A stretch of 64,000 bases of DNA from Gleimia hominis. Its GTDB lineage: Bacteria; Actinomycetota; Actinomycetes; Actinomycetales; Actinomycetaceae. This document shows, one piece after another, positions 1-64,000 of this stretch. The DNA is taken from contig NZ_CP126963.1 of the NCBI RefSeq assembly GCF_002871945.2, forward strand, positions 1,488,001 to 1,552,000. Reading direction: 5' to 3'. Below the pieces are notes generated by a model, which saw nothing but the letters and a program-made list of their open reading frames with translations, did no database searches and was not told the origin of the DNA. A program made the position numbers and the translations under genes. Position 1 is the stretch's first letter. Every line of letters begins with the position of its first letter.

Positions 1-1
1 T

Positions 2-451
2 TTCCGTATTCCGCCGCACATGATCGGCGACCTCGAAAAATCCTCGTTTTCCAATATTGAGCAGCAGTCGTTGGAGTTTGTGAAGTACACGCTTGATCCG
101 TGGGTGATCCGCTTCGAACAAGCCATCACCAAAACCCTGCTCAGCCCGCGCGAGAAGCCGCAGATCTATGTGAAGTTCAACCTCGAAGGCTTGCTGCGTG
201 GGGATTACGAATCCCGAATGAATGGGTATGCGGTGGCCCGGCAGAACGGGTGGATGAGCGCCAACGATATCCGCGAACTAGAAAACCTCGACAAGATCCC
301 TGCCGAAGCTGGCGGCGACCTCTACCTAGTCAACGGCAATATGCTCCCGCTCGGTCTCGCAGGGGCATACGCGCAGACAACCGAGTCTGAACCAGAGCCT
401 GAACCGGCTGAGGAACCTATGAGTGAATCTTCTGTAAGGAGGAGGATATGA
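2..451 (+). CDS. Phage portal protein, C-terminal part (partial)
   Basis: This is the last 149 codons of a gene that begins left of the window; the frame is open from base 2. Portal proteins form the dodecameric ring at the capsid vertex through which DNA is packaged. The segment around residues 20-90 has the look of the HK97-family portal C-terminus: an amphipathic helix with DPWVIRFEQAI, then a turn NLEGLLRGDYESRMNGY and the helix ANDIRELENLDKIP. The extreme C-terminus is acidic (Glu/Pro-rich). The stop codon overlaps the next start (ATGA), and the next gene's AGGAGGA ribosome site lies inside this coding end. The protease and capsid genes that follow support the call. Confidence 0.85.
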   Translation, partial: FRIPPHMIGDLEKSSFSNIEQQSLEFVKYTLDPWVIRFEQAITKTLLSPREKPQIYVKFNLEGLLRGDYESRMNGYAVARQNGWMSANDIRELENLDKIPAEAGGDLYLVNGNMLPLGLAGAYAQTTESEPEPEPAEEPMSESSVRRRI

Positions 452-1335
452 GACGTTTTTGGAACTGGCTCACACCCGAGCCACACAACACTGACCCGGA
501 CGCAAGTAGTGTCCGGGTTTTGCGTATTAGCGGCACAATCGCTGAAGAATCCTGGTTCGATGATGACATCACACCCGCCATCTTCGCAGCCGAACTCAAC
601 GCGGGTAGCGGGCCGGTGACGATCTGGCTCAACAGCCCGGGTGGTGATGTTGTGGCTGCGGCGCAGATCTACAACATGCTCATCGACTACCCAGGCGAGG
701 TGACCGTCAATATCGACGGTATCGCCGCATCGGCCGCGTCCGTGATTGCAATGGCCGCATCCACCGTGGCTATGAGTCCGGTTTCGATGCTCATGATTCA
801 TAACCCAGCGACGATGGCGGTTGGCGATAAGGACGAACTCGCACGTGCGATGAGCATGCTTGATTCGGTCAAAGACTCGATCCTGAATGCCTACCAGGAA
901 AAGACGAACCTGAGCCGGGCGAAGCTGTCCAAGCTCATGGATGCCGAGACGTGGATGGATGCCCGTGCCGCGATTGACATGGGTTTCGCCGACGAACTCC
1001 TCACCGGCCAGCGCAACCCCGCCTTCGCGGTCGAACCCAAGAAGCCCGACGATGACCCGGATGACGACCCAGATGATGAGGACGAGGTCGACTCTCCAGA
1101 CGATCCAGACGAAGACGACGATGAGGAGCTGAAGCGGCAGGTGTTCCCACCCAAGAACGTGGGACAAGGCACGGTGTTTTCACGCCGAGCAGCCGAGCAA
1201 AAACTCGTCGCACACCTGACCGCCACATCACCGCCGAAGCCGGTGCGACCACCACACCCCACCGCTACTCCCGCCGTGCCTGTTGGTCGGCGGGTTCTTG
1301 ATTTGTACGCCGAACTAGCTAACCAACCCCACTGA
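448..1335 (+). CDS. ClpP-like prohead maturation protease
   Basis: Serine protease of the ClpP/crotonase fold that serves as capsid maturation protease in many actinophages; it would trim the capsid scaffold domain during head assembly. Residues about 20-180 carry the fold: the NSPGG loop (62-66), the nucleophile in GIAAS (Ser95) and the general-base His118 in MIHNP. An Asp in the following helix region would complete the triad. The C-terminal third is not part of the enzyme: residues about 205-235 are almost pure Asp/Glu/Pro, followed by a Pro-rich basic tail. The start is fixed by an ATGA overlap with the portal gene and a strong AGGAGG site. The 295-residue length is longer than host ClpP (about 200) because of this tail. 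Confidence 0.88.
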   Translation: MRRFWNWLTPEPHNTDPDASSVRVLRISGTIAEESWFDDDITPAIFAAELNAGSGPVTIWLNSPGGDVVAAAQIYNMLIDYPGEVTVNIDGIAASAASVIAMAASTVAMSPVSMLMIHNPATMAVGDKDELARAMSMLDSVKDSILNAYQEKTNLSRAKLSKLMDAETWMDARAAIDMGFADELLTGQRNPAFAVEPKKPDDDPDDDPDDEDEVDSPDDPDEDDDEELKRQVFPPKNVGQGTVFSRRAAEQKLVAHLTATSPPKPVRPPHPTATPAVPVGRRVLDLYAELANQPH

Positions 1336-1349
1336 AAGGACCAACACTC

Positions 1350-2576
1350 ATGTCTACTTCACTTTCTGTTTCTGACCTTCGTACCAAGCGCGCAGATGTT
1401 TGGGAGAAGGCGAAGGCCTTCCTCGATGAGCGCCGCGATGCTACATCGGGCTGCTTGTCGGCTGAAGATGATCAGGCTTACGCGAAGATGGAAGCCGAGA
1501 TCGATTGTCTCACCAATGAAATCGCCCGTTCCGAACGTGCACTGCGCCGCGACGCCGACCTCGCCAAGGCAACCAACACGCCGCTGACCTCAATGCCAGG
1601 CATGAACCCTGATGATGAAGCCAAGCCGACTGCACCTCGAGCAACCGCCTCGTATAAGCGGGCGTTTTGGGATGCGATGCGACTGAACATTTCACCGATG
1701 GAAGTACGCAACGCACTGTCCGAGGGCGTCGATACCGAGGGCGGCTATCTGGTGCCTGACGAGTTTGAACGCACGCTGATCTCCTCACTGGAAGATCAGA
1801 ACATCATGCGCTCCTTGGCGAAGGTCATTCAAACCACCAGCGGGGATCGGAAGATCCCGGTCGTCTCCACGCATGGTACTGCTGGGTGGCTCGATGAAGG
1901 CAAGCCATATACAGAGTCAGATGAAGCCTTCACGCAGGTGACGCTGAGCGCGTTTAAGCTCGGCACCTTCCTCAAAATTTCAGAGGAACTCTTGAACGAT
2001 AGCGCGTTTAATGTCGAGCAGTACCTGGCGGCGGAGTTTGCTCGCCGTATCGGCGCTGCCGAAGAAGAAGCCTTCCTCACCGGGGACGGAAAGGGCAAGC
2101 CCACCGGTATTTTCGCAGCCACTGGTGGTGGTGAGAAGGCACTGACTACGGGCAAGGCGAGCGATATTACGGCTGATGAACTCATCGATCTGCACTACGG
2201 TTTGCGCGGCCCGTATCGGAAGAACGCGGTATGGCTGATGAACGACTCGACCGTGAAAACCATCCGCAAGCTCAAGGACGGCAACGGCCAGTATCTGTGG
2301 CAGCCAGCCCTGACCACAGGAACCCCAGACCTTGTCCTTGGCCGCCCCGTCCACACGAGCACCTTCGTGCCGGAAATCAAGGCTGGTGCGTCCACGGTTG
2401 CTTTCGGTGACTTGTCGTATTACTGGATCGCCGACCGCCAGGGACGCTCGTTTAAGCGGCTGAACGAGTTGTTCGCCACCACCGGGCAGGTCGGATTCCT
2501 CGCCTCGCAGCGACTGGACGGCAAGCTCGTCCTACCCGAAGCGATCAAAGTTCTGACCCAAAAGACTGGAGCCTAA
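1350..2576 (+). CDS. HK97-family major capsid protein
   Basis: Forms the icosahedral shell. The first 70 or so residues are a charged, helix-forming delta/scaffold segment (KRADVWEKAKAFLDERRD). It is followed by a linker and the coat domain from about residue 100, with SEGVDTEGGYLVPDEFE leading into the N-arm region, the usual HK97-fold order. Late motifs such as FGDLSYYWIADRQGRS and a C-terminal LDGKLVLPEAIKVL strand are typical of the family. Length (408 residues) fits a coat with an attached scaffold. It starts 14 bases after the protease gene with GAAAGGA as ribosome site. The neighbouring protease would remove the N-terminal scaffold; the cleavage position is not evident. Confidence 0.92.
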   Translation: MSTSLSVSDLRTKRADVWEKAKAFLDERRDATSGCLSAEDDQAYAKMEAEIDCLTNEIARSERALRRDADLAKATNTPLTSMPGMNPDDEAKPTAPRATASYKRAFWDAMRLNISPMEVRNALSEGVDTEGGYLVPDEFERTLISSLEDQNIMRSLAKVIQTTSGDRKIPVVSTHGTAGWLDEGKPYTESDEAFTQVTLSAFKLGTFLKISEELLNDSAFNVEQYLAAEFARRIGAAEEEAFLTGDGKGKPTGIFAATGGGEKALTTGKASDITADELIDLHYGLRGPYRKNAVWLMNDSTVKTIRKLKDGNGQYLWQPALTTGTPDLVLGRPVHTSTFVPEIKAGASTVAFGDLSYYWIADRQGRSFKRLNELFATTGQVGFLASQRLDGKLVLPEAIKVLTQKTGA

Positions 2577-2597
2577 ACAGATAAGGAGGTGGCCGCA

Positions 2598-2915
2598 ATG
2601 ACCACAACAGAGCTTACCTCGCAGGTGAAGGCGAACCTGCTCATCACCTTCGACGATGACGACAAGCTGCTTGTCGCATTGGTGAATGCGGCCACCTCCT
2701 ACGCATGTTCTTTCCAGCACCTGCCCGAAAACCACTACGAGACACACGACATGTCTGGGGCAACCAGGCAGGGCGTTGTCATGCTCGCCTCGCATTTCTA
2801 CGAGTCGCGTGATGGTTCCACGGCAGGGTTCTGGGCAGATAAACCGGATGCCGCTAAAGCGGTGTGGAGCGCGGTGAACAATCTGCTGCGTCTGGATCGG
2901 GATTGGAAGGTGTAG
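2598..2915 (+). CDS. Head-tail connector (gp6-like)
   Basis: Small all-helical protein of 105 residues with the pattern of phage gp6/gp15-type connectors: a short helix with LTSQVKANLLITFDDDD, then LLVALVNAATSYACSFQ and a C-terminal helix ending NNLLRLDRDWKV. Such proteins form the ring joining portal and neck. An upstream in-frame GTG at 2589 is possible, but the AAGGAGG at 2583-2589 sits 8 bases before the ATG at 2598, so the ATG is chosen. Position directly behind the capsid gene is the normal place for this protein. Confidence 0.78.
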   Translation: MTTTELTSQVKANLLITFDDDDKLLVALVNAATSYACSFQHLPENHYETHDMSGATRQGVVMLASHFYESRDGSTAGFWADKPDAAKAVWSAVNNLLRLDRDWKV

Positions 2916-2919
2916 ACCA

Positions 2920-3258
2920 ATGGCTTCTTTGGGATCCATGCGCACCACGATCGACCTCATCATCCCGGTCGTCGTCCGCGATAAGGCGGGGTTCACCACC
3001 ACACGCGATGAAGTGAAGGCGACGGCGCGGGCGCAGATCGAGGTGCGGCACGCATCGAGCGCGTGGGTGAACCGGGCAGCGTACTCACAGGCCGACGTTC
3101 TCTTCCGCATCCGCACCATCCCCGGACTATCCGTGACCACTGATATGCAGATCAGCGGACCCGAGGGCAGGTATGTGATCGACGCCGTCGAAGTCATCGG
3201 CCGCTACGTCGAGATTCTCGCCCACCAGACCACGCCCGAAGGAGAGCCCCGTGGCTAG
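2920..3258 (+). CDS. Head closure / head-tail adaptor protein
   Basis: 112-residue protein, mostly beta by composition, with segments like TIDLIIPVVVRDKAGFTTT and MQISGPEGRYVIDAVEVIGR. These match the SPP1 gp16 / head-tail joining style proteins that seal the head after packaging. It begins four bases after the connector gene and its end overlaps the GTG start of the next gene by 8 bases, so the neck genes are translationally coupled. Family placement rests on gene order and general pattern rather than a specific motif. Confidence 0.68.
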   Translation: MASLGSMRTTIDLIIPVVVRDKAGFTTTRDEVKATARAQIEVRHASSAWVNRAAYSQADVLFRIRTIPGLSVTTDMQISGPEGRYVIDAVEVIGRYVEILAHQTTPEGEPRG

Positions 3259-3688
3259 AGTTCAGATTCGCTTGCCAAACGCGTTCATTGATTCCCTTGA
3301 TGCTGCCAGCCGCGTGCTGGAAACCTCGGCTGATGAGGTGTTGGAGGCGGGGGCTGCGGTGGTTGAGCCGCGTATGCGAGCAAACCTCACCGGCGCGATC
3401 GGACGCGCCACCAAGAATCCCTCGCGTTCAACAGGACAGCTTCTCGCTGCGCTTGGTACGACCTCGGTGAAAGTAAACAGCCGAGGCGATCACAACATTA
3501 AGGTTGGCTTCGCTGAGAACCGCCGCGACGGCAGAGCGAATGCGTTGATCGCCAACGTCCTCGAACACGGCCGATCCAACCAACCTGCGCGCCCGTTTCT
3601 TGCACCCACACGGTCGCAAACACGGCGTGGTGCAATCGAGGCCATGAAAACGGCGTTGACGGCGCGGATTGAGCAGGTCAAACCATGA
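3251..3688 (+). CDS. HK97 gp10-like neck/tail protein
   Basis: 145 residues, GTG start with GGAGAG ten bases upstream. The pattern is that of the HK97-gp10 family: an N-terminal helix, a central beta region with GFAENRRDGRANALIANVLEHG, the conserved RPFLAPTRSQ segment, then a C-terminal helix. These proteins sit at the head-tail interface. The gene overlaps both neighbours (8 bases upstream, ATGA downstream), as is common in the neck module. Confidence 0.75.
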   Translation: MARVQIRLPNAFIDSLDAASRVLETSADEVLEAGAAVVEPRMRANLTGAIGRATKNPSRSTGQLLAALGTTSVKVNSRGDHNIKVGFAENRRDGRANALIANVLEHGRSNQPARPFLAPTRSQTRRGAIEAMKTALTARIEQVKP

Positions 3689-4029
3689 CCGCACTCCTCG
3701 AACAACTCACGACGATCGCTGACGAGCTTGGTTTGCCGTTCGAAGTCAGCCTCTACACGACGACGCCAGCGTCGCAGACGTATCTGGTGGCAACCCCGCT
3801 GACGGACGTGTTGGACGTGTTCGCAGACAATCAACCCAGTATCGAGGTTGAGGAAGTTCGCCTCGCACTTTTCACGAAATCTAACTATCTCGACCTGCGT
3901 AACCGCATTACCCGCGCCCTGCTCGACGCCGGTTTAACGATTACTGGCCGTACGTATGTCGGCTTTGAAGCTGATACCGGATTTCACCATTACGCGATAG
4001 ACGTCGCAACCCACCACATCTACAGATAA
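3685..4029 (+). CDS. Tail terminator/completion protein
   Basis: 114 residues starting at an ATGA overlap. Sequence features are a long N-terminal helix (LLEQLTTIADELGLPFEV), a central LVATPLTDVLDVFADNQPSIEVEEVRLALFTK region and a C-terminal HHYAIDVATHHIYR strand. This resembles the small minor tail/terminator proteins found between the gp10-like gene and the major tail gene in siphoviruses. The call rests mainly on position; no enzymatic motif is present. Confidence 0.65.
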   Translation: MTALLEQLTTIADELGLPFEVSLYTTTPASQTYLVATPLTDVLDVFADNQPSIEVEEVRLALFTKSNYLDLRNRITRALLDAGLTITGRTYVGFEADTGFHHYAIDVATHHIYR

Positions 4030-4041
4030 GGAGAATTTCTC

Positions 4042-4650
4042 ATGGCAACTATTGGTTTAGACAAGCTCTACTACGCCACGATCACCGAAAACCCCGATAC
4101 GGGTGAGGAAACCTACGCCAAACCCAAACCGCTGGCCAAAGCTATCTCCGCTGAACTCTCCGTCGAGGTGGCTGAAGCGATCCTGTATGCCGATGACGGC
4201 CCTTCCGAGATCGTCAAGGAATTCAAATCCGGAACCCTCACTTTGGGGATTGATGATCTGGGTGGTGAAGCAGCCGCCGCCTTGACTGGCGCGAGCGTGG
4301 ATTCTAACGGGGTGCTCATCTCAGCCTCCGAGGACGGTGGGTCTCCAGTGGCGATAGGTTTCCGAGCCGCACGAAGCAATGGGAAGTATCAGTATTTCTG
4401 GCTGTACCGTGTCAAGTTCGCCCTGCCAACAGAAACGCTGGCCACCAAGGCTGACTCGATCACGTTCTCCACCCCGAGCATTGAGGGCACGATTCTGCGC
4501 CGCAACAAGCCGGATACAAAGGGGCGTCATCCGTGGAAGGCCGAAGTCACCGAAGGCAGCACCGGGGTCAAGCCCGAGACGATCACGAACTGGTATGCGC
4601 AAGTCTATGAACCCGCCACCACCAGCGCGAAACCCGCATCCAACAGCTAG
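4042..4650 (+). CDS. Major tail (tube) protein
   Basis: 202 residues, preceded by AAGGAG. The sequence opens with MATIGLDKLYYATITENPDTG, characteristic of phi13-type major tail proteins, and continues with beta-rich repeats and a conserved KYQYFWLYRVKFALPTE stretch. It forms stacked hexameric rings of the tail tube. The gene lies directly before the tail-assembly chaperone genes and tape measure, the canonical order. The Thr/Ala/Pro tail at the C-terminus is probably disordered. Confidence 0.87.
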   Translation: MATIGLDKLYYATITENPDTGEETYAKPKPLAKAISAELSVEVAEAILYADDGPSEIVKEFKSGTLTLGIDDLGGEAAAALTGASVDSNGVLISASEDGGSPVAIGFRAARSNGKYQYFWLYRVKFALPTETLATKADSITFSTPSIEGTILRRNKPDTKGRHPWKAEVTEGSTGVKPETITNWYAQVYEPATTSAKPASNS

Positions 4651-4669
4651 CCCGAGAGGACTGAAAGCC

Positions 4670-5095
4670 ATGAGCAAGAAAACCAGCAACGCTAAGGCTG
4701 CAAGCACGGTGGAGTCTGGCCGGTCAGCGACTGTGCTGATTGGTGGGGAGCCGTTCGAATTGGTGCTCACCACCCGCGCCACCCGGCTCATCGCCGAACG
4801 CTACGGCGGACTTGAGCACCTCGGCGAGGCCCTCGAAACCTCTGATGATCTGGGTAAAACGCTCGGTGAGGTGATTTGGCTGATCACGCTGCTAGCCAAC
4901 CAGTCAGTCCAGATCCACAATCACCGCCACCCAGACGGCAAGCGCCCAGAGCTGAGCGTGGATGAGGTTGAACTACTCACTGTGCCTGCTGATCTGGCGG
5001 ACTATCGTGGCGCGATCGCCGAAGCCCTCCAACGAGGCACACGCCGAGACATCCTGACCGAGCCAGTCCCAAAAGCACCAGCAGTGGACGCGTAG
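4670..5095 (+). CDS. Tail assembly chaperone (short, G-type product)
   Basis: 141 residues from the ATG at 4670, which follows the major tail stop by 19 bases and has a GAGAGGA upstream. The core FELVLTTRATRLIAERYGG and the following helical region resemble gpG-like tail assembly chaperones that coat the tape measure protein during tail assembly. Near its 3' end lies a canonical slippery heptamer (C CCA AAA, 5068-5074), after which a -1 frame stays open to 5289. The short product is made when no shift occurs and ends at TAG 5093-5095. A longer in-frame opening upstream of 4670 overlaps the major tail gene and is rejected as a start. Confidence 0.8.
   Translation: MSKKTSNAKAASTVESGRSATVLIGGEPFELVLTTRATRLIAERYGGLEHLGEALETSDDLGKTLGEVIWLITLLANQSVQIHNHRHPDGKRPELSVDEVELLTVPADLADYRGAIAEALQRGTRRDILTEPVPKAPAVDA
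5068..5074 (+). promoter_or_regulatory. -1 ribosomal frameshift slippery site
   Basis: The heptamer CCCAAAA fits X XXY YYZ in the reading frame of the upstream chaperone (C CCA AAA G). Slippage by -1 continues as Ser-Thr-Ser-Ser-Gly-Arg and stays open for 71 codons. Frameshift fusion of two tail chaperones (as in lambda gpG/gpGT) is well established at this genome position. That the shift happens here is an inference from the sequence. Confidence 0.75.
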
Positions 5096-5289
5096 TCGAC
5101 AACGATCAGGCTGTGTTCACGCGGCTGGCGTATATCGGAATGGCCCATCTCCACCTATCGCGGGTGGAGGTGGGCTTAACCGTGTTCGGGGAACTCTTGG
5201 ATCTGGTCGACTGCTGGCGACTCGAAACCGGCAGAGCCCAACCCTTACGTCAATGGTTCATCGACGACGTGATTCCTGCCGGGATTTAG
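5074..5289 (+). CDS. Tail assembly chaperone, T-frame extension
   Basis: This 71-codon open frame has no convincing start or ribosome site of its own; it would be read as the C-terminal part of a GT-type fusion after -1 slippage at 5068-5074. Its protein reads DNDQAVFTRLAYIGMAHL through WFIDDVIPAGI and is helical, like the T domain that contacts the tape measure and tail tube. Position between chaperone G and the tape measure supports it. Its stop (TAG 5287-5289) overlaps the stop of the opposite-strand hydrolase, so the inserted cassette begins exactly where the chaperone ends. An internal GTG or ATG start cannot be excluded. Confidence 0.7.
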   Translation, partial: STSSGRVVDNDQAVFTRLAYIGMAHLHLSRVEVGLTVFGELLDLVDCWRLETGRAQPLRQWFIDDVIPAGI

Positions 5290-5903
5290 ATACTGTTCCA
5301 GTGGGCTTTTAGTTCGTGAGCGAATTGCGTGGGCATTGATTGATGCCACTGATGACCCGCGTCTGGCACAACGATGAGGCGGGCTGGTGGGATCTGTTGG
5401 CTGATGGTGCGGGCGGCAGGAAGATTCGCACGGTCTTTCGAGCCGCACGCAATCGTCGTTGGAACCGCGATATTTCCAAGCTCTGGCTCAAAATCAATGG
5501 CTGATATTTGACGCAGGATTTCCAGCAACTGTTGCTTGGAAATCTGTGGTGGGCACACGAGACGCTCAGGCAAGACTCGCATGAGAACGCTTTGAATGCA
5601 CATCAATACTTTAGGAGGGCGCGCCTGCGGAGCTGAAAGAAACAGGGAGCGAACCATGTGCGGGTGCCGTATAGCCAGATCAAGACCCATCACCGCACCA
5701 AGAGATAATCCAACCACGTCGACTGGATCATTCAGTGATGCGGCGAGTTCGTCCGTGCGCTCATGTAACGACCATGGCATTCCTGATGGCTGACCGAAAA
5801 CAGTGGGCGTGAGCGCGTCAATGCTCTCGAACTCGTTGATGACACCATTCCAGGCTTGCGGGGTCTCACCAAGTCCGTGGAGGAAAAGCACCGGAATGCT
5901 CAT
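5286..5903 (-). CDS. Alpha/beta-fold hydrolase (phage cargo gene)
   Basis: 205 residues from the ATG at 5903, which overlaps the stop of the upstream small membrane gene (ATGA); this fixes the start rather than the longer opening further up. The alpha/beta hydrolase signs are the oxyanion loop LFLHGLG at the N-terminus, the nucleophile elbow GLSLG in VVGLSLGAVMGLDLA, an Asp in ACGSKD, and the terminal catalytic His in DAGHQW. No signal peptide is seen, so it acts in the cytoplasm; the substrate is unknown. It lies antisense inside the late tail operon, which suggests a cargo (moron) gene expressed in the lysogen rather than a tail component. Its small size suggests an esterase-like enzyme, but no specific family was recognised. 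Confidence 0.82.
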   Translation of the reverse strand: MSIPVLFLHGLGETPQAWNGVINEFESIDALTPTVFGQPSGMPWSLHERTDELAASLNDPVDVVGLSLGAVMGLDLAIRHPHMVRSLFLSAPQARPPKVLMCIQSVLMRVLPERLVCPPQISKQQLLEILRQISAIDFEPELGNIAVPTTIACGSKDRANLPAARTISQQIPPARLIVVPDAGHQWHQSMPTQFAHELKAHWNSI

Positions 5904-6100
5904 CGCTGCAAACCACGAGTGGCAAGATGCCACGCTACAAGCCCGATCGCACATATTGCGAAACCTGCTGCATTAGCGATGCCCGTGACGGGATGCACGA
6001 CACCGCTCATCCACAAAACAGCGAAAACGACCGTACCGATGACGAGTAAAGCAAACAACGGCCATACCCACCGGCGATTAGTTACAACATTGGCCCACAC
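5900..6100 (-). CDS. Small two-helix membrane protein
   Basis: 66 residues, GTG start at 6100 preceded by a very strong AGGAGGA. Two hydrophobic stretches (PLFALLVIGTVVFAVLW and GIANAAGFAICAIGLVAW) separated by a short GVVHPVTG turn predict a hairpin in the membrane. Its stop overlaps the start of the hydrolase gene, so the two form an operon. No family is recognised. A role as superinfection-exclusion or membrane-anchored partner of the hydrolase is possible but unproven. Confidence 0.72.
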   Translation of the reverse strand: MWANVVTNRRWVWPLFALLVIGTVVFAVLWMSGVVHPVTGIANAAGFAICAIGLVAWHLATRGLQR

Positions 6101-6159
6101 GATTCCTCCTCATCCTCTAGCCAATTTTAACCCCCAGCAACGCGAAGGAATACAGACCT

Positions 6160-8838
6160 ATGGCCGACTCCAGTTTTGGTTTGAAGATCGGGCTTGAGGG
6201 TGAGCGTGAGTTCAAGCGCGCGATCACGGATATTAACCGCGAGATGCGTGTTCTCGGCAGTGAGATGAAGCTTGTGGCGTCCTCGTTTGATAAGAACGAC
6301 AAGTCCGCCGAAGCCCTCACCGCCCGCAACCAAGTACTCGGCAAAGAAATCGAAGCTCAAAAGTCGAAGATTGAGACCCTGCGCGCAGCACTCGAAAACA
6401 GCGCTTCCTCGTTTGGTGAGAATGATTCGCGGACGAAGAATTGGCAGATCCAGCTCAACAACGCAGGCGCGGAGCTCAACCGCCTTGAAGGCGAACTCAA
6501 AGCCAACAACGACGCCCTCTCTGATTTCGGGAACGAGGTCGACGGTGCCGGTGATGATGCGAAGGGGGCTGCGAAGGACGCAGGACGTCTTGAGGGCGCG
6601 GTCGATGATCTCGGAGACGAGATGGACTCCACCAGCTCCAAAATCCGCATCTTCGGCGACGTGTTGAAAGCCAACCTCGCCTCCGAAGCCATCATCGCCG
6701 GGGTGAAGGGTATCGGGCATGCGATCGCCTCGATCGGTCGCGGCATGGTCGGAGCCTTGAAAGAGGGCGTGGAGTACAACGCCCGCATGGAGCAATACTC
6801 GACTTCCTTCACCACGATGCTCGGCGATCAAGCCAAAGCCCAAAAACTCGTCAATGATCTGAAAGTACAGGCGGCAAAGACTCCGTTTGGTATGGAGGAC
6901 CTCGCGGGCAACATGCAAACCCTCCTGAGCTTTGGCATGAGCTTGGAGGATGCGAAAAAGCACCTCAACGAAATCGGCGACATTAGCCAAGGTGACGCGG
7001 TGAAGATGGAGTCCTTGACGCTCGCCTTCGCCCAAATGTCCTCGACCGGCAAGCTCACGGGGCAGGACTTGCTGCAGATGATCAACGCCGGATTCAACCC
7101 GTTAGAGGAAATCAGCCGCAAGACCGGCAAAAGCATTGGTGAACTGAAAGAGGATATGGCGAAGGGTGCTATTTCGGCTGATATGGTCGCTGACGCCTTC
7201 GCCAGTGCTACTGCTGAGGGCGGTCGCTTCTACGGAGCCATGGACGCCCAATCCAAGACCTTTAGCGGCCAGCTCGCAACAATGCAGGACGGGATCGAAA
7301 ACCTCAAAGGCCTCCTCGCAGGCGGAGTCTCTGAGGCGTTGGCGGGTTCGGTGTTGCCGATGGTCAACGGCTGGATCGACGAACTCACGACAGCGTTCGA
7401 AGAAGGAGGAACACCCGCCCTCATCGACACTCTCGGTAGCGTATTGCAAGAAGCACTTGGTTTTATTGCTGAGCAGCTACCGATGGTGGTCGAGACCGGC
7501 ATGAGCATTTTGACCGCGCTCCTTGAAGGCATTATCAAGGTGTTGCCACAAGTAGCAGAAACAGCCGTGACGCTGATCATCGCTTTAGTAGAAGCAATCA
7601 TCGAAACGTTGCCGTCTTTGTTGGAGGCGGCGATTCAGATCATCGCCACCCTCGTCTCTGGTATCGGCGAAGCACTACCGGAACTGGTTCCTGCGGCGGT
7701 GGAGATGCTCATGGCTTTAGTGCAGGGCCTGGTCGATAACCTCCCGTTGCTTCTTGATGCGGCGTTGCAGCTCATCACCGGACTTACCGAAGGACTCATC
7801 GCATCAATTCCCATCATCATCGAAGCCCTCCCACAGATCATCACCGGGATTGTCACGTTCCTTGTGGGGGCGATCCCGCAGATCATCGAAGCAGGAATCC
7901 AACTACTCACCGCCTTGATCGGGGCGCTGCCTCAGATCATCACAGCAATCGTCGCAGCACTCCCACAGATTATTACTGCAATCGTGGACGGCGTGGTGGG
8001 TGCGATCCCACAACTGATCCAAGCAGGCATTCAGTTGTTGACGGCGTTGATTGGGGCGCTACCGCAGATCATCACGACGATCGTCGCCGCGCTCCCGCAG
8101 ATTATCGCCAGTATTGTATCGGCGATTGGTGGGGCGATCCCGCAACTCGTCCAAGCAGGCATCCAACTCCTCACCGCGTTGGTACGAAACCTGCCGCAGA
8201 TCATTTCCACAATCGTCGCAGCAATCCCATCGATTATTTCTGGGATTGTGTCTGCTGTTGGGCAGGGCGTGTGGCAGATGGTGGAGGCGGGTAAGAACCT
8301 CGTCTACGGCCTGTGGAATGGCATCCAAGGCTTGGCGGGCTGGTTGTGGAATCGGGTCTCGAACTGGGCAAGCGGAATTTGGGACTCCATCACCGGCTTC
8401 TTCGGTATCCACTCACCATCTCGCAAGATGGCCTGGGCAGGACAGATGCTTGTCGAAGGCCTCGCAGGCTCCATCCGCACGGACGGCAACGAAGCCGTCA
8501 CCGCCGCTACTGGTTTAGCTAGGGACACGATGGACGCCTTCGCCGACCTTGAAGACGGGCTGAGCGTCCCGATCGAGGCGGTGGCGGATCTACAGGTACC
8601 TGCCGTTGACCTCACCCCACAACCCATAGCTATCAGCCGCGATACGAGTGGCAATGCTGATAGTGAGCGGGTGGATGTCGCGAGCATCGTCGATGCAACA
8701 GCAAAACGCATCCTCGGGTCTTTGGATATTTCAGTGACGTTGTCGGATGGGACGCTGGTTGGCAAACTCGCACCCGCTCTCGACAAGCAACTCGCACGCC
8801 TTGATCGGCGGCAGACCGTGATGGCAGGAGGCTACTAA
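6160..8838 (+). CDS. Tail tape measure protein
   Basis: 892 residues, the longest gene of the tail module except the tail tip. The N-terminal 200 residues are charged and coiled-coil-like (GLKIGLEGEREFKRAITDIN). Then comes the conserved TMP core with TPFGMEDLAGNMQTLLSFGM and MINAGFNPLEEIS. From about residue 430 to 700 runs a series of hydrophobic, imperfectly repeated helices (ALPQIITAIV type, with recurrent GAIPQLIQAGIQLLTALI), followed by FGIHSPSRKM. The protein fixes tail length and probably forms a membrane channel at DNA entry. No peptidase or lysozyme domain is obvious. The hydrophobic repeats are also repeated at DNA level (about 7850-8200). Confidence 0.9.
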   Translation: MADSSFGLKIGLEGEREFKRAITDINREMRVLGSEMKLVASSFDKNDKSAEALTARNQVLGKEIEAQKSKIETLRAALENSASSFGENDSRTKNWQIQLNNAGAELNRLEGELKANNDALSDFGNEVDGAGDDAKGAAKDAGRLEGAVDDLGDEMDSTSSKIRIFGDVLKANLASEAIIAGVKGIGHAIASIGRGMVGALKEGVEYNARMEQYSTSFTTMLGDQAKAQKLVNDLKVQAAKTPFGMEDLAGNMQTLLSFGMSLEDAKKHLNEIGDISQGDAVKMESLTLAFAQMSSTGKLTGQDLLQMINAGFNPLEEISRKTGKSIGELKEDMAKGAISADMVADAFASATAEGGRFYGAMDAQSKTFSGQLATMQDGIENLKGLLAGGVSEALAGSVLPMVNGWIDELTTAFEEGGTPALIDTLGSVLQEALGFIAEQLPMVVETGMSILTALLEGIIKVLPQVAETAVTLIIALVEAIIETLPSLLEAAIQIIATLVSGIGEALPELVPAAVEMLMALVQGLVDNLPLLLDAALQLITGLTEGLIASIPIIIEALPQIITGIVTFLVGAIPQIIEAGIQLLTALIGALPQIITAIVAALPQIITAIVDGVVGAIPQLIQAGIQLLTALIGALPQIITTIVAALPQIIASIVSAIGGAIPQLVQAGIQLLTALVRNLPQIISTIVAAIPSIISGIVSAVGQGVWQMVEAGKNLVYGLWNGIQGLAGWLWNRVSNWASGIWDSITGFFGIHSPSRKMAWAGQMLVEGLAGSIRTDGNEAVTAATGLARDTMDAFADLEDGLSVPIEAVADLQVPAVDLTPQPIAISRDTSGNADSERVDVASIVDATAKRILGSLDISVTLSDGTLVGKLAPALDKQLARLDRRQTVMAGGY

Positions 8839-9530
8839 TGTATGGCTTCACCCTGGACAACACGGTGACGTCCGCGTCGCTTGGTCTGCGGCTCGTCGCG
8901 CCGGTGGCGATTCCCGCAGCCGTCCGTGCGGTGGATGATATTGAGGTCGAAGGACGCGCCGGAACCCTCACGCGCTTCACGGGCTGGGAGGATACCGAGA
9001 TCGAGCTTGAGCTCGCCGTTCCTGTTCGTGACGGGCTCGACCAGTATCGGCAGGCTGCTCACGAGCTGACGGGCTCTTCGACGATTGCGTTGACTGCCGA
9101 GCCTGGTGTTTACCGCAAGGTTAAGCACTGCGAAGTGAGCGAACTGCGCCGGGAGCTGTCGGGGTGGGGGTTCTTCACCGCGCGCCTGACCTGCCAGCCC
9201 TTCACTTACCTGACCGAGGGATTGAATCCGGTAACGCTCACTGCATCTGGGACGATCACGAACCCCGGCCTACTCGATGCGGATCCGATCATCACCGTTA
9301 CTGGCACCGGAGCGTTGTCTTTGACGATCAATGCGCGCGTCTATCACGTGAATTCGCCAGCAGGTTCCGTCACGCTCGACAGCGCGCGTCTCGTCGCACA
9401 CGCCCACGGGAGAATCCAGACCGATGCGCTCACCGAAACCTTCCCGACCTTCAAGCCTGGGATCAATCGCCTCACGCTCGGCGCGGGTATTTCGAAGATC
9501 GTGATCACGCCGAACTGGCGCAACCCCTAA
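8838..9530 (+). CDS. Distal tail protein (Dit-like)
   Basis: 230 residues; the start codon shares bases with the tape measure stop (TAATG). The N-terminus with MYGFTLDNTVTSASLGLRLV and the RFTGWEDTEIELEL beta segment, then a second beta domain, match siphovirus distal tail proteins that form the hub between tube and tip. It follows the tape measure and precedes the tail-tip gene, the usual Dit-Tal order. A strong hairpin lies directly downstream. Confidence 0.8.
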   Translation: MYGFTLDNTVTSASLGLRLVAPVAIPAAVRAVDDIEVEGRAGTLTRFTGWEDTEIELELAVPVRDGLDQYRQAAHELTGSSTIALTAEPGVYRKVKHCEVSELRRELSGWGFFTARLTCQPFTYLTEGLNPVTLTASGTITNPGLLDADPIITVTGTGALSLTINARVYHVNSPAGSVTLDSARLVAHAHGRIQTDALTETFPTFKPGINRLTLGAGISKIVITPNWRNP

Positions 9531-9553
9531 CACCCAACTCACGCAAGTTCCGA

Positions 9554-9590
9554 TGGCCATCCCTTCGTGGGGTGGCCAAATTGTTTTGTT
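9554..9590 (+). terminator. Hairpin terminator/attenuator between tail genes
   Basis: TGGCCATCCC pairs with GGGGTGGCCA (one G-T wobble) around a TTCGT loop, followed by ATTGTTTTG. It lies in the 74-base gap between the distal tail and tail-tip genes. Because the next gene is co-directional, it may attenuate rather than fully stop late transcription. Confidence 0.65.
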
Positions 9591-9604
9591 TGGAAGGCTC
9601 ACTC

Positions 9605-12436
9605 ATGATTACGGTTCACGACCGCACCGCCACGACATTCACCACCACCGGGCTAGGAGTCTTGGATCGGGAAATCATCAACCCGATCGTGGTTGAGGAA
9701 CTTGGCGGCGAATTCTCACTGACCTTCACCTACCCAGCAGACGGCCCCGCAGCCACGCACCTCGTACTTGAGAACATTGTGGCAGCGCCCGTGCCAGGAC
9801 TGGAGCAACGGCAGGGTTTCCGCATCAGCGAGGTCGTCACCACCCTCGAAGGAACGCTGGAAGTGACGGCGTTTCATGTCTTCTATGATCTGGCCGCGAA
9901 CCTCATCGCCGACACCTACGTTGTCAACAAAACCGCGAAAGATGCACTCACTCAAATCCTTGGCGCGGCAAACACCAACCATAATTTCACTGCCACAAGC
10001 TCGGATACGGTGACGCGATCCTCGGCACGGATGGTACGCATGCCCATCGCCCAAGCTCTCATGGATGCGGGCGAGGATAACACGCTCATCTCGCGTTGGG
10101 GCGGCGAACTGGCCCGCGATAATTTCCATATCCATCACTCCGCTCGGCGTGGGCGAAATACAGGCGTTGTCATCCGTGATCGGAAGAACCTCACTGGGTT
10201 TGAGTCATCCATTGATTTTTCGACGGTGGCGACGCGGATTCTCCCGGTGGGCTACGACGGCCTACTCCTACCCGAGCTCTATGTGGATTCGCTGAAGTTG
10301 GGTGATTATGTGGTGCCGCGTATCCGCGTCATCCGCTACGGACAAGTCAAAGCCATCACGGATAAAGACAACCCACGTGAAGGCGAGCTTCCACTCGACC
10401 AAGCACACGCGCAGTTGCGCCATCTGGCAGCAGCAGAATTCAGCGCCAAGCATGTGGATGAGCCGTCCGGGTCGTACAAGATCCGCTTCACTGACCTTTC
10501 ACAAACCCGTGAATACGCTGACCTCGCACGGCTGGAAACCGTCGAAATTGGCGACACCGTGACCGTCCGCCACGCTGATCTTGGTGTTGCGCTCACGGCA
10601 CGGGTGGTCGCTTACGAATACAACCCACTCGCGCTCCAGTACATTTCGGTCGAACTGGGTTCTACTGCTCGGAAGTTCACGTCCGTCACCCGGCAAGTGA
10701 AGACTGCCATCAATACGGCGGTGGCTGCATCGGATACGGCAGGATTCGCCCTCGCAAGCGCTGATGGGAAGAACACCAACCACTACGGCACCACCCAGCC
10801 CGAGAAGGCACAGCTCGGCGACACATGGTTCAAAAGCAACGGCGAAACCACCGAAATCTGGATATACCGGCTCACCGACACCGGGCAGCCCGGCTGGGTC
10901 GCCCTCGCCACCGATCTGAACCATGCACAGATCAGCGCGGAACTCGACGCAGCACGCACGCAGGTCGACCAAGCCCTCACCACCGCACAAGACGCACAAA
11001 CCGCCGCCGATGCTGTCGCCACTCAGATGGCTTCGGCGCAGGTCGATATTGACCAGGCCAATACCGCAGCCGCTGGTGCTACCCAGTTGGCGCAAGATGC
11101 CCACGACGTTGCGGTTACCTCGGATGGGCGGCTCACGGTTGCCGTTGTTGACCCGAGCGTAGCGGACGCGGCTGGCAGGCCGGAGGGTGCGCTATGGCAA
11201 GTGCGCGTAGACGGCGTGATCGCCCGCCAATACATTCTCACCAACAACCAATGGGAGCAGACACCGGTGGGTGGCGCGATGATCGGGTCGAAAGCGATCA
11301 GCCAAGCACACATCGCAGACGCCGCCATCGGCACCGCACACATCGCTGATGCCGCGATCACCAACGCGAAAATCAGCTCACTGTCGGCAGACAAGATCAC
11401 GGCTGGGTTCTTGGCGGCTGACCGTATCGCCACGGGAAGTATTACCTCCGACAAGCTGACAATCGCGAGTGGGTTCATCACCACCGCAATGATTGCCAAC
11501 GCCGCGATCACGGACGCAAAGGTTGGCAGTCTATCGGCGTCGAAGATTACGACCGGTACCTTGTCGGCTGCACGCATCGCAGCAGGGTCCATTACCTCGG
11601 ACAAGTTGACGATCGCTAACGGTTTTATCCAGTCCGCGATGATCAAGGACGCTGCGGTCACATCGGCCAAGATTGCTTCGCTGGATGCTGGGAAGATCAC
11701 CACCGGGACGTTGTCGGCGACACGGATTGGGGCTCGCTCGATTACGGCAGACAAGCTCGCGACCAACGCCATCCAAGTAGGCCTAGCAGGCTGGACGCAA
11801 TCTATCCGCATCACCCCGTATCAGATCGCTTGGTACAACGGCTCCACCTTGGAAGGGACAATCTCCAGTTCCGGGATGAAATTCTGGTACGGCACCCGCT
11901 ACATCGGGGAAATGGCACGCCGTGCTCACAAGGACAAGCCCGACGTGCAAGGCGTCGTCAACCAGGTCGCCTATCAAGGCGACTATGTGGCCTGGACATA
12001 CCAGACGGTTTCCGACGGCACCTACTACACCTGCCTCACCCTGGATCCGAAGGGACGCTTCTACGGCAAGGCCGGCATTCATCTCGGTGCTGACTTGCGC
12101 ACCAACGGCTACAAGTTCTACACCACCGGCTCGCGCTACGTGACCTTGCAAGACTGCACGCTCACCGGGAAAGGCACCTACGCCGGGTGGGCGTCGAGCA
12201 ATGGGCTGGCGAAGATCGTCTTCCACACCTACGACGTCATGGTCGTCACCAATGGGTCGTATTACAACATGACCCGCCTATTCGACCGCACCAAAGATTT
12301 GATGTCGCGGATGAACGCGATCCTCAGCCTGCTCAATCAGGGGTGGATCACATCCATCTCCGGAACCGGATCGAACATCACGTGGCGGTACTTCTCCAAC
12401 ACTGGCTTATCGACCATGTCCACCAACCTCGCATAA
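9605..12436 (+). CDS. Tail-tip / fibre protein with endopeptidase-like N-terminus
   Basis: 943 residues. The start is the ATG at 9605, preceded by GGAAGG; the longer opening overlapping the Dit gene is rejected. The N-terminal 380 residues resemble prophage tail-associated (Tal, minor tail endopeptidase-type) proteins that form the baseplate hub. A coiled-coil Ala/Gln stretch (about 435-505) follows. Residues about 565-720 hold short imperfect repeats such as KITTGTLSAARIAAGSITSD, a fibrous trimerising pattern seen in phage side fibres. The last 220 residues (from GWTQSIRITPYQIAWYN) are a beta-rich, Tyr/Gly/Thr-rich tip that probably binds the host surface. The receptor is unknown. Confidence 0.83.
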   Translation: MITVHDRTATTFTTTGLGVLDREIINPIVVEELGGEFSLTFTYPADGPAATHLVLENIVAAPVPGLEQRQGFRISEVVTTLEGTLEVTAFHVFYDLAANLIADTYVVNKTAKDALTQILGAANTNHNFTATSSDTVTRSSARMVRMPIAQALMDAGEDNTLISRWGGELARDNFHIHHSARRGRNTGVVIRDRKNLTGFESSIDFSTVATRILPVGYDGLLLPELYVDSLKLGDYVVPRIRVIRYGQVKAITDKDNPREGELPLDQAHAQLRHLAAAEFSAKHVDEPSGSYKIRFTDLSQTREYADLARLETVEIGDTVTVRHADLGVALTARVVAYEYNPLALQYISVELGSTARKFTSVTRQVKTAINTAVAASDTAGFALASADGKNTNHYGTTQPEKAQLGDTWFKSNGETTEIWIYRLTDTGQPGWVALATDLNHAQISAELDAARTQVDQALTTAQDAQTAADAVATQMASAQVDIDQANTAAAGATQLAQDAHDVAVTSDGRLTVAVVDPSVADAAGRPEGALWQVRVDGVIARQYILTNNQWEQTPVGGAMIGSKAISQAHIADAAIGTAHIADAAITNAKISSLSADKITAGFLAADRIATGSITSDKLTIASGFITTAMIANAAITDAKVGSLSASKITTGTLSAARIAAGSITSDKLTIANGFIQSAMIKDAAVTSAKIASLDAGKITTGTLSATRIGARSITADKLATNAIQVGLAGWTQSIRITPYQIAWYNGSTLEGTISSSGMKFWYGTRYIGEMARRAHKDKPDVQGVVNQVAYQGDYVAWTYQTVSDGTYYTCLTLDPKGRFYGKAGIHLGADLRTNGYKFYTTGSRYVTLQDCTLTGKGTYAGWASSNGLAKIVFHTYDVMVVTNGSYYNMTRLFDRTKDLMSRMNAILSLLNQGWITSISGTGSNITWRYFSNTGLSTMSTNLA

Positions 12437-12452
12437 GTAAAAGGAAACACTG

Positions 12453-12875
12453 ATGAAGATCAAGATCGCCAACCAGCACCTCCAACCCGTCGCCGACCTA
12501 CTCACCAATATGCCGTTGAAGGCGGTACAGTCCCGTGCCCGCTCGAAACTTCTAACGTTGGTGAGGGAGGCGATTGCTCGGTTTGGGGAGGACGAATACG
12601 ACCTCGTCACCCAATTCGCAACACTCGACGATCAGGGTCGCCCAGTCTTTGGTAACGACGGCACCTTTGCTCTCGCTGACCCCGATAAAGCGAGTGAATT
12701 CCTCGAAGCTCGCCAAGCCCTGCTCGCGTCGATCGCTGAAGTATCTGGCCCGACCTACGACGGCCACGACAAGGACGTGAAAGCACTTCTTGACGGCTAT
12801 GAGGGTGAGCTGTCTGGCGTGGCGGCGGAAGCCTACGACGTCCTCTACGACGCCATCACCAAGGGTGGCCAATGA
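12453..12875 (+). CDS. Phage protein, DUF1617-like
   Basis: 140 residues, preceded by AAAAGGAAAC. The opening MKIKIANQHLQPVADLLTNM and the overall helical pattern with LVTQFATLDDQGRP resemble DUF1617 proteins found after tail-fibre genes in phages; the molecular role is not known. Its end overlaps the next gene (ATGA). Confidence 0.6.
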   Translation: MKIKIANQHLQPVADLLTNMPLKAVQSRARSKLLTLVREAIARFGEDEYDLVTQFATLDDQGRPVFGNDGTFALADPDKASEFLEARQALLASIAEVSGPTYDGHDKDVKALLDGYEGELSGVAAEAYDVLYDAITKGGQ

Positions 12876-13090
12876 ACATTGACAACGAGAACACAGAACT
12901 GGCTGAAGTCACGGCCGATGAGTCAACATCTAGCGAAGAAGTGCAGCTACCCATCGTCCCAGTCGAATCCGACACCACACCCGTACCACCAGCAGAAACC
13001 ATCGAAGCCCAAGAACTCCCAGCGCCCAAGGCGGCATTCTTCGACTTAAGCCTGCCAATTCTCGAGGTCTTGACTGACCCGACCATGTAG
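12872..13090 (+). CDS. Small acidic phage protein, unknown
   Basis: 72 residues, ATGA-coupled to the gene before. Very acidic and Pro/Val/Glu-rich for the first 48 residues, ending in a short hydrophobic FFDLSLPILEVLTDP. No family recognised. Its place, between the fibre-associated gene and the holin, is where small uncharacterised proteins usually sit in siphovirus late regions. Confidence 0.55.
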   Translation: MNIDNENTELAEVTADESTSSEEVQLPIVPVESDTTPVPPAETIEAQELPAPKAAFFDLSLPILEVLTDPTM

Positions 13091-13114
13091 CCCAGTGCTA
13101 CACCAATTTTTGAT

Positions 13115-13149
13115 GCCTTCACCCCTTGGTGGGTGTGGGCAATTTTTTA
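13115..13149 (+). terminator. Hairpin terminator/attenuator before the lysis genes
   Basis: GCCTTCACCC pairs with GGGTGTGGGC (one mismatch, one wobble) and is followed by AATTTTTTA. It separates the tail module from the holin-endolysin pair and is similar in design to the hairpin at 9554-9590. Confidence 0.6.
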
Positions 13150-13172
13150 TGCCCACGAAAGGAATCATTCTC

Positions 13173-13637
13173 ATGTCTCTAAACGCCATCTGGCACGCCA
13201 TCCAAACCGGCATCGCTGGTATTGGTGCGTGGCTCGCCGCTTATCTTGGAGGTCTCGACGGCCTCGTCTATGCCCTGATCGTCTTCGCTATCGCCGACTA
13301 CATCACCGGGGTGCTGGCCGCCATCAACGAGCGCCGCCTCAGCTCATCCGTCGGTTTTAGGGGTATCAGCCGCAAGATCCTCATCTTTACCCTCGTCGGC
13401 CTCGCCCACCTCATCGACGTCCATATTCTCGGAGCACCCGGCGTGCTTCGTGCGGCGGTCATTTTCTTCTACCTATCCAACGAAGGCATCTCCCTGATCG
13501 AGAACGCCACCCGCTTGGGTCTGCCTGTGCCTGCCCAGATGCGTGGAGCTTTGGATGCGATCGCGAACCGCGCCGACACCAGACCCTCACTGACCGAAAC
13601 AACCGCTGAACACCCAACAGATAAGGAGATTCACTGA
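13173..13637 (+). CDS. Phage holin (holin 4 / toxin-secretion holin family)
   Basis: 154 residues from the ATG at 13173, which has GAAAGGA ten bases upstream; an opening further up is rejected because it runs through the hairpin. Hydrophobic segments at about residues 10-50 (AGIGAWLAAYLGGLDGLVYALIVF region), the ADYITGVLAA motif typical of this holin family, and a further helix near VGLAHLIDVHILGA place it in the cytoplasmic membrane. It would release or activate the endolysin at lysis. The start of the endolysin overlaps its stop by one base (TGATG). Confidence 0.85.
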   Translation: MSLNAIWHAIQTGIAGIGAWLAAYLGGLDGLVYALIVFAIADYITGVLAAINERRLSSSVGFRGISRKILIFTLVGLAHLIDVHILGAPGVLRAAVIFFYLSNEGISLIENATRLGLPVPAQMRGALDAIANRADTRPSLTETTAEHPTDKEIH

Positions 13638-14449
13638 TGAAGAATTGGCTCGCGCTTGAGGCCGACATCGACCTCATCATGAACACACACTACACACCCG
13701 GCAGGAACGGTCGGCGGATCGATAAGGTCATCATCCACCACAACGCCGGAAACCTCACCATTAGGGGCTGTTACGACGTGTGGCAGTCCCGTCCTGCTTC
13801 CGCCCACTACCAAGTCCAAACTGACGGACGCATCGGCCAGCTCGTGTGGGACCGGGACACCGCCTGGCATGCAGGCAACTTTGCCGCCAACACCACCAGT
13901 ATCGGCATCGAACACGCCGATGTTTCTTCCGATCCTTGGTCGGTATCCGACGCATGTTTGGATAACGGAGCACACCTCGTCGCGGCCGTTTGCAAGTTCT
14001 ACGGTCTTGGCCGCCCGGTCTGGGGTAAGAACGTGTTCGGGCACAAGAACTTCTCCTCGACCGAATGCCCCGCCTCGCTGGCAGGCAGTCAGCACACCGC
14101 GTATATGGCACGAGCACAGTCTTGGTATGAGCAGATGACCGGCAACACCCCAGTACCAGCACCAGCCACACCGGACATCGACGCTCTCGCCGATGCCGTG
14201 ATCCGTGGCGACTACGGCAACGGGGATGAGCGCAAACGTCGCCTCGGAGCCAACTACGCCGCCGTCCAACAGCGAGTCAACGAAAAGCTCTCCGGCCGAA
14301 CGCCCACGAAGCCCGCCGGGCCCAACATCGATGCTCTTGCCGATGCCGTGATCCGTGGCGACTACGGCAACGGCGAAGAGCGTAAACGCCGTCTCGGAAA
14401 CCTCTACAGCGCTGTGCAAGCGCGAGTGAACGCCAAGCTCGGCTACTAA
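13637..14449 (+). CDS. Endolysin: N-acetylmuramoyl-L-alanine amidase with CW_7 repeats
   Basis: 270 residues. Residues about 25-165 are an amidase_2-type domain: zinc-binding His in VIIHHNAG (34/35), SAHYQVQTDGRIGQLV, the His of WHAGN and the terminal FGHKNFSSTECPAS. Two CW_7 (Cpl-7-type) wall-binding repeats follow at about 178-217 and 230-270, each with DALADAVIRGDYGNG and ERKRRLG. The two repeats are almost identical, also in DNA, indicating recent duplication. No signal peptide, so release depends on the holin just upstream. It would cut the bond between muramic acid and the peptide stem. Confidence 0.92.
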   Translation: MKNWLALEADIDLIMNTHYTPGRNGRRIDKVIIHHNAGNLTIRGCYDVWQSRPASAHYQVQTDGRIGQLVWDRDTAWHAGNFAANTTSIGIEHADVSSDPWSVSDACLDNGAHLVAAVCKFYGLGRPVWGKNVFGHKNFSSTECPASLAGSQHTAYMARAQSWYEQMTGNTPVPAPATPDIDALADAVIRGDYGNGDERKRRLGANYAAVQQRVNEKLSGRTPTKPAGPNIDALADAVIRGDYGNGEERKRRLGNLYSAVQARVNAKLGY

Positions 14450-14474
14450 CCCCGCACGCCCCTGTGGCGTATTG

Positions 14475-14535
14475 AAGCCCCGTCATCACTGTGACTTCCC
14501 AACTTTCGGGAAGCCGGTGGTGGCGGGGCTTTTCG
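14475..14535 (+). terminator. Intrinsic terminator after the lysis module
   Basis: AGCCCCGTCATCAC pairs imperfectly with GGTGGTGGCGGGGCT, with an inner hairpin TTCCC-AACTTTC-GGGAA, followed by TTTT. It ends the late transcript 25-85 bases after the endolysin stop. Confidence 0.7.
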
Positions 14536-14601
14536 TCATTTTACGGACGGATTTAACACATACGGGTTTGTCGGCAGTGGGGTGAAGGGAGTGACCCCAC
14601 T

Positions 14602-14985
14602 GTGAAGAACATTGAAGAAGAACGTATCCGTAACCTGCGCACGGCGGGCTGGGGGTATAAAGCGATTGCCGAGTTTTGCGCCCTGACTCGTGACCAGGTC
14701 CGCTCGTACTGCACCAACCGAAATCTCGACGCCGGGTTGGTGATGGCCTGGCAGGTATGCCAGTGGTGTGCCAGCCCCATTCGGGGAGGTGTTCGGGCTC
14801 GGTTTTGCTCGCCCGCATGCAGACATAAAGCGTGGCGGCACCGACAGAAAACCGAGCCAGTGCGCGAGCAGACCTGTACGCACTGCGGACGCCGCTTCGC
14901 GATCGTGGACAAACCGGGCCAAAAGTACTGCTGCCACGCCTGTTATGTACGTGCTCGCTTCGGCACCCGTGGCGGACGACCATGA
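14602..14985 (+). CDS. Double zinc-ribbon protein with N-terminal helix-turn-helix-like segment
   Basis: 127 residues, GTG start with GAAGGGA upstream. The first 45 residues (RIRNLRTAGWGYKAIAEFCA, then RDQVRSYCTNR) look like a helix-turn-helix. Two Cys clusters follow: CQWC with CSPAC, and CTHC with CCHAC, each able to bind zinc. Such proteins are common next to large serine recombinases in Gram-positive mobile elements; they may regulate or assist recombination. The stop overlaps the next start (ATGA). Confidence 0.65.
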   Translation: MKNIEEERIRNLRTAGWGYKAIAEFCALTRDQVRSYCTNRNLDAGLVMAWQVCQWCASPIRGGVRARFCSPACRHKAWRHRQKTEPVREQTCTHCGRRFAIVDKPGQKYCCHACYVRARFGTRGGRP

Positions 14986-15191
14986 ACGCTCTCACGGCTC
15001 GGGTTGATCAGATGACACAGCCTGAGATGTTCGCCCGAGAACTCGCCTTTATTACTGACGCTCACGTCTTAAGCATGCTGGCAAGTCGGGGTGTGCTCAC
15101 ATCTTCAGAGTATCGGCGTGCCTATCGGCTGTTGTGGGAGGACCGGAACCCGATCTATCAACCACAGATTGTGGGCGAAACGACTGGATAA
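14982..15191 (+). CDS. Small SHOCT-like protein of the recombinase cassette
   Basis: 69 residues from the ATGA overlap. The C-terminal half (LASRGVLTSSEYRRAYRLLW) follows the SHOCT pattern of a short helix pair ending in a charged segment, seen beside serine recombinases in actinobacterial and clostridial elements. Function unknown; it is coupled to the zinc-ribbon gene and lies 46 bases before the first recombinase. Confidence 0.6.
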   Translation: MNALTARVDQMTQPEMFARELAFITDAHVLSMLASRGVLTSSEYRRAYRLLWEDRNPIYQPQIVGETTG

Positions 15192-15237
15192 ACACCGCCT
15201 TTAGAGCGTGTATAGACCTAACGCGAAAGGAGAAAAC

Positions 15238-16488
15238 GTGGCACACATCAGTGTGGTGACACCAGTTCGGCCGCCGACCCCGAAACTGGTCAACGTAGCA
15301 GCATACGCGAGGGTCTCAACCAACGGCACAGAGCAGTTAGCATCCCTATCGGCGCAGGTTTCGTATTATTCGCGCCTGATCCAGTCCACACCCGGATGGG
15401 CCTATGCAGGCGTGTTTATCGACGAGGGTATCACCGGCACGTCAACGAAATCCCGGCAAGGCCTGGCCGACTTGATGGACGCAGCCAGGGGCGGGGGTGT
15501 CGATATTGTGTTGTGTAAATCAATCTCACGCCTGGCCCGCAACACTGTCGACCTGCTCGCTACGGTCCGTGAGCTCAAAGACCTTGGCGTGGCCGTACGG
15601 TTCGAACGCGAACGTATCGACACCCTTAGCGCTGACGGGGAACTGCTGTTAACCTTGCTGGCCTCGTTCGCCCAAGAAGAATCACGCTCGCTATCCCAGA
15701 ACGTGAAATGGGCAATCCGCAACCGATACAAGAACGGTGGCACGAACTCCTTCGTTGTCTATGGCTACCACTGGGCAAACGGCCAGTTCACCATCATCGA
15801 CGAAGAAGCCAAGATCGTGCGCTTACTGTTTGCCAATTATCTCGATGGGATCAGCCCGGAAAAGACCGCTGGCATGCTCAACGCTGAAGGTAAACGCTCT
15901 CGGGGAGGGGGACGGTTCTACGGATCCGTGTTTCGTCGCATGCTCGAAAACGAGCGGTACAAGGGCTGCCAAATGCTACAGAAAATGTACCGCCCCACAA
16001 TCCAAGCACCCACACGCTCCTTCAACGACGGGGAGCTGCCGCGATACTGGGTCGAGCAAGCCCTCCCAGCGATCATTGATCAGGCGATGTTTGACACGGT
16101 GCAAGCAGAAATCGCGCACAGGCGTGAGGTGGGCCCGGCGGCGACCCCGTCAAAGAACACGGGCGTATTCACCGGGCGGATCTGCTGCGCGGCGTGCGGG
16201 AAGAACTATCAACGCAAAACCCGCACCTACAAGTCTGGAACCTCATACAAGTTCTGGCGCTGCTGGAGTGCCTGCACCGGGAACGGCAATCCCTGTAGGG
16301 GGCACAACCTGCGCGAAACGCTCCTCGAACAAGCCTGCGCAGACATGCTCGGCACCCAGGGTTTCGACCCTGTCCAGGTTGGCGAGCAGGTCGTGATGAT
16401 CGAGGCCTTCGAGCATCAGCTCACCTTCCACCTCGCGGATGGAACTATGACGCCGGTGGGCTTAACCAGTGAGGGGTGGTTGGCATGA
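15238..16488 (+). CDS. Large serine recombinase (first of a pair)
   Basis: 416 residues from the GTG at 15238, which has GAAAGGAG directly upstream; an earlier GTG at 15208 lacks a ribosome site. Resolvase domain at about 18-165: catalytic Ser27 in AAYARVST, then GVFIDEGITGTS and KSISRLARN. The recombinase domain follows (KTAGMLNAEG, RMLENERYKG) and a zinc ribbon with CCAACGKNY and CWSACTGNG. The protein then stops early, without the long coiled coil typical of phage integrases of this class. It overlaps the second recombinase (ATGA). The pair probably acts together in integration or excision. Confidence 0.87.
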   Translation: MAHISVVTPVRPPTPKLVNVAAYARVSTNGTEQLASLSAQVSYYSRLIQSTPGWAYAGVFIDEGITGTSTKSRQGLADLMDAARGGGVDIVLCKSISRLARNTVDLLATVRELKDLGVAVRFERERIDTLSADGELLLTLLASFAQEESRSLSQNVKWAIRNRYKNGGTNSFVVYGYHWANGQFTIIDEEAKIVRLLFANYLDGISPEKTAGMLNAEGKRSRGGGRFYGSVFRRMLENERYKGCQMLQKMYRPTIQAPTRSFNDGELPRYWVEQALPAIIDQAMFDTVQAEIAHRREVGPAATPSKNTGVFTGRICCAACGKNYQRKTRTYKSGTSYKFWRCWSACTGNGNPCRGHNLRETLLEQACADMLGTQGFDPVQVGEQVVMIEAFEHQLTFHLADGTMTPVGLTSEGWLA

Positions 16489-18062
16489 GTCGCACGGTCA
16501 CTGCGATACCCGCAACAAAGAAGGTTCGATCTGCCGCAGCCTCATCTGGGGTACCGGCGCGCAGAAGGGTCGCCGCCTACGCGCGAGTCTCTACCGAGAT
16601 GGAAGAACAAACCTCATCATATGAGGCGCAAATCGACTACTACACCACCTACATTCGCTCCCGTAATGATTGGCAGTTCGCGGGCATGTACTGCGACGAA
16701 GGTATCTCTGGCACCTCTATGAAGCGCCGTGAGGGATTCCAAACCATGATCGATGACGCCCTGGCAGGCAAAATCGATCTGATCCTCACCAAAAGCGTCT
16801 CCCGGTTCGCACGCAACACCGTCGACTCGCTCACTACCGTGCGCAAGCTCAAAGACGCAGGCGTCGAGGTTTATTTTGAGAAGGAAAATATTTACACCTT
16901 CGACGCCAAAGGCGAGCTATTGATCACGATCATGAGCTCACTGGCGCAAGAAGAATCCCGCTCCATCTCCGAGAACGTCACCTGGGGACATAGGAAACGT
17001 TTTGCCGATGGAAAAATCATGGTGCCCTACAAATCCCTACTCGGATACAAGAAAGGAGCGGACGGTAACCTCGTCATTGCCGAAACCCAGGCACCGACTG
17101 TCCGGTTGATCTACCAGCTTTTCCTTGACGGGATGGCGATCAGTGAGATTAAAACCGAGCTCGCGCAGCGTAAGATTCTCACCCCGCGTGGGAAAGAAGT
17201 GTGGTCAACGTCGACAGTGCGCTCGATCTTGTCGAATGAAAAATATAAGGGCGATGCCCTTCTCCAAAAGACGTTTACCACCGATTTTCTTACTAAGAAG
17301 ATGAAGGTCAACGAGGGTGAAGTGCCCCAATACTACGTATCAGGTAATCACGAGCCGATTATTGCTCCGCGTATCTGGGATCAGGTGCAATACGAGCTCG
17401 CCACCAGGCATGGCAACATATCCTCAGCGAAGGTCGGCTTGTTCTCCACCAGGCTCAAGTGTGCGCAGTGTGGGTCGTGGTATGGGCGTAAGACGTGGGC
17501 GTCGAACACGAAATATAAGTACACAGTCTGGCAATGCAACCATAAATACGCAGGCGAACACCCTTGCAGCAGCGCGACGGTGAAAGACGAGCAGATCAAG
17601 GATTCTTTCGTCCAAGCGCTCAATCAACTGATCGCCCGCCAGCCACGGCAAAGCCAGCTACTGCAAATCTTTGACTCCATGTTTGATACGAGCCGTTTGG
17701 AAGAACAAGCCGCCGCTTGCCAAACAAAAATCGTGGAACTCACTGAGCAGATCGAAGCACTGATAGCCGAAAATCAGCAACGCGCGCTCGACCAGGACGC
17801 CTACCAAAACAAGTACACAGAGCTCGATACTGCCTGCCGTAAGACACTCGCATGCAAAGCGAGCCTAGAGGCAGATATTGCAGCGAACACTGCCAAGCAT
17901 GCCGCCGTCACCACAGCCCTAGGCGATCTGGCGGGCGAACCTGTGAGCGAGTTCCGCCCCGCGCAGTGGAGCGCACTGATCGACCACGCCATCGTAGACG
18001 AGGATACGATCCGGTTCGTATTCCGAGTTGGTGAACAGGTGAGGATTGCCCTGAAAGGGTGA
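16485..18062 (+). CDS. Large serine recombinase (second of a pair)
   Basis: 525 residues. Full-length architecture: resolvase domain with Ser36 in AAYARVSTEM, GMYCDEGISGTS and KSVSRFARNTVDSL; recombinase domain (about 180-290, SNEKYKGDALLQKTF); zinc ribbon LKCAQCGSWYGRK with WQCNHKY; and a coiled coil at about 400-470 (KIVELTEQIEALIAENQQRA). The coiled coil governs synapsis and directionality in this family. This is the last gene of the element: the next gene is an unrelated iron-regulated transporter, so the right attachment site should lie between 18063 and about 18147 unless host genes were co-transferred. Confidence 0.9.
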   Translation: MSRTVTAIPATKKVRSAAASSGVPARRRVAAYARVSTEMEEQTSSYEAQIDYYTTYIRSRNDWQFAGMYCDEGISGTSMKRREGFQTMIDDALAGKIDLILTKSVSRFARNTVDSLTTVRKLKDAGVEVYFEKENIYTFDAKGELLITIMSSLAQEESRSISENVTWGHRKRFADGKIMVPYKSLLGYKKGADGNLVIAETQAPTVRLIYQLFLDGMAISEIKTELAQRKILTPRGKEVWSTSTVRSILSNEKYKGDALLQKTFTTDFLTKKMKVNEGEVPQYYVSGNHEPIIAPRIWDQVQYELATRHGNISSAKVGLFSTRLKCAQCGSWYGRKTWASNTKYKYTVWQCNHKYAGEHPCSSATVKDEQIKDSFVQALNQLIARQPRQSQLLQIFDSMFDTSRLEEQAAACQTKIVELTEQIEALIAENQQRALDQDAYQNKYTELDTACRKTLACKASLEADIAANTAKHAAVTTALGDLAGEPVSEFRPAQWSALIDHAIVDEDTIRFVFRVGEQVRIALKG

Positions 18063-18108
18063 TGCTCGTATCGGTTGACGTGCACGGTTAGACACACCTC
18101 CCAGAAAT

Positions 18109-18139
18109 TAGGTAAGGTTATCCTTATCTAATAAGGATG
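18109..18139 (+). promoter_or_regulatory. DtxR/IdeR-type iron box and overlapping palindrome
   Basis: TTAGGTAAGGTTATCCTTA at 18109-18127 matches the 19-base DtxR/IdeR consensus at 15 positions by my count. A second perfect palindrome, ATCCTTAT-CTA-ATAAGGAT (18121-18139), overlaps it and runs into the AAGGATGG ribosome site. Binding of iron-loaded repressor here would shut off the ABC/ECF operon when iron is plentiful. Confidence 0.75.
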
Positions 18140-18147
18140 GTGTTTGC

Positions 18148-19935
18148 GTGAACGATAGTGTAATGGATCAGGTTGTTGAAGGCGAGTATGGGTCGGCGAA
18201 GGAAAAATCTGTCGCTGGCCAGAACGCGATCCGTCAGCTATCGCAGCCGGTGAAAGGCAAACTGTTCGTCGCGCAGGTCTTAGCGTTCGCCTCCGGGGTG
18301 TTGGCCATTGCCCCGTATGTGGCTCTGGTGGAGCTTGGCAGAGAACTTATGCAAGACCAGGTGGACCCGGCGCGAGTGAACTGGATCGTCATACTCCTCG
18401 TCAGCGCATACATGACCCGGTTGACCTTATATTTTGTTGCATTGGGCGTGACGCATTTTATTGACCTGTCGTTGCGTAATCAAATGCGCCGCCAGATTGC
18501 CGCCCGCATGTCGACTGCTCCGCTGTCGTGGTTTACCCGCGAGGGTGAGGGGAAGATCCGCAAGACCATTCAGGATGATACGGCCACGGTGCACACAGTG
18601 ATTGCGCACGGGCCGATTGAGAAACTGAACGCGATCGTATCCCCGCTCGCCTTGTTGGCCTATGCGTTCGTGGTGGATTGGCGGCTCGCTCTGCTGTCGA
18701 TTGCGACGATTCCGATTTATGTGGGCATGTATGGCATGTCGATGCGTGGGATGAATGAGAAGACCGCACAAATGGATACCAAGCTCGCTCAGGTTTCGGC
18801 AACGATGGCCGAGTTCGTTGCCGGTATCTCAGTGGTGAAAGCGTTCGGCAAGGTCGGCCAAGCACATAAAGCCTATTTAGATGCAGCTAACGAGTTTTCT
18901 AAGTTCTACCGGGCATGGTGCATGCCGCTGGTGTCGATGTCGGTCGCCTCATTTTCGTGGGTGTCGATCCCGGTGTTGTTGATCGTGAACCTTGGCGGTG
19001 GCGCGTTGATGATGAACGCCGGTTGGGTGAGCATCTACGAGGTGATAACGACCACGTTGATCGCCTTGGTGTTGCCGGGAGCGTTGATGGCAGTCGCAAC
19101 CATCGCCTGGTCGTACCAGCTCGCAGGGTCTGCGGCAGTACGGCTGGTGAACGTCATGGAGCTACCGGCATTGCCTCAGCCAGATATGCCGCAGACGCCA
19201 AAGGGTCATGATATCGAGATTCGGGGTGTGTCGTATGCCTATGACGAGACCCAAGCGTTAGACGAAGTGAGCCTGAGCATTCCGGCAGGCACGGTGACCG
19301 CGCTGGTTGGGCCTTCGGGCGCGGGAAAGTCGACGTTGGCGAGTTTGATTGCCCGCTTCGATGATCCAGATGCTGGCACGATCACTATTGGCGGGGTTGA
19401 TCTAAAGAGCATTTCCCAGGATGTGTTGTATTCGACGGTCGCATTTGTCCTGCAAGATGCACAGCTTATTCGCGACACCATTCGAAACAACATCGCTCTT
19501 GGCGCGCCAGACGCAACCTTGGATCAGGTGCGGCAGGCGGCGCGGGCGGCGCAGATCGATGAGTTCATCATGAGCCTGCCAGATGGTTACGACACTGTGT
19601 TGGGTGAGGATACCCACGTTTCGGGCGGGCAGGCAGCCCGTATCGCGATCGCCCGGGCGCTCATGGTTGATGCCCCAGTGTTGGTGTTGGACGAGGCGAC
19701 GGCGATGGCGGACCCGGAATCGGAATCGAAAATCCAACAAGCTCTCTCGACTCTTGCCAAAGGCAGAACCGTGATTGTGATCGCCCACCGACTGGCCTCG
19801 ATCAGAGGGGCAGACCAAATCGTCGTCATGGAACGCGGGCGCATTGCTGTGGTCGGTAAACACGACGAGCTGGTGGGTAATGCGCACTATCAGGCACTTC
19901 TTGCCCAAGGTGCATGCGAGGAGATGACACGATGA
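18148..19935 (+). CDS. ABC half-transporter, exporter fold (metallophore-type), subunit 1
   Basis: 595 residues, GTG start with AAGGATGG 8 bases upstream. An N-terminal six-helix membrane domain (about 35-320) is fused to an ATPase. The ATPase has Walker A GPSGAGKST (about 388), signature VSGGQ (about 490), Walker B VLVLDEATA (about 513) and the switch His in AHRL. Together with the overlapping next gene it should form a heterodimer. The pair resembles IrtAB/YbtPQ-type proteins, exporter-fold transporters that import siderophore-iron; the iron box upstream and the ECF genes downstream favour that over drug export. The substrate is not shown by sequence. Confidence 0.85.
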   Translation: MNDSVMDQVVEGEYGSAKEKSVAGQNAIRQLSQPVKGKLFVAQVLAFASGVLAIAPYVALVELGRELMQDQVDPARVNWIVILLVSAYMTRLTLYFVALGVTHFIDLSLRNQMRRQIAARMSTAPLSWFTREGEGKIRKTIQDDTATVHTVIAHGPIEKLNAIVSPLALLAYAFVVDWRLALLSIATIPIYVGMYGMSMRGMNEKTAQMDTKLAQVSATMAEFVAGISVVKAFGKVGQAHKAYLDAANEFSKFYRAWCMPLVSMSVASFSWVSIPVLLIVNLGGGALMMNAGWVSIYEVITTTLIALVLPGALMAVATIAWSYQLAGSAAVRLVNVMELPALPQPDMPQTPKGHDIEIRGVSYAYDETQALDEVSLSIPAGTVTALVGPSGAGKSTLASLIARFDDPDAGTITIGGVDLKSISQDVLYSTVAFVLQDAQLIRDTIRNNIALGAPDATLDQVRQAARAAQIDEFIMSLPDGYDTVLGEDTHVSGGQAARIAIARALMVDAPVLVLDEATAMADPESESKIQQALSTLAKGRTVIVIAHRLASIRGADQIVVMERGRIAVVGKHDELVGNAHYQALLAQGACEEMTR

Positions 19936-21680
19936 ATCAACTATTGCTGCCACGCTTTAAGCGTTTGATGGAACCCGCCTCGTGGCGAGACCTCTCGGTC
20001 GGTCAAGCGTGGGGTGCGGTCTCAGGACTGTGTCACGGCTTTGCCCTGCTGACTCTGCTTCCCGCAGCAAGTGCCCTAGCGACCGGAATGCCGGTGTGGG
20101 GGTTATCGTTTTGGGGATGGCTCATCGCCTTGGCGGTAATCGCGGTGCTGGGCGTGGGCACGGAGTTTTATGGCATGCGCACCGGCTATATCGGGGCCCT
20201 CGGGTTCATTCACGACGTACACCAAGCGGTCGGCAACAAGGTAGCCCGCCTACCGTTGGGAGTGTTCGATTCGGGTAGTTCTGGACGGCTGTCGCGCATG
20301 GTCACCCAGGAAATGATGAACTTGGGTGAGTCGGCGGCACATTTCATTTTTTCCCTCGTCCAAAAACTCTCAGCCGTGCTGGTGATCACTGTGGGCACGT
20401 GGTTCTGGGATTGGCGGCTGGGACTGACCTTGACGATCGCCTTCCCGATCATGCTCGCCTTCCTTCATATCTCCCGTGTGCTTCTCGATAAGGGCAAGCA
20501 GGTTTCCGAACCAGCAGAATCGGAGCTGGCGGCTCGCATGGTCGAATTCGCCACCTGCCAAGGCGCGCTGCGCTCCTGCCATGTCGCCGATGACTACCCG
20601 GCCCTTGATCGGGCATTCAAACAGGCTGACCGCAAAAGCCGCAAAGCATTGTGGATCGAAACATTAGCGAACCTGATAAACGGAGTGTTCGTCCAAGCCC
20701 TTGTCGTGGTAATGATTTGGCTGACCGCCCAACTCGCCCTCGGCGGGCAGATGAATGCGTTGAACGCTGTGGTCACCATCGGCATGTGCCTGCGGTTCAC
20801 CACCATGCTCCAAGACATCGGTGGCTGCATGACCGGGCTGGAAGAACGCCGCCAGCAGATGAATCACGTCGACAAGGTCATGGACGCTCCCGAACTGTCC
20901 GAACCCGATGTCTCCACCCCGGTGAGCGCTCCTGGTGATGTTCGTTTCGAGGACGTCGCCTTCGGCTACGATCCGGACACCCCGGTTCTCCGTGATATTT
21001 CCTTCCATGTCCCGCAAGGCGGCATGTGTGCCCTGGTTGGCCCTTCCGGCTGCGGAAAAACCACAATCGCGAGGTTGGTTGCACGTTTCTGGGATGTGCA
21101 GTCCGGCAGCGTATACGTTGGCGGGGTTGATGTGCGCGAGCAGACCACCGAAGATTTGATGCGCCAGGTGTCTCTCGTTTTCCAAGACGTCTATTTATTC
21201 AATGACACGCTCGAGGCCAACATTCGCCTTGGCAACCCAGAAGCTACCGATGAAGAAATCAGGTGGGCGGCTGACCTGTCGGGCGTGACGGAAATCGTCA
21301 ACCGGCTCCCAGACGGCTGGAATTCATTGGCGGGTGCTGGCGGGCGCGCACTGTCAGGTGGGGAACGCCAACGCGTCTCTATCGCCCGCGCCTTGGTGAA
21401 GAAGGCCCCGATCGCGCTGTTCGATGAGGCCACCAGCGCGTTGGATGCGGAAAATGAAGCCAACATTGTTGCGGCGATGAACGAGCTACGCAGGCACTCC
21501 ACACTGATCGTGATCGCCCACAAACTTGAAACCATTCGCCAAGCTGACCAAATCATTGTGCTCTCCCACGGTGGGCGTATCGCCCAGCGCGGGTGCCACG
21601 ACGAGCTGGTCAACCAGCCAGGTCAATACCGCGATTTCTGGCAAGAGCGCATCAACGCCGCCGGATGGCAACTCGTCTAA
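19932..21680 (+). CDS. ABC half-transporter, exporter fold (metallophore-type), subunit 2
   Basis: 582 residues from the ATG at 19932 in an ATGA overlap with subunit 1, with GAGGAG upstream. Membrane domain in the first 315 residues, then an ATPase with Walker A GPSGCGKTT (about 370), signature LSGGERQRV (about 474) and Walker B IALFDEATSALD (about 494). Its signature is canonical, whereas subunit 1 has VSGGQAARI, so the two ATP sites may be unequal, as in many heterodimers. Translational coupling implies equal production of the partners. Confidence 0.85.
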   Translation: MNQLLLPRFKRLMEPASWRDLSVGQAWGAVSGLCHGFALLTLLPAASALATGMPVWGLSFWGWLIALAVIAVLGVGTEFYGMRTGYIGALGFIHDVHQAVGNKVARLPLGVFDSGSSGRLSRMVTQEMMNLGESAAHFIFSLVQKLSAVLVITVGTWFWDWRLGLTLTIAFPIMLAFLHISRVLLDKGKQVSEPAESELAARMVEFATCQGALRSCHVADDYPALDRAFKQADRKSRKALWIETLANLINGVFVQALVVVMIWLTAQLALGGQMNALNAVVTIGMCLRFTTMLQDIGGCMTGLEERRQQMNHVDKVMDAPELSEPDVSTPVSAPGDVRFEDVAFGYDPDTPVLRDISFHVPQGGMCALVGPSGCGKTTIARLVARFWDVQSGSVYVGGVDVREQTTEDLMRQVSLVFQDVYLFNDTLEANIRLGNPEATDEEIRWAADLSGVTEIVNRLPDGWNSLAGAGGRALSGGERQRVSIARALVKKAPIALFDEATSALDAENEANIVAAMNELRRHSTLIVIAHKLETIRQADQIIVLSHGGRIAQRGCHDELVNQPGQYRDFWQERINAAGWQLV

Positions 21681-21716
21681 AACACAGCACTGTTCACAAT
21701 CATGAAAGGAATAACT

Positions 21717-22313
21717 ATGTCCACACCCACGTCCTCGCGCCTAAACACGCGCGACTTCATCAATATCGGCGTCTTCACCGCTTTGATGTTTGTCATCGTG
21801 TTTGCATTCGGAATGCTCGGGTTCATTCCGGCTGCCATGTATGCCGGTTTCCTGCTTTCTATCCTCGTTAACGGCATCGTCTTTGCGCTGTTTACTGCCC
21901 GCACTCCGAAGATGGGGGCATTGACCATCATGCTGATCCTCATCGAAGTCCTCTTCTTCGTAACGGGTCATTGGGTGGGAGGAATTGCGATCGCCGCTGT
22001 GTTCGGCCTGCTCGCTGACTTGGTGATCACCAAGGGGCCGAAGAGCGTGAAAGTTCGTGTCCCGCTGGCATATGCACTGTTTATCCTGCCGATCTATGTT
22101 TCCCCGTGGATGCCGCTATTTATGAACCAAGACGCATATATGTCGCAGATCGCCGAACAAATGGGTGCCGAGTATGCCGCGAAGATGGCGCAGGTTGTCA
22201 CGATTCCGATTCTGTTGGGCTTCTTCGTCGTGATGCTCATCGTTGGCTGGCTTGCTGGTCTGTTGGGAACCCGGGTGGCGCGCAAACACTTTGAACGGGC
22301 CGGTCTTGTCTAA
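21717..22313 (+). CDS. ECF transporter S component, MptD/Trep_Strep-like
   Basis: 198 residues from the ATG at 21717 (AAAGGA upstream). About six hydrophobic helices with the family pattern RDFINIGVFTALMFVIVF at the N-terminus and GLLADLVI in the middle. This is the substrate-binding membrane subunit of a group II-like ECF importer. Family members have unassigned substrates, and some lie near iron or haem uptake genes. Here the S, T and A genes are adjacent, so this is a dedicated module. The iron box upstream suggests a metal-related ligand. Confidence 0.8.
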   Translation: MSTPTSSRLNTRDFINIGVFTALMFVIVFAFGMLGFIPAAMYAGFLLSILVNGIVFALFTARTPKMGALTIMLILIEVLFFVTGHWVGGIAIAAVFGLLADLVITKGPKSVKVRVPLAYALFILPIYVSPWMPLFMNQDAYMSQIAEQMGAEYAAKMAQVVTIPILLGFFVVMLIVGWLAGLLGTRVARKHFERAGLV

Positions 22314-22992
22314 ACTTCCCGACCCGCGCACGATTATCGTAGCGCTCGTCATCGTCTCCACCACGATCTACAGTGCCTACTCGCCGTGGTTCGTGTGTGC
22401 TCTGGGCGGATTCGCCGCCGTGATGCTGGCGAGCGCTACGATCAACCCCAACACGCTCGTGCGCCCGAGCTGGGTGGCCGTCTACCTGGCCACGTTTGCG
22501 GCTCTCGGCACACTCGTCTTCGTGATACCACTGGTGTGGAAGTCAACGGCCAGCGCGTTCCTCGTGCTGTTTTTGCAGTGGATGTGGCGATTCAGTGTCA
22601 GCGCAGGAATGGGAGCCTACGCGATCGGTGTGATCCGACCTGCCACCTTGCAAAAAGCACTCGCCAGCTCACGGATCCCGACTTGTTTCACGATCCCGAT
22701 CTCAGTCGCGTTACGTGTGCTGCCCGTGATCGGCCACGAGGTTAAAGCGATCTCAGATGCCATGAAACTACGCGGCATGTCCGCGCTTTCCCTGCGTGCG
22801 GCGCAATACTTCACAATCCCGCTGCTATCGACCGTGGTACGCAGCGGAGACGAACTGGCATCTGCTGCCCTTGTACGCGGACTGGGCGGAACCGCAAAGC
22901 CCACCTCAGTCACGGTCGTGAAATTCCGTGTGATCGACGCGGTCATTCTGCTCATCGTTATCAGCTTCGCGATATGGAGAATCGTCCTATGA
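22306..22992 (+). CDS. ECF transporter T component (EcfT-like)
   Basis: 228 residues if translation begins at TTG 22306, which overlaps the S gene's end; another TTG at 22291 is possible and no ribosome site decides it. Several membrane helices with the EcfT coupling segment around KAISDAMKLRGMSALSLRAA, containing the Ala-Arg-Gly-type coupling helix (A-M-K-L-R-G-M) that docks into the ATPases, and a second SAALVRGLGGTAK motif. It transmits ATP hydrolysis to the S subunit. Overlaps the A gene (ATGA). Confidence 0.8.
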   Translation: MSKLPDPRTIIVALVIVSTTIYSAYSPWFVCALGGFAAVMLASATINPNTLVRPSWVAVYLATFAALGTLVFVIPLVWKSTASAFLVLFLQWMWRFSVSAGMGAYAIGVIRPATLQKALASSRIPTCFTIPISVALRVLPVIGHEVKAISDAMKLRGMSALSLRAAQYFTIPLLSTVVRSGDELASAALVRGLGGTAKPTSVTVVKFRVIDAVILLIVISFAIWRIVL

Positions 22993-24380
22993 CAATAGCC
23001 CAAGCAACTGGGGTCACCTTCACCTATCGAGGAGCAGACCACCCCTCAATCAATGGCGCCAACCTCACTATTTCGCAGGGAACTGTCACCTTGCTGTGTG
23101 GCGCGTCAGGGTCAGGAAAAACCACCGCACTACGGCTATTTAACGGGCTCATCCCGCACTTCCACGACGGCGACCTTACCGGAAGCGTCACAGTCGACGA
23201 CATTGACGTGGCACGAGTAGATCTATCAGAGCTTGCCCACCACTGTTCGACAGTGTTTCAAAACCCGCGCACCCAGTTCTACACCACCCACGTGCGCCAA
23301 GAACTCGCCTTCGGCCCAGAAAATCTCGGCCGCGACCCGCAGGAGATCTGTGCCCGCATTGACGAGGTTGCAGCCGAGTTAGGTATCGCCGACCTGTTGG
23401 AATCCCGCGTCACACAACTGTCGGGTGGGCAGATGCAACGCGTGGCCTGCGCCGTCGCCATGTGCAACAACACGTCGCTGATCGTGTTCGACGAACCGAC
23501 CGCGAACTTGTCCGCTGACGTTATCGACCAACTCGCCACACTCATCGCCATGCTCAAAACCGATGGACACACCATCATCATTGCTGAACACCGGCTAAGT
23601 TTCCTTTCCGAGATTGCTGACCGTGTCTACTGCTTCGACAAAGGCAACATCGCCCTCACCGCAACCGGCGAGGAGTTTTATGCCATGCCAGATGAGGAGC
23701 GTAAACAGCTTGGGCTGCGATCCCTAGTGACTGTGCCTATGCCACAACTTCCGGAACCGGCAGGAGATGGGCTTGAGATTGACAACCTCACCTTCGCCTA
23801 CCGCCACGGAAACCCGGTTCTCAACATCGGCCATCTGCTCTTCCCGGCAGGGAAAATCACCGCACTGTTAGGCCCGTGCGGGTCAGGAAAATCAACACTG
23901 GCACGCATCATCTGCGGACTCGAAAAAGCCAAAGGTGCATCCATCACACTCAATGGGCAAAAATTCGCCAGCCGGGACGCATACCTTGTCATGCAAGACC
24001 CCACCCGGCAGCTATTCTCAGACACAGTCATTGACGAAGTTACGCTCGGGGCAACCAGAGTCGAAAAACAACACATCGACGCCCACGCGATCCTTAAAGA
24101 ACTCGACCTCACCGACCACGAGTCCGATCATCCGCAAGCGCTGTCTGGTGGGCAACGTCAACGTCTGGTTATTGCTACAGCGCTTGCCGCGAACAAGAAG
24201 GTCTACATCTTCGACGAGCCGACATCAGGTGTTGGCTACAAGCACCTTGTCGCGATTTCCCGAGTAATGCGTAAACTCGCTGACACTGGTGCCGTCGTCA
24301 TCGTCATCACCCACGATGCTGAACTCGTTACCGAGGTCGCCGACCACGCTATCCACCTCGACCAAATCAACGCCTGCTAA
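22989..24380 (+). CDS. ECF transporter A component, two fused ATPases
   Basis: 463 residues with two complete ABC domains. The first has Walker A GASGSGKTT (about 38), signature LSGGQMQR (about 143) and Walker B LIVFDEPTANLS. The second has GPCGSGKST (about 295), LSGGQRQR (about 384) and VYIFDEPTSGVG. In most ECF systems two separate ATPases are used; a fusion fixes the stoichiometry. Start at the ATGA overlap with the T gene. It completes an operon of five coupled genes from 18148 to 24380. Confidence 0.87.
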   Translation: MTIAQATGVTFTYRGADHPSINGANLTISQGTVTLLCGASGSGKTTALRLFNGLIPHFHDGDLTGSVTVDDIDVARVDLSELAHHCSTVFQNPRTQFYTTHVRQELAFGPENLGRDPQEICARIDEVAAELGIADLLESRVTQLSGGQMQRVACAVAMCNNTSLIVFDEPTANLSADVIDQLATLIAMLKTDGHTIIIAEHRLSFLSEIADRVYCFDKGNIALTATGEEFYAMPDEERKQLGLRSLVTVPMPQLPEPAGDGLEIDNLTFAYRHGNPVLNIGHLLFPAGKITALLGPCGSGKSTLARIICGLEKAKGASITLNGQKFASRDAYLVMQDPTRQLFSDTVIDEVTLGATRVEKQHIDAHAILKELDLTDHESDHPQALSGGQRQRLVIATALAANKKVYIFDEPTSGVGYKHLVAISRVMRKLADTGAVVIVITHDAELVTEVADHAIHLDQINAC

Positions 24381-24529
24381 CGCAAACGCTCGCTCGGTCG
24401 AAAGAGAGGAAAGCATTTCCGCAGGTCAGGGCAAACGCGCTATACACTCGCTAACGCAAGCGATTTTCTTGACCCCCTTGGGGCGTACTCGCTAACGCAA
24501 AAGGGTACTTATCATTTTCGACGTCATAG
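24381..24529. other. Intergenic stretch with short direct repeats
   Basis: No gene is seen. CACTCGCTAACGCAA-type segments occur at about 24446 and 24487 (the core CTCGCTAACGCAA is exact), and a short CCCC-CTT-GGGG hairpin lies between them. It may hold the end of the ECF transcript, but no clear T-run follows. Confidence 0.4.
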
Positions 24530-24603
24530 TGGAGCGGGCGACGGGAATCGAACCCGCCTCTACAGCTTGGGAAGCTGTCATTCTACCGATGAACTACGCC
24601 CGC
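24530..24603 (-). tRNA. tRNA-Gly (anticodon CCC)
   Basis: The reverse strand folds as a cloverleaf: acceptor GCGGGCG/CGCCCGC, anticodon arm ACAGC-TTCCCAA-GCTGT (anticodon CCC), T arm GCGGG-TTCGATT-CCCGT, discriminator U and an encoded CCA. Total 74 bases. Confidence 0.95.
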
Positions 24604-24719
24604 GCGGCTATTAGATTAACTATTAGCAGCACGTGTAAGTATAGCCGCATATGGGCCTCATGAGCAAAATCGACCGCACCTGTGGTTCGATTCGGCACGC
24701 ACACACCTACAATTGGGAT

Positions 24720-25142
24720 ATGGATCAAGAATCACTTCAACCAGTTGTCGCCGCCGCGATCATCAACACCACCCACAATCAGCCAAAACTGCTTGCCGCG
24801 CAGCGTTCGTATCCACCCGAACTTGCTGGGAAGTACGAGCTGCCCGGCGGCAAAGTTGAAGCTGCTGAAGCACCCCTTGCAGCATTGGAACGGGAGATCC
24901 GCGAAGAACTCAACTGTGCGATAAAGATTCACCGTTTTCTTCCTTGTCCAAATTCTCCTGAGGGAACCTGGCCGATCCTCGGTGGCCGGCGCATGTACGT
25001 GTGGGTTGCCGGCCCACTGTCCACCCCTCAGGTTGGAAATTCACATTCAAAACTACAATGGGTTACGTTACCGCAAGCACGGGCACTCCCCTGGCTTGGC
25101 CCTAACTGGCCGATTGTTGAAGCGGTCTTTAACAACCTTTAA
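24720..25142 (+). CDS. NUDIX hydrolase (MutT/8-oxo-dGTPase-like)
   Basis: 140 residues from the ATG at 24720. A TACAAT box ends 6 bases upstream, so the mRNA may be leaderless; an upstream ATG at 24651 would add 23 residues that are not NUDIX-like. The full NUDIX box is present: GKVEAAE, then seven residues, then REIREEL, following the ELPGG turn. Short length and the sequence around SYPPELAGKYELPGG resemble MutT-type enzymes that clean oxidised nucleotides. The C-terminal WVTLPQARALPWLGPNWPIV is also typical. Confidence 0.85.
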   Translation: MDQESLQPVVAAAIINTTHNQPKLLAAQRSYPPELAGKYELPGGKVEAAEAPLAALEREIREELNCAIKIHRFLPCPNSPEGTWPILGGRRMYVWVAGPLSTPQVGNSHSKLQWVTLPQARALPWLGPNWPIVEAVFNNL

Positions 25143-25162
25143 CTCTGCAGTAGTGCCCGCAT

Positions 25163-25375
25163 CTATTCAAAACCCAACCTGAAATCTTCAAATACTAGTC
25201 TGAAATCCGCCAACGTGTAAAACACTAAGATGACAATCACACCGATTGGCATTGACGCACCGATCTCACGTAGAACCTCACTGTCAGCAAGACGCTTCAA
25301 TACGACAAACGGTGCGGCACGCAGAACAAACGTAACCACAGAAGCAATCAGTATCACAGACACTACGTACATCAC
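25163..25375 (-). pseudogene. Truncated azlD-like gene
   Basis: The N-terminal half reads like AzlD, the small subunit of branched-chain amino acid exporters (VTFVLRAAPFVVLKRL, then MPIGVIVILVFYTL). After about 55 residues the similarity stops, and the end is a short duplicated peptide (DFRLVFEDFRLGFE). Normal AzlD has about 105 residues and two more helices. No remainder is visible before the NUDIX gene. The GTG/ATG start overlaps the azlC remnant (TGATG). Confidence 0.7.
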
Positions 25376-25785
25376 GGGCCCACATCCGTTCTATCTGGAA
25401 ACAAACGCGGTTCACTTCCACCACCGTGATCCAAGTCGTGACCACTGCGACCAATGGAACTATCACTGCGGCGAGCCGTACGGCCACCAAAATGGCAACT
25501 GAAGCGCCCACCCTGCAATGCATTGACACGCAGGGGTAAAACTAAAGTGAAACTCAACAACGCAACAATCAACATCAGGTCTTTACCTGCAGCCAAACCA
25601 ATAACCGCACACACCACAGCCACCAGCAGTGACATCGGGATAATCCACCACCACGAAATCCCGGCAGCTACCGTGTACATCCCGTACCCAATTCCGAGTG
25701 GCAAGTACCCAGCTGCAACCGGCAAACTTAGTTTCACCGCCGCAGCAAACCCCGGGGTGGAAGAACTGCTTGAAGAGCGAGCCAT
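25372..25785 (-). pseudogene. Degenerate azlC-like gene
   Basis: The AzlC start is clear (AVKLSLPVAAGYLPLGIGYG, about residues 15-35 from the ATG at 25785), but MSLLV then joins directly to a segment normally near the C-terminus (AVVCAVIGLAAGKDLMLIV). About 90 residues are therefore missing. After VLPLRV the frame turns polar, while another minus-strand frame (to about 25420) reads a hydrophobic ILVAVRLAAVIVPLVAVV, indicating a frameshift. The transporter pair is therefore probably inactive. Confidence 0.7.
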
Positions 25786-25905
25786 GCCCTCAAGATTATT
25801 AAAAAGGCGTGAAGGAGGCGGAAGGAGTCTCAACTTTGAAACGTAAAACCTATCTCACAATCCAAGCTTTACAGACGAAAAGGCAGTAAGTGTCATAATA
25901 CTGGT

Positions 25906-26646
25906 ATGCCGAGAATTATTGGATCCTCCATAGGTGAGCACCGAGAAAAGACGCGACAGTCGCTTTTTGATGCGCTCTCTAGCTTGCTGCAAGAAAAACC
26001 GTTCGAACAGATCACCATGTCAGAGATTTCAAAAGTCTCCGGAGTGGGGCGCACAGCCGTGTACAATCACTTCAAAGATAAAGAAAGTCTGCTGCTGGCA
26101 CTAATGAGTGCAGCCACCGAAGAATTCGCGACCGTCCTATCGCAAGCACTGCAGCTCTCTCGCGATCCAATCACCCAACTACGCATTTACGTGCGCGCCC
26201 AACTGGAGCTGAAAAAACGCTACCACCTAGCAGAAGGCACGTCGCTGCGCGGAGTTGCCACCGCCGGATTCCACAGTGAACTCAAAGCTCACGGCTCACT
26301 GGTGGCGCACATCCTGCACCACCTGCTGAACAACGCGAAAACACAGCAGGCAATCACCGTGGAGCCGAACGCGCAGATCATCAACCTGATCCACTCTTGC
26401 CTAGCCGCCCAGGCGTTACCCCGCGATCAAAACGAACGCCAACGCGTGATGACGCAGGTTGAGAACTTCATTTTGCGTGCCGTGGGTGCCAGTGAAGAAG
26501 CCATCGCACGCGTCGACCCAGCGGTGCGGGACCTGCGTTTTATCGGCGAAGATGAGGACCTAGCTGGCACCGAACAGGCAGGCAACGTACGCGCTGGTGA
26601 AAGCACGTCCGCCACCTACCTAAGGTGCCCCGTTATTGGAGCGTAA
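25906..26646 (+). CDS. TetR-family transcriptional regulator
   Basis: 246 residues. N-terminal TetR DNA-binding domain at about 15-62: LFDALSSLLQEKPFEQITMS, then EISKVSGVGRTAVYNHFKDKESLL, a clear helix-turn-helix. The C-terminal ligand domain is not specific, and the last 35 residues are unstructured. A TAATACT box lies about 7 bases before the ATG, so the transcript may be leaderless. It diverges from the decayed azlCD genes, so it may have regulated them; if so its target is now lost. Confidence 0.85.
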   Translation: MPRIIGSSIGEHREKTRQSLFDALSSLLQEKPFEQITMSEISKVSGVGRTAVYNHFKDKESLLLALMSAATEEFATVLSQALQLSRDPITQLRIYVRAQLELKKRYHLAEGTSLRGVATAGFHSELKAHGSLVAHILHHLLNNAKTQQAITVEPNAQIINLIHSCLAAQALPRDQNERQRVMTQVENFILRAVGASEEAIARVDPAVRDLRFIGEDEDLAGTEQAGNVRAGESTSATYLRCPVIGA

Positions 26647-26681
26647 CCGCGGAGCCGGCACCTATTGGAGCGTAACCGCGG
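26634..26681. repeat. Short direct repeat, 19 bases twice
   Basis: TATTGGAGCGTAACCGCGG occurs at 26634-26652 and 26663-26681 (spacing 29). The first copy covers the end of the TetR gene. The GC-rich stretch that follows (to about 26745) has CCGCGG palindromes and may form the converging transcription end between TetR and thioredoxin. Confidence 0.6.
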
Positions 26682-26754
26682 GGCGTGAGCTCCGCGGCGC
26701 ACTACCAGCAGCCCACTAATCAGGGTCCCCCGCGGTTAGCGGCGAGTTAGCAGC

Positions 26755-27132
26755 CTAGCTTTGGTTTCCAGCTTGGTTCTGCGCCGCCACTTCCTCACGG
26801 ACCTTATCCATGTCCAGCTCTTTGATTTGCTTGATCACATCATCAAGCGCGGCCCCTGGAATAACCCCGGAGTGACGGAACACCGCAATCCCCTCACGGA
26901 ACGCCATCAGCGTGGGAATCGAAGAGATCGACGCTACCGCCGCTAACTCCTGTTCTGCTTCCGTATCCACTTTTGCGAACACAACATCCTCATGGCGACC
27001 AGAAGCCTCATCATAAATAGGTGCGAACTGGCGGCAGGGGCCACACCACGACGCCCAAAAATCAATGAGGACAATATTGTTATCCGTAATCGTCTTCTCA
27101 AAATCAGCGGACTTCAGATCGATCGTTGACAT
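26755..27132 (-). CDS. trxA: Thioredoxin
   Basis: 125 residues from the ATG at 27132 (GGAAAGGAA upstream; a longer opening is rejected). Classic thioredoxin fold with the active site WCGPC (Cys30, Cys33) and the cis-Pro loop SIPTLMAF. It reduces protein disulfides in the cytoplasm. Compared with the usual 105-110 residues it has a charged C-terminal extension of about 15 residues (MDKVREEVAAQNQAGNQS). No reductase gene is adjacent. Confidence 0.93.
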   Translation of the reverse strand: MSTIDLKSADFEKTITDNNIVLIDFWASWCGPCRQFAPIYDEASGRHEDVVFAKVDTEAEQELAAVASISSIPTLMAFREGIAVFRHSGVIPGAALDDVIKQIKELDMDKVREEVAAQNQAGNQS

Positions 27133-27453
27133 ATCGGTTCCTTTCCACCCGTGGCGAATACGCGCAAACCAAACTAGCGGCGAATGCGCACACGCATTTG
27201 CAAGGCGCAGTGCGCTCCCACCACTTCCACCGCGACCACTAGACGGCAGCGGCGCAGAAAACGGTTGACGTATTCCCAAAAAGGGTGTTTACAGTATCGA
27301 CTTTGTGCCTACCACTATGTACAACGTGTCCGGCGCGCGTCAATATTTCACAAGCCACTAGATGTGAGCAGTATCACCGATCGCTCTGGTAGTGCTGGTT
27401 TTAGAACACGTTTTTCTGGGTGTTATCTCGATTTCTTAGGCTGCGTTTTCGGC
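27133..27453. other. Intergenic region between asd and trxA
   Basis: About 320 bases without a convincing gene. It lies between two minus-strand genes, so it should contain the trxA promoter and the end of the asd transcript. I see no clear terminator, tRNA or repeat. Confidence 0.4.
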
Positions 27454-29804
<2,351 letters not shown>

Positions 29805-30006
29805 GCGTTCTCTCCTACCTCTTTCCTACAGTTCCGGCCGTGACCGAACTACAGGCCCTGTTGGTTTGCATACCCGTGATCCAACTAGCTGGTTTTTCTA
29901 GCCAATCTTACTGGTGGCTACGCAGTTGGCGCACGCAACCTGCCCTCAGTTTAAACCGTTCCTTTACACGTTCTTTAGGACGACCAGTGAGTGAACACGC
30001 ATTCCT

Positions 30007-30603
30007 CTACCACTCCACGGTGCGGCGGCCTTCGAATGCGCGCCCGAGGGTCACTTCGTCCGCGTATTCCAAGTCCCCACCAACCGGTAGGCCGAGTGCC
30101 AGCCGCGAGGTTGGCACCTGCATTGATTCCAGCATGCGCGCCAGGTAAGTAGCGGTGGCTTCCCCCTCAATATTCGGGTCGGTAGCCAGAATGACTTCCT
30201 TAACCGCGTTTGACAACCGGGACATGAGCGAACGGATCCGCAACTGGTCTGGGCCCACACCTCTAATTGGGTCGATCGCACCACCAAGCACGTGGTAGAG
30301 CCCGCGGTATGAACCGGTACGTTCGATTACTTCCACATCTTTCGCTTCTTCTACCACGCAGATTACGGTTTGGTCGCGGCGCGGATCCAGGCACACAGAG
30401 CATTTCTGCCCTTCGGCAATATTGCCACAAATTTCGCAAAACCTGACTTTTTCTTTAACTTGCTTGAGGGCGTCCGCGAGCCGGAACACCTCATCTTTAT
30501 CGGACGCTAAAATGTGGAACGCAATCCGGGACGCTGATTTAGGCCCAACCCCCGGGAGCGTACCGAGCTCTTCAATCAGGTCCGCTAAAGCACCTTCGTA
30601 CAC
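30007..30603 (-). CDS. recR: Recombination mediator RecR
   Basis: 198 residues, GTG start sharing one base with the dnaX stop. RecR works with RecF/RecO to load RecA at gaps. Order of parts: helix-hairpin-helix [18 protein letters not shown] (about 13-30), C4 zinc finger Cys56/59/68/71 ([16 protein letters not shown]), Toprim domain ([17 protein letters not shown], then [12 protein letters not shown]) and a C-terminal Walker-like [19 protein letters not shown]. Length is standard. The dnaX-recR operon is a common bacterial arrangement. Confidence 0.96.
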
Positions 30604-33326
30604 TATCTACCACCCTCTGGGTTTTCTGGGATTTCTTCAAGGATGCGGGCGTCCAACAGTTTTTCTACCACCGGGTAACCTATCTGTACTGTGGACTCGA
30701 CCGACGCGTCATCCCTACGCGCCCCACCCGTGAAATCCGCGTCATCCCTACGCGCTCCACCCGTGAAATCCGCGTCTGTATCGGCACCTGTTTCCTCGTT
30801 TCCGTCACGGGCACCCGGCTGGGTTTGTGGGTCATGGGCAGGTGTTTCGCTTTTTGGAATATGGTTCGGCTGACTGTGCGGAGCATTGTGACCCGCCTGC
30901 GTTTGCGTGCTTGTAGCGAATGCTTCGCTTGGCGGAATGTCGTCCGCCTGCGCTCGCGCATCTGCAGTGGATTCGCCCTCTGGTTTTTCTTCAGGCACAT
31001 TCAGCGACGGTACTGCAGGTTCGTCACTGGTTTGCGCAATATTCTCCGCTAGCCCAGTGCCTTCATCTTCCGCGGACGCGTACCTGTCTGACTGCGGATC
31101 TTTCGCCACCTCCGTCGCATTATTTGCCGCATCCCCTGCCGAACCACTGGCGGGTTTGCCTGCTGAGTCGTCCGCAGGTTCGGCTGCGTTTTTTTGCCCC
31201 GAGGGGGTGCCCTGCTCAGATGGATTATGGGGCTCATGGGGTTGCGCGGACCCCTCATGGGTGGAAGTGTTTTGCTCTGCGGTGCGTGCGGTTTGGTTTC
31301 GTCCGCGACCAGGTACCGCCACAGGCCCCCAACCGGAACTACCTGAATTCCTGGAGGTTTCCGCAGCACTATGCGCCGCAGGAACACTTGCGGAGCGTGC
31401 GGACGGCATGGTTCTGTCCGGTTGGTGATCGTAAGCAGCCGGAGCGCCACCCGGTTCTTGCCCTTTAACCACGCCCTGAACGGTTTTTGCACTGCCAGTA
31501 ACCTGCTTAACCGCCTGCGCGATTATTGGTGCGTGCCCACTCATGAAGATACGCACGAGCGTGTCGTTCATCAACCCGAACGTAACTGACTCCGTGTCTT
31601 CCGCCACCACGTCCGCGTTCTCCATAAGTGACCGCGACGAAGACCGGAGCGTGCGCACAGTTTCAAGGAACCGCTCCCAACTACCCTGAACGGTGTCACC
31701 ACCCGTATCCTGCATCGGCGCGCGATCCCGTTCGACAGATCCTGCATTTACCGGCTCTGTCCGTTCAGCAGCCGATTCTTGCTCTCTCTGCGGCATTCCG
31801 GTAGCCGATTCTTGCCCTGCCTGAGGGGTGGTTGCAGCTGGTTTTCGCTCTGGTCGCGCAATGGCTGCAGGTGTTTGCGCAGGTTCCGGCTCTGTCGTAC
31901 GGGGTTGTACTGCACGCGAGGCATCCGCAGGCGTCTGTGCGGGCTGCTGAGCTTGGGGTTCCGGCTCTGCTTTCTGAAGTTCCGCTTGCTGGGCACGCCG
32001 TCTTTCCGCTTGCATCCGCCGCAGTTCCGCCCGAGCAATCTGCGCGTTAGACAGCGGTTCCTCACCTTCACCAGTTGCCTGCGGCCCGGCAGATTGTGGT
32101 CCATTCCCCTGAGGTCCTGCTGGTCGCGCACCAGACGCCTGCGAGGCCGTGGGTTGCGCCCCGACTCCCTGCGGCCCCGCGGCAAAAGCTCCACTTACCT
32201 GAGAATGCGGCGACACCGCAGCTTGCGAGGCCTCCACTAAAATGCGGCCAACAAGTAACTCTAGTTGCAGACGAGGTGACGTTGCCCCAACCATGGTGCG
32301 CAACGCTTCATCAGCTAAATCTGCTGCCCGCGACAACCGCGCCGGATTCCATTCTTTCGCTTGCTCATACATGGCATCCACCTGCGCTTTAGGCAGCTGC
32401 CCCAGAATGTCGCGCGCGCCCTCACCGGCAACAGTGATAATCAGCAGATCCCGCAGGCGCTGCAGCAAGTCCTCAACAAAGCGGCGCGGATCGTGCCCGG
32501 AATCAACCATCCGCTCAACCGCACTATAAATACGGGCCCCATCGGATTGCGCTAACGCACCAACCGCGTCATCCAAAAGCGCGTCATCCGTATACCCAAG
32601 TAGGGCAACCGCACTTTCATACGTTAACTGCGAATCCGCACTGCCGGCCATCAACTGGTCAAGAACCGACAAAGAATCTCGCACGGACCCGCCACCGGCC
32701 CGCACCACCAGAGAAAGCACACCTTCTTCAACACTGATCGCTTCACGGTCGCACACGTCCTGCAGGAACGGCATCATGATATCGCCGGGCACCAGGCGGA
32801 ACGGGTAGTGGTGAGTACGCGAGCGAATCGTCCCGATAACCCGCTCTGGTTCCGTAGTAGCGAAAATGAATTTAACATGCTCCGGAGGTTCTTCCACCAG
32901 CTTCAAAAGCGCGTTAAATCCCTGCTGCGTAACCATATGTGCTTCGTCAAGAATGAATACGCGGTACCTGTCGCGCACCGGCGCGAACGTGGCGCGTTCA
33001 CGCAGTTCCCGAGCGTCGTCAACACCGTTGTGGGAGGCCGCGTCGATCTCTATCACGTCTAAGGAACCGGGGCCACCTGTGGCTAGTTCCACGCAGGACT
33101 CACATTTACCACACGGAGTGTCCGTGGGGCCTTGTGCACAGTTCAGACATCGGGCAAGGATCCGCGCGGACGTGGTTTTCCCGCACCCTCGCGGGCCTGA
33201 GAACAAGTACGCGTGCGTCACCCGGTTAGCACGCAGAGCTGCTTTAAGGGGTTCGGTGACGTGGGACTGCCCAATCACCTCATCAAACGTTTCGGGACGA
33301 TACCGACGATACAGTGCTGTACTCAC
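30603..33326 (-). CDS. dnaX: DNA polymerase III subunit gamma/tau
   Basis: 907 residues; the AAA+ clamp-loader motor that opens the sliding clamp and couples polymerases. N-terminal 360 residues are conserved: Walker [10 protein letters not shown] (44-52), zinc cysteines around 60-78 (CLNC and CGKCESC), Walker B FILDEAH and the sensor segment. From about residue 400 to the end is a very long Pro/Ala/Gln/Glu-rich, probably disordered region with a short folded block around 545-620 ([20 protein letters not shown]). Typical DnaX is about 600-650 residues, so the tail is unusually long and contains an exact 33-base tandem repeat near its end. Confidence 0.95.
30706..30776 (-). repeat. 33-base tandem repeat inside dnaX
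   Basis: Two units (30706-30738 and 30739-30771, one base different) plus the start of a third encode a doubled peptide [11 protein letters not shown] near the DnaX C-terminus. The period is a multiple of three, so changes in copy number keep the frame. Confidence 0.85.
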
Positions 33327-33509
33327 AGTTGAACTCTAACCTGAACTCCGACTCTTAATCATGTCTGTCTAACCACGGTAGCTACCGGGCGGCTGGTTGG
33401 CGGCCACTTGGCTGGTTGGCGGCTAGTTAGTGAACACTTGGTTGGCTGCCAACTAGTTGGGGTGGCCACCGGGTGGTAACTGCACATCTACCGGGCGGGC
33501 ATTGTGCAT

Positions 33510-34013
33510 CTACCTGGCGGCAAAATCGCCAACTATTGCGTGGGTTGCTTCGATGAGGTCGCGGGTTCGTAGCCGCACGGAAAGCCCCCGTCCACCCCCA
33601 GACACAATCATGTATTCAAGTGTTGTTGCGTGCGCGTCAACCACCACCGGGCAGGGACGTTTTTGCCCGAACGGGCTGATGCCACCGACCACGTAACCTG
33701 TTCGCACCTGCGCTTTGTGCGGATCCATGAAACTAGCTTTCTTCCCTTTAGTTACGCGCGCCAGGTTCTTGAGGGACACGCGGTCCGCCGCGCTGATAAT
33801 CACCGAGTACGGTTCATCATCAACCTCAATGATCAAAGTTTTGAACACCTCCGAAGGGTCGTATCCAAGCTTCTGCGCCGCTTCTTTACCGAACCCACCG
33901 TCGAAATCATTCTCGTGGTGGTACGCAAGTTCCTCAAACGCAATGCCTTTATTATGCAGCTCTTGCAGTGCCGCTGTGCTTTCTGAACCTGCTGCTTTCT
34001 TCGTTTTCGACAC
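33510..34013 (-). CDS. ybaK: Cys-tRNA(Pro)/Cys-tRNA(Cys) deacylase YbaK
   Basis: 167 residues. Trans-editing enzyme that removes cysteine from tRNA(Pro). The YbaK/EbsC fold is recognisable from the AYHHENDFDGGFGKEAAQ start, VFKTLIIEVDD with the conserved catalytic-loop Lys, KKASFMDPHKAQVRTGYVVGGISPFGQ (the GGxSPxG motif) and the IVSGGGRGLSVRL end. Length is normal. It precedes, on the minus strand, nothing closely coupled, so it is probably monocistronic. Confidence 0.92.
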   Translation of the reverse strand: MSKTKKAAGSESTAALQELHNKGIAFEELAYHHENDFDGGFGKEAAQKLGYDPSEVFKTLIIEVDDEPYSVIISAADRVSLKNLARVTKGKKASFMDPHKAQVRTGYVVGGISPFGQKRPCPVVVDAHATTLEYMIVSGGGRGLSVRLRTRDLIEATHAIVGDFAAR

Positions 34014-34350
34014 GTCCCCTCCCGGCCTGGTTATTTACGACGTGACACCGACGCCGCACCGCAACCACCAACTACCAACTACCAACTACCAACTACCAAC
34101 TACCAATGGTACGCCACGGGCCCCACTGGTTCTCATGTGGTTCTTATGTGTGGAAATGCGTATTTTGAGAGGTTCCCAATCCGCCTAGTAATTCAGTGTT
34201 ACGGATCTGACAACGTCTAGTTCGACTTACGTAGACACAATTAGCTACACTTTATGCTGTTGTGTTTTCGTCTGAGGCACTAAAGCACCTCTTCGGACAA
34301 TGAGCAAACCGTTGAGGTAACAGGCTTTATGCGACGCAGACTCAACCACT
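34014..34350. other. Intergenic region between ybaK and tRNA-Ser
   Basis: About 340 bases without a gene. It holds a heptanucleotide repeat (listed separately), and a presumed tRNA-Ser promoter in its last 100 bases. An AT-richer stretch at about 34190-34260 may be the ybaK or tRNA promoter area; I cannot point to exact boxes. Confidence 0.4.
34067..34106. repeat. Heptanucleotide tandem repeat
   Basis: Five exact ACCAACT units (34067-34101) and a partial sixth. It lies 54 bases upstream of the ybaK start on the minus strand, so slippage could alter the promoter spacing of that gene. Confidence 0.85.
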
Positions 34351-34435
34351 GGAGGATTCGCCTAGTGGCCTATGGCGCTCGCTTGGAAAGCGGGTTGGGT
34401 GCAAGCCCTCGGGGGTTCGAATCCCCCATCCTCCG
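34351..34435 (+). tRNA. tRNA-Ser (anticodon GGA)
   Basis: Class II tRNA of 85 bases. Acceptor GGAGGAT/ATCCTCC, discriminator G, anticodon loop with GGA between CGCT/AGCG arms, a long variable arm (GGGTTGGGTGCAAGCCCTC region), and T arm GGGGG-TTCGAAT-CCCCC. CCA is not encoded. Confidence 0.95.
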
Positions 34436-34439
34436 CAGT

Positions 34440-34474
34440 ACCCCGCTGTTTCGTTGAAATGGCGGGGTTTTTCT
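34440..34474 (+). terminator. Terminator after tRNA-Ser
   Basis: ACCCCGC pairs with GCGGGGT around a 21-base loop and is followed by TTTTTC, directly after the tRNA. Confidence 0.7.
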
Positions 34475-34479
34475 TAATA

Positions 34480-35211
34480 TGTAGCGCAATTCTGGTTCAC
34501 CTTTTACCTTTAAAAAACTTCCGTATAGTCCGACTGTGGTTAGAAACGCGTGGCGGGTACGATTTGGAGGTATATCGCTAGATCAGATAGTTGTTAATCC
34601 CGCTGAAAGATCAGTTGAGGGGAGGGCCAAGTCGCTGCAAGAACGGGTCTGCATAAAGAATGGCTCGCCGGAGGAGTGGAACCGATCCTAACCGCGCACG
34701 GCCTTCTTACTACCGGTATTGCATACCCAGCCCGCTACGGAAAATGCCACATCAGCTGCTCATTGCCAACTGCTAGGCGTGCGCTCTACGGCGAGGTCGT
34801 GTGGTAGTTGTAACACTCATATCTGTACGCATCTAACGGCCGTCCATATCCAAGTGTCAGCGTTAGACGGATTATTGTGTGGCAGCGCGGCACAAGCGAC
34901 AAGGTGGACTCACATGCACAGACACAAGCGACAAGTTGGACTCACACAGCGACACGAGCCTCGTACACAAGAACTAGTGTAGAGCTAGCAAAGGACGTGG
35001 AGATCGGCGCGAACGTCACCTTGCCCGCAGGCATCCAAAAGGTAATCAACCATAACTTGCGTTTCAGTGAGGGAAAATGCTTGGGTCGGGCGCTGCACAC
35101 CATCTATCCGCATGGAAATGATCCAGAACTAGCTATCACCCCAAACACGAGCGGCTATAGTTCTCATTTGTTGTAGCCCCCTTTGAAATCCGGTTCACAA
35201 ACACCCCATTT
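34480..35211. other. Gene-poor, probably decayed region
   Basis: About 730 bases with no intact gene. One frame around 34525-34690 reads a plausible protein fragment (FGGISLDQIVVNPAERSVEG, then KSLQERVCIKNGSPEEWNRS) without a start. Another around 34980-35170 reads ELAKDVEIGANVTLPAGIQ. Neither could be assigned to a family. A direct repeat with core CACAAGCGACAAG occurs at about 34899 and 34926. The region has the look of a remnant of lost genes beside the CRISPR array; no cas gene fragment was recognised. Confidence 0.45.
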
Positions 35212-35300
35212 AGAGCATCCGAACATGCGTGGGGAGCACATGGCGTGCAGTGGGTAGGTGATGTAGTTGTCGGGCTCATCCCCACATGCGTGGGGAGCAC
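35212..35300 (-). CRISPR. Two outlying CRISPR repeats with one spacer
   Basis: A degenerate repeat at 35212-35239 (right half exact, left half with several changes), a 33-base spacer, and an exact 28-base repeat at 35273-35300, then no further repeats for 395 bases. The degenerate copy at the left is what is expected of the old, leader-distal end of an array read on the minus strand. Confidence 0.85.
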
Positions 35301-35351
35301 CTGTGCGCAAAATCTGCGACGGTTAAATACTGTACGGTCATTCCACCCTCC

Positions 35352-35504
35352 CTATCGCGCGACCCGCAAGGCCGCTCGCAGCCAGTACACGGCTAAGCAC
35401 AGGGACAGTACTGCGAGTGGGAACTCCACCACTACAGGCAGGTCCAGGACCAGCAGCATCACAATCAGCAATCCAGTTAGCGTGATTCCTCGGAAATGTT
35501 TCAT
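35352..35504 (-). CDS. Small membrane protein inside the CRISPR locus (50 residues)
   Basis: ATG at 35504 preceded by CGAGGAGAAG. The protein has two hydrophobic stretches (GITLTGLLIVMLLVLDLPVVV and FPLAVLSLCLAVYWLRAAL) and a basic end, so it is predicted to sit in the membrane. No family recognised. It lies 68 bases after the tiny gene upstream, on the same strand, so both could share one transcript. Confidence 0.5.
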   Translation of the reverse strand: MKHFRGITLTGLLIVMLLVLDLPVVVEFPLAVLSLCLAVYWLRAALRVAR

Positions 35505-35572
35505 TCTACTCTTCTCCTCGTGTATGGTTGAAGCTGAGACCCCCTTGTTTGTGGGTGGCCTCACCTGATTGG

Positions 35573-35677
35573 CTAATCGTCCCCGTCTCTGTTGCGTCTA
35601 AAAACTTCGACGAGGGCGGTTGCCGCTATCACCACTGTATCGATCGTTTCAAACACTCTGGTAATGTCGTTGAGCAT
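35573..35677 (-). CDS. Tiny ORF inside the CRISPR locus (34 residues)
   Basis: ATG at 35677, preceded by a good ribosome site (GAGAGGAGTTG) that starts just beside the first main-array repeat. The peptide MLNDITRVFETIDTVVIAAT continues to a charged end (RRNRDGDD) and would form one amphipathic or membrane helix. Phage-like in size and arrangement but not recognised. Confidence 0.45.
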   Translation of the reverse strand: MLNDITRVFETIDTVVIAATALVEVFRRNRDGDD

Positions 35678-35695
35678 TTTCTCTCAACTCCTCTC

Positions 35696-37188
35696 AGCTC
35701 ATCCCCACATGCGTGGGGAGCACTATGCGCCTGCTGCGTCACCTCCATTGCCGGGGGGGCTCATCCCCACATGCGTGGGGAGCACCTCAGGACTCATAGA
35801 CGCAGTCACAGACCCAGCGGCTCATCCCCACATGCGTGGGGAGCACGGCGGTCGGCTTGGTATTTGCCCATGGCTCCTGGGCTCATCCCCACATGCGTGG
35901 GGAGCACCTGTTGTGCGGCGTGAGTGGCTTTCTCGTTCAGGGCTCATCCCCACATGCGTGGGGAGCACGCTCCGTAGTCCTGCAGCATATCCCCTGACAG
36001 CGGCTCATCCCCACATGCGTGGGGAGCACTACCTTTGTAGTGGCCCTCGTTCGCGTAGGTGGGGCTCATCCCCACATGCGTGGGGAGCACCTGCAGCATG
36101 TGTAGTGGATGTTACAGATGTGGGGCTCATCCCCACATGCGTGGGGAGCACTAAGAACGTGGTTCATATGTTTGCGGAACGTGGGGCTCATCCCCACATG
36201 CGTGGGGAGCACATGCGAGGGTAGGGCGCGACGTAGGGTTGGCAGGGCTCATCCCCACATGCGTGGGGAGCACACGTGGCCGGTGAGGCGCTCCGCGGTG
36301 AGCGTGGGCTCATCCCCACATGCGTGGGGAGCACCGAGCGCTACTAAACCCCGGTTCCCAGATATTCGGCTCATCCCCACATGCGTGGGGAGCACTTTGA
36401 TCATAGGGATAATGGTCAGGGCGCGGTTGGCTCATCCCCACATGCGCGGGGAGCACGAATGCGACTAATGCGAGACTGGGAGATGTCAGGGCTCATCCCC
36501 ACATGCGTGGGGAGCACTCGCATAGTGGGTCTCCGAGAAGCCGGATCATGGGCTCATCCCCACATGCGTGGGGAGCACGTCAAATGGGGGGACCCGAAAC
36601 TAGCACAGCAAGGCTCATCCCCACATGCGTGGGGAGCACGGCTTGTACCTATCGGAGGACGATAGGCGGTTGGGCTCATCCCCACATGCGTGGGGAGCAC
36701 GTCCTCCAAAACCAGATTCACCGTCGACGGGAAGGCTCATCCCCACATGCGTGGGGAGCACTGCGTATAGCTGCCAGTAGTCCATTACTTCCAGGGCTCA
36801 TCCCCACATGCGTGGGGAGCACACTGGTCGTGGTTTGCGTGGTTTCACAGCTGATGGCTCATCCCCACATGCGTGGGGAGCACCAAAAAGCCAGATAAAA
36901 CCCCGTGACCCAGGCCGGCTCATCCCCACATGCGTGGGGAGCACCGTGGGGAGAACTCAGGGTTGGTGGTGAGCCGGGGCTCATCCCCACATGCGTGGGG
37001 AGCACAGTAATTCAAGGACTTGAGGGCGGGGAATAAGCGGCTCATCCCCACATGCGTGGGGAGCACCCAACCTAGCTGCGAGCGTTGGGTCGCCCGCCAG
37101 GCTCATCCCCACATGCGTGGGGAGCACCCTGCTGGAGTGGGATTTTTTCTGTTCGGCGTGGGCTCATCCCCACATGCGTGGGGAGCAC
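35696..37188 (-). CRISPR. Type I-E CRISPR array, 25 repeats
   Basis: 25 repeats of 28 bases (GGCTCATCCCC, a CACATGCGT centre, GGGGAGCAC on the plus strand) with spacers of 33 bases (first one 34), period 61. On the minus strand the repeat begins GTGCTCCCC and ends GATGAGCC, the type I-E actinobacterial orientation, so the leader should be on the right. Repeats are identical except the first base of the leftmost (35696) and a T-to-C change in the one at 36429. No cas genes lie anywhere in the window. Short open frames over the array are repeat artefacts. Confidence 0.97.
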
Positions 37189-37310
37189 CTTGTTGATCAG
37201 CAGAAATGTCCTGTCACCTAGTGATTTTCAGTTACTTCTGCGAGATAGACAAGGTGTGAGCAACTTCCCTCCGCCTTCATTATCGCATATTCAAAAACCG
37301 TACGAGAAGG
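37189..37310 (-). promoter_or_regulatory. Probable CRISPR leader
   Basis: On the minus strand an A+T-richer stretch (GAAAATCACTAGGTGACAG, then CATTTCTGCTGATCAACAAG) runs directly into the first repeat. It lies at the non-degenerate end of the array, where new spacers should enter. An AT-rich box near 37280 (TATGCGATAAT on the minus strand) could be the array promoter. Confidence 0.6.
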
Positions 37311-37382
37311 GTAGGTAAAACATGAGGCACCACGGTCCATCGAGTACCGCAGTGCCTCATGGGAAAAGAAACTACTAACTAA

Positions 37383-39431
37383 TCACGGTAGGTAGTACGC
37401 GGGGTTCGGTACCTTGTAGGCGCGGTCAGAAGCGCCGCCCTTCAAATCCGAGTACTGATCCCCAAAGTTACCAACCACCCGGTAGCCAAGGTCATTCTCA
37501 AAGTGCTTACGCACCGAAGACTTGTACTCAACAGTTGTGCACTTGTCCTGCGCGCAACTCACCCAATCCGGTAACTCAGCCTTCAACGAACTCGCCTTCA
37601 AAACAAACTGGTCGAACTGTGGGTACCCAGCCTCAAGCAAGTTACGTTTCGTAACATCCGTAAGCTGTGCCTCACGCCCAGTTAACACAGCTACCGAACA
37701 ACCAGCATTCTTCGCTTCCTTCACCACATCCACCATTCCAGGCACAGCAGGTAGCGAATGATAATTAGTCTTCAAATAATCAATCTCAGCTTCGTGCGAC
37801 CAGTTCAAATCCATCGACTCTTGCATCGAATACGTCAACAACATCGTGTCATCCACATCGAACACCGCCAACGGTTTCTGCCCCTTCGCAACACCTGCAG
37901 CGCACCGCTTCACCAAGTCTTCACCATTCTTCTTAGCAAGCGCCCGCGATTCCTTTGCATACTGGGAATCGTTCAAATCAGCAACCCGCTCACCAGCCTC
38001 ATCAAGATGCGAACCGTAGTACTCGCGGATCGTCGCCTTCACAATATCCATATTCGGAATCTGATCCCCCGTAACACCGGGCGCACTCCCAGACGAACCA
38101 TCCGCAGCCACCTGCCACGTGTACTCCGCCGGAGCCATCCCCGCAGCCGCATCAGCCTGCTCCGCCTCCGGCAAATCCGGGCTCGGCAAGTAATACGACG
38201 GGTTCGGCAACTTCACCGCCTGCTGCGCATAACCGCCCTGCAGATCCGACCACTGGTCCCCAAAGTTACCAACAATCGTGTAACCCAGATCCTCCTGAAT
38301 ATGCTGACGCGTCCCCGCCTTAAACTGAACCGTCGTACACTTATTATTTTCCATGTCACAACGCCCCTGCTTCTGCAAATACTGAGGCATCTGCGCACCC
38401 TTATTGAACTTCGTGAAGAACCGGTCAATATTGAACGCCGGCTCACCCTGCGCATCCACATAACCCGCAGCCGCCAAATTATCTACCGTGTACTGCTTCT
38501 GCGAATCCTTCCGACCCGTCAAACCAATAATCTCGCAACCAGCCTGCGACAAACGCTTCACCACATCCACCATTCCCGGTGTAGCTGGCATTTGATTACC
38601 ATCAAACCATGTCTGCTGTTTATCTGGCGTGAACATGAAATGCATATACGCATCTTCCATATCGTAAGTGAACAGCGTCGTATCATCCGAGTCGAACACT
38701 GCCGCCGGCTTCTTACCCGCAGCCACCGCAGCCTGACACCGGTCCGCAACCTGCTCCGCTGCCTTACCAACCACCGCAGTCACATCCGAAATATAAGGCG
38801 ACTGAGTCTTATTAGCAATCCCCTTATCATCCGCATTGTAGTAAGCCCGCACAGTTTTCTTCGCGATATCCCAGTTAATAATCTGCTCACCACTAGCCGT
38901 CTTCCCAGTCGACCCATCCGCCGCCAGCGTGTACGTCGCCTGAGGCTTCATCCAGCTTTCGTCCGCATCCGACCGTTTGTCGTTCGGATCGTTCCCACTC
39001 GGTGGTTCCGACGGGTTCGAACCCGGGGTTTCACCCGGTTTGTTGGTTCCCGGGCCGCTAGCACCAGGCTCGTTCCCCTCACCCGGTTTACTATCGCCCG
39101 GCTTGTTTGCACCAGGATCGGTTGCGCCCGGCTTCGTCACTGCCCCACCCGCGTTATCGCGCGCAGGATCATAGTGGTAGCCAGCTGGACACGCCTTCGC
39201 CGTTCCCGCTTGCTCAGCCGCATTTGCCTGAGGAACCGCCAACCCCATCGGCACCAGAGCCAGCACCGCAAACGCAGCCACAATACCGAAGTTGCGCCGG
39301 CGCCTCAGGAGCAAAAAAATACCCGCTATCAACAAGATAGCGGATACGCCAGCCGCCCAAATGGCGGTGGAACCAGTGTGCGCAAGATTCGGCACACAAT
39401 AATCGGGGATCTTTGCCAAACTCATGATCAC
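37383..39431 (-). CDS. Tandem-domain HAD acid phosphatase (class IIIB) with atypical N-terminus
   Basis: 682 residues from GTG 39431 (GGAG 7 bases upstream; ATG 39425 is the alternative). Two HAD subfamily IIIB phosphatase domains follow a Pro/Gly linker. Copy 1 has the nucleophile motif VFDSDDTTLFTYD (about 245), GCEIIGLTGRKDSQK and DLGYTIVGNFGDQWSDL; copy 2 has VFDVDDTMLLTYS (about 522), GCSVAVLTGREAQ and NFGDQYSDL. The secretion region is strange: LAHTG at residues 16-20, a membrane helix, RRRR, then a second hydrophobic segment ending in an AxA-type cleavage site (ANA-AE). That is a sortase-like sorting signal at the wrong end, then a normal signal peptide. Expected to be surface or secreted and to release phosphate from monoesters. 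Confidence 0.82.
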   Translation of the reverse strand: MIMSLAKIPDYCVPNLAHTGSTAIWAAGVSAILLIAGIFLLLRRRRNFGIVAAFAVLALVPMGLAVPQANAAEQAGTAKACPAGYHYDPARDNAGGAVTKPGATDPGANKPGDSKPGEGNEPGASGPGTNKPGETPGSNPSEPPSGNDPNDKRSDADESWMKPQATYTLAADGSTGKTASGEQIINWDIAKKTVRAYYNADDKGIANKTQSPYISDVTAVVGKAAEQVADRCQAAVAAGKKPAAVFDSDDTTLFTYDMEDAYMHFMFTPDKQQTWFDGNQMPATPGMVDVVKRLSQAGCEIIGLTGRKDSQKQYTVDNLAAAGYVDAQGEPAFNIDRFFTKFNKGAQMPQYLQKQGRCDMENNKCTTVQFKAGTRQHIQEDLGYTIVGNFGDQWSDLQGGYAQQAVKLPNPSYYLPSPDLPEAEQADAAAGMAPAEYTWQVAADGSSGSAPGVTGDQIPNMDIVKATIREYYGSHLDEAGERVADLNDSQYAKESRALAKKNGEDLVKRCAAGVAKGQKPLAVFDVDDTMLLTYSMQESMDLNWSHEAEIDYLKTNYHSLPAVPGMVDVVKEAKNAGCSVAVLTGREAQLTDVTKRNLLEAGYPQFDQFVLKASSLKAELPDWVSCAQDKCTTVEYKSSVRKHFENDLGYRVVGNFGDQYSDLKGGASDRAYKVPNPAYYLP

Positions 39432-39545
39432 AAAACCACTCCGTTCAAATAATAATAGTGGACACAAAAAGCATACGTCGTCACGCAGCTACTTCGCAGC
39501 CCCCTATCAAAAGCCCCAGAGCCAAAGTTCCAAGACGACTAATCC

Positions 39546-39591
39546 GCCAGCGAAGTCTCAAGCACGACCACGGCACTTGAGACTCGCCGGC
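39546..39591. terminator. Inverted repeat between pckG and the phosphatase gene
   Basis: GCC-AGCGAAGTCTCAAG pairs with CTTGAGACTCGCCGGC (one bulge, one mismatch), about 17 pairs. It follows the end of pckG on the minus strand by about 25 bases, so it probably ends that transcript, although there is no run of T. Confidence 0.5.
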
Positions 39592-39615
39592 GATATTTTA
39601 GGCGGAGCAGCGTTA

Positions 39616-41472
39616 CTACTTCTGAGCTTCCTGCACTTCGCGCGCTACTTTGCGGTGTGCTTGCCAAATTTCCTCAGGCAAATTTTTAAACTGCAGCAAA
39701 TGCTGCTCGCGACTCTTCATCTCTTGCGACCACACCGCGTAATCGAGTGTCAAAATCTTGTCTAAATCTGCGTCACTACCTTCGTAACCATCCAGGTTAA
39801 GCTCGCTCTTCTTAGGTAAGATCCCAACTGGTGAAGCAACGCCCTCTACATTGCCCTCCTTTAGGTCCAGCAGCCACAGCAACGCCCGCAAGTTGTCGCG
39901 GTAACCAGTCCACAAGAAATGCCCATCCTCGGGGTCGCGTTGGAACCAGTTCACGTGCGCAAAAATCGGTTTATACTCCGCGCTGCCAATCACGTTCAAC
40001 CAGTGCTGCGCGTAATCACCCTCCGGATAAGACATGAATGGACGCATAGACATCGGATCATAACGCATTACCCCTTCTTTACCTTCTGCTGCGAACGTGG
40101 CTTGCACGCCCATCGTCAACCCGTCGTACACACCTTCCGCCACGTCGGTAATAGCGCGGATCAGCGGTTCCCTATCCGCTACCCGGCCGCCAAAAATGAT
40201 CGCGTCAATCGGCACGCCCTGTGGCCGCTCGTAATCTGGCGCCACATTCGGCACATTCCCCAACTGGGTGGTGAACCGCGAGTTCGGATGCGCCCACTCA
40301 TCTCCCTTAGCCTTAGAACGCTGCCTGTCAGCCGGCCGGTTCGCAATCGGCTGCCCTTTCCAGTCCAACCAACCGGACACGTCCTGCGGGTAATCCGGGG
40401 TCTTACCTTCCCACCACACCTCTTGAGTATCTGGATTGTAAGCCACGTTAGTGAACAGCACGTTCGTGCCCGGTTCAATCGAGTCCATCGCCGTGGGGTT
40501 CGTTTTCCAGTTTGTATCTTTTGCCACGCCAAACGCCCCGTATTCAGGGTTCATTCCGTAGATACGCCCGTCGTCTCCCACACGCAACCACACGATGTCG
40601 TCACCGTAGAAGTGCACTTCGTAGCGCTCCCCCAGCGCTTTTGGCGCCAGCATCATCGCAAGATTCGTTTTTCCGGACGCCGACGGGAATCCGCCGCACA
40701 CGTAGTACGTTTTGTTTTTTACTTTGTCTTTAATTCCGATGAGCATGAACTGCTCAGACATGAATTCGCCCGACACCCACCCGTCGTATGAGGCCTGGCG
40801 CAATCCGTGCGCAATCTTGCCAAGCAGCGCGTTACCACCGTAGGAGGATCCGTAGTGCAATATCGTGCGCTCATCCGCAACTGTCGCGAACAGGCGTTGG
40901 TCATGATCAGTACCCTGCCCCAAGTTCTGCAAATCGCCAGTGACGTGCACCGCGCGGACGAACATACCCTCATCTTCCACATCATTTAGATACTGCACAC
41001 CCACGCGGGCCATGCGGATCATTTGTAGGCACACGGTGCGGTTATCGGTGATTTCCACGCCCCGCGCCCATTTTTCTAACGGAGACCCAACCGGAGCCAT
41101 TAAGTACGGCAACACGTACATGGTTTTACCTGCAAACGCGCCCGTCATGCGTTCTTTCTGCAGCTGCGTCACCCGGCTAGCGTCGCGCCAGTTGTTGTAC
41201 ACGCCCTCCTCCCGCGGGTTGTGCGTGGAAACAACCGTGCGTTCTTCTGACCGGGCCGTGTCTTTGTGGTACGACCGCGAGTAATAACGCCCTTCCCCAG
41301 CCGGCGCAATCTCCCCAGCCGCGAGTGCCTCCTCAATTAATCGCGCGTCGTCCCTAGCATCAATAACCTCGATCTTGTCTGGTTTAAGCAAATCTGCCCA
41401 TTCGTTGACGTACTCGGCTACAGACCGGTTTGTTAAGCCGGCCTCGCGCAGCGTTTCAGTTACGTTTTCCAT
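39616..41472 (-). CDS. pckG: Phosphoenolpyruvate carboxykinase (GTP)
   Basis: 618 residues from the ATG at 41472 (GAAAGGGAACC upstream; a longer opening is rejected). Catalyses GTP-linked interconversion of oxaloacetate and PEP. The nucleotide loop FPSASGKTN (about 262) is the GTP-PEPCK kinase-1a motif, with Ser where animal enzymes have a hyper-reactive Cys. Also visible: GVEITDNRTVCLQMIRMARVG (substrate region), HFYGDDIVWLRVGDDGRIYG and FTTQLGNVPNVAPDYE. Length is normal. The GTP form is typical of actinobacteria. Confidence 0.96.
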   Translation of the reverse strand: MENVTETLREAGLTNRSVAEYVNEWADLLKPDKIEVIDARDDARLIEEALAAGEIAPAGEGRYYSRSYHKDTARSEERTVVSTHNPREEGVYNNWRDASRVTQLQKERMTGAFAGKTMYVLPYLMAPVGSPLEKWARGVEITDNRTVCLQMIRMARVGVQYLNDVEDEGMFVRAVHVTGDLQNLGQGTDHDQRLFATVADERTILHYGSSYGGNALLGKIAHGLRQASYDGWVSGEFMSEQFMLIGIKDKVKNKTYYVCGGFPSASGKTNLAMMLAPKALGERYEVHFYGDDIVWLRVGDDGRIYGMNPEYGAFGVAKDTNWKTNPTAMDSIEPGTNVLFTNVAYNPDTQEVWWEGKTPDYPQDVSGWLDWKGQPIANRPADRQRSKAKGDEWAHPNSRFTTQLGNVPNVAPDYERPQGVPIDAIIFGGRVADREPLIRAITDVAEGVYDGLTMGVQATFAAEGKEGVMRYDPMSMRPFMSYPEGDYAQHWLNVIGSAEYKPIFAHVNWFQRDPEDGHFLWTGYRDNLRALLWLLDLKEGNVEGVASPVGILPKKSELNLDGYEGSDADLDKILTLDYAVWSQEMKSREQHLLQFKNLPEEIWQAHRKVAREVQEAQK

Positions 41473-41676
41473 GTGGTTCCCTTTCGCTATTTTTTCCTGA
41501 GGGGCCTGCGCGGCGCAGAGCGACTGCCTACCACACGTGCCTCCTCGAGGTTGCGGTGGGTGAGCCGAGCTCCCCACCCCTTCCGGATTCGACCCCTCGA
41601 ACTTAACGTTAGGATATAGCGTTATGGAGCGGCGCGGCAAGGACTGTGTACCTAGGGGTTAGAAAATGGTTCAAGT

Positions 41677-41720
41677 AAAACGGCTGCGCACCCCGGAGTT
41701 GGGATGCGCAGCCGTTTGGT
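41677..41720 (-). terminator. Strong terminator after the aldo/keto reductase
   Basis: AACGGCTGCGCA pairs perfectly with TGCGCAGCCGTT around a CCCCGGAGTTGGGA loop that itself partly pairs. On the minus strand it is followed by TTAC after a TTTT run, 30 bases past the aldo/keto reductase stop; it works in both directions by symmetry. Confidence 0.85.
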
Positions 41721-41749
41721 TCTGTTACTGGAGCTCTGTTGGAGTTTGG

Positions 41750-42685
41750 TTACAGGCCTTTCGACAGTTCAGTTAGAACGGTGAGGTCTGTGTCTGATAG
41801 TTCCAGCTGTGCGCCAGGCATGATTTGTTCTAGTTGCTCGACGTTGCGTGCGGACGCGAGTGGCGCGGCGACGGTATCTCGGGCACGCAGCCACGCGAGA
41901 GCCACCGCTGCGGGTGTTACGCCTTGGGCAGACGCGATTTTCCGGAGTGCGTCAACCACGTCGTACGCCTGGTCGTTCACGTACACATCTACCATCGAGG
42001 CGCGGTCACCGTTAATGGCGGTGTCCCGCTCGTATTTACCGGTGAGGAACCCGGCTGCCAGTGAGAAGTAGGGGAACACCGCGAGGTTCCATTTACGCGC
42101 GAAGTCTTGCCGTTGTGCCTCAAAGTCTTTTCGGAACACAAGATTGTAGTGGGGCTGCAGGGCGACTGGTAGTTTGTAGCCTTTATCTTTCGCTACTTCC
42201 ATCCACAGTTCCAGGCGGTCTGGTTCGAAGTTCGAAAGACCAATTTCTTTTATGAGGCCTTCGCTAGCCAGTTCGGAGAAAGCATGTGCCATTTCGTCCA
42301 TCGGCACATCTGCGTCATCTTGGTGAGCGTAGTACAGGTCAATCTGATCTATGCGCAAACGCTCTAATGACTCTTCGGCTGCTTTACGAACGTTTTCTGG
42401 GGCAAGGCCTTCCCGCCCAGGTTTTTGCGACACTTTGGTGGCGACCGCTAGTTTCTTGTGGTTGCCCGGCTTTTCTAGCCACTGCCCCATGGCAGCTTCG
42501 GATTCACCACCTTCGTTGCCTTCTGCCCAAGCTGAGTACACGTCAGCGGTGTCCACGAGCGTGCCACCCAGTTCAACGAACGCATCTAAAATATCTGCGG
42601 TTTGCGCGACGTCGGCGGTCCACCCAAAGGTGTTACCACCAAGCGCAATCCCCGTTGTCTTCAAATCAGAATCACCAATATTCAT
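41750..42685 (-). CDS. Aldo/keto reductase
   Basis: 311 residues, complete (beta/alpha)8 NADPH enzyme with tetrad Asp45, Tyr50, Lys84 and His121 (DTADVY, ATKV, YYAH). Cofactor segments IGLSNFEPDRLELW and LASARNVEQLEQIM follow. It reduces aldehydes or ketones; the substrate cannot be told from sequence. It is a single gene bounded by a strong terminator at its end. It belongs to the broad actinobacterial AKR group often named for general oxidoreductases. Confidence 0.87.
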   Translation of the reverse strand: MNIGDSDLKTTGIALGGNTFGWTADVAQTADILDAFVELGGTLVDTADVYSAWAEGNEGGESEAAMGQWLEKPGNHKKLAVATKVSQKPGREGLAPENVRKAAEESLERLRIDQIDLYYAHQDDADVPMDEMAHAFSELASEGLIKEIGLSNFEPDRLELWMEVAKDKGYKLPVALQPHYNLVFRKDFEAQRQDFARKWNLAVFPYFSLAAGFLTGKYERDTAINGDRASMVDVYVNDQAYDVVDALRKIASAQGVTPAAVALAWLRARDTVAAPLASARNVEQLEQIMPGAQLELSDTDLTVLTELSKGL

Positions 42686-42799
42686 GCTCTCACACTACCA
42701 ACCACATCAAACCACCGCAGTGTCAAAGGACACACGTGCAGAGTTCAGCACTTTACTAATCGCGGAGACAGTACACGGAGGAAGACCAATCTGTTTTTT

Positions 42800-44374
42800 C
42801 TATCTACTCACACACGGCTCTTCCTCAAGAAGCTCCCCATTCGGCCGTTTGCGAAAGCCACCGCCAACCTGCCAAGGCCTAGGCCCTTCCAGCGGACGGT
42901 AGTTTACCCCCGAAGCATTCAAGCGCTCCAAATGCTTTTTAAGCCTAGACAGGAAAGCTGCGTAACTGGCTTTCTTCTCGCCGGACCAAACTACCTCGGA
43001 AAACGCACACCCTCGAGGCCACGCAGCGTACTCCACGCCCCTGTAATCGGGTATATATTCGGTCCAAACCTGAAACTGTGATCCCCAAACGAGGTGTTTC
43101 TTGTCTTCCGTAATAGTAGACAAAGGATCGAAACTATATGCCTTCTCCAAAGGAAGATAACTCCCCATAGAATATGGTTCCTTCATCGATTTCGATTGAT
43201 AATAGTCAAAATACGTAAAAGCACGCGGGGTCATTATAGTAGGCATATTGAGTGAAGTGGACTTCGATCCTCGCTGACTACTCTGCCATGCTTGGCAAGC
43301 AAGACCTTCTATCCTTCCCCCGTTAATAACCTCATCCCACCCAATAGGCTGCACCCCCCGCTGCTTCAACCAATCGGTCAAGTAGATCGTAAACCAACGT
43401 TGCACTTTTGAAGGGGCATAGCCATGCTTCCGCGCAAAATCTATAACATGAGCATTATTCTCCCATTGCGTGGTAGGAACCTCATCACCACCGATATGGG
43501 CATACTTGGCGCCAGTTAACTCGAGGATTTCATCCCAAATCGTATGGACAAACTGCAGTGTTTCTCGTGAAAAATTGATTACGTTCTCGTGCACCCCCTT
43601 ACTACCGCTCACATCCGCTGCCTTCGGAGATGCACCTAGATCTGGATAGGCCGCTAATGCTGCGGTCATATGACCTGGAAAGTTAATCTCGGGAACAACC
43701 TCAATGCCCAGCGAATTAGCGTACCTGGATATCGCTCTTATTTGGCTCGGCGTATATAGTCCTCCGTGCGGCGCATGGTCACCGCCCCATGCGTCCGTAA
43801 CAGTTTCAGGGCGCCAACTCGCTACCTCCGCTAACCTCGGATACGAATCACTAGCAAAACGCCACCCTTGATCGTCAGTCAAATGCCAATGGAAGACATT
43901 AATCTTATGGCGAGAAAGCCATTTCAAAAATACCAACAAATCTGAATAAGGAATGAAATGACGAGCCGTGTCCAGCAAACCACCACGCCAAGAGAATGCT
44001 GGGTAATCTACTATTTCACCACCTTGGAGCTTCCAGCTTTCTCTTGCGAAAGGAGCAGCAAATATTTCGGGATCAGCAAGCTGCAGCAAGGTCTGAGCCG
44101 CCCAAATAGCGCCACGCAAATCTGCAGCAAAGATTTCCACCTTCCCATGTTCAACATTTAAACGGTAGCCTTCGGGCGGAAGGCTGGTCTCACTTGTAAC
44201 CTCAATATCCGCACTATTAGACGTTGAAAGCGTAAAACCGGTTGTCTCAGCAAGAATGTGTTGAACAGCATCACAGATCTTTGAATCTGTCGGCCCTATT
44301 GTTGATGCTTTAGTTAATAGAAAGCTATCTTCTCGCCATTTCACGCTAACGGGATGGGGGACTAATGAACGCAT
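42800..44374 (-). CDS. Beta-N-acetylhexosaminidase, GH20, cytoplasmic
   Basis: 524 residues. GH20 enzymes cut terminal beta-linked GlcNAc or GalNAc by substrate-assisted catalysis. An N-terminal GH20b-type domain leads to the TIM barrel with GGLLDTARHFIP, FHWHLTDDQGWR, EINFPGHMTAAL and the catalytic Asp-Glu pair in HIGGDEVP (about residues 296-299), ending with aromatic WEDE-like residues (AWPRGCAFSEVVWSG). No signal peptide is present, so it works on imported sugars. Good ribosome site (TTGAGG). Last gene of the operon; codon choice and AT-rich sequence differ from pckG and other flanking genes. Confidence 0.92.
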   Translation of the reverse strand: MRSLVPHPVSVKWREDSFLLTKASTIGPTDSKICDAVQHILAETTGFTLSTSNSADIEVTSETSLPPEGYRLNVEHGKVEIFAADLRGAIWAAQTLLQLADPEIFAAPFARESWKLQGGEIVDYPAFSWRGGLLDTARHFIPYSDLLVFLKWLSRHKINVFHWHLTDDQGWRFASDSYPRLAEVASWRPETVTDAWGGDHAPHGGLYTPSQIRAISRYANSLGIEVVPEINFPGHMTAALAAYPDLGASPKAADVSGSKGVHENVINFSRETLQFVHTIWDEILELTGAKYAHIGGDEVPTTQWENNAHVIDFARKHGYAPSKVQRWFTIYLTDWLKQRGVQPIGWDEVINGGRIEGLACQAWQSSQRGSKSTSLNMPTIMTPRAFTYFDYYQSKSMKEPYSMGSYLPLEKAYSFDPLSTITEDKKHLVWGSQFQVWTEYIPDYRGVEYAAWPRGCAFSEVVWSGEKKASYAAFLSRLKKHLERLNASGVNYRPLEGPRPWQVGGGFRKRPNGELLEEEPCVSR

Positions 44375-44422
44375 ATTTTCCTCAAGAACTATGGCTTTAG
44401 TAGACGGTCAAAGTGACTAGAA

Positions 44423-44462
44423 CCGTATGTGGAAGCAGACAGGGCATGCTTCCACATACGGC
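44423..44462 (-). terminator. Perfect hairpin between GH16 and GH20 genes
   Basis: CCGTATGTGGAAGCA pairs exactly with TGCTTCCACATACGG over a 10-base loop. It lies in the 100-base gap after the GH16 gene. With no T-run on the minus strand it may attenuate transcription or protect the upstream mRNA end rather than terminate it. Confidence 0.65.
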
Positions 44463-44477
44463 TGCTATTCGTACAAT

Positions 44478-45806
44478 TCAGTCGGCATCGGACTCTGCCA
44501 CTGTTAGGTTGCCGAAATCTGGTGCAGGCCCATGCGGATTATCTACACTCACTGCGTTCAAACCTTCTTTGAGAGCTACACGAACTTGCTGCCTAGCAAA
44601 GCTTCCCTTAAAGCTGCCTGTATTAAGTCCGCCGAAAACCGCAGTAGGAGTGTTGTTAACAAGTACCCTAAATCCTCTCGGATCTTTACACCTGTATTCA
44701 AAAGTGAGTACATACTCACCCGCTTTGGGCACCCATATGTTAGTCAAAGTAGCATCATTGTTTGCACCACCTAACCACCTGGCTACCCACCGATCCGATC
44801 TAGTATTGCCACGCAAGTAGCCATCCGCGATTGTTCGCTCGTATGGAAGCGTAGGTTGTTTCTGATAAGCACGGAAATAATCAATCTCAAATTCTTTAGG
44901 GTATGGAACACTCGGATCATACTGTCCGTTCCATCCACCTCGTTCGTTTTCATATATTCCCAACAGGGTTAACATAGGGTACCCAATCGTGGAGCGCGTT
45001 TTCGCAACCAATTCTCCATCAATCTGCATTGCCATCCCAGACTCATCCCAGTCAAATTCGAACACATGGAAGTCATCAGCAAAACTCTCTTCACCGGGTA
45101 AAGAGAATTTTTGCTTAGTTGGAAATACACCAAGAGTATCCTTCCACGGATGAACTGAAAACTGACCCCCTGTAGCATCCTTAGCACCCAAAATTTCGAA
45201 AACATCCACTTCCCCAGTTTCGCGACCATCAACATTTGAGTGCTCGGCTTCTCCCTGGTTTGCACCTATCATCCACCACGCAGTATGTGAACCGCTTCCC
45301 CTTGCTACACGCGCTCTCAGCTCAAAATGACCATACTTTTGCAGGTGCCCGCGAAAATGTTGAACTTCACGAATAGGCCCTTCGTAATCAGCCCACCTGT
45401 GCAAGTCATCTCTTTCGTAAGTTTGGATCGAAGACACTTTAGTACCAGGGTCTTTAATTGGATCCCAACCAGCTCGGTTCTTTGTTAACCGCAGTTTAAG
45501 TGTTCCATTATTCACAACATAGTCTGGTCGTGTTTCTCCGTTAGACCAGTGCGGTAAATACTCATCAAGGAAAAGTGAGTGGTTAATATCCTTCGTATTA
45601 AACTCATCCGATGCGAGTAGCACATACCCTTCCTTTTGAGGGGTATCTCGATCTATCGGCGCTTCGAAAGGTGGTAGAGCACTATAAGTGGATAGACCCT
45701 TATTAAGTTCAGCTGCATCGGTATCAACCACCACTGCAAACGTCGATACAAACGCGGCAGATAGCAATAAAACAGCAGATTTGAATACTCTCGAACGTAG
45801 CATCAT
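44478..45806 (-). CDS. Secreted GH16 glycoside hydrolase with C-terminal beta-sandwich
   Basis: 442 residues. A signal peptide (basic MMLRSRVFK, hydrophobic core, cleavage near DTDAAE) predicts export. The GH16 catalytic fold covers about 55-315: FRGHLQKYGHFELRARVARG and the active-site GEVDVFE (ExDxxE, about 198-204), then DFHVFEFDWDESGMAMQIDG. A second beta-sandwich (about 325-442, WVPKAGEYVLTFEYRC) resembles CBM35/CBM6 modules. GH16 includes laminarinases, lichenases, agarases and mucin endo-beta-galactosidases; substrate cannot be fixed here. Genetic link to GH20 favours a glycan with N-acetyl sugars. AAGGGA ribosome site. Confidence 0.82.
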   Translation of the reverse strand: MMLRSRVFKSAVLLLSAAFVSTFAVVVDTDAAELNKGLSTYSALPPFEAPIDRDTPQKEGYVLLASDEFNTKDINHSLFLDEYLPHWSNGETRPDYVVNNGTLKLRLTKNRAGWDPIKDPGTKVSSIQTYERDDLHRWADYEGPIREVQHFRGHLQKYGHFELRARVARGSGSHTAWWMIGANQGEAEHSNVDGRETGEVDVFEILGAKDATGGQFSVHPWKDTLGVFPTKQKFSLPGEESFADDFHVFEFDWDESGMAMQIDGELVAKTRSTIGYPMLTLLGIYENERGGWNGQYDPSVPYPKEFEIDYFRAYQKQPTLPYERTIADGYLRGNTRSDRWVARWLGGANNDATLTNIWVPKAGEYVLTFEYRCKDPRGFRVLVNNTPTAVFGGLNTGSFKGSFARQQVRVALKEGLNAVSVDNPHGPAPDFGNLTVAESDAD

Positions 45807-45808
45807 TC

Positions 45809-46636
45809 TTATCCCTTAATACCTGTGTAGGCTAATCCTTCTATTACGTGTTTTTGCATGGAGAAAAAGAGCGCAAAAATGGGAAGCATTGCAAGCGTGG
45901 ACGCAGCCATCATTAGTGCATACTCAGAGACGCGATACCCCGAAAGGGTAGCTATTCCAACCGATAGCGGCATGGATTCCGGTCGGCTGGTAACCACCAG
46001 AGGCCAAAGTAACTCATTCCAAGACCACAGAACGGTCGTTATTCCCACCGCAAAAAGCGATGGACGCACTAAAGGCAGCATTATTTTCCAATAGATCCGA
46101 AGATGGCCTGCACCATCCACTCGTGCTGACTCTTCTAATTCTTTCGGTAAAGCTTCAAATGCTTGCTTCATTAGGAATGTTCCAAATGCCGAGAAAAGAC
46201 CCGGCATGACAATTCCCGCAACTGTATCCAATAATCCCAAATTCTGTATTATCTGGTACTGGGGAATCAGATATATTTGCCCTGGCACCATCAGAATTAT
46301 GAGCAGTAACGCAAAGAGGAAGTTCCTGCCGCGAAAGTTCATTCTCGCGAATGCGTACCCAGCCATAGAACACAGTACTAACTGCGTAATCGTACGTATA
46401 ACTGTGATCAATACTGAAGTCACAAACTGGTTTCCAAATGGGATTTCCTTGAAAACATTCGCATAGTTCTCAATATGAATAGAATCTGGTATCAATGTCG
46501 GTGGAACAGATGAAATTTGCGCATCTGTGGAAACCGACATGAGCAACTGATACAGGAATGGGAACGCCATTATGAAACCGCCACCCAGCAGAGCTGCATG
46601 GACAAGGAAAAGAGAGTTATTACTACGTTTTCTCAT
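45809..46636 (-). CDS. Sugar ABC transporter permease (MalG type)
   Basis: 275 residues, six predicted membrane helices. The EAA loop for ATPase contact is ELEESARVDGAGHLRIYWKI. Its start overlaps the end of the next permease gene by 4 bases; 2 bases separate its stop from the GH16 gene. Membrane half of a CUT1 importer for di- or oligosaccharides. No ATPase is encoded in the cluster, so a shared MsmK-type ATPase elsewhere is needed. Confidence 0.9.
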   Translation of the reverse strand: MRKRSNNSLFLVHAALLGGGFIMAFPFLYQLLMSVSTDAQISSVPPTLIPDSIHIENYANVFKEIPFGNQFVTSVLITVIRTITQLVLCSMAGYAFARMNFRGRNFLFALLLIILMVPGQIYLIPQYQIIQNLGLLDTVAGIVMPGLFSAFGTFLMKQAFEALPKELEESARVDGAGHLRIYWKIMLPLVRPSLFAVGITTVLWSWNELLWPLVVTSRPESMPLSVGIATLSGYRVSEYALMMAASTLAMLPIFALFFSMQKHVIEGLAYTGIKG

Positions 46637-47565
46637 TGGTCAATCCATTTTTTACGGATGTGAAATTGAAAAGCTGTGACTCCACCTATTATCAGAAGAA
46701 TAATTACTGCCACTGCTGCTCCCATGCCTTTGTCGTTGTTGGTGAATGCCTCAGAGTAAAACAAGTACACCAATGATTTAGTATGTGGTAACGCTGGATT
46801 ATTAGTCCCCATAAGTGCAAATAGAGCATCGAATAACTGAAATCCACTGATGGTCTGCACGACGGTCAAGAGAAAAATTGAAGGAGCTAGCAACGGAACA
46901 GTAATTGAGAAGAATTGCTGTCGCTTTCCTGCTCCGTCTAGCGACGCTGCTTCATATAACTCATGGGGAATACCGGATATCCCAGCTGACAGTATGATGA
47001 CGTTAAAGCCTATCGATGCCCAAACCCCAAATAGACACACTGCTGCAAGTGCAAAACCGGGGGTAGTCAACCAGTAAGGCGGATTCTCAACACCAAACTT
47101 CGATAAAGCTTGGTTTACCAAACCAAAATCACCGTTAAGTAGCAGTTTCCACACAAGGGCAACCGCAACAGGCATTGCTATATAGGGCAAGAAAAACATG
47201 CCTCTATATATGCGTGCCCCTTTCAGCCCTGGAGTTGCTAATAGTGCTGACACCACCAGCGCGAGTGGGATGCCGAGCAGAATCGCCGCTACGTAAATTA
47301 GGTTGTTCATCAGCGCTGAGCTGAAATCTGAGTTCGCGAACAGGTTCTTAAAGTTCTGCAGACCAACCCATTCAACGTTGTTTCCAAAGGCGCCTGATTG
47401 CGTGAAGGAGATGTAAAAGTTCTTTACAATCGGGTAGTGGTAAAAAACAACCACTCCTAGCATCAGCGGGCCAATGAATAAGAGGGGCCACCAGCCATCG
47501 GTTTTCTTTTTCTTGGCGTGGGAGGAGCCGACGCTCCTCCCACGCCCATTAGTCGTTATTTTCAT
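46633..47565 (-). CDS. Sugar ABC transporter permease (MalF type)
   Basis: 310 residues with six helices, a Lys-rich N-terminus (AKKKKTDGWW) and EAA loop ELYEAASLDGAGKRQQFFSI. Partner of the MalG-type permease, to which it is ATGA-coupled; it begins 2 bases after the binding-protein gene. Together with the lipoprotein it would bring the released oligosaccharide into the cell. CUT1 family by size and motif. Confidence 0.9.
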   Translation of the reverse strand: MKITTNGRGRSVGSSHAKKKKTDGWWPLLFIGPLMLGVVVFYHYPIVKNFYISFTQSGAFGNNVEWVGLQNFKNLFANSDFSSALMNNLIYVAAILLGIPLALVVSALLATPGLKGARIYRGMFFLPYIAMPVAVALVWKLLLNGDFGLVNQALSKFGVENPPYWLTTPGFALAAVCLFGVWASIGFNVIILSAGISGIPHELYEAASLDGAGKRQQFFSITVPLLAPSIFLLTVVQTISGFQLFDALFALMGTNNPALPHTKSLVYLFYSEAFTNNDKGMGAAVAVIILLIIGGVTAFQFHIRKKWIDQ

Positions 47566-47567
47566 AA

Positions 47568-48866
47568 CTACTTTTCTTTAGCTAAAAGATCATTCATCTC
47601 TGAAGCAAGCGTCTTAGCGGCGTCCTCCATTGAGCCGCCTGCATCAAACGCGGGCACGAGAATTTCGTTCTCTTTCTCGTTCCACGCCGATGTATTTTTA
47701 GAAACGGGGTATGGAACTGAGTTATTCTCCGCAGAGTCGATAAAGCCCTTGAGATTCCAATCCGGAGCAACCTTCAGCCACTCATCTTGAGTTCCTACAT
47801 ATGCCGGAATTGCTGTTCCCATTTGTGCATCAACGAGCTGGGCCTCTTCAGACCCTAAGTATGCCGCAAGTGCTTGAGCCGCAGCCATTTGCTTGGTTTT
47901 TGATGACACGGCCCACGACATGCCATGGATTACTGTCGACATGTTCTTAACTTTTGGTAAGTAAGCTACGTTGTAGTCTCCAGCATCATCACCGAGTTTT
48001 TCTTTAAGAGGGCCAGCTACCCAGGAGCCATCCCACAGCATTGCGGCTTTACCGGACGAGAAGATATCTATTGGCCACGTGGTAGACATCATTTTCGTTT
48101 GTGGCATACCCCCATCGTGAATGAGATCTGCCCACAACTGTAGGCCTTTAATGGTTTCTGGCGAATCATAACCGGACTTCCCATCTTTCAGAATAGATCC
48201 TCCAGACGCAGGAACCGTGTTGTAATAGCTGGTTTGCCCTGACCCCACAATATTCGTCACAACGCCGTGGATACCTTTATCTTTGAAATGCTCACCCACT
48301 TTTACTGCTGCGTCATGGAACTCATCCCAACTCCAGTTATCTTTCGGCTCATCAACTCCGGCCTCTTTCAGAAGCTTCTTGTTATACCAGACGCCGATGG
48401 TATCGAAGTCCTTGGGAACGCCATACAGTTTATTATCGTAGGTGTATAAATCAACTAATGCCTCAGGGTACTTACCCTTATCTACTTGCTTATTCTTAGC
48501 AAGCTCTTCGAGCGGAGCAAGTTGCCCATTTGATGCGTAAAGCTGGAAATTTGGACCGTTCATCCAGAAGACATCTGGGAGATTGTCACTCTCAGCTTGA
48601 GTACGCATTTTGAGCCAGTAGTTGTCGTAGTCCTCTACCGACGGTTTCACTTCGATCTTCGGATACTTTTTGTTGAATCCTTCAATCATCTTATTTAGCG
48701 ATGGAAGCTGGTTCTTGTCCCAAATGGAAATGTTCAGCTTGGCTTTTGTGTCCGCGTTAACATCCTGAGTCTTATCACCGCCGGCATCACCTCCTCCGGA
48801 ACACCCGGCAAGAAGCAGCACAGTCGCGGCGACCGCGCAAACTCTACGTAATTTAGGGAAAAACAT
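47568..48866 (-). CDS. Sugar-binding lipoprotein of the ABC importer
   Basis: 432 residues. Lipobox LLLAGC at residues about 17-22 gives an acylated Cys; mature protein is a cluster-B type solute-binding protein with FNKKYPKIEVKPSVEDY near the start and the VWYNKKLLKEAGVDEPKDNW segment. Such proteins bind oligosaccharides with stacked aromatic residues (many Trp/Tyr here). CAGGAGG lies upstream, behind an unusually AT-rich spacer (48867-48903, with TTAATTAATTA). Substrate unknown. Confidence 0.9.
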   Translation of the reverse strand: MFFPKLRRVCAVAATVLLLAGCSGGGDAGGDKTQDVNADTKAKLNISIWDKNQLPSLNKMIEGFNKKYPKIEVKPSVEDYDNYWLKMRTQAESDNLPDVFWMNGPNFQLYASNGQLAPLEELAKNKQVDKGKYPEALVDLYTYDNKLYGVPKDFDTIGVWYNKKLLKEAGVDEPKDNWSWDEFHDAAVKVGEHFKDKGIHGVVTNIVGSGQTSYYNTVPASGGSILKDGKSGYDSPETIKGLQLWADLIHDGGMPQTKMMSTTWPIDIFSSGKAAMLWDGSWVAGPLKEKLGDDAGDYNVAYLPKVKNMSTVIHGMSWAVSSKTKQMAAAQALAAYLGSEEAQLVDAQMGTAIPAYVGTQDEWLKVAPDWNLKGFIDSAENNSVPYPVSKNTSAWNEKENEILVPAFDAGGSMEDAAKTLASEMNDLLAKEK

Positions 48867-48903
48867 CTTTGGTCCTCCTGTTAATTAATTATTTTTTTCC
48901 TTG

Positions 48904-51174
48904 TTATCTCATTGGCGAGATTGCTTGATTATTCGCGTAGTACTGCAAGAGTTTTTCAGGCAGTTCGGGTACGGTTTTTAGTTCTGAGTTGTTGCGTAGT
49001 GATTGGGTTGCTAAGTCGCCTACTGCGACTGCGTTCCACGCGTTGATTGGGTTCGCGTCAATAGAGGCACGGCCACGGATGAAATTAATGAACTCAGCTA
49101 CTTTCTTTCTGTCCGCATCATTGTGTCCCCGCTCGTCGCCCACAATCGGGATTTCCAAATCTGCTTTTGCAGAGTAAGTAGTTCTACGCGTCCAAACCTT
49201 CACCACACCACCGTCTGAATCACCGAAGTTCTCCAACCGCCCATCCGTGCCAATCACCGTGTAGTTACGCCAGTAATCAGGTGTGTAATGGCACTGCACA
49301 TATGATGCCAGCACGTCATTGTTAAACCGCATGTTCACCATATACAAGTCCTCCACATCAACAATTTCGTTGAGGCCCTTCTGACTCAAAGGCGGCCAGT
49401 TCTCTAACGAAAAGAACTCCCCCATCAGCTGGTCACTCCGATCCGCCCGGTCTTCAATCTGCGAATACAACGACTGCTGTCCCATCGCCGTAACCACTTT
49501 CGTGTACGAGCCACCCAGCCAATGCATAACGTCAATATCGTGCGCGCCCTTTTGCAACAACAACGAATTGCTCTTCGACCTATCCGCATGCCAATCCTTA
49601 AAGTAATAATCACCCCCATTCCCAACAAAATGGCGACACCAAATCGCCTTAATATCCCCAATCACACCGCTCGTAACCACATCACGCATAGCCCGAACCA
49701 CCGCCATATGCCGCATATTGTGTCCCACGTACAAACGCGTTCCAGTCCGATACGCCACATCAAGAATCCGCGTTGCATCCTCAACCGAAATCGCCATCGG
49801 CTTCTCCAAATACACCGCAACCCCAGCCTCAAGAAGCGCAATCGACACCTCAGCATGCGTAAAATCTGGCGTCAACACAAAAGCACAATCAATATCCGCA
49901 TCAACCACCTCCGCAATCGTCTTAACTACAGGAATATCCCGGCCCAACTGCTGCCTAACCCGCTGCTTCGCCAGTGGATGCGGATCACACACCAACACAA
50001 TCTGCGCATTCAACTCCGCACGCTCCACCTCCAACGCAAACGAAGAACGCGCCCCCGCACCAATCACCGCAACCCGCAGCCGACGCTGCGAACCCACCGG
50101 CCCGCTCAAAGCAACAGACGGAAACGCCGCCCGCACCGTACTCACCGACTCCGGTTTCAACCGCACCACCGCAGGCGCGCCAAACAAACGCTGCACCAAC
50201 TGCTCAACGCCAAGAACCGTGGCCCCAACCAACGCCGCCTCAGCCCCAAACGCGTTCCCCACAATCGGTATCGACGGCGCCCCATTGCGATGCATGCGCG
50301 TTAACTCACGTTTCACCTCCTCAACCTGCTCGCCATCCACCAGGTCTGCAGCCCCCAAAACCACACACTCCGGCCGCACCACCGCACACACCGCCCCAAT
50401 CGACAACGCGATTCTTCTGGTACGAGTCAACGCATCCGCCTGCCCCGCATGGGCATTAAGCTCTGCCCCCAGGAAGTCCGCTATCTCCCCAGCGCTGCCA
50501 CCCACGCCCTCATGAATCCGCCCATCAATAACCAAACCCGTGTTAACAGCCTGACCAATATCCACATACAACAAACCCGAATCCGCCCCGCCCGGCCGCG
50601 CAGAATACTCCGCCAACGCCACAAGATTCAGATTGTTATTCACCAACACATCGCAGTTAAACACGTCTTCGAGCCGCTTCTTGAGGGGAAAATTCGCCCA
50701 CTGCGGCACCATCTCAGAACGACTAACAACTCCCCCATCAACCACGCCAGTTACCGCAACGGAAACCAACTCAGGCTCATCGCCTTGCAAAAACTCATTC
50801 GCAGCCTTGACCACGCGCTCAAACCGCGCCTCACGCGACAATGTCGAATCCAACGTGCCCGTGTGAACCCGTAAAACCGCCCCATCCAGACCCGCCAGAG
50901 AAAACCCGATCCGATTGTCCATCAACCACACCCCAAGTGTGAGCATCGAACCAGCGACCAAACGGTACTTCGAAGCGGGACGCCCAGACGTAGCCACGTT
51001 TTCTTCCAACTCATCCACCACGCCACGCTGAATCAACGCATCCAACGCCGCTTTAACAGTAGGTCGCGAGCTATCCAAGCGTTCCACCAACTGGCTTATA
51101 GTGGCAGATCCCCGCGCATGCAAAACCTGCGCTACCGACGCCGCAGCAGGGCTAATGTCTTCCGCGAAACCCAT
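48904..51174 (-). CDS. Fused ROK-family regulator and Gfo/Idh/MocA oxidoreductase
   Basis: 756 residues from the ATG at 51174 (AAGGGAG 8 bases upstream; GTG at 51177 is possible). Three parts. Residues 1-70: winged helix (ATISQLVERLDSSRPTVKAAL). About 72-330: ROK fold with YVDIGQAVNTGLVIDG and GVGGSAGEIADF; the usual Cys-rich zinc motif is missing and kinase residues look degraded, as in ROK regulators such as NagC. About 365-756: NAD(P)-binding Gfo/Idh/MocA domain with RVAVIGAGAR, LEKPMAI (the conserved Glu-Lys-Pro), HNMRHMAVVRA and GAHDIDVMHWLGG. First gene of the glycan operon. A sensor and a sugar-modifying or sugar-sensing enzyme are thus one protein. Confidence 0.88.
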   Translation of the reverse strand: MGFAEDISPAAASVAQVLHARGSATISQLVERLDSSRPTVKAALDALIQRGVVDELEENVATSGRPASKYRLVAGSMLTLGVWLMDNRIGFSLAGLDGAVLRVHTGTLDSTLSREARFERVVKAANEFLQGDEPELVSVAVTGVVDGGVVSRSEMVPQWANFPLKKRLEDVFNCDVLVNNNLNLVALAEYSARPGGADSGLLYVDIGQAVNTGLVIDGRIHEGVGGSAGEIADFLGAELNAHAGQADALTRTRRIALSIGAVCAVVRPECVVLGAADLVDGEQVEEVKRELTRMHRNGAPSIPIVGNAFGAEAALVGATVLGVEQLVQRLFGAPAVVRLKPESVSTVRAAFPSVALSGPVGSQRRLRVAVIGAGARSSFALEVERAELNAQIVLVCDPHPLAKQRVRQQLGRDIPVVKTIAEVVDADIDCAFVLTPDFTHAEVSIALLEAGVAVYLEKPMAISVEDATRILDVAYRTGTRLYVGHNMRHMAVVRAMRDVVTSGVIGDIKAIWCRHFVGNGGDYYFKDWHADRSKSNSLLLQKGAHDIDVMHWLGGSYTKVVTAMGQQSLYSQIEDRADRSDQLMGEFFSLENWPPLSQKGLNEIVDVEDLYMVNMRFNNDVLASYVQCHYTPDYWRNYTVIGTDGRLENFGDSDGGVVKVWTRRTTYSAKADLEIPIVGDERGHNDADRKKVAEFINFIRGRASIDANPINAWNAVAVGDLATQSLRNNSELKTVPELPEKLLQYYANNQAISPMR

Positions 51175-51320
51175 CACAAACGCTCCCTTACGTTAAGTTA
51201 TTTCGATAGTCGGCAACCACTTATGGATACGAGTTTAACATGGGTTTGGTTCAGCCGTACTCACTTAAACAACACACGCAGCATCGCATCACCCCCAGCC
51301 GATCATGTACACTAGAGGCC

Positions 51321-51407
51321 GATCCCTCGTGTGACGGTATCTCCTGAACCTCCCCAGGGCCGGAAGGCAGCAAGGATAGGGTAGCTCTGCCGGGTACATG
51401 AGGGATC
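51321..51407 (+). ncRNA. ffs: 4.5S-type signal recognition particle RNA
   Basis: Ends pair as GATCCCTCGTGT with ACATGAGGGATC, and the internal core CAGGGCCGGAAGGCAGCAAG matches the SRP helix 8 tetraloop region bound by Ffh. Exact ends are uncertain by a few bases; a short T-run follows. Confidence 0.9.
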
Positions 51408-51454
51408 CTTTTACACCTCAAGGCACACTACGCATTACACCCAGCCGCGCCTAA

Positions 51455-51470
51455 CCTAACTCATGTTAGG
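51455..51470 (+). promoter_or_regulatory. Palindromic operator candidate before the metal ATPase
   Basis: CCTAAC-TCAT-GTTAGG is a perfect 6-4-6 inverted repeat 82 bases before the ATPase ATG, with a third CCTAAC directly before. It resembles DtxR/IdeR half sites (TTAGGTTAG-like) and could be bound by a metal-responsive regulator. Confidence 0.55.
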
Positions 51471-51551
51471 ATATCCTTTACTTTGCTATCACGCGGTTAG
51501 TTCAGCCTTGTCTTGCTAGATATTCTGCTGGTTTTCAAGAACAATAAGAAT

Positions 51552-53459
51552 ATGCAAAGAATTGTTAGCTTCCTAAAACGCTACCCAGAACTAGCGGCAA
51601 CCCTCGCGGTCGGAATCACCGCAGCCCCCATGGCGTGGGCACACCAGCCGTGGGTCCAATGGTACGTCTCCGCATTCGCACTCATCATGGCTGCAATCCT
51701 TGCGTGGAACATGGTTAAAGAAATCATGGCTGGCGCATGGGGCGTCGACCTGCTCGCAATCACCGCAATCATCTCCACCGTCCTCGTAGGCGAATACTGG
51801 GCCGCCCTAATCGTCTGCCTCATGCTGTCCGGCGGTGAAGCCCTAGAAGACTACGCTGGTCAACGTGCCCGCAGCCAACTCACCGGACTCCTCGAAGGCG
51901 CTCCCACCACCGCACACAAACTAGACGGCAACGACATCCCCACCGACGTCGCAATCGAAACCATCGAAATCGGCGACCACCTCCTCATCCGCCCCGGTGA
52001 AGTCATCCCCGTAGACGGCACTTTGCAATCCGACACAGCACTAACCGAAGAATCCTCCCTCACGGGCGAACCACTTCCCGTCGAACACAAAAAAGGCGAC
52101 AAAATTCTCTCCGGCGGAGTAAACGGTTCCGACGCCATCACCATCACCGCCACCGCCCGCGCCGCAGACTCCGAATACCAAAAGATAATCGAACTCGTTC
52201 AACAAGCGCAGGACTCACAAGCTCCCGTGGTGCGACTCGCAGACCGCGTAGCTGTTCCCTTCACCATCATCGCGTTCATAATCGCAGGGGTAGCCTTCTG
52301 GATATCCGGAGACCCAGTGCGCATCGCCCAAGTGCTCGTAGTAGCCACCCCCTGCCCACTCCTCATCGCCGCGCCCGTCGCCTTCCTCGCAGGCATGAAC
52401 CGAGCCGCAAAAGAAGGCATCATCATCAAAGACTCCGGCACCCTCGAACGCCTCGCAAAAATCCAAACCATTGCGATCGACAAAACCGGAACACTCACCC
52501 ACGGACACCCCGAACTCATCCGCATCCTAATCGACCAAAATTTCGACGCCCAAGACGTGCTCGCAAAAGCCGCGGCAGTGGAAACCCACTCCTCTCACCC
52601 GCTCGCAGCCGCAGTCGTCACCGCCGCACAAGAACTCGGCACCCCGACTCCACCCGCCACCGGCGTGTCAGAAAAAACTGGTAAAGGCGTAATCGGCACC
52701 GTCAGTGGTCAACTCGTCGAAGTGGGCTCTGGCCGCTGGCTCGACCAAAACCAACGCGCCCCCGAACCTCAAGCCGGACAAATCCTCATCCACATACGCA
52801 TTGACAACCAGTGGGCCGGTGCGTTCGTAATGCAAGACGTGTTACGCAAGGATGCGAAAACCACAATTGAAACCTTCAAAAACTCCGGGGTGGAACACGT
52901 CATGATGATCACCGGTGACGGTGAAACCACCGCAAAGTCCATCGCCCACGAAGTGGGAATCGACGAAGTGCACGCCTCCCTACTGCCCAAACAGAAAGTG
53001 GACACCGTTAAAACCGCTTCCCATCCCGTAGCCGCAGTTGGTGACGGCGTCAACGACGCCCCAGTGCTCGCCACCGCAGACGTGGGAATCGCGATGGGCG
53101 CACGCGGCTCCTCCGCCGCCTCCGAATCCGCCGACGTAGTGGTAATGCACGACGACATCTACCGCGCATCCCGCACCATCACCATCGGCAAACGCACCAT
53201 GCGCGTCGCCATGCAAGCAATCGGCATTGGGATCGGCCTATCGATACTACTGATGATCATCGGTGCCGCCGGCATAATGCCCGCCGTGGTCGGTGCATTC
53301 ATGCAAGAAATCGTTGACCTCGCATGCATCCTCTGGGCCCTGCTCGCCGCCCGCCCCTCCAAAGAAGAAATCCCCGTCGAAGACGTACTGGCCGCCAACT
53401 CGCAAAACACGAAACGAACTGAATACCGCTCCCTATCCGAACTCGTTGAACGCGCCTGA
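51552..53459 (+). CDS. P1B-type heavy-metal ATPase (TPCP/QEIVD type)
   Basis: 635 residues from the ATG at 51552 (a TTG at 51513 is possible; ribosome sites are weak). All P-type marks are present: actuator SLTGEPLPV, phosphorylation site DKTGTLTHG (about 309), HP-type SSHPLAAA, GDGVNDAPVL. Membrane ion motifs are TPCP in helix 6 (about 265) and QEIVD in helix 8 (about 585). That pair marks the P1B-5 group (Nia-like) linked to nickel/iron export, unlike the CPC/CPH copper or zinc types. No N-terminal metal-binding CxxC domain. Likely metal efflux, possibly iron-responsive. Confidence 0.82.
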   Translation: MQRIVSFLKRYPELAATLAVGITAAPMAWAHQPWVQWYVSAFALIMAAILAWNMVKEIMAGAWGVDLLAITAIISTVLVGEYWAALIVCLMLSGGEALEDYAGQRARSQLTGLLEGAPTTAHKLDGNDIPTDVAIETIEIGDHLLIRPGEVIPVDGTLQSDTALTEESSLTGEPLPVEHKKGDKILSGGVNGSDAITITATARAADSEYQKIIELVQQAQDSQAPVVRLADRVAVPFTIIAFIIAGVAFWISGDPVRIAQVLVVATPCPLLIAAPVAFLAGMNRAAKEGIIIKDSGTLERLAKIQTIAIDKTGTLTHGHPELIRILIDQNFDAQDVLAKAAAVETHSSHPLAAAVVTAAQELGTPTPPATGVSEKTGKGVIGTVSGQLVEVGSGRWLDQNQRAPEPQAGQILIHIRIDNQWAGAFVMQDVLRKDAKTTIETFKNSGVEHVMMITGDGETTAKSIAHEVGIDEVHASLLPKQKVDTVKTASHPVAAVGDGVNDAPVLATADVGIAMGARGSSAASESADVVVMHDDIYRASRTITIGKRTMRVAMQAIGIGIGLSILLMIIGAAGIMPAVVGAFMQEIVDLACILWALLAARPSKEEIPVEDVLAANSQNTKRTEYRSLSELVERA

Positions 53460-53597
53460 TGTCAGCACCAAGCGGAAAGTCTAGTACTATCACTGACAGC
53501 GAAAAAACCGCGCCAAATCAACCCATAATCGGGTGAGTTACCGCTCAAAACGCGACCAAATCGCGCATAAACCACTGTTCCGTGCCAAGGTTTAAAC

Positions 53598-54401
53598 ATG
53601 GGTAGAAAGCAGGCAAACACCACGCGGAGAACGCAAGCAGGCACTCCTTTAGTGCAGATTCGAAACGTGCATAAGAGCTTCGGTAACTTCGAAGCCCTCA
53701 AAGGTGTGGACCTAGATATTCACGAGGGACAAGTCGTCGCCCTAGTGGGCGCCTCCGGTTCCGGCAAGTCCACACTCTGCCGCTGCATCAACCGACTCGA
53801 AACCATCACATCGGGTTCCATTGAAGTAGACGGAAAGCCACTACCTCAAGAAGGTAAAGAACTCGCCAACATCCGCGCAAACATCGGAATGGTATTCCAA
53901 TCCTTCAACCTGTTCGAACACAAAACCGCGCTCGAAAACATAACGCTCGCCCCCATCAAAGTTCGGAAACAAAAACCCGATGCCGCCCGCACCACTGCCC
54001 GCGACCTCCTAAAACGCGTGGGCCTAGCAGACCGAGCAGACTCCTACCCCTCGCAACTATCAGGCGGGCAACAACAACGCGTCGCGATCGCCCGGTGCCT
54101 CGCAATGAAACCCAGAATCATGCTGTTCGACGAACCCACCTCGGCGCTAGACCCAGAAATGATCACCGAAGTACTCGACGTGATCTCAGAACTAGCTGAC
54201 GACGGCATGACCATGCTGATCGTCACCCACGAAATGGGATTCGCCCGGCACGTCGCCGACAAAGTCGCATTCATGGACGATGGACGTATCGTAGAACTAG
54301 ACACGCCTGAAGAATTCTTCACCCACCCCAAGAGCGAACGCGCCAAAGATTTCCTCTCCACCATCTTGGGACACTCAAACAACGTAGGCAAAGAAAAATA
54401 G
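53598..54401 (+). CDS. gluA: Glutamate/amino acid ABC transporter ATPase
   Basis: 267 residues, CCAAGG 7 bases before the ATG. Polar amino acid importer ATPase: Walker [11 protein letters not shown]-loop [10 protein letters not shown], signature [12 protein letters not shown], Walker [15 protein letters not shown], switch THEMGF. A charged N-terminal extension of about 17 residues precedes the domain. First gene of a four-gene operon with binding protein and two permeases, the gluABCD layout of Corynebacterium and relatives. Confidence 0.9.
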
Positions 54402-54414
54402 GAAGGAACAAGAG

Positions 54415-55419
54415 ATGAAGTTACGTAGAGTTACCGCTGCCGCCGCAGCCGCAGCACTCACAATGATGGGACTGGTCGCTTGCTCCGGCCCCGCCGAACG
54501 CCCTCAAGCCCAAGATGACCCCAGCGCAACCTCACAAAACGAAACCACCAAAGGCAAACGCATAACCGTCGACGAATTCGACCAGCTCGCCGCCCAAGGC
54601 CCCGTTGCGGAAGACGACGAAATCGAAAACAACGCGTGGGCCAAAGCCATTAAAGAGCGCGGTAAACTCCGCTACGGCGGGGTCTCCACCTCCCCCATCT
54701 TCTCCCTCCAAGACGTCGCCACCGGACGCGACACCGGATTCGACGCCGGTATCGCCCACCTACTCGCCCATTACATCCTCGGCGGTGAAAATGCGGACAT
54801 CGGCAACCAAGCCGACATGACCGTCATGACGCCCGACACGCGCGAGCCCTCCCTCGAAAACGGGGCGGTAGACGCCGTGATCGCCACCTACTCCGTAACC
54901 CCAGAGCGGTTAAACAAAGTAGATTTCGCAGGCCCCTACTACTCCTCCGGCCTCGCGATCATGGTGAAATCCGACAACGACAGCATCAAGAGCCTAGACG
55001 ACCTCAAAGGCAAAAAAGTTGCTGCCCAGTCTAACTCCACCGCAATCCCCTTCATCCAAGACAACGTTGAGGGCGCGCAAGTGTCCACGTTCGCAGACAA
55101 CGCCGCGTGCATGACAGCGGTGCGGCAAGGCAGCGTAGACGCATACGTGCAAGACCAAGCAATGCTCCTGTCCGCCGTGGCGAACGAGCAGAACAAACAA
55201 CTGAAAGTTGCCAGCCAACCATTCACCGAAGACCTCTACGGCATCGGCCTGCCCAAAGACCAGCCGGAAGCCAAAGAGTTCGTCAACAAATTCCTCAAGA
55301 CTATTGAAGAAGACGGCTCGTGGAAACGCCTGTGGGAACAAACAGTGGGGCCCTTCATGGAAGGGAACGCCCCGCAACCACCCACCATCGGGGACTTCGG
55401 GAAGGCCGCACAAAAATAA
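54415..55419 (+). CDS. gluB: Glutamate-binding lipoprotein
   Basis: 334 residues. Signal peptide with lipobox MGLVAC (Cys about 23), then a Gln/Asp/Thr-rich linker and the amino-acid-binding domain: KLRYGGVSTSPIFSLQD, VTPERLNKVDFAGPYYSSG, KGKKVAAQSNSTAIP. GluB-type by context and length. AGGAACAAG precedes the ATG; 13 bases after gluA. Confidence 0.87.
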   Translation: MKLRRVTAAAAAAALTMMGLVACSGPAERPQAQDDPSATSQNETTKGKRITVDEFDQLAAQGPVAEDDEIENNAWAKAIKERGKLRYGGVSTSPIFSLQDVATGRDTGFDAGIAHLLAHYILGGENADIGNQADMTVMTPDTREPSLENGAVDAVIATYSVTPERLNKVDFAGPYYSSGLAIMVKSDNDSIKSLDDLKGKKVAAQSNSTAIPFIQDNVEGAQVSTFADNAACMTAVRQGSVDAYVQDQAMLLSAVANEQNKQLKVASQPFTEDLYGIGLPKDQPEAKEFVNKFLKTIEEDGSWKRLWEQTVGPFMEGNAPQPPTIGDFGKAAQK

Positions 55420-55447
55420 CGGCCACAAGAGAATTAACGGTACCTAG

Positions 55448-56161
55448 ATGCAGATTGTTCTAAATAACGCAGACCTACTGTTAGCCGGGCTCGGCCGCAC
55501 CCTCGCGATGGCCGCGCTCGGCTACATAGGTGCCCTAATCTTGGGAACCATAATCGCCATTTTCCGGGTCAGCCCCGTTCCCGTCCTGAGGGGGTTCGGC
55601 ACCCTCTACGTGCAATTCTTCCGTAACATCCCGCTGCTGACCCTCATGATCCTCACGGTTTTCGCCCTGCCCGACGCGGGCCTGCAACTATCGTTCTTCA
55701 CCGCCGCCACCCTCGCCGTCGTCCTATCTTCAGCTGCGTTCGTGTGCGAAACCATCCGGTCAGGCATCAACACGGTTTCGGTTGGGCAGTCGGAAGCCTC
55801 CCGCGCCCTGGGGATGAACATGTTCCAACAACTGCGTTACGTAATCTTGCCACAAGCATTCGCATCGATGATTCAACCACTGGTTAACGTCTTTATCGGA
55901 ACAGTTATTGGTACCTCACTGGCATCCGCAGTGGGAGTTGCGGAACTAACGAACATAACCCAGCAACTGAACCTGCGTTACGCCGAAGCGGTACTCATGT
56001 TCGTGGTCTCTGGCATTTGCTACCTGGCGATCGCGTTCGGGGGCGGCGCATTAGGCGTGTGGCTTCAACGCCGTGTAGACCGCCGGTTCTCCCGCCCCAC
56101 CAAACGGGAAGGCCGCGCCGCGGTGGAACGGTTCCAACAGGAACAAGGAGAGATGGCATGA
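55448..56161 (+). CDS. gluC: Glutamate ABC transporter permease 1
   Basis: 237 residues, HisMQ-type permease with several helices, NIPLLTLMIL and the EAA loop GQSEASRALGMNMFQQLRYV. Pairs with the next permease, whose start overlaps its end (ATGA). The C-terminus is charged and has RPTKREGRAAVERFQQEQG. Confidence 0.87.
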   Translation: MQIVLNNADLLLAGLGRTLAMAALGYIGALILGTIIAIFRVSPVPVLRGFGTLYVQFFRNIPLLTLMILTVFALPDAGLQLSFFTAATLAVVLSSAAFVCETIRSGINTVSVGQSEASRALGMNMFQQLRYVILPQAFASMIQPLVNVFIGTVIGTSLASAVGVAELTNITQQLNLRYAEAVLMFVVSGICYLAIAFGGGALGVWLQRRVDRRFSRPTKREGRAAVERFQQEQGEMA

Positions 56162-56997
56162 GCACACGCAACGCCAACCTCAAGAACAAAACCGGCCAAG
56201 GGCGCAAAGTTACCCCCACCCGGATACTCTTTGACGAACCCGGCCCCAAAGGGCGGCGCAACATCCTCATTGTCTCCGCCGTGTTCGTCGTCCTGCTTGC
56301 CCTCGCGATCGCGGGCGGCTGGTACCAACTGTGGTGGAACTACCAGCTGGAACCCGACAAGTGGCTCCCATTTCTACAGCCCGACCTGCTGAGGTTCTTT
56401 GGCCGCGGTGCACTGGGCACAATCACCGCCACCCTGGTGGCCGCCGTATTCACCTTCCCCCTGGCACTACTGCTTGCCCTCGGGCGCCTGTCAAAAAACC
56501 GGGTCGTATCCCTAACTGTAGGCGGTTGGGTGGAAGTGTTCCGCTCCCTTCCCCTCCTGCTGCTGGTGTACGCGTTCTTGCTTGCAGCGCCCCGGTACGG
56601 ACTTAACCTGCCCACGTTCTGGGTGCTGGTGGTCCCCATGATCATCAGCTGCTCCGCCACCACTGCCGAAGTGTTCCGCGCCGGCATTCAAGCTGTTCCA
56701 CGTGGGCAGACCGAAGCTGCGCTATCACTGGGGATGAGCTCGAACCAAGTGTCGTGGCTCGTCGTGATTCCCCAAGCCCTGCGGTTAGTGGCCCCCAACC
56801 TGCTGACCCAGCTCGTGTCGCTACTCAAAGACTCCACCCTCGGTTTCGTCGTCTCCTACGCTGACCTGATGCACCAAGGGCAGCTGTATTCCGCGCAGTC
56901 AAACTCCTACATTCAAACCTACGCGCTGATCGCAGTGATTTACGTGGCCATCAACATTGCCCTCACTCAGCTGGCGAACCGGTGGCGCGCCGCTTAA
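56158..56997 (+). CDS. gluD: Glutamate ABC transporter permease 2
   Basis: 279 residues from the ATG in the ATGA overlap at 56158 (GGAGAG upstream). Charged N-terminus (TRNANLKNKTGQGRKV), then helices and the EAA loop GQTEAALSLGMSSNQVSWL. Completes the importer. Longer than GluC because of the N-terminal cytoplasmic region, as in known GluD proteins. Confidence 0.87.
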   Translation: MSTRNANLKNKTGQGRKVTPTRILFDEPGPKGRRNILIVSAVFVVLLALAIAGGWYQLWWNYQLEPDKWLPFLQPDLLRFFGRGALGTITATLVAAVFTFPLALLLALGRLSKNRVVSLTVGGWVEVFRSLPLLLLVYAFLLAAPRYGLNLPTFWVLVVPMIISCSATTAEVFRAGIQAVPRGQTEAALSLGMSSNQVSWLVVIPQALRLVAPNLLTQLVSLLKDSTLGFVVSYADLMHQGQLYSAQSNSYIQTYALIAVIYVAINIALTQLANRWRAA

Positions 56998-57041
56998 CCT
57001 CCAGATCCGGTAAATCCTCCAGATCAGGTAAATTAGGATCC

Positions 57042-57680
57042 GTGACTGCACCGAGCAACAACACCCCGCCCCCTCCTGGCAACCCCGCGCCCACACTAAC
57101 GCCGCGGCAACAGTACCGAGCGTTCCGCGAAGCCCGCCAAAGCAAAGTGTTCACCGTAATCGCGGTCGTGATGCTTGCGGTTACCCTCATCTCCATCCTG
57201 GTTCTAGCAGGCACCATCCGCATCCCCTTCATCTCAGACTTTTCTGAAAGCACCGAGTACGTTGAAAAAAGCGGAGACGTGCCCTGCCCTCCAGAAAATG
57301 CCGCGGGCGTAAAACTAGACGGTACCAAAGCGGTTATTTTAAACGCCACGTCTCGATCTGGGCTTGCGAACTCGGTGCAAGACGCGCTCAAAAGCTACGG
57401 GGTGAAAGTTACGGACACGGGTAACTACGTTGGGCAGTTCTACGGGGCCACGCAAATAACGGCAGATGCCGACCACGTTGCGCAGGCGTACTCACTGGCC
57501 CGCGTGTTCCCAGATGCGAAAGTGAAGTTCTCGGCCTCCCCCAACGACAAGCTCACGATTCTGCTTGGCGAAAACTTCTCTGACATGCTTCCTCCAGAGC
57601 AGGCGAAAACCGTGCTGCAAGACAAGAACGCGCAAATCAGCAAGCCGGAAAACTGCAAGCTACTGCCCGGGCAAGAATAA
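57042..57680 (+). CDS. Membrane-anchored LytR C-terminal domain protein
   Basis: 212 residues if the GTG at 57042 is used (a GTG/ATG at 56982 would overlap gluD; the first opening contains a short duplicated TCCAGATC-GGTAAAT segment). A Pro-rich cytoplasmic start, one membrane helix (VFTVIAVVMLAVTLISILVLAG) and an extracellular LytR_C domain (VILNATSRSGLANSVQDALK) with conserved Cys in VPCPPEN and NCKLL. LytR_C domains occur beside cell-wall proteins; exact role unknown. Confidence 0.72.
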   Translation: MTAPSNNTPPPPGNPAPTLTPRQQYRAFREARQSKVFTVIAVVMLAVTLISILVLAGTIRIPFISDFSESTEYVEKSGDVPCPPENAAGVKLDGTKAVILNATSRSGLANSVQDALKSYGVKVTDTGNYVGQFYGATQITADADHVAQAYSLARVFPDAKVKFSASPNDKLTILLGENFSDMLPPEQAKTVLQDKNAQISKPENCKLLPGQE

Positions 57681-57743
57681 GCACCGACGTCACAGGAAAG
57701 CTGGCTGGACCCTCGAGTTTTTATTTGTGCCTATGATGGGGAT

Positions 57744-58574
57744 ATGACCTCAACAACACAAGAAGCGGGTAAACAGTTAGCGGACTTAATGCGCGGGCGC
57801 ACCACCATGATCGTAGCTGGTGCCGGCATGTCAACCGACGCGGGCTTACCGGATTACCGCGGCACCGGATCTTCCGGAACCCCCACGGTGGATTACGACC
57901 TGTTCATGTCCGACAAGAAGTGGCAACGTTGGGTGTGGCAGCGCAACCAGGAAACTTGGCGTGCCGTCACCCGCCTGCAACCCACGCCCGCGCACCGCGT
58001 GGTGGCGAAGTGGCAGGCCGAAGGTCTCGTGAACGGAGTGGCGACGCAGAACGTGGACGGCTTAGATGCGCGCGCTGGGATAAAGGATCCGATGCTGCTG
58101 CACGGCACGTTCGCCCTAGTGACATGCACTAGTTGTGGTTCGCAGTTTCCGCGTGAGGACGTGGATGAGTGGATGCGGAAGTTGAACCCCAGTGTGGTGG
58201 ATGACCCAGATCCAGCGCACTGCGCGATTCTAGCTGAGGCAGATGAGGCGGGTGCGGATGCGTCTACTTTTGAACCGGCGCCATGCCCGAAGTGCGGTGG
58301 GGTGCTGAAACCGGACGTCGTGTTTTTTGGGGAAATGCTGCCGATGGAAGCTATGTCCCGCGCCTACGCAGCAGCCGCGGCCGCCGACGTCGTACTCGCC
58401 TTAGGCACGTCACTTCTGGTTGGTACCGGGTTGTGGGTAGTATCTGAGGGCCTGCAATCTGGCGCAGACTTCGCAATCGTGAACCTGGGGCCCACCGCGG
58501 CCGACAACTACGCGACCTTGCGGATTGAAGGCAACGTGTCCGACATCCTGCAAGCTGCTGACCAAGCGCTCTAG
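57744..58574 (+). CDS. cobB: NAD-dependent protein deacylase (sirtuin)
   Basis: 276 residues. Full sirtuin set: GAGMSTDAGLPDYRG (NAD binding), TQNVDGLDARAG, catalytic His in LLHGTF, zinc Cys pairs CTSC and CPKC, and VFFGEML. It uses NAD to remove acyl groups from lysines. A class III-like or bacterial group; substrate preference cannot be read. An insertion of about 30 residues (VDDPDPAHCAILAEADEAG) lies between the two zinc pairs. Separate promoter region of 63 bases. Confidence 0.92.
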   Translation: MTSTTQEAGKQLADLMRGRTTMIVAGAGMSTDAGLPDYRGTGSSGTPTVDYDLFMSDKKWQRWVWQRNQETWRAVTRLQPTPAHRVVAKWQAEGLVNGVATQNVDGLDARAGIKDPMLLHGTFALVTCTSCGSQFPREDVDEWMRKLNPSVVDDPDPAHCAILAEADEAGADASTFEPAPCPKCGGVLKPDVVFFGEMLPMEAMSRAYAAAAAADVVLALGTSLLVGTGLWVVSEGLQSGADFAIVNLGPTAADNYATLRIEGNVSDILQAADQAL

Positions 58575-58645
58575 CAAGCTAACGGCCGGGACCTCCGGGG
58601 GAAACGAAAGATACCGGCCCGGGCTAGCTGGGATCGAAACGACAG

Positions 58646-59833
58646 TTACTGCCCCCAGGGGAAGGCGTTTTCTGCGATTTCACCATCGCTGCCGCTGGCC
58701 CAGCCTTGGCGTGAAACCGCGAATGACTTGCCGGTTTTCGTGTTCCAGCAGCTCATGCCTTTAAAACGGGACACGCACGCGTAGTTACCGAACGTGGCGG
58801 CCTTGTCGTAATCCAAAAGTTTAATGTCGTCTGCCAGCCCCAGGTCACCGCACATGGACCGGCTTCCATCTTTAGTGCCTTCCACTGCGAACCCGCCGGT
58901 ACCACCACAGATTTGCCCACCGCCAATCGGATCCTCAACAGATTCGTAAACTTGGCACGCCATTTTGTCTTGATCGGCAAGAATCGTGCACCGGATATTC
59001 TCCGACGGCGAGTAAAAAGCAGCAGCCCGAACCGCTCCCGCTGGAGCCGGGTACCCCGGTTCTTTACTCGAAGGGCTTTCCGACGGCTCCGGCGTTTCTT
59101 CCTCTTCAGTGGCCTGCGGAGTTTCGGGTTCCGAAGTGGGTTCTGCCGACGCGGACTCCGACGCTGCCGGCTGTGATTCGTCCGTCTTCCCCCAAGTCAA
59201 ATACCCCGTCACGGTCGCTACGAACAACCCCAGCATCACCGCTGCAACCACCGCGAGGATGGCGATAACCACCGCTATTCGAGTATTCGACGAACCGCCC
59301 TGCGGGGCCTCCTGGTACTGCTGTTCCTGCTCCGCTGCGGCCGCCGCATACTGGCTGCCCTGCGCAAACTCATCCACCTGGTTCTGCTCGTACTGTTGCG
59401 CTTCCCCGTACGCCCGCTGCGTTCCGTGCGGGTAATACGCCGGCGGGTACGCTTCCGTTTGCCCGCCCTCACGATCATCCACGGGCGGTAAAAACGTGGT
59501 CTGTTCCACGTCCTGGTCGCGTTCCACCACTTCAGTTTCCTGAGGTTCTTCACCCCGCCAAGGTGCAGTAGACTGCTGAGGTTCAGCAGACTGCGACGCG
59601 GACTCAGCTTGCGCGGGTTGATCGGCTTCTTCAGTGCCAGCACGCTTGCCTAGCGCAGCGTCAATCTGTGGATCATTTAGCTCCCCCAGCCACTCAATCA
59701 ACGCGGGATACTCATGCGCCGTCGGGTTACCCGCCACCTGGGGGCGCAAATCCGGATGCGCAATCGCAATATCGTAAAGCTCGTCGAGCGGGGTGTTCGG
59801 ATCAGCGGCCTTCTTCGCAAGGTTTGGATCCAC
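58646..59833 (-). CDS. Single-pass membrane protein with LRV-like N-terminus
   Basis: 395 residues. Residues 1-55 (NTPLDELYDIAIAHPDLRPQ, then VAGNPTAHEYPALIEWL) match the variant leucine-rich repeat (LRV)-like domain often fused to actinobacterial membrane proteins. A long Gln/Glu/Tyr-rich linker follows, one helix (about 185-210, IAVVIAILAVVAAVMLGLFV), a Ser/Pro/Glu-rich spacer, and an outer domain with six Cys (CTIL, MACQV, QICGG, MCGDL, YACVS, MSCWN), probably three disulfides. Function unknown. Confidence 0.7.
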   Translation of the reverse strand: MDPNLAKKAADPNTPLDELYDIAIAHPDLRPQVAGNPTAHEYPALIEWLGELNDPQIDAALGKRAGTEEADQPAQAESASQSAEPQQSTAPWRGEEPQETEVVERDQDVEQTTFLPPVDDREGGQTEAYPPAYYPHGTQRAYGEAQQYEQNQVDEFAQGSQYAAAAAEQEQQYQEAPQGGSSNTRIAVVIAILAVVAAVMLGLFVATVTGYLTWGKTDESQPAASESASAEPTSEPETPQATEEEETPEPSESPSSKEPGYPAPAGAVRAAAFYSPSENIRCTILADQDKMACQVYESVEDPIGGGQICGGTGGFAVEGTKDGSRSMCGDLGLADDIKLLDYDKAATFGNYACVSRFKGMSCWNTKTGKSFAVSRQGWASGSDGEIAENAFPWGQ

Positions 59834-59986
59834 AGTATTCTCCTTCGAGTTCGCATGCTACCGATGCCAGACTATCGCCTCAACACATTAAACTATAAGG
59901 GAACATGCATTATTCGCCACCCACATTCTTATAAAATAGTAAAAAGAATAAGAAGTTAAGATGTCGACAAAATAAGGGAGGACTCC

Positions 59987-61060
59987 ATGATTCCACTAAC
60001 AGAAAGTGCCGATCTCTACAAAGCTTCTGACGATAGGTACGATAAAATGCCCTACCGCCGCCTCGGCACAACCGGGCTGAAACTCCCCGCCATCTCGCTT
60101 GGATTTTGGCATAACTTCGGTGACGACAAACCCCTCCAAACTCAACGCGACATCGTCCACTACGCATTCGACCACGGCATCACCCACTTCGACCTGGCGA
60201 ACAACTACGGGCCCCCACGCGGCTCTGCAGAAAAGAACTTCGGCCGCATCTTCCACGAAGACCTGGCGCACTACCGCGACGAAATCGTGATCTCCACAAA
60301 GGCCGGGTGGGACATGCAGCCCGGCCCCTACGGATTCGGGGGCTCACGCAAATACCTACTCGAAAGCCTGAACCAGTCCCTCGACCGCATGGGCCTAGAC
60401 TACGTGGACATCTTCTACTCCCACCGGCCCGACGCGGACACGGACCTGGAGGAAACCATGCTTGCCCTCCACAGCGCGGTGACGAGTGGGAAAGCCATGT
60501 ACGTTGGGATCTCCTCTTACTCCGCGGCGGACACGAAACGGGCCCAATCGATTATGCGTGACCTGGGTACCCCCCTGGTGATCCACCAGCCGTCCTACTC
60601 TATGCTGAACCGGTGGATTGAAACCGATGAGCTTCTGGAGACCCTCGCGCAAGAAAACATGGGTGCCATCACGTTCTCCCCACTTGCGCAAGGCATGCTC
60701 ACCGACCGGTACCTAGATGGTATTCCTGAGGATTCCCGCGCAGCAGCAGGGAAATCACTCGACCCCGACTGGCTGTCGGACGCGAACTTGAAACACATTC
60801 GCGCACTCAACGACATAGCGAAAGAACGCGGCCAGTCACTCGCCCAGATGGCACTCGCCTGGGTGCTGCGTGAACGCGGTGGTGTCCACGTCGACTCCGC
60901 ACTCGTGGGAGCCTCGTCCGTGAAACAGTTAGCGAACTCCCTGGGAGCGCTCGAGAACCTCGAGTTCTCAGACGAAGAGATTAAACAGATTGATCAGCAC
61001 GCCAAAGACTCTGGGATCAACATCTGGAAGAGCGCAACAGAGTCCACCCAAGAGCGGTAA
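59987..61060 (+). CDS. Aldo/keto reductase (YghZ-like)
   Basis: 357 residues. Tetrad Asp69, Tyr74, Lys105, His146 (HFDLANNYG, STKAG, FYSHRPD), and a longer N-terminal loop with PRGSAEKNFGRIF as in the YghZ/Gpr group that reduces glyceraldehyde-3-phosphate and methylglyoxal. The SLGFWHNFGDD and QPSYSMLNRWIE segments support that group. GGGAGGA lies before the ATG. Detoxification of reactive aldehydes is likely. Confidence 0.85.
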   Translation: MIPLTESADLYKASDDRYDKMPYRRLGTTGLKLPAISLGFWHNFGDDKPLQTQRDIVHYAFDHGITHFDLANNYGPPRGSAEKNFGRIFHEDLAHYRDEIVISTKAGWDMQPGPYGFGGSRKYLLESLNQSLDRMGLDYVDIFYSHRPDADTDLEETMLALHSAVTSGKAMYVGISSYSAADTKRAQSIMRDLGTPLVIHQPSYSMLNRWIETDELLETLAQENMGAITFSPLAQGMLTDRYLDGIPEDSRAAAGKSLDPDWLSDANLKHIRALNDIAKERGQSLAQMALAWVLRERGGVHVDSALVGASSVKQLANSLGALENLEFSDEEIKQIDQHAKDSGINIWKSATESTQER

Positions 61061-61166
61061 AACTAAACGCGCCCCACTGGGACCCCGCGCACTCGTGTCG
61101 GTGCGCATTGCTCTACCGGCTGGAGCGCCCCACCGGGGCGCCGCGCCTTAGTGTTAGTACGGTGCT

Positions 61167-62114
61167 CTACCGGCTGGGACGCTGGGATTTAGCGTTGGTG
61201 CGCCGCGGTTTACTACCCGTATTCCGCGGCGCATTTACGCGTCCGCTTTGCAAATAAGTGATGAACGCAGGCAGAAAAACCACGCTGCTTAGAGCGAACG
61301 CAATCAGTTCCACACTCAGCGCAACTGCGGGCCAATGATGGGCCTTCACCGCTTCTTCCACCCATTGGCCGCCCTCAACCGCGTTCACTACCGGCCAGTA
61401 CAAACTGTTCGCCAACGTCAATAGGCCGAGCAGCACAATCATTAATGCCCCCGAAGCGGTGAGCATCGCAGTTCCCGTAGGGTCGCGTTGCAGCGTCGCT
61501 TCTTCTTGAGGTACCAGCACCAGCGCCCACAAGGCCACCACAATTACTGCGCCAACAATATCTGCGGGCCGATGCCACCCCACCCCCATGATCGCGATCG
61601 CAACCAGGGCGTTCACCAGGGCGGCGATCAAAGCAACTAGAGACCTAATCCGCTGCTTGCACGCGATGACGAGGGCAAGTGATAAAGACAGTGAAACAGT
61701 CATGTGGCCTGAGGGAAACGAGTTCGGTAAGTCCACCCCAATATGTAAGAACGGGCGGGCGATAACCCACGTTTTCAGAACCTGGGTGGTGACGTTCGCG
61801 CCCACCACCAGCACCCCCAGACGCAGTGCAAGCGCAGGGCGGCGCACCACCACCGCCACGAGCATCACCAGAACAGTGCCAACCCCAATTGTGATAGGCG
61901 ACACGGATCGTTGCATAATGGCCGACACCCACCGGAAGCGCGCGCCCGTTGCCGCAACCGTATCTAGCGCCACCTGATCCATGGTTTGCCCCAACTGGCT
62001 GCGCACCGCGAACATCGTTAAAGCCACAAGTAGGACTAGCATCAGCACAAACGACGCCACGCGTAGGTTCCGCCGGCCTTGCGCCCTAGAGCGCATTATT
62101 TGTGCCATTGTCAT
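61167..62114 (-). CDS. PAP2-family membrane phosphatase
   Basis: 315 residues from the ATG at 62114 (GGAGG 9 bases upstream; the earlier opening is rejected). Several membrane helices. PAP2 signature in three parts: KTWVIARPF, SFPSGHM and GVGWHRPADI, with catalytic His in each of the last two. Acts on lipid phosphates such as undecaprenyl pyrophosphate or phosphatidic acid. A basic C-terminal tail (PRNTGSKPRRTNAKSQRPSR) follows the last helix. A long extra helix pair after the active site (about residues 215-290) is longer than the family minimum. Confidence 0.85.
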   Translation of the reverse strand: MTMAQIMRSRAQGRRNLRVASFVLMLVLLVALTMFAVRSQLGQTMDQVALDTVAATGARFRWVSAIMQRSVSPITIGVGTVLVMLVAVVVRRPALALRLGVLVVGANVTTQVLKTWVIARPFLHIGVDLPNSFPSGHMTVSLSLSLALVIACKQRIRSLVALIAALVNALVAIAIMGVGWHRPADIVGAVIVVALWALVLVPQEEATLQRDPTGTAMLTASGALMIVLLGLLTLANSLYWPVVNAVEGGQWVEEAVKAHHWPAVALSVELIAFALSSVVFLPAFITYLQSGRVNAPRNTGSKPRRTNAKSQRPSR

Positions 62115-62262
62115 TAACCAGATCCTCCTAAAACCCCTCCAACGCGCATAACGCAAGCAACTATTCTAGCCTGAAGAAGGGAGGAAGCCTCCCCTTAGTT
62201 GTAACGCTAAACTAGTAACGACATTATTCGAACGACCGAAATTTTCTTGGAAAGGAGTGACG

Positions 62263-63630
62263 ATGGTAAATAAACCCCATCTGAACCTCCACCAACTCCA
62301 AGAGTTTCTAAACAGCAGTGTAATCGACCTGCCTTTCAAACCCCACGAAGACGGGTTCGTGTTCGAAGCCTCCCACGCAGTAATCACCATCCGTATCGCC
62401 GCCCCGTCCGTACTACAGATCCGCGGGCGCTGGCGTGGGATAGCGCAAGATCCTACTAGTTTTGAGGCACTCGCCCAACAGGTGCGTAAATGCAACCGCA
62501 TGCACCCGATCCCCAAAGCGTACTTGGAGCACGTGGACCACTACCAGTACCAGTTGTGCGCAGAGGCGAACTCACTGATAACGGACGGCACCACCGGCAC
62601 GCACATTATTCACACGCTCGAGCGCAACATGCCGCTCATGGTCGCCTTCTTCGCCAACGTGAGCCGCGAACTCGAAGAACCCACCGCCGATGCCGGAACG
62701 GGAACCCACGCACCGACGGTAACTACTTTTGGGACAGACACCCCCTCAGGAAAATGGCACGAAACCAACCCGAGTGGAGGAGAAGTCAACCAGGCTCTGG
62801 GACAAACTTGCCCGCTCCAAAGAGGAACAGTTGGAACGGAACCGGGCGCCGAGGAAACGATCGAAACGGAACCGTGTGGCGAGGAAACAATCGGAACGGA
62901 ACCGGGCGCCGGCATGATGAACGCGGGAATAGGTGAAGTTTCCAAGAGCGCGCGCATCTACCCCGTGCCGAACTTGCGGGTCGAACAACGGAACCCCCAC
63001 GCGCGGGGTCGGGTAGAACAATCCAATCCCCGCACGCAGGGTCGGGCCGAACAACCCAACCCCCACGCGAGGGGTCGGGTCGAACAACGGAACTCACACG
63101 CGCGGGGGCGGGCCAACCCGCAGGTAGTCACGGAACAAACTCGCACGCCCGTAACCCTCGCGCGCATAAGCCACGCCGCCGAAGACCTCGGAGGCCTATT
63201 TACCCTAATCGGACCCAACATCGGATGCGTCGAGTTGAACGGTTCCTCATTCGCGATCTCCCTGTGCCCCGCCACCAACTTCATGTCAATGCGCCTGGTG
63301 TGGCACACCGGGCTCGCGCCCGCAGAAAAATACGAACCCGCGATCTTCACCAGCGCAGACGCGTGGAACCGTAAAGAATTCTTCCCAACCGTCTACACGT
63401 GCCCCAACGAAAACGGTGTCAAAGTAGTGGCGAACTACGTGGCGGACGTGGGTGTGGAAATGACTAACTCGCAACTGCAAACCCACCTGGTGGTCGGCAT
63501 GTCACAAACCTACGAAGCCATCGACTTCGTCCGCAACACGGTGTGGTGGGTGTTTAAAAAAGACCGGGCACAAAGCCACGGGTGGATGGGAACTTGCGAA
63601 ATCGGAGACACCGAACATGGCTGCTGCTGA
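62263..63630 (+). CDS. Two-domain YbjN-like protein with internal repeats
   Basis: 455 residues; ATG at 62263 has AAAGGAG upstream. Two YbjN-type domains: the first at about 10-140 (IRGRWRGIAQDPTSFEALAQ, then RKCNRMHPIPKAYLE) and the second at about 300-440 (ISHAAEDLGGLFTLIGPNIG). They are separated by a 150-residue linker made of a 10-residue repeat (GTEPGAEETI) and four 11-residue repeats (RVEQRNPHARG). YbjN proteins act like type III secretion chaperones in fold; the actinobacterial pair is common but not characterised. It overlaps the helicase gene by 14 bases. Confidence 0.7.
   Translation: MVNKPHLNLHQLQEFLNSSVIDLPFKPHEDGFVFEASHAVITIRIAAPSVLQIRGRWRGIAQDPTSFEALAQQVRKCNRMHPIPKAYLEHVDHYQYQLCAEANSLITDGTTGTHIIHTLERNMPLMVAFFANVSRELEEPTADAGTGTHAPTVTTFGTDTPSGKWHETNPSGGEVNQALGQTCPLQRGTVGTEPGAEETIETEPCGEETIGTEPGAGMMNAGIGEVSKSARIYPVPNLRVEQRNPHARGRVEQSNPRTQGRAEQPNPHARGRVEQRNSHARGRANPQVVTEQTRTPVTLARISHAAEDLGGLFTLIGPNIGCVELNGSSFAISLCPATNFMSMRLVWHTGLAPAEKYEPAIFTSADAWNRKEFFPTVYTCPNENGVKVVANYVADVGVEMTNSQLQTHLVVGMSQTYEAIDFVRNTVWWVFKKDRAQSHGWMGTCEIGDTEHGCC
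62833..62910 (+). repeat. 30-base repeat in the YbjN-like gene
   Basis: Two and a half units (62833-62862, 62863-62892, then 62893-62910), encoding GTEPGAEETI-type peptides. Confidence 0.8.
62977..63108 (+). repeat. 33-base repeat, four units, in the YbjN-like gene
   Basis: Four imperfect units encoding RVEQRNPHARG variants; multiples of three keep the frame. Confidence 0.85.
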
Positions 63631-64000
63631 ACAGCGGCCCGGACGCGACGACATCCTACAGGTACTCACCCGCATCGCGGCCGGTTCTGACCGTCTGATC
63701 ACCGCGATTCACGTTCCTCAACGCGACGGGCAGGCGCAGCCGTGGCCCACGTGGGTGCACCCAAAGGTACGCAACCGGTTCGAAACCCGCGGTATCGCAA
63801 AACCGTGGGCCCACCAAGTAAAGGGCATGGACGCCGTGTGGAACGGCCGCCACACCGTGGTCGCAACGGGCACGGGATCAGGTAAATCCATGGTTGCGTG
63901 GGCACCGATTCTGAGCGCGGTCGAACAGGGGGATTCCACGCGCCTATCCGCACTGCACGCCCGTCCATCGGCCCTGTACTTAGCGCCTACGAAAGCGCTC
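63617..64000 (+). CDS. DEAD/DEAH-box helicase, N-terminal part (partial)
   Basis: ATG at 63617 inside the end of the YbjN-like gene, with GGAGA upstream; the frame runs off the window after 128 residues. The Walker A/Q-motif area is clear: GIAKPWAHQVKGMDAVW, then VVATGTGSGKSMV, then ALYLAPTKAL (motif Ia). It belongs to the superfamily 2 helicases; long members of the YprA/Lhr type have this start. Downstream motifs are outside the window. Confidence 0.85.
   Translation, partial: MAAAEQRPGRDDILQVLTRIAAGSDRLITAIHVPQRDGQAQPWPTWVHPKVRNRFETRGIAKPWAHQVKGMDAVWNGRHTVVATGTGSGKSMVAWAPILSAVEQGDSTRLSALHARPSALYLAPTKAL

Follow-up and report, generated by a model that had tools for sequence, protein, structure and literature searches.

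A regulator and an oxidoreductase in one chain

The 64,000-nucleotide stretch of Gleimia hominis DNA analyzed here (NZ_CP126963.1, positions 1,488,001 to 1,552,000; hereafter the window) carries a gene that joins a ROK transcription regulator to a Gfo/Idh/MocA oxidoreductase, abbreviated GIM (Table 1). The frame is single and contains no internal stop, and GGGAG lies 8 bases 5' of the ATG that the initial annotation had taken as the start. A database copy of the window protein (P0002, with 7 member sequences) has 756 aa and is 100% identical.

Table 1. Features of the fused gene and its surroundings in the window
Feature	Coordinates	Strand	Remarks
Fused ROK-GIM gene	48904..51177	minus	757 codons from GTG; ATG at 51174 gives 756 aa
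Winged helix-turn-helix, residues 10-75	50953..51150	minus	Sub-threshold MarR_2, AF2 secondary structure, alignment A1
Degenerate ROK domain, residues 80-340	50158..50940	minus	PF00480, 62.9 bits; Foldseek to Lmo0178 (5f7q)
Linker, residues 341-365	50083..50157	minus	pLDDT <50 at 354-363; length differs among relatives
GIM oxidoreductase domain, residues 366-757	48907..50082	minus	GAGAR dinucleotide loop, EKP Lys459, His516, QKGAH with Lys543 and His546, GHNDAD His685
Intergenic region, expected promoter/operator site	51175..51317	.	143 bp, common to the fused gene and the divergent SRP RNA gene
ABC sugar-binding lipoprotein (SBP_bac_1)	47568..48866	minus	Pfam
ABC permease 1	46633..47565	minus	
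ABC permease 2	45809..46636	minus	
GH16	44478..45806	minus	N-terminal hydrophobic stretch resembling a signal peptide by eye
GH20 beta-N-acetylhexosaminidase	42800..44374	minus	No obvious signal peptide by eye
Aldo/keto reductase	41750..42685	minus	May end the run

Pfam searches of the fused protein revealed ROK (PF00480, curated cut-off 22.9 bits), GFO_IDH_MocA (PF01408, 79.6 bits against 24), GFO_IDH_MocA_C (73.9 against 22.9) and GFO_IDH_MocA_C3 (66.9 against 27). The rear half thus has PF01408 and a C-terminal domain over their cut-offs, as the GIM superfamily does. MarR_2 scored 23.8 bits against a cut-off of 27, leaving the winged helix sub-threshold by sequence. The AlphaFold model (mean pLDDT 81, pTM 0.55, 35 sequences used) showed helices at residues 10-22, 27-34 and 38-50 followed by strands, which is the winged-helix order, and in Foldseek the front part aligned with Lmo0178, a ROK repressor (TM 0.68 by target), and the rear part with enzymes of the GIM kind. 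On the sub-threshold MarR_2 match, the helix and strand order and the match to 5f7q, the front part was assigned the N-terminal winged helix of the ROK repressor subgroup. We aligned the window protein with 34 of the other 36 two-domain proteins that were found (alignment A1; P0017 of 648 aa and P0053 of 543 aa were left out), and S37, R38, P39 and T40 of the winged helix were invariant in all 35 fusions. The linker ranged from 28 to 68 residues among the fusions.

By longest-ORF coordinates, the fused gene is the first of a same-strand run, separated by 37 bp from the lipoprotein gene, which is followed after 2 bp by the first permease. The two permeases overlap by 4 bp, and the run continues with GH16 after 2 bp, GH20 after 103 bp and the aldo/keto reductase after 114 bp. 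The best PDB relative of the GH16 protein was the GlcNAc-alpha-1,4-Gal-releasing endo-beta-galactosidase 1ups (111.7 bits; next 54.5). The Pfam domains, the open frame, the model and the gene order bear out the initial annotation, in which a winged helix, a ROK fold and a complete oxidoreductase lie in one frame at the head of a glycan operon.

A bacterial small SRP RNA gene was observed at 51318-51413 on the plus strand, divergent from the fused gene. A scan for strong palindromes upstream of the window gene and of 17 other fused loci, whose start codons were estimated, found none in the window or in 14 of the 17; L011, L013 and L018 had one each, not common to them, and six aligned propionibacterial upstream regions revealed no clear common palindrome. 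Elsewhere in the window, at 37383-39467 on the minus strand, a gene encodes a protein that shows acid-phosphatase (HAD IIIB) sequence in two places. Close to the N terminus, its residues 28-59 contain a sortase-type LAHTG, a hydrophobic stretch and RRRR, over the NCBIfam cut-offs for LAVTG and the LPXTG anchor; sortase-type signals are normally C-terminal.

Conserved residues in the two halves

The zinc motif CxCGxxGC was absent from all 35 fused ROK domains and from 8 of 8 separate ROK regulators that partner unfused GIMs, while the other ROK proteins of that alignment often retained it (5 of 6 regulators and 3 of 7 kinases). This agrees with the initial annotation, which had described a ROK fold without the usual zinc cysteines. 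The ExGH His was also absent from the 35 fusions and the 8 partner ROKs. N181 and E231 were invariant among the fused ROKs, and the ND Asp was retained in 34 of 35, the sole exception being the window protein (N182), whose ROK domain is more diverged than average (27% to other fusions). These residues are presumably elements of the ROK sugar pocket. Because the zinc motif is absent, we placed the domain in a ROK-fold subfamily distinct from the canonical zinc-bearing sensors; judged by its residues, the ROK half is a domain that retains part of the sugar pocket and is not a canonical sensor. It resembles the ROK repressors (NagC, Mlc and XylR; Lmo0178, 5f7q), which are operon regulators, in combining a winged helix with the ROK fold. 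Unlike them, the fused protein lacks CxCGxxGC and the ExGH His and has an enzyme attached, and in 18 of 35 fusions, the window's included, the middle segment is shortened (32-38 residues; 57-64 in the remaining 17).

In the rear half, the EKP motif noted in the initial annotation was located at residues 458-460 and the oxidoreductase motifs were found intact. Lys459 was present in 35 of 35 fusions with E458 and P460 invariant, and His516, His546 and His685 were likewise invariant in all 35. Among 29 unfused homologues, Lys459, His546 and His685 were invariant and His516 nearly so. The usual DxxxH motif appeared as QKxxH in the fusions, the His being kept and the Asp being Gln in all 35. Variants of DxxxH occur in the GIM superfamily, as with HxxH in RgNanOx (PMC7535918). 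The conserved residues suggest that the rear half is very probably an active enzyme.

Spread and history of the fused and separate genes

The initial annotation had proposed a domain-architecture search for ROK plus GFO_IDH_MocA as a check. Such fusions were found: PF00480 and PF01408 occurred together in 37 of 59 protein matches (7992 candidates scored, namely those sharing most words). Two of these proteins, P0021 and P0022, bear the JGI name 'predicted dehydrogenase/predicted NBD/HSP70 family sugar kinase'. We also surveyed contigs of one genome per species and retained the best 80 of 534 stretches encoding a relative. The GIM frame included a ROK part in 29 of these 80 loci (27 genomes), counting as fused both L038, in which a contig end cuts the ROK side, and L004, in which the ROK start is not in frame; the GIM was in its own, unfused frame in the other 51. 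Fused loci among the best 80 came from Propionibacteriaceae, Actinomycetaceae, Promicromonosporaceae, Microbacteriaceae and Dermacoccaceae. In the family of the nearest genome, 47 of 197 genomes gave matches at E 1e-30, and each match listed begins at query residue 298 or later, close to the GIM part or inside it. The open-access literature searched yielded no paper describing a ROK-GIM fusion.

Regulators were also found beside unfused GIM genes. A same-strand LacI gene lay just upstream in 14 of the 51 unfused loci among the best 80 of 534; L080 has a weaker LacI match (34%), more than 5 kb away on the opposite strand. A separate ROK regulator of the same kind lay within 0.9 kb of the GIM in seven loci of the best 80 (L030, L035, L036, L037, L039, L044 and L071), convergent with it in L036 and L037, and more than 7 kb away in L056. 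In L035 and L039, both Bowdeniella, and in L044, Nakamurella, the ROK stop and the GIM start overlap in ATGA. No ROK remnant was detected at E 1e-5 near eight unfused GIMs (L065, L029, L027, L040, L045, L031, L054 and L050).

The initial annotation had named a frameshift or assembly error, or a stop at about residue 340 in all close relatives, as findings that would refute the fusion. Such a stop is absent in 29 of the best 80 loci, and the fusion is not refuted by this check; 51 relatives have the GIM in its own frame, and in three loci the separate genes overlap in ATGA at that very junction. These three pairs of separate genes are what could be cited for an artefact that joined two genes. 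The fused frame recurs in other genomes, in 29 of the best 80 loci and in the 7-member P0002, and we therefore ruled out an assembly error; this explanation has practically no chance of being right. The ROK-GIM fusion is real and recurrent.

A maximum-likelihood tree, built by a quick search from 83 GIM domains, required 7 changes of the fused label, 5 of them forced by starred branches; one domain labelled unfused, that of L075, begins at a contig edge. In a clade test on 64 rows, from which L075, two outgroup rows and 16 unfused rows (mostly of the LacI clade) had been removed, uniting the 30 fused rows cost 272.6 log-likelihood units (p-AU 3e-38), and a single origin of the fused state was rejected. 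Fusion or fission therefore recurred within the GIM family. The change counts read alike for either direction, and the two trees come from quick searches and contain some long branches, one of which is that of the window. Loss of the zinc motif predates fusion if the partner ROKs descend from unfused ancestors, and does not if they arose by fission.

Two loci showed further irregularities. In L004 (Propionibacteriaceae P6A17, 10001-12268) the homologous stretch starts before the open fused frame does (10217), as though its 5' portion had been disrupted, and in L014 (Cutibacterium porci, ~9926-12280) the fused gene lacks the ABC-transporter genes found 3' in other Cutibacterium loci.

Substrate, chemistry and coupling of the two halves

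Neighboring genes gave hints to the substrate. The GIM of L032 lies beside genes for an AgaR-like DeoR regulator, a class II aldolase, a PfkB kinase, a ROK kinase and a SIS-domain protein, a set that we infer to be a galactosamine (aga-type) pathway; most of the aga-like matches score below NCBIfam equivalog cut-offs. At least three of these five genes were present at 10 of the 51 unfused loci and at 0 of the 29 fused loci among the best 80 of 534. Melibiase-like genes were found in L020, L021, L030, L036 and L037. Together with GH16 and GH20 in the window, the aga-like and melibiase-like genes tentatively point to N-acetylhexosamine- or galactose-containing glycosides as the substrate. In the Microbacterium group an oligopeptide-type ABC permease comes after the fused gene, and the substrate may therefore differ between clades. 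In L036 and L037 (9977-19266; Trueperella/Actinomyces) the GIM and its convergent ROK were accompanied by a DUF4832 protein and the melibiase-like protein, and relatives of the latter two also occur near the fused gene in L020 and L021.

Comparisons of the GIM domain with known enzymes gave differing orders. VIA-align ranked GH188 first, with 1,5-anhydrofructose reductase behind by only 0.9-1.3 Z, and Foldseek placed 1,5-anhydrofructose reductase first and GH188 fifth; the GH188 NAD-dependent sulfoquinovosidases (ArSqgA, 8qc3/8qc6) share ~17% identity with the window GIM. A sequence profile against the PDB gave 3moi 99 bits, RgNanOx (6z3c) 94, inositol dehydrogenase 91, GH188 81 and GH109 (2ixa) 52, the last confined to the Rossmann part. 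When the profile was limited to the region following EKP, none of the best-scoring PDB stretches extended past position 104 of 276, and the last ~170 residues of the GIM subfamily had no best-scoring PDB stretch by sequence.

The GH109 alpha-N-acetylgalactosaminidases share the GIM fold, and His685 of GHNDAD aligns by sequence with the His of their GGHGG loop, the loop itself being different; the subfamily thus carries a His at the place of that of NAD-dependent glycosidases. A GHxxAD His was found in 4 of 60 control GIMs, which were loci returned by the searches, not a random draw, with one protein in twice. In contrast to GH109, the window protein did not match PF21252 (Glyco_hydro_109_C) among its Pfam matches at E 0.001 and has the EKP Lys at a position where the two GH109s that were compared read E-L-P and E-C-P. 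GH109 membership was rejected on these two grounds; the fact that no GH109 entry is among the 50 VIA-align rows listed excludes nothing. Of the GH109-like glycosidase proposed in the initial annotation, membership has thus fallen, and the glycosidase itself retains indirect support from the GHxxAD His, the galactosamine-pathway-like genes at 10 of the 51 unfused loci and the first rank of GH188 in one structural comparison.

The explanation that we favor, and consider rather probable, is that of a bifunctional regulator-enzyme, in which the rear half actively uses NAD to act on an imported glycan. As family membership suggests, the winged helix and the degenerate ROK domain would form a local regulator, binding DNA and governing the glycan-import operon to which the gene belongs. 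Given the invariant catalytic residues and the operon, the GIM would be capable of NAD(H)-dependent catalysis, and its substrate would be the sugar that the co-encoded ABC transporter imports. Its chemistry may be of the redox-assisted GH109/GH188 kind, with transient oxidation at C3, elimination, water addition and reduction, probably on an N-acetylhexosaminide; we regard this as somewhat likelier than plain dehydrogenation, with a chance just short of even. Fusion would tie the enzyme to the regulator, a role left elsewhere in the family to a neighboring ROK or LacI gene, and would ensure 1:1 production. DNA binding could perhaps be controlled by the ligand or by NADH through the enzyme half, much as the initial annotation had suggested that the regulator could read its own enzyme's substrate or cofactor, so that one molecule may both process the sugar and switch its genes. 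Counting against the favored explanation are the restriction of the aga association to unfused relatives and the window's ROK domain, with its above-average divergence and its N182.

An ordinary sugar dehydrogenase or reductase in place of a glycosidase is a substantial possibility, one we would put somewhat below even. It agrees with the best NCBIfam matches (inositol 2-dehydrogenase and UDP-GlcNAc 3-dehydrogenase, all far under cut-offs), with the top Foldseek hit, with the sequence profiles, which rank dehydrogenases above GH188 and GH109, and with the GH20 that the window operon already has for beta-linkages. The scarcity of the GHxxAD His among the control GIMs, the rank of GH188 in VIA-align and the Gln in place of the usual Asp argue the other way. 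A 2,7-anhydro-sialic acid oxidoreductase of the RgNanOx/YjhC type, suggested by the second place of 6z3c in the profile, was judged very unlikely on active-site residues: RgNanOx is reported to lose its activity when His175, His176 or His178 is missing (PMC7535918), residues in whose place the ROK-GIM family has QKxxH, and no sialic-acid gene was identified among the 27 neighbor proteins run through Pfam or NCBIfam.

The GIM half might instead be a pure sensor that binds NAD(H) and a sugar, turns neither over and passes a signal on to the DNA-binding half. Yeast Gal80 is a GIM-fold protein that signals in sugar gene control, being a eukaryotic co-repressor without a DNA-binding domain; its chains (2nvw and 3bts) matched the GIM weakly (E 0.03-0.14). 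Since the 35 fusions and 8 partner ROKs have a degenerate ROK sugar pocket, sensing may have moved. If the GIM half did no more than sense, the loss of some catalytic residues would be expected, but the EKP Lys and the three His are kept throughout the fusions and, His516 nearly so, in the unfused homologues, a number of which lie beside a separate LacI or ROK gene. We therefore consider a pure sensor improbable. Tethering for co-expression alone, with independent domains in fixed stoichiometry and no mutual influence, is compatible with the bifunctional regulator-enzyme and denies only coupling; we regard it as quite plausible, short of an even bet. The linkers, variable in length and of low confidence in the model, speak against rigid coupling, and with the pTM of 0.55 they leave an allosteric contact without support; the occurrence of fused and ATGA-overlapping separate genes within the same family also fits mere tethering. 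Recurrent fusion or fission of the same kind of ROK with the same GIM argues the other way in suggesting some benefit of the covalent link, which stoichiometry alone could nevertheless give.

A bolder form of the bifunctional reading seems unlikely to us. In it, the GIM would be the first to be recognized of a new family of NAD-dependent N-acetylhexosaminidases, and would switch the ROK joined to it directly, through its redox state or a bound product; if true, a single molecule would both cleave one imported host-glycan disaccharide and control the genes for it. Both halves belong to known superfamilies. To our knowledge, regulator-enzyme fusions are few; they have revealed the wiring between metabolism and transcription. 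PutA, BirA and NadR also combine a DNA-binding regulator with a metabolic enzyme in one chain. They differ from ROK-GIM in belonging to other families and in having proven coupling, which in ROK-GIM would be allosteric and is a conjecture.

Since the ROK/GIM pair exists fused, overlapping, adjacent or with a different regulator, the value of fusion is directly testable, and the family includes named actinobacterial strains of Cutibacterium, Actinomyces, Acidipropionibacterium, Microbacterium and Isoptericola. Two extra tandem GIM genes were also observed near a family member in L013 (15378-17473) and L032 (14371-16463), giving three different GIMs per cluster, and similar tandem pairs occur in L023, L024, L034, L073, L074 and L075.
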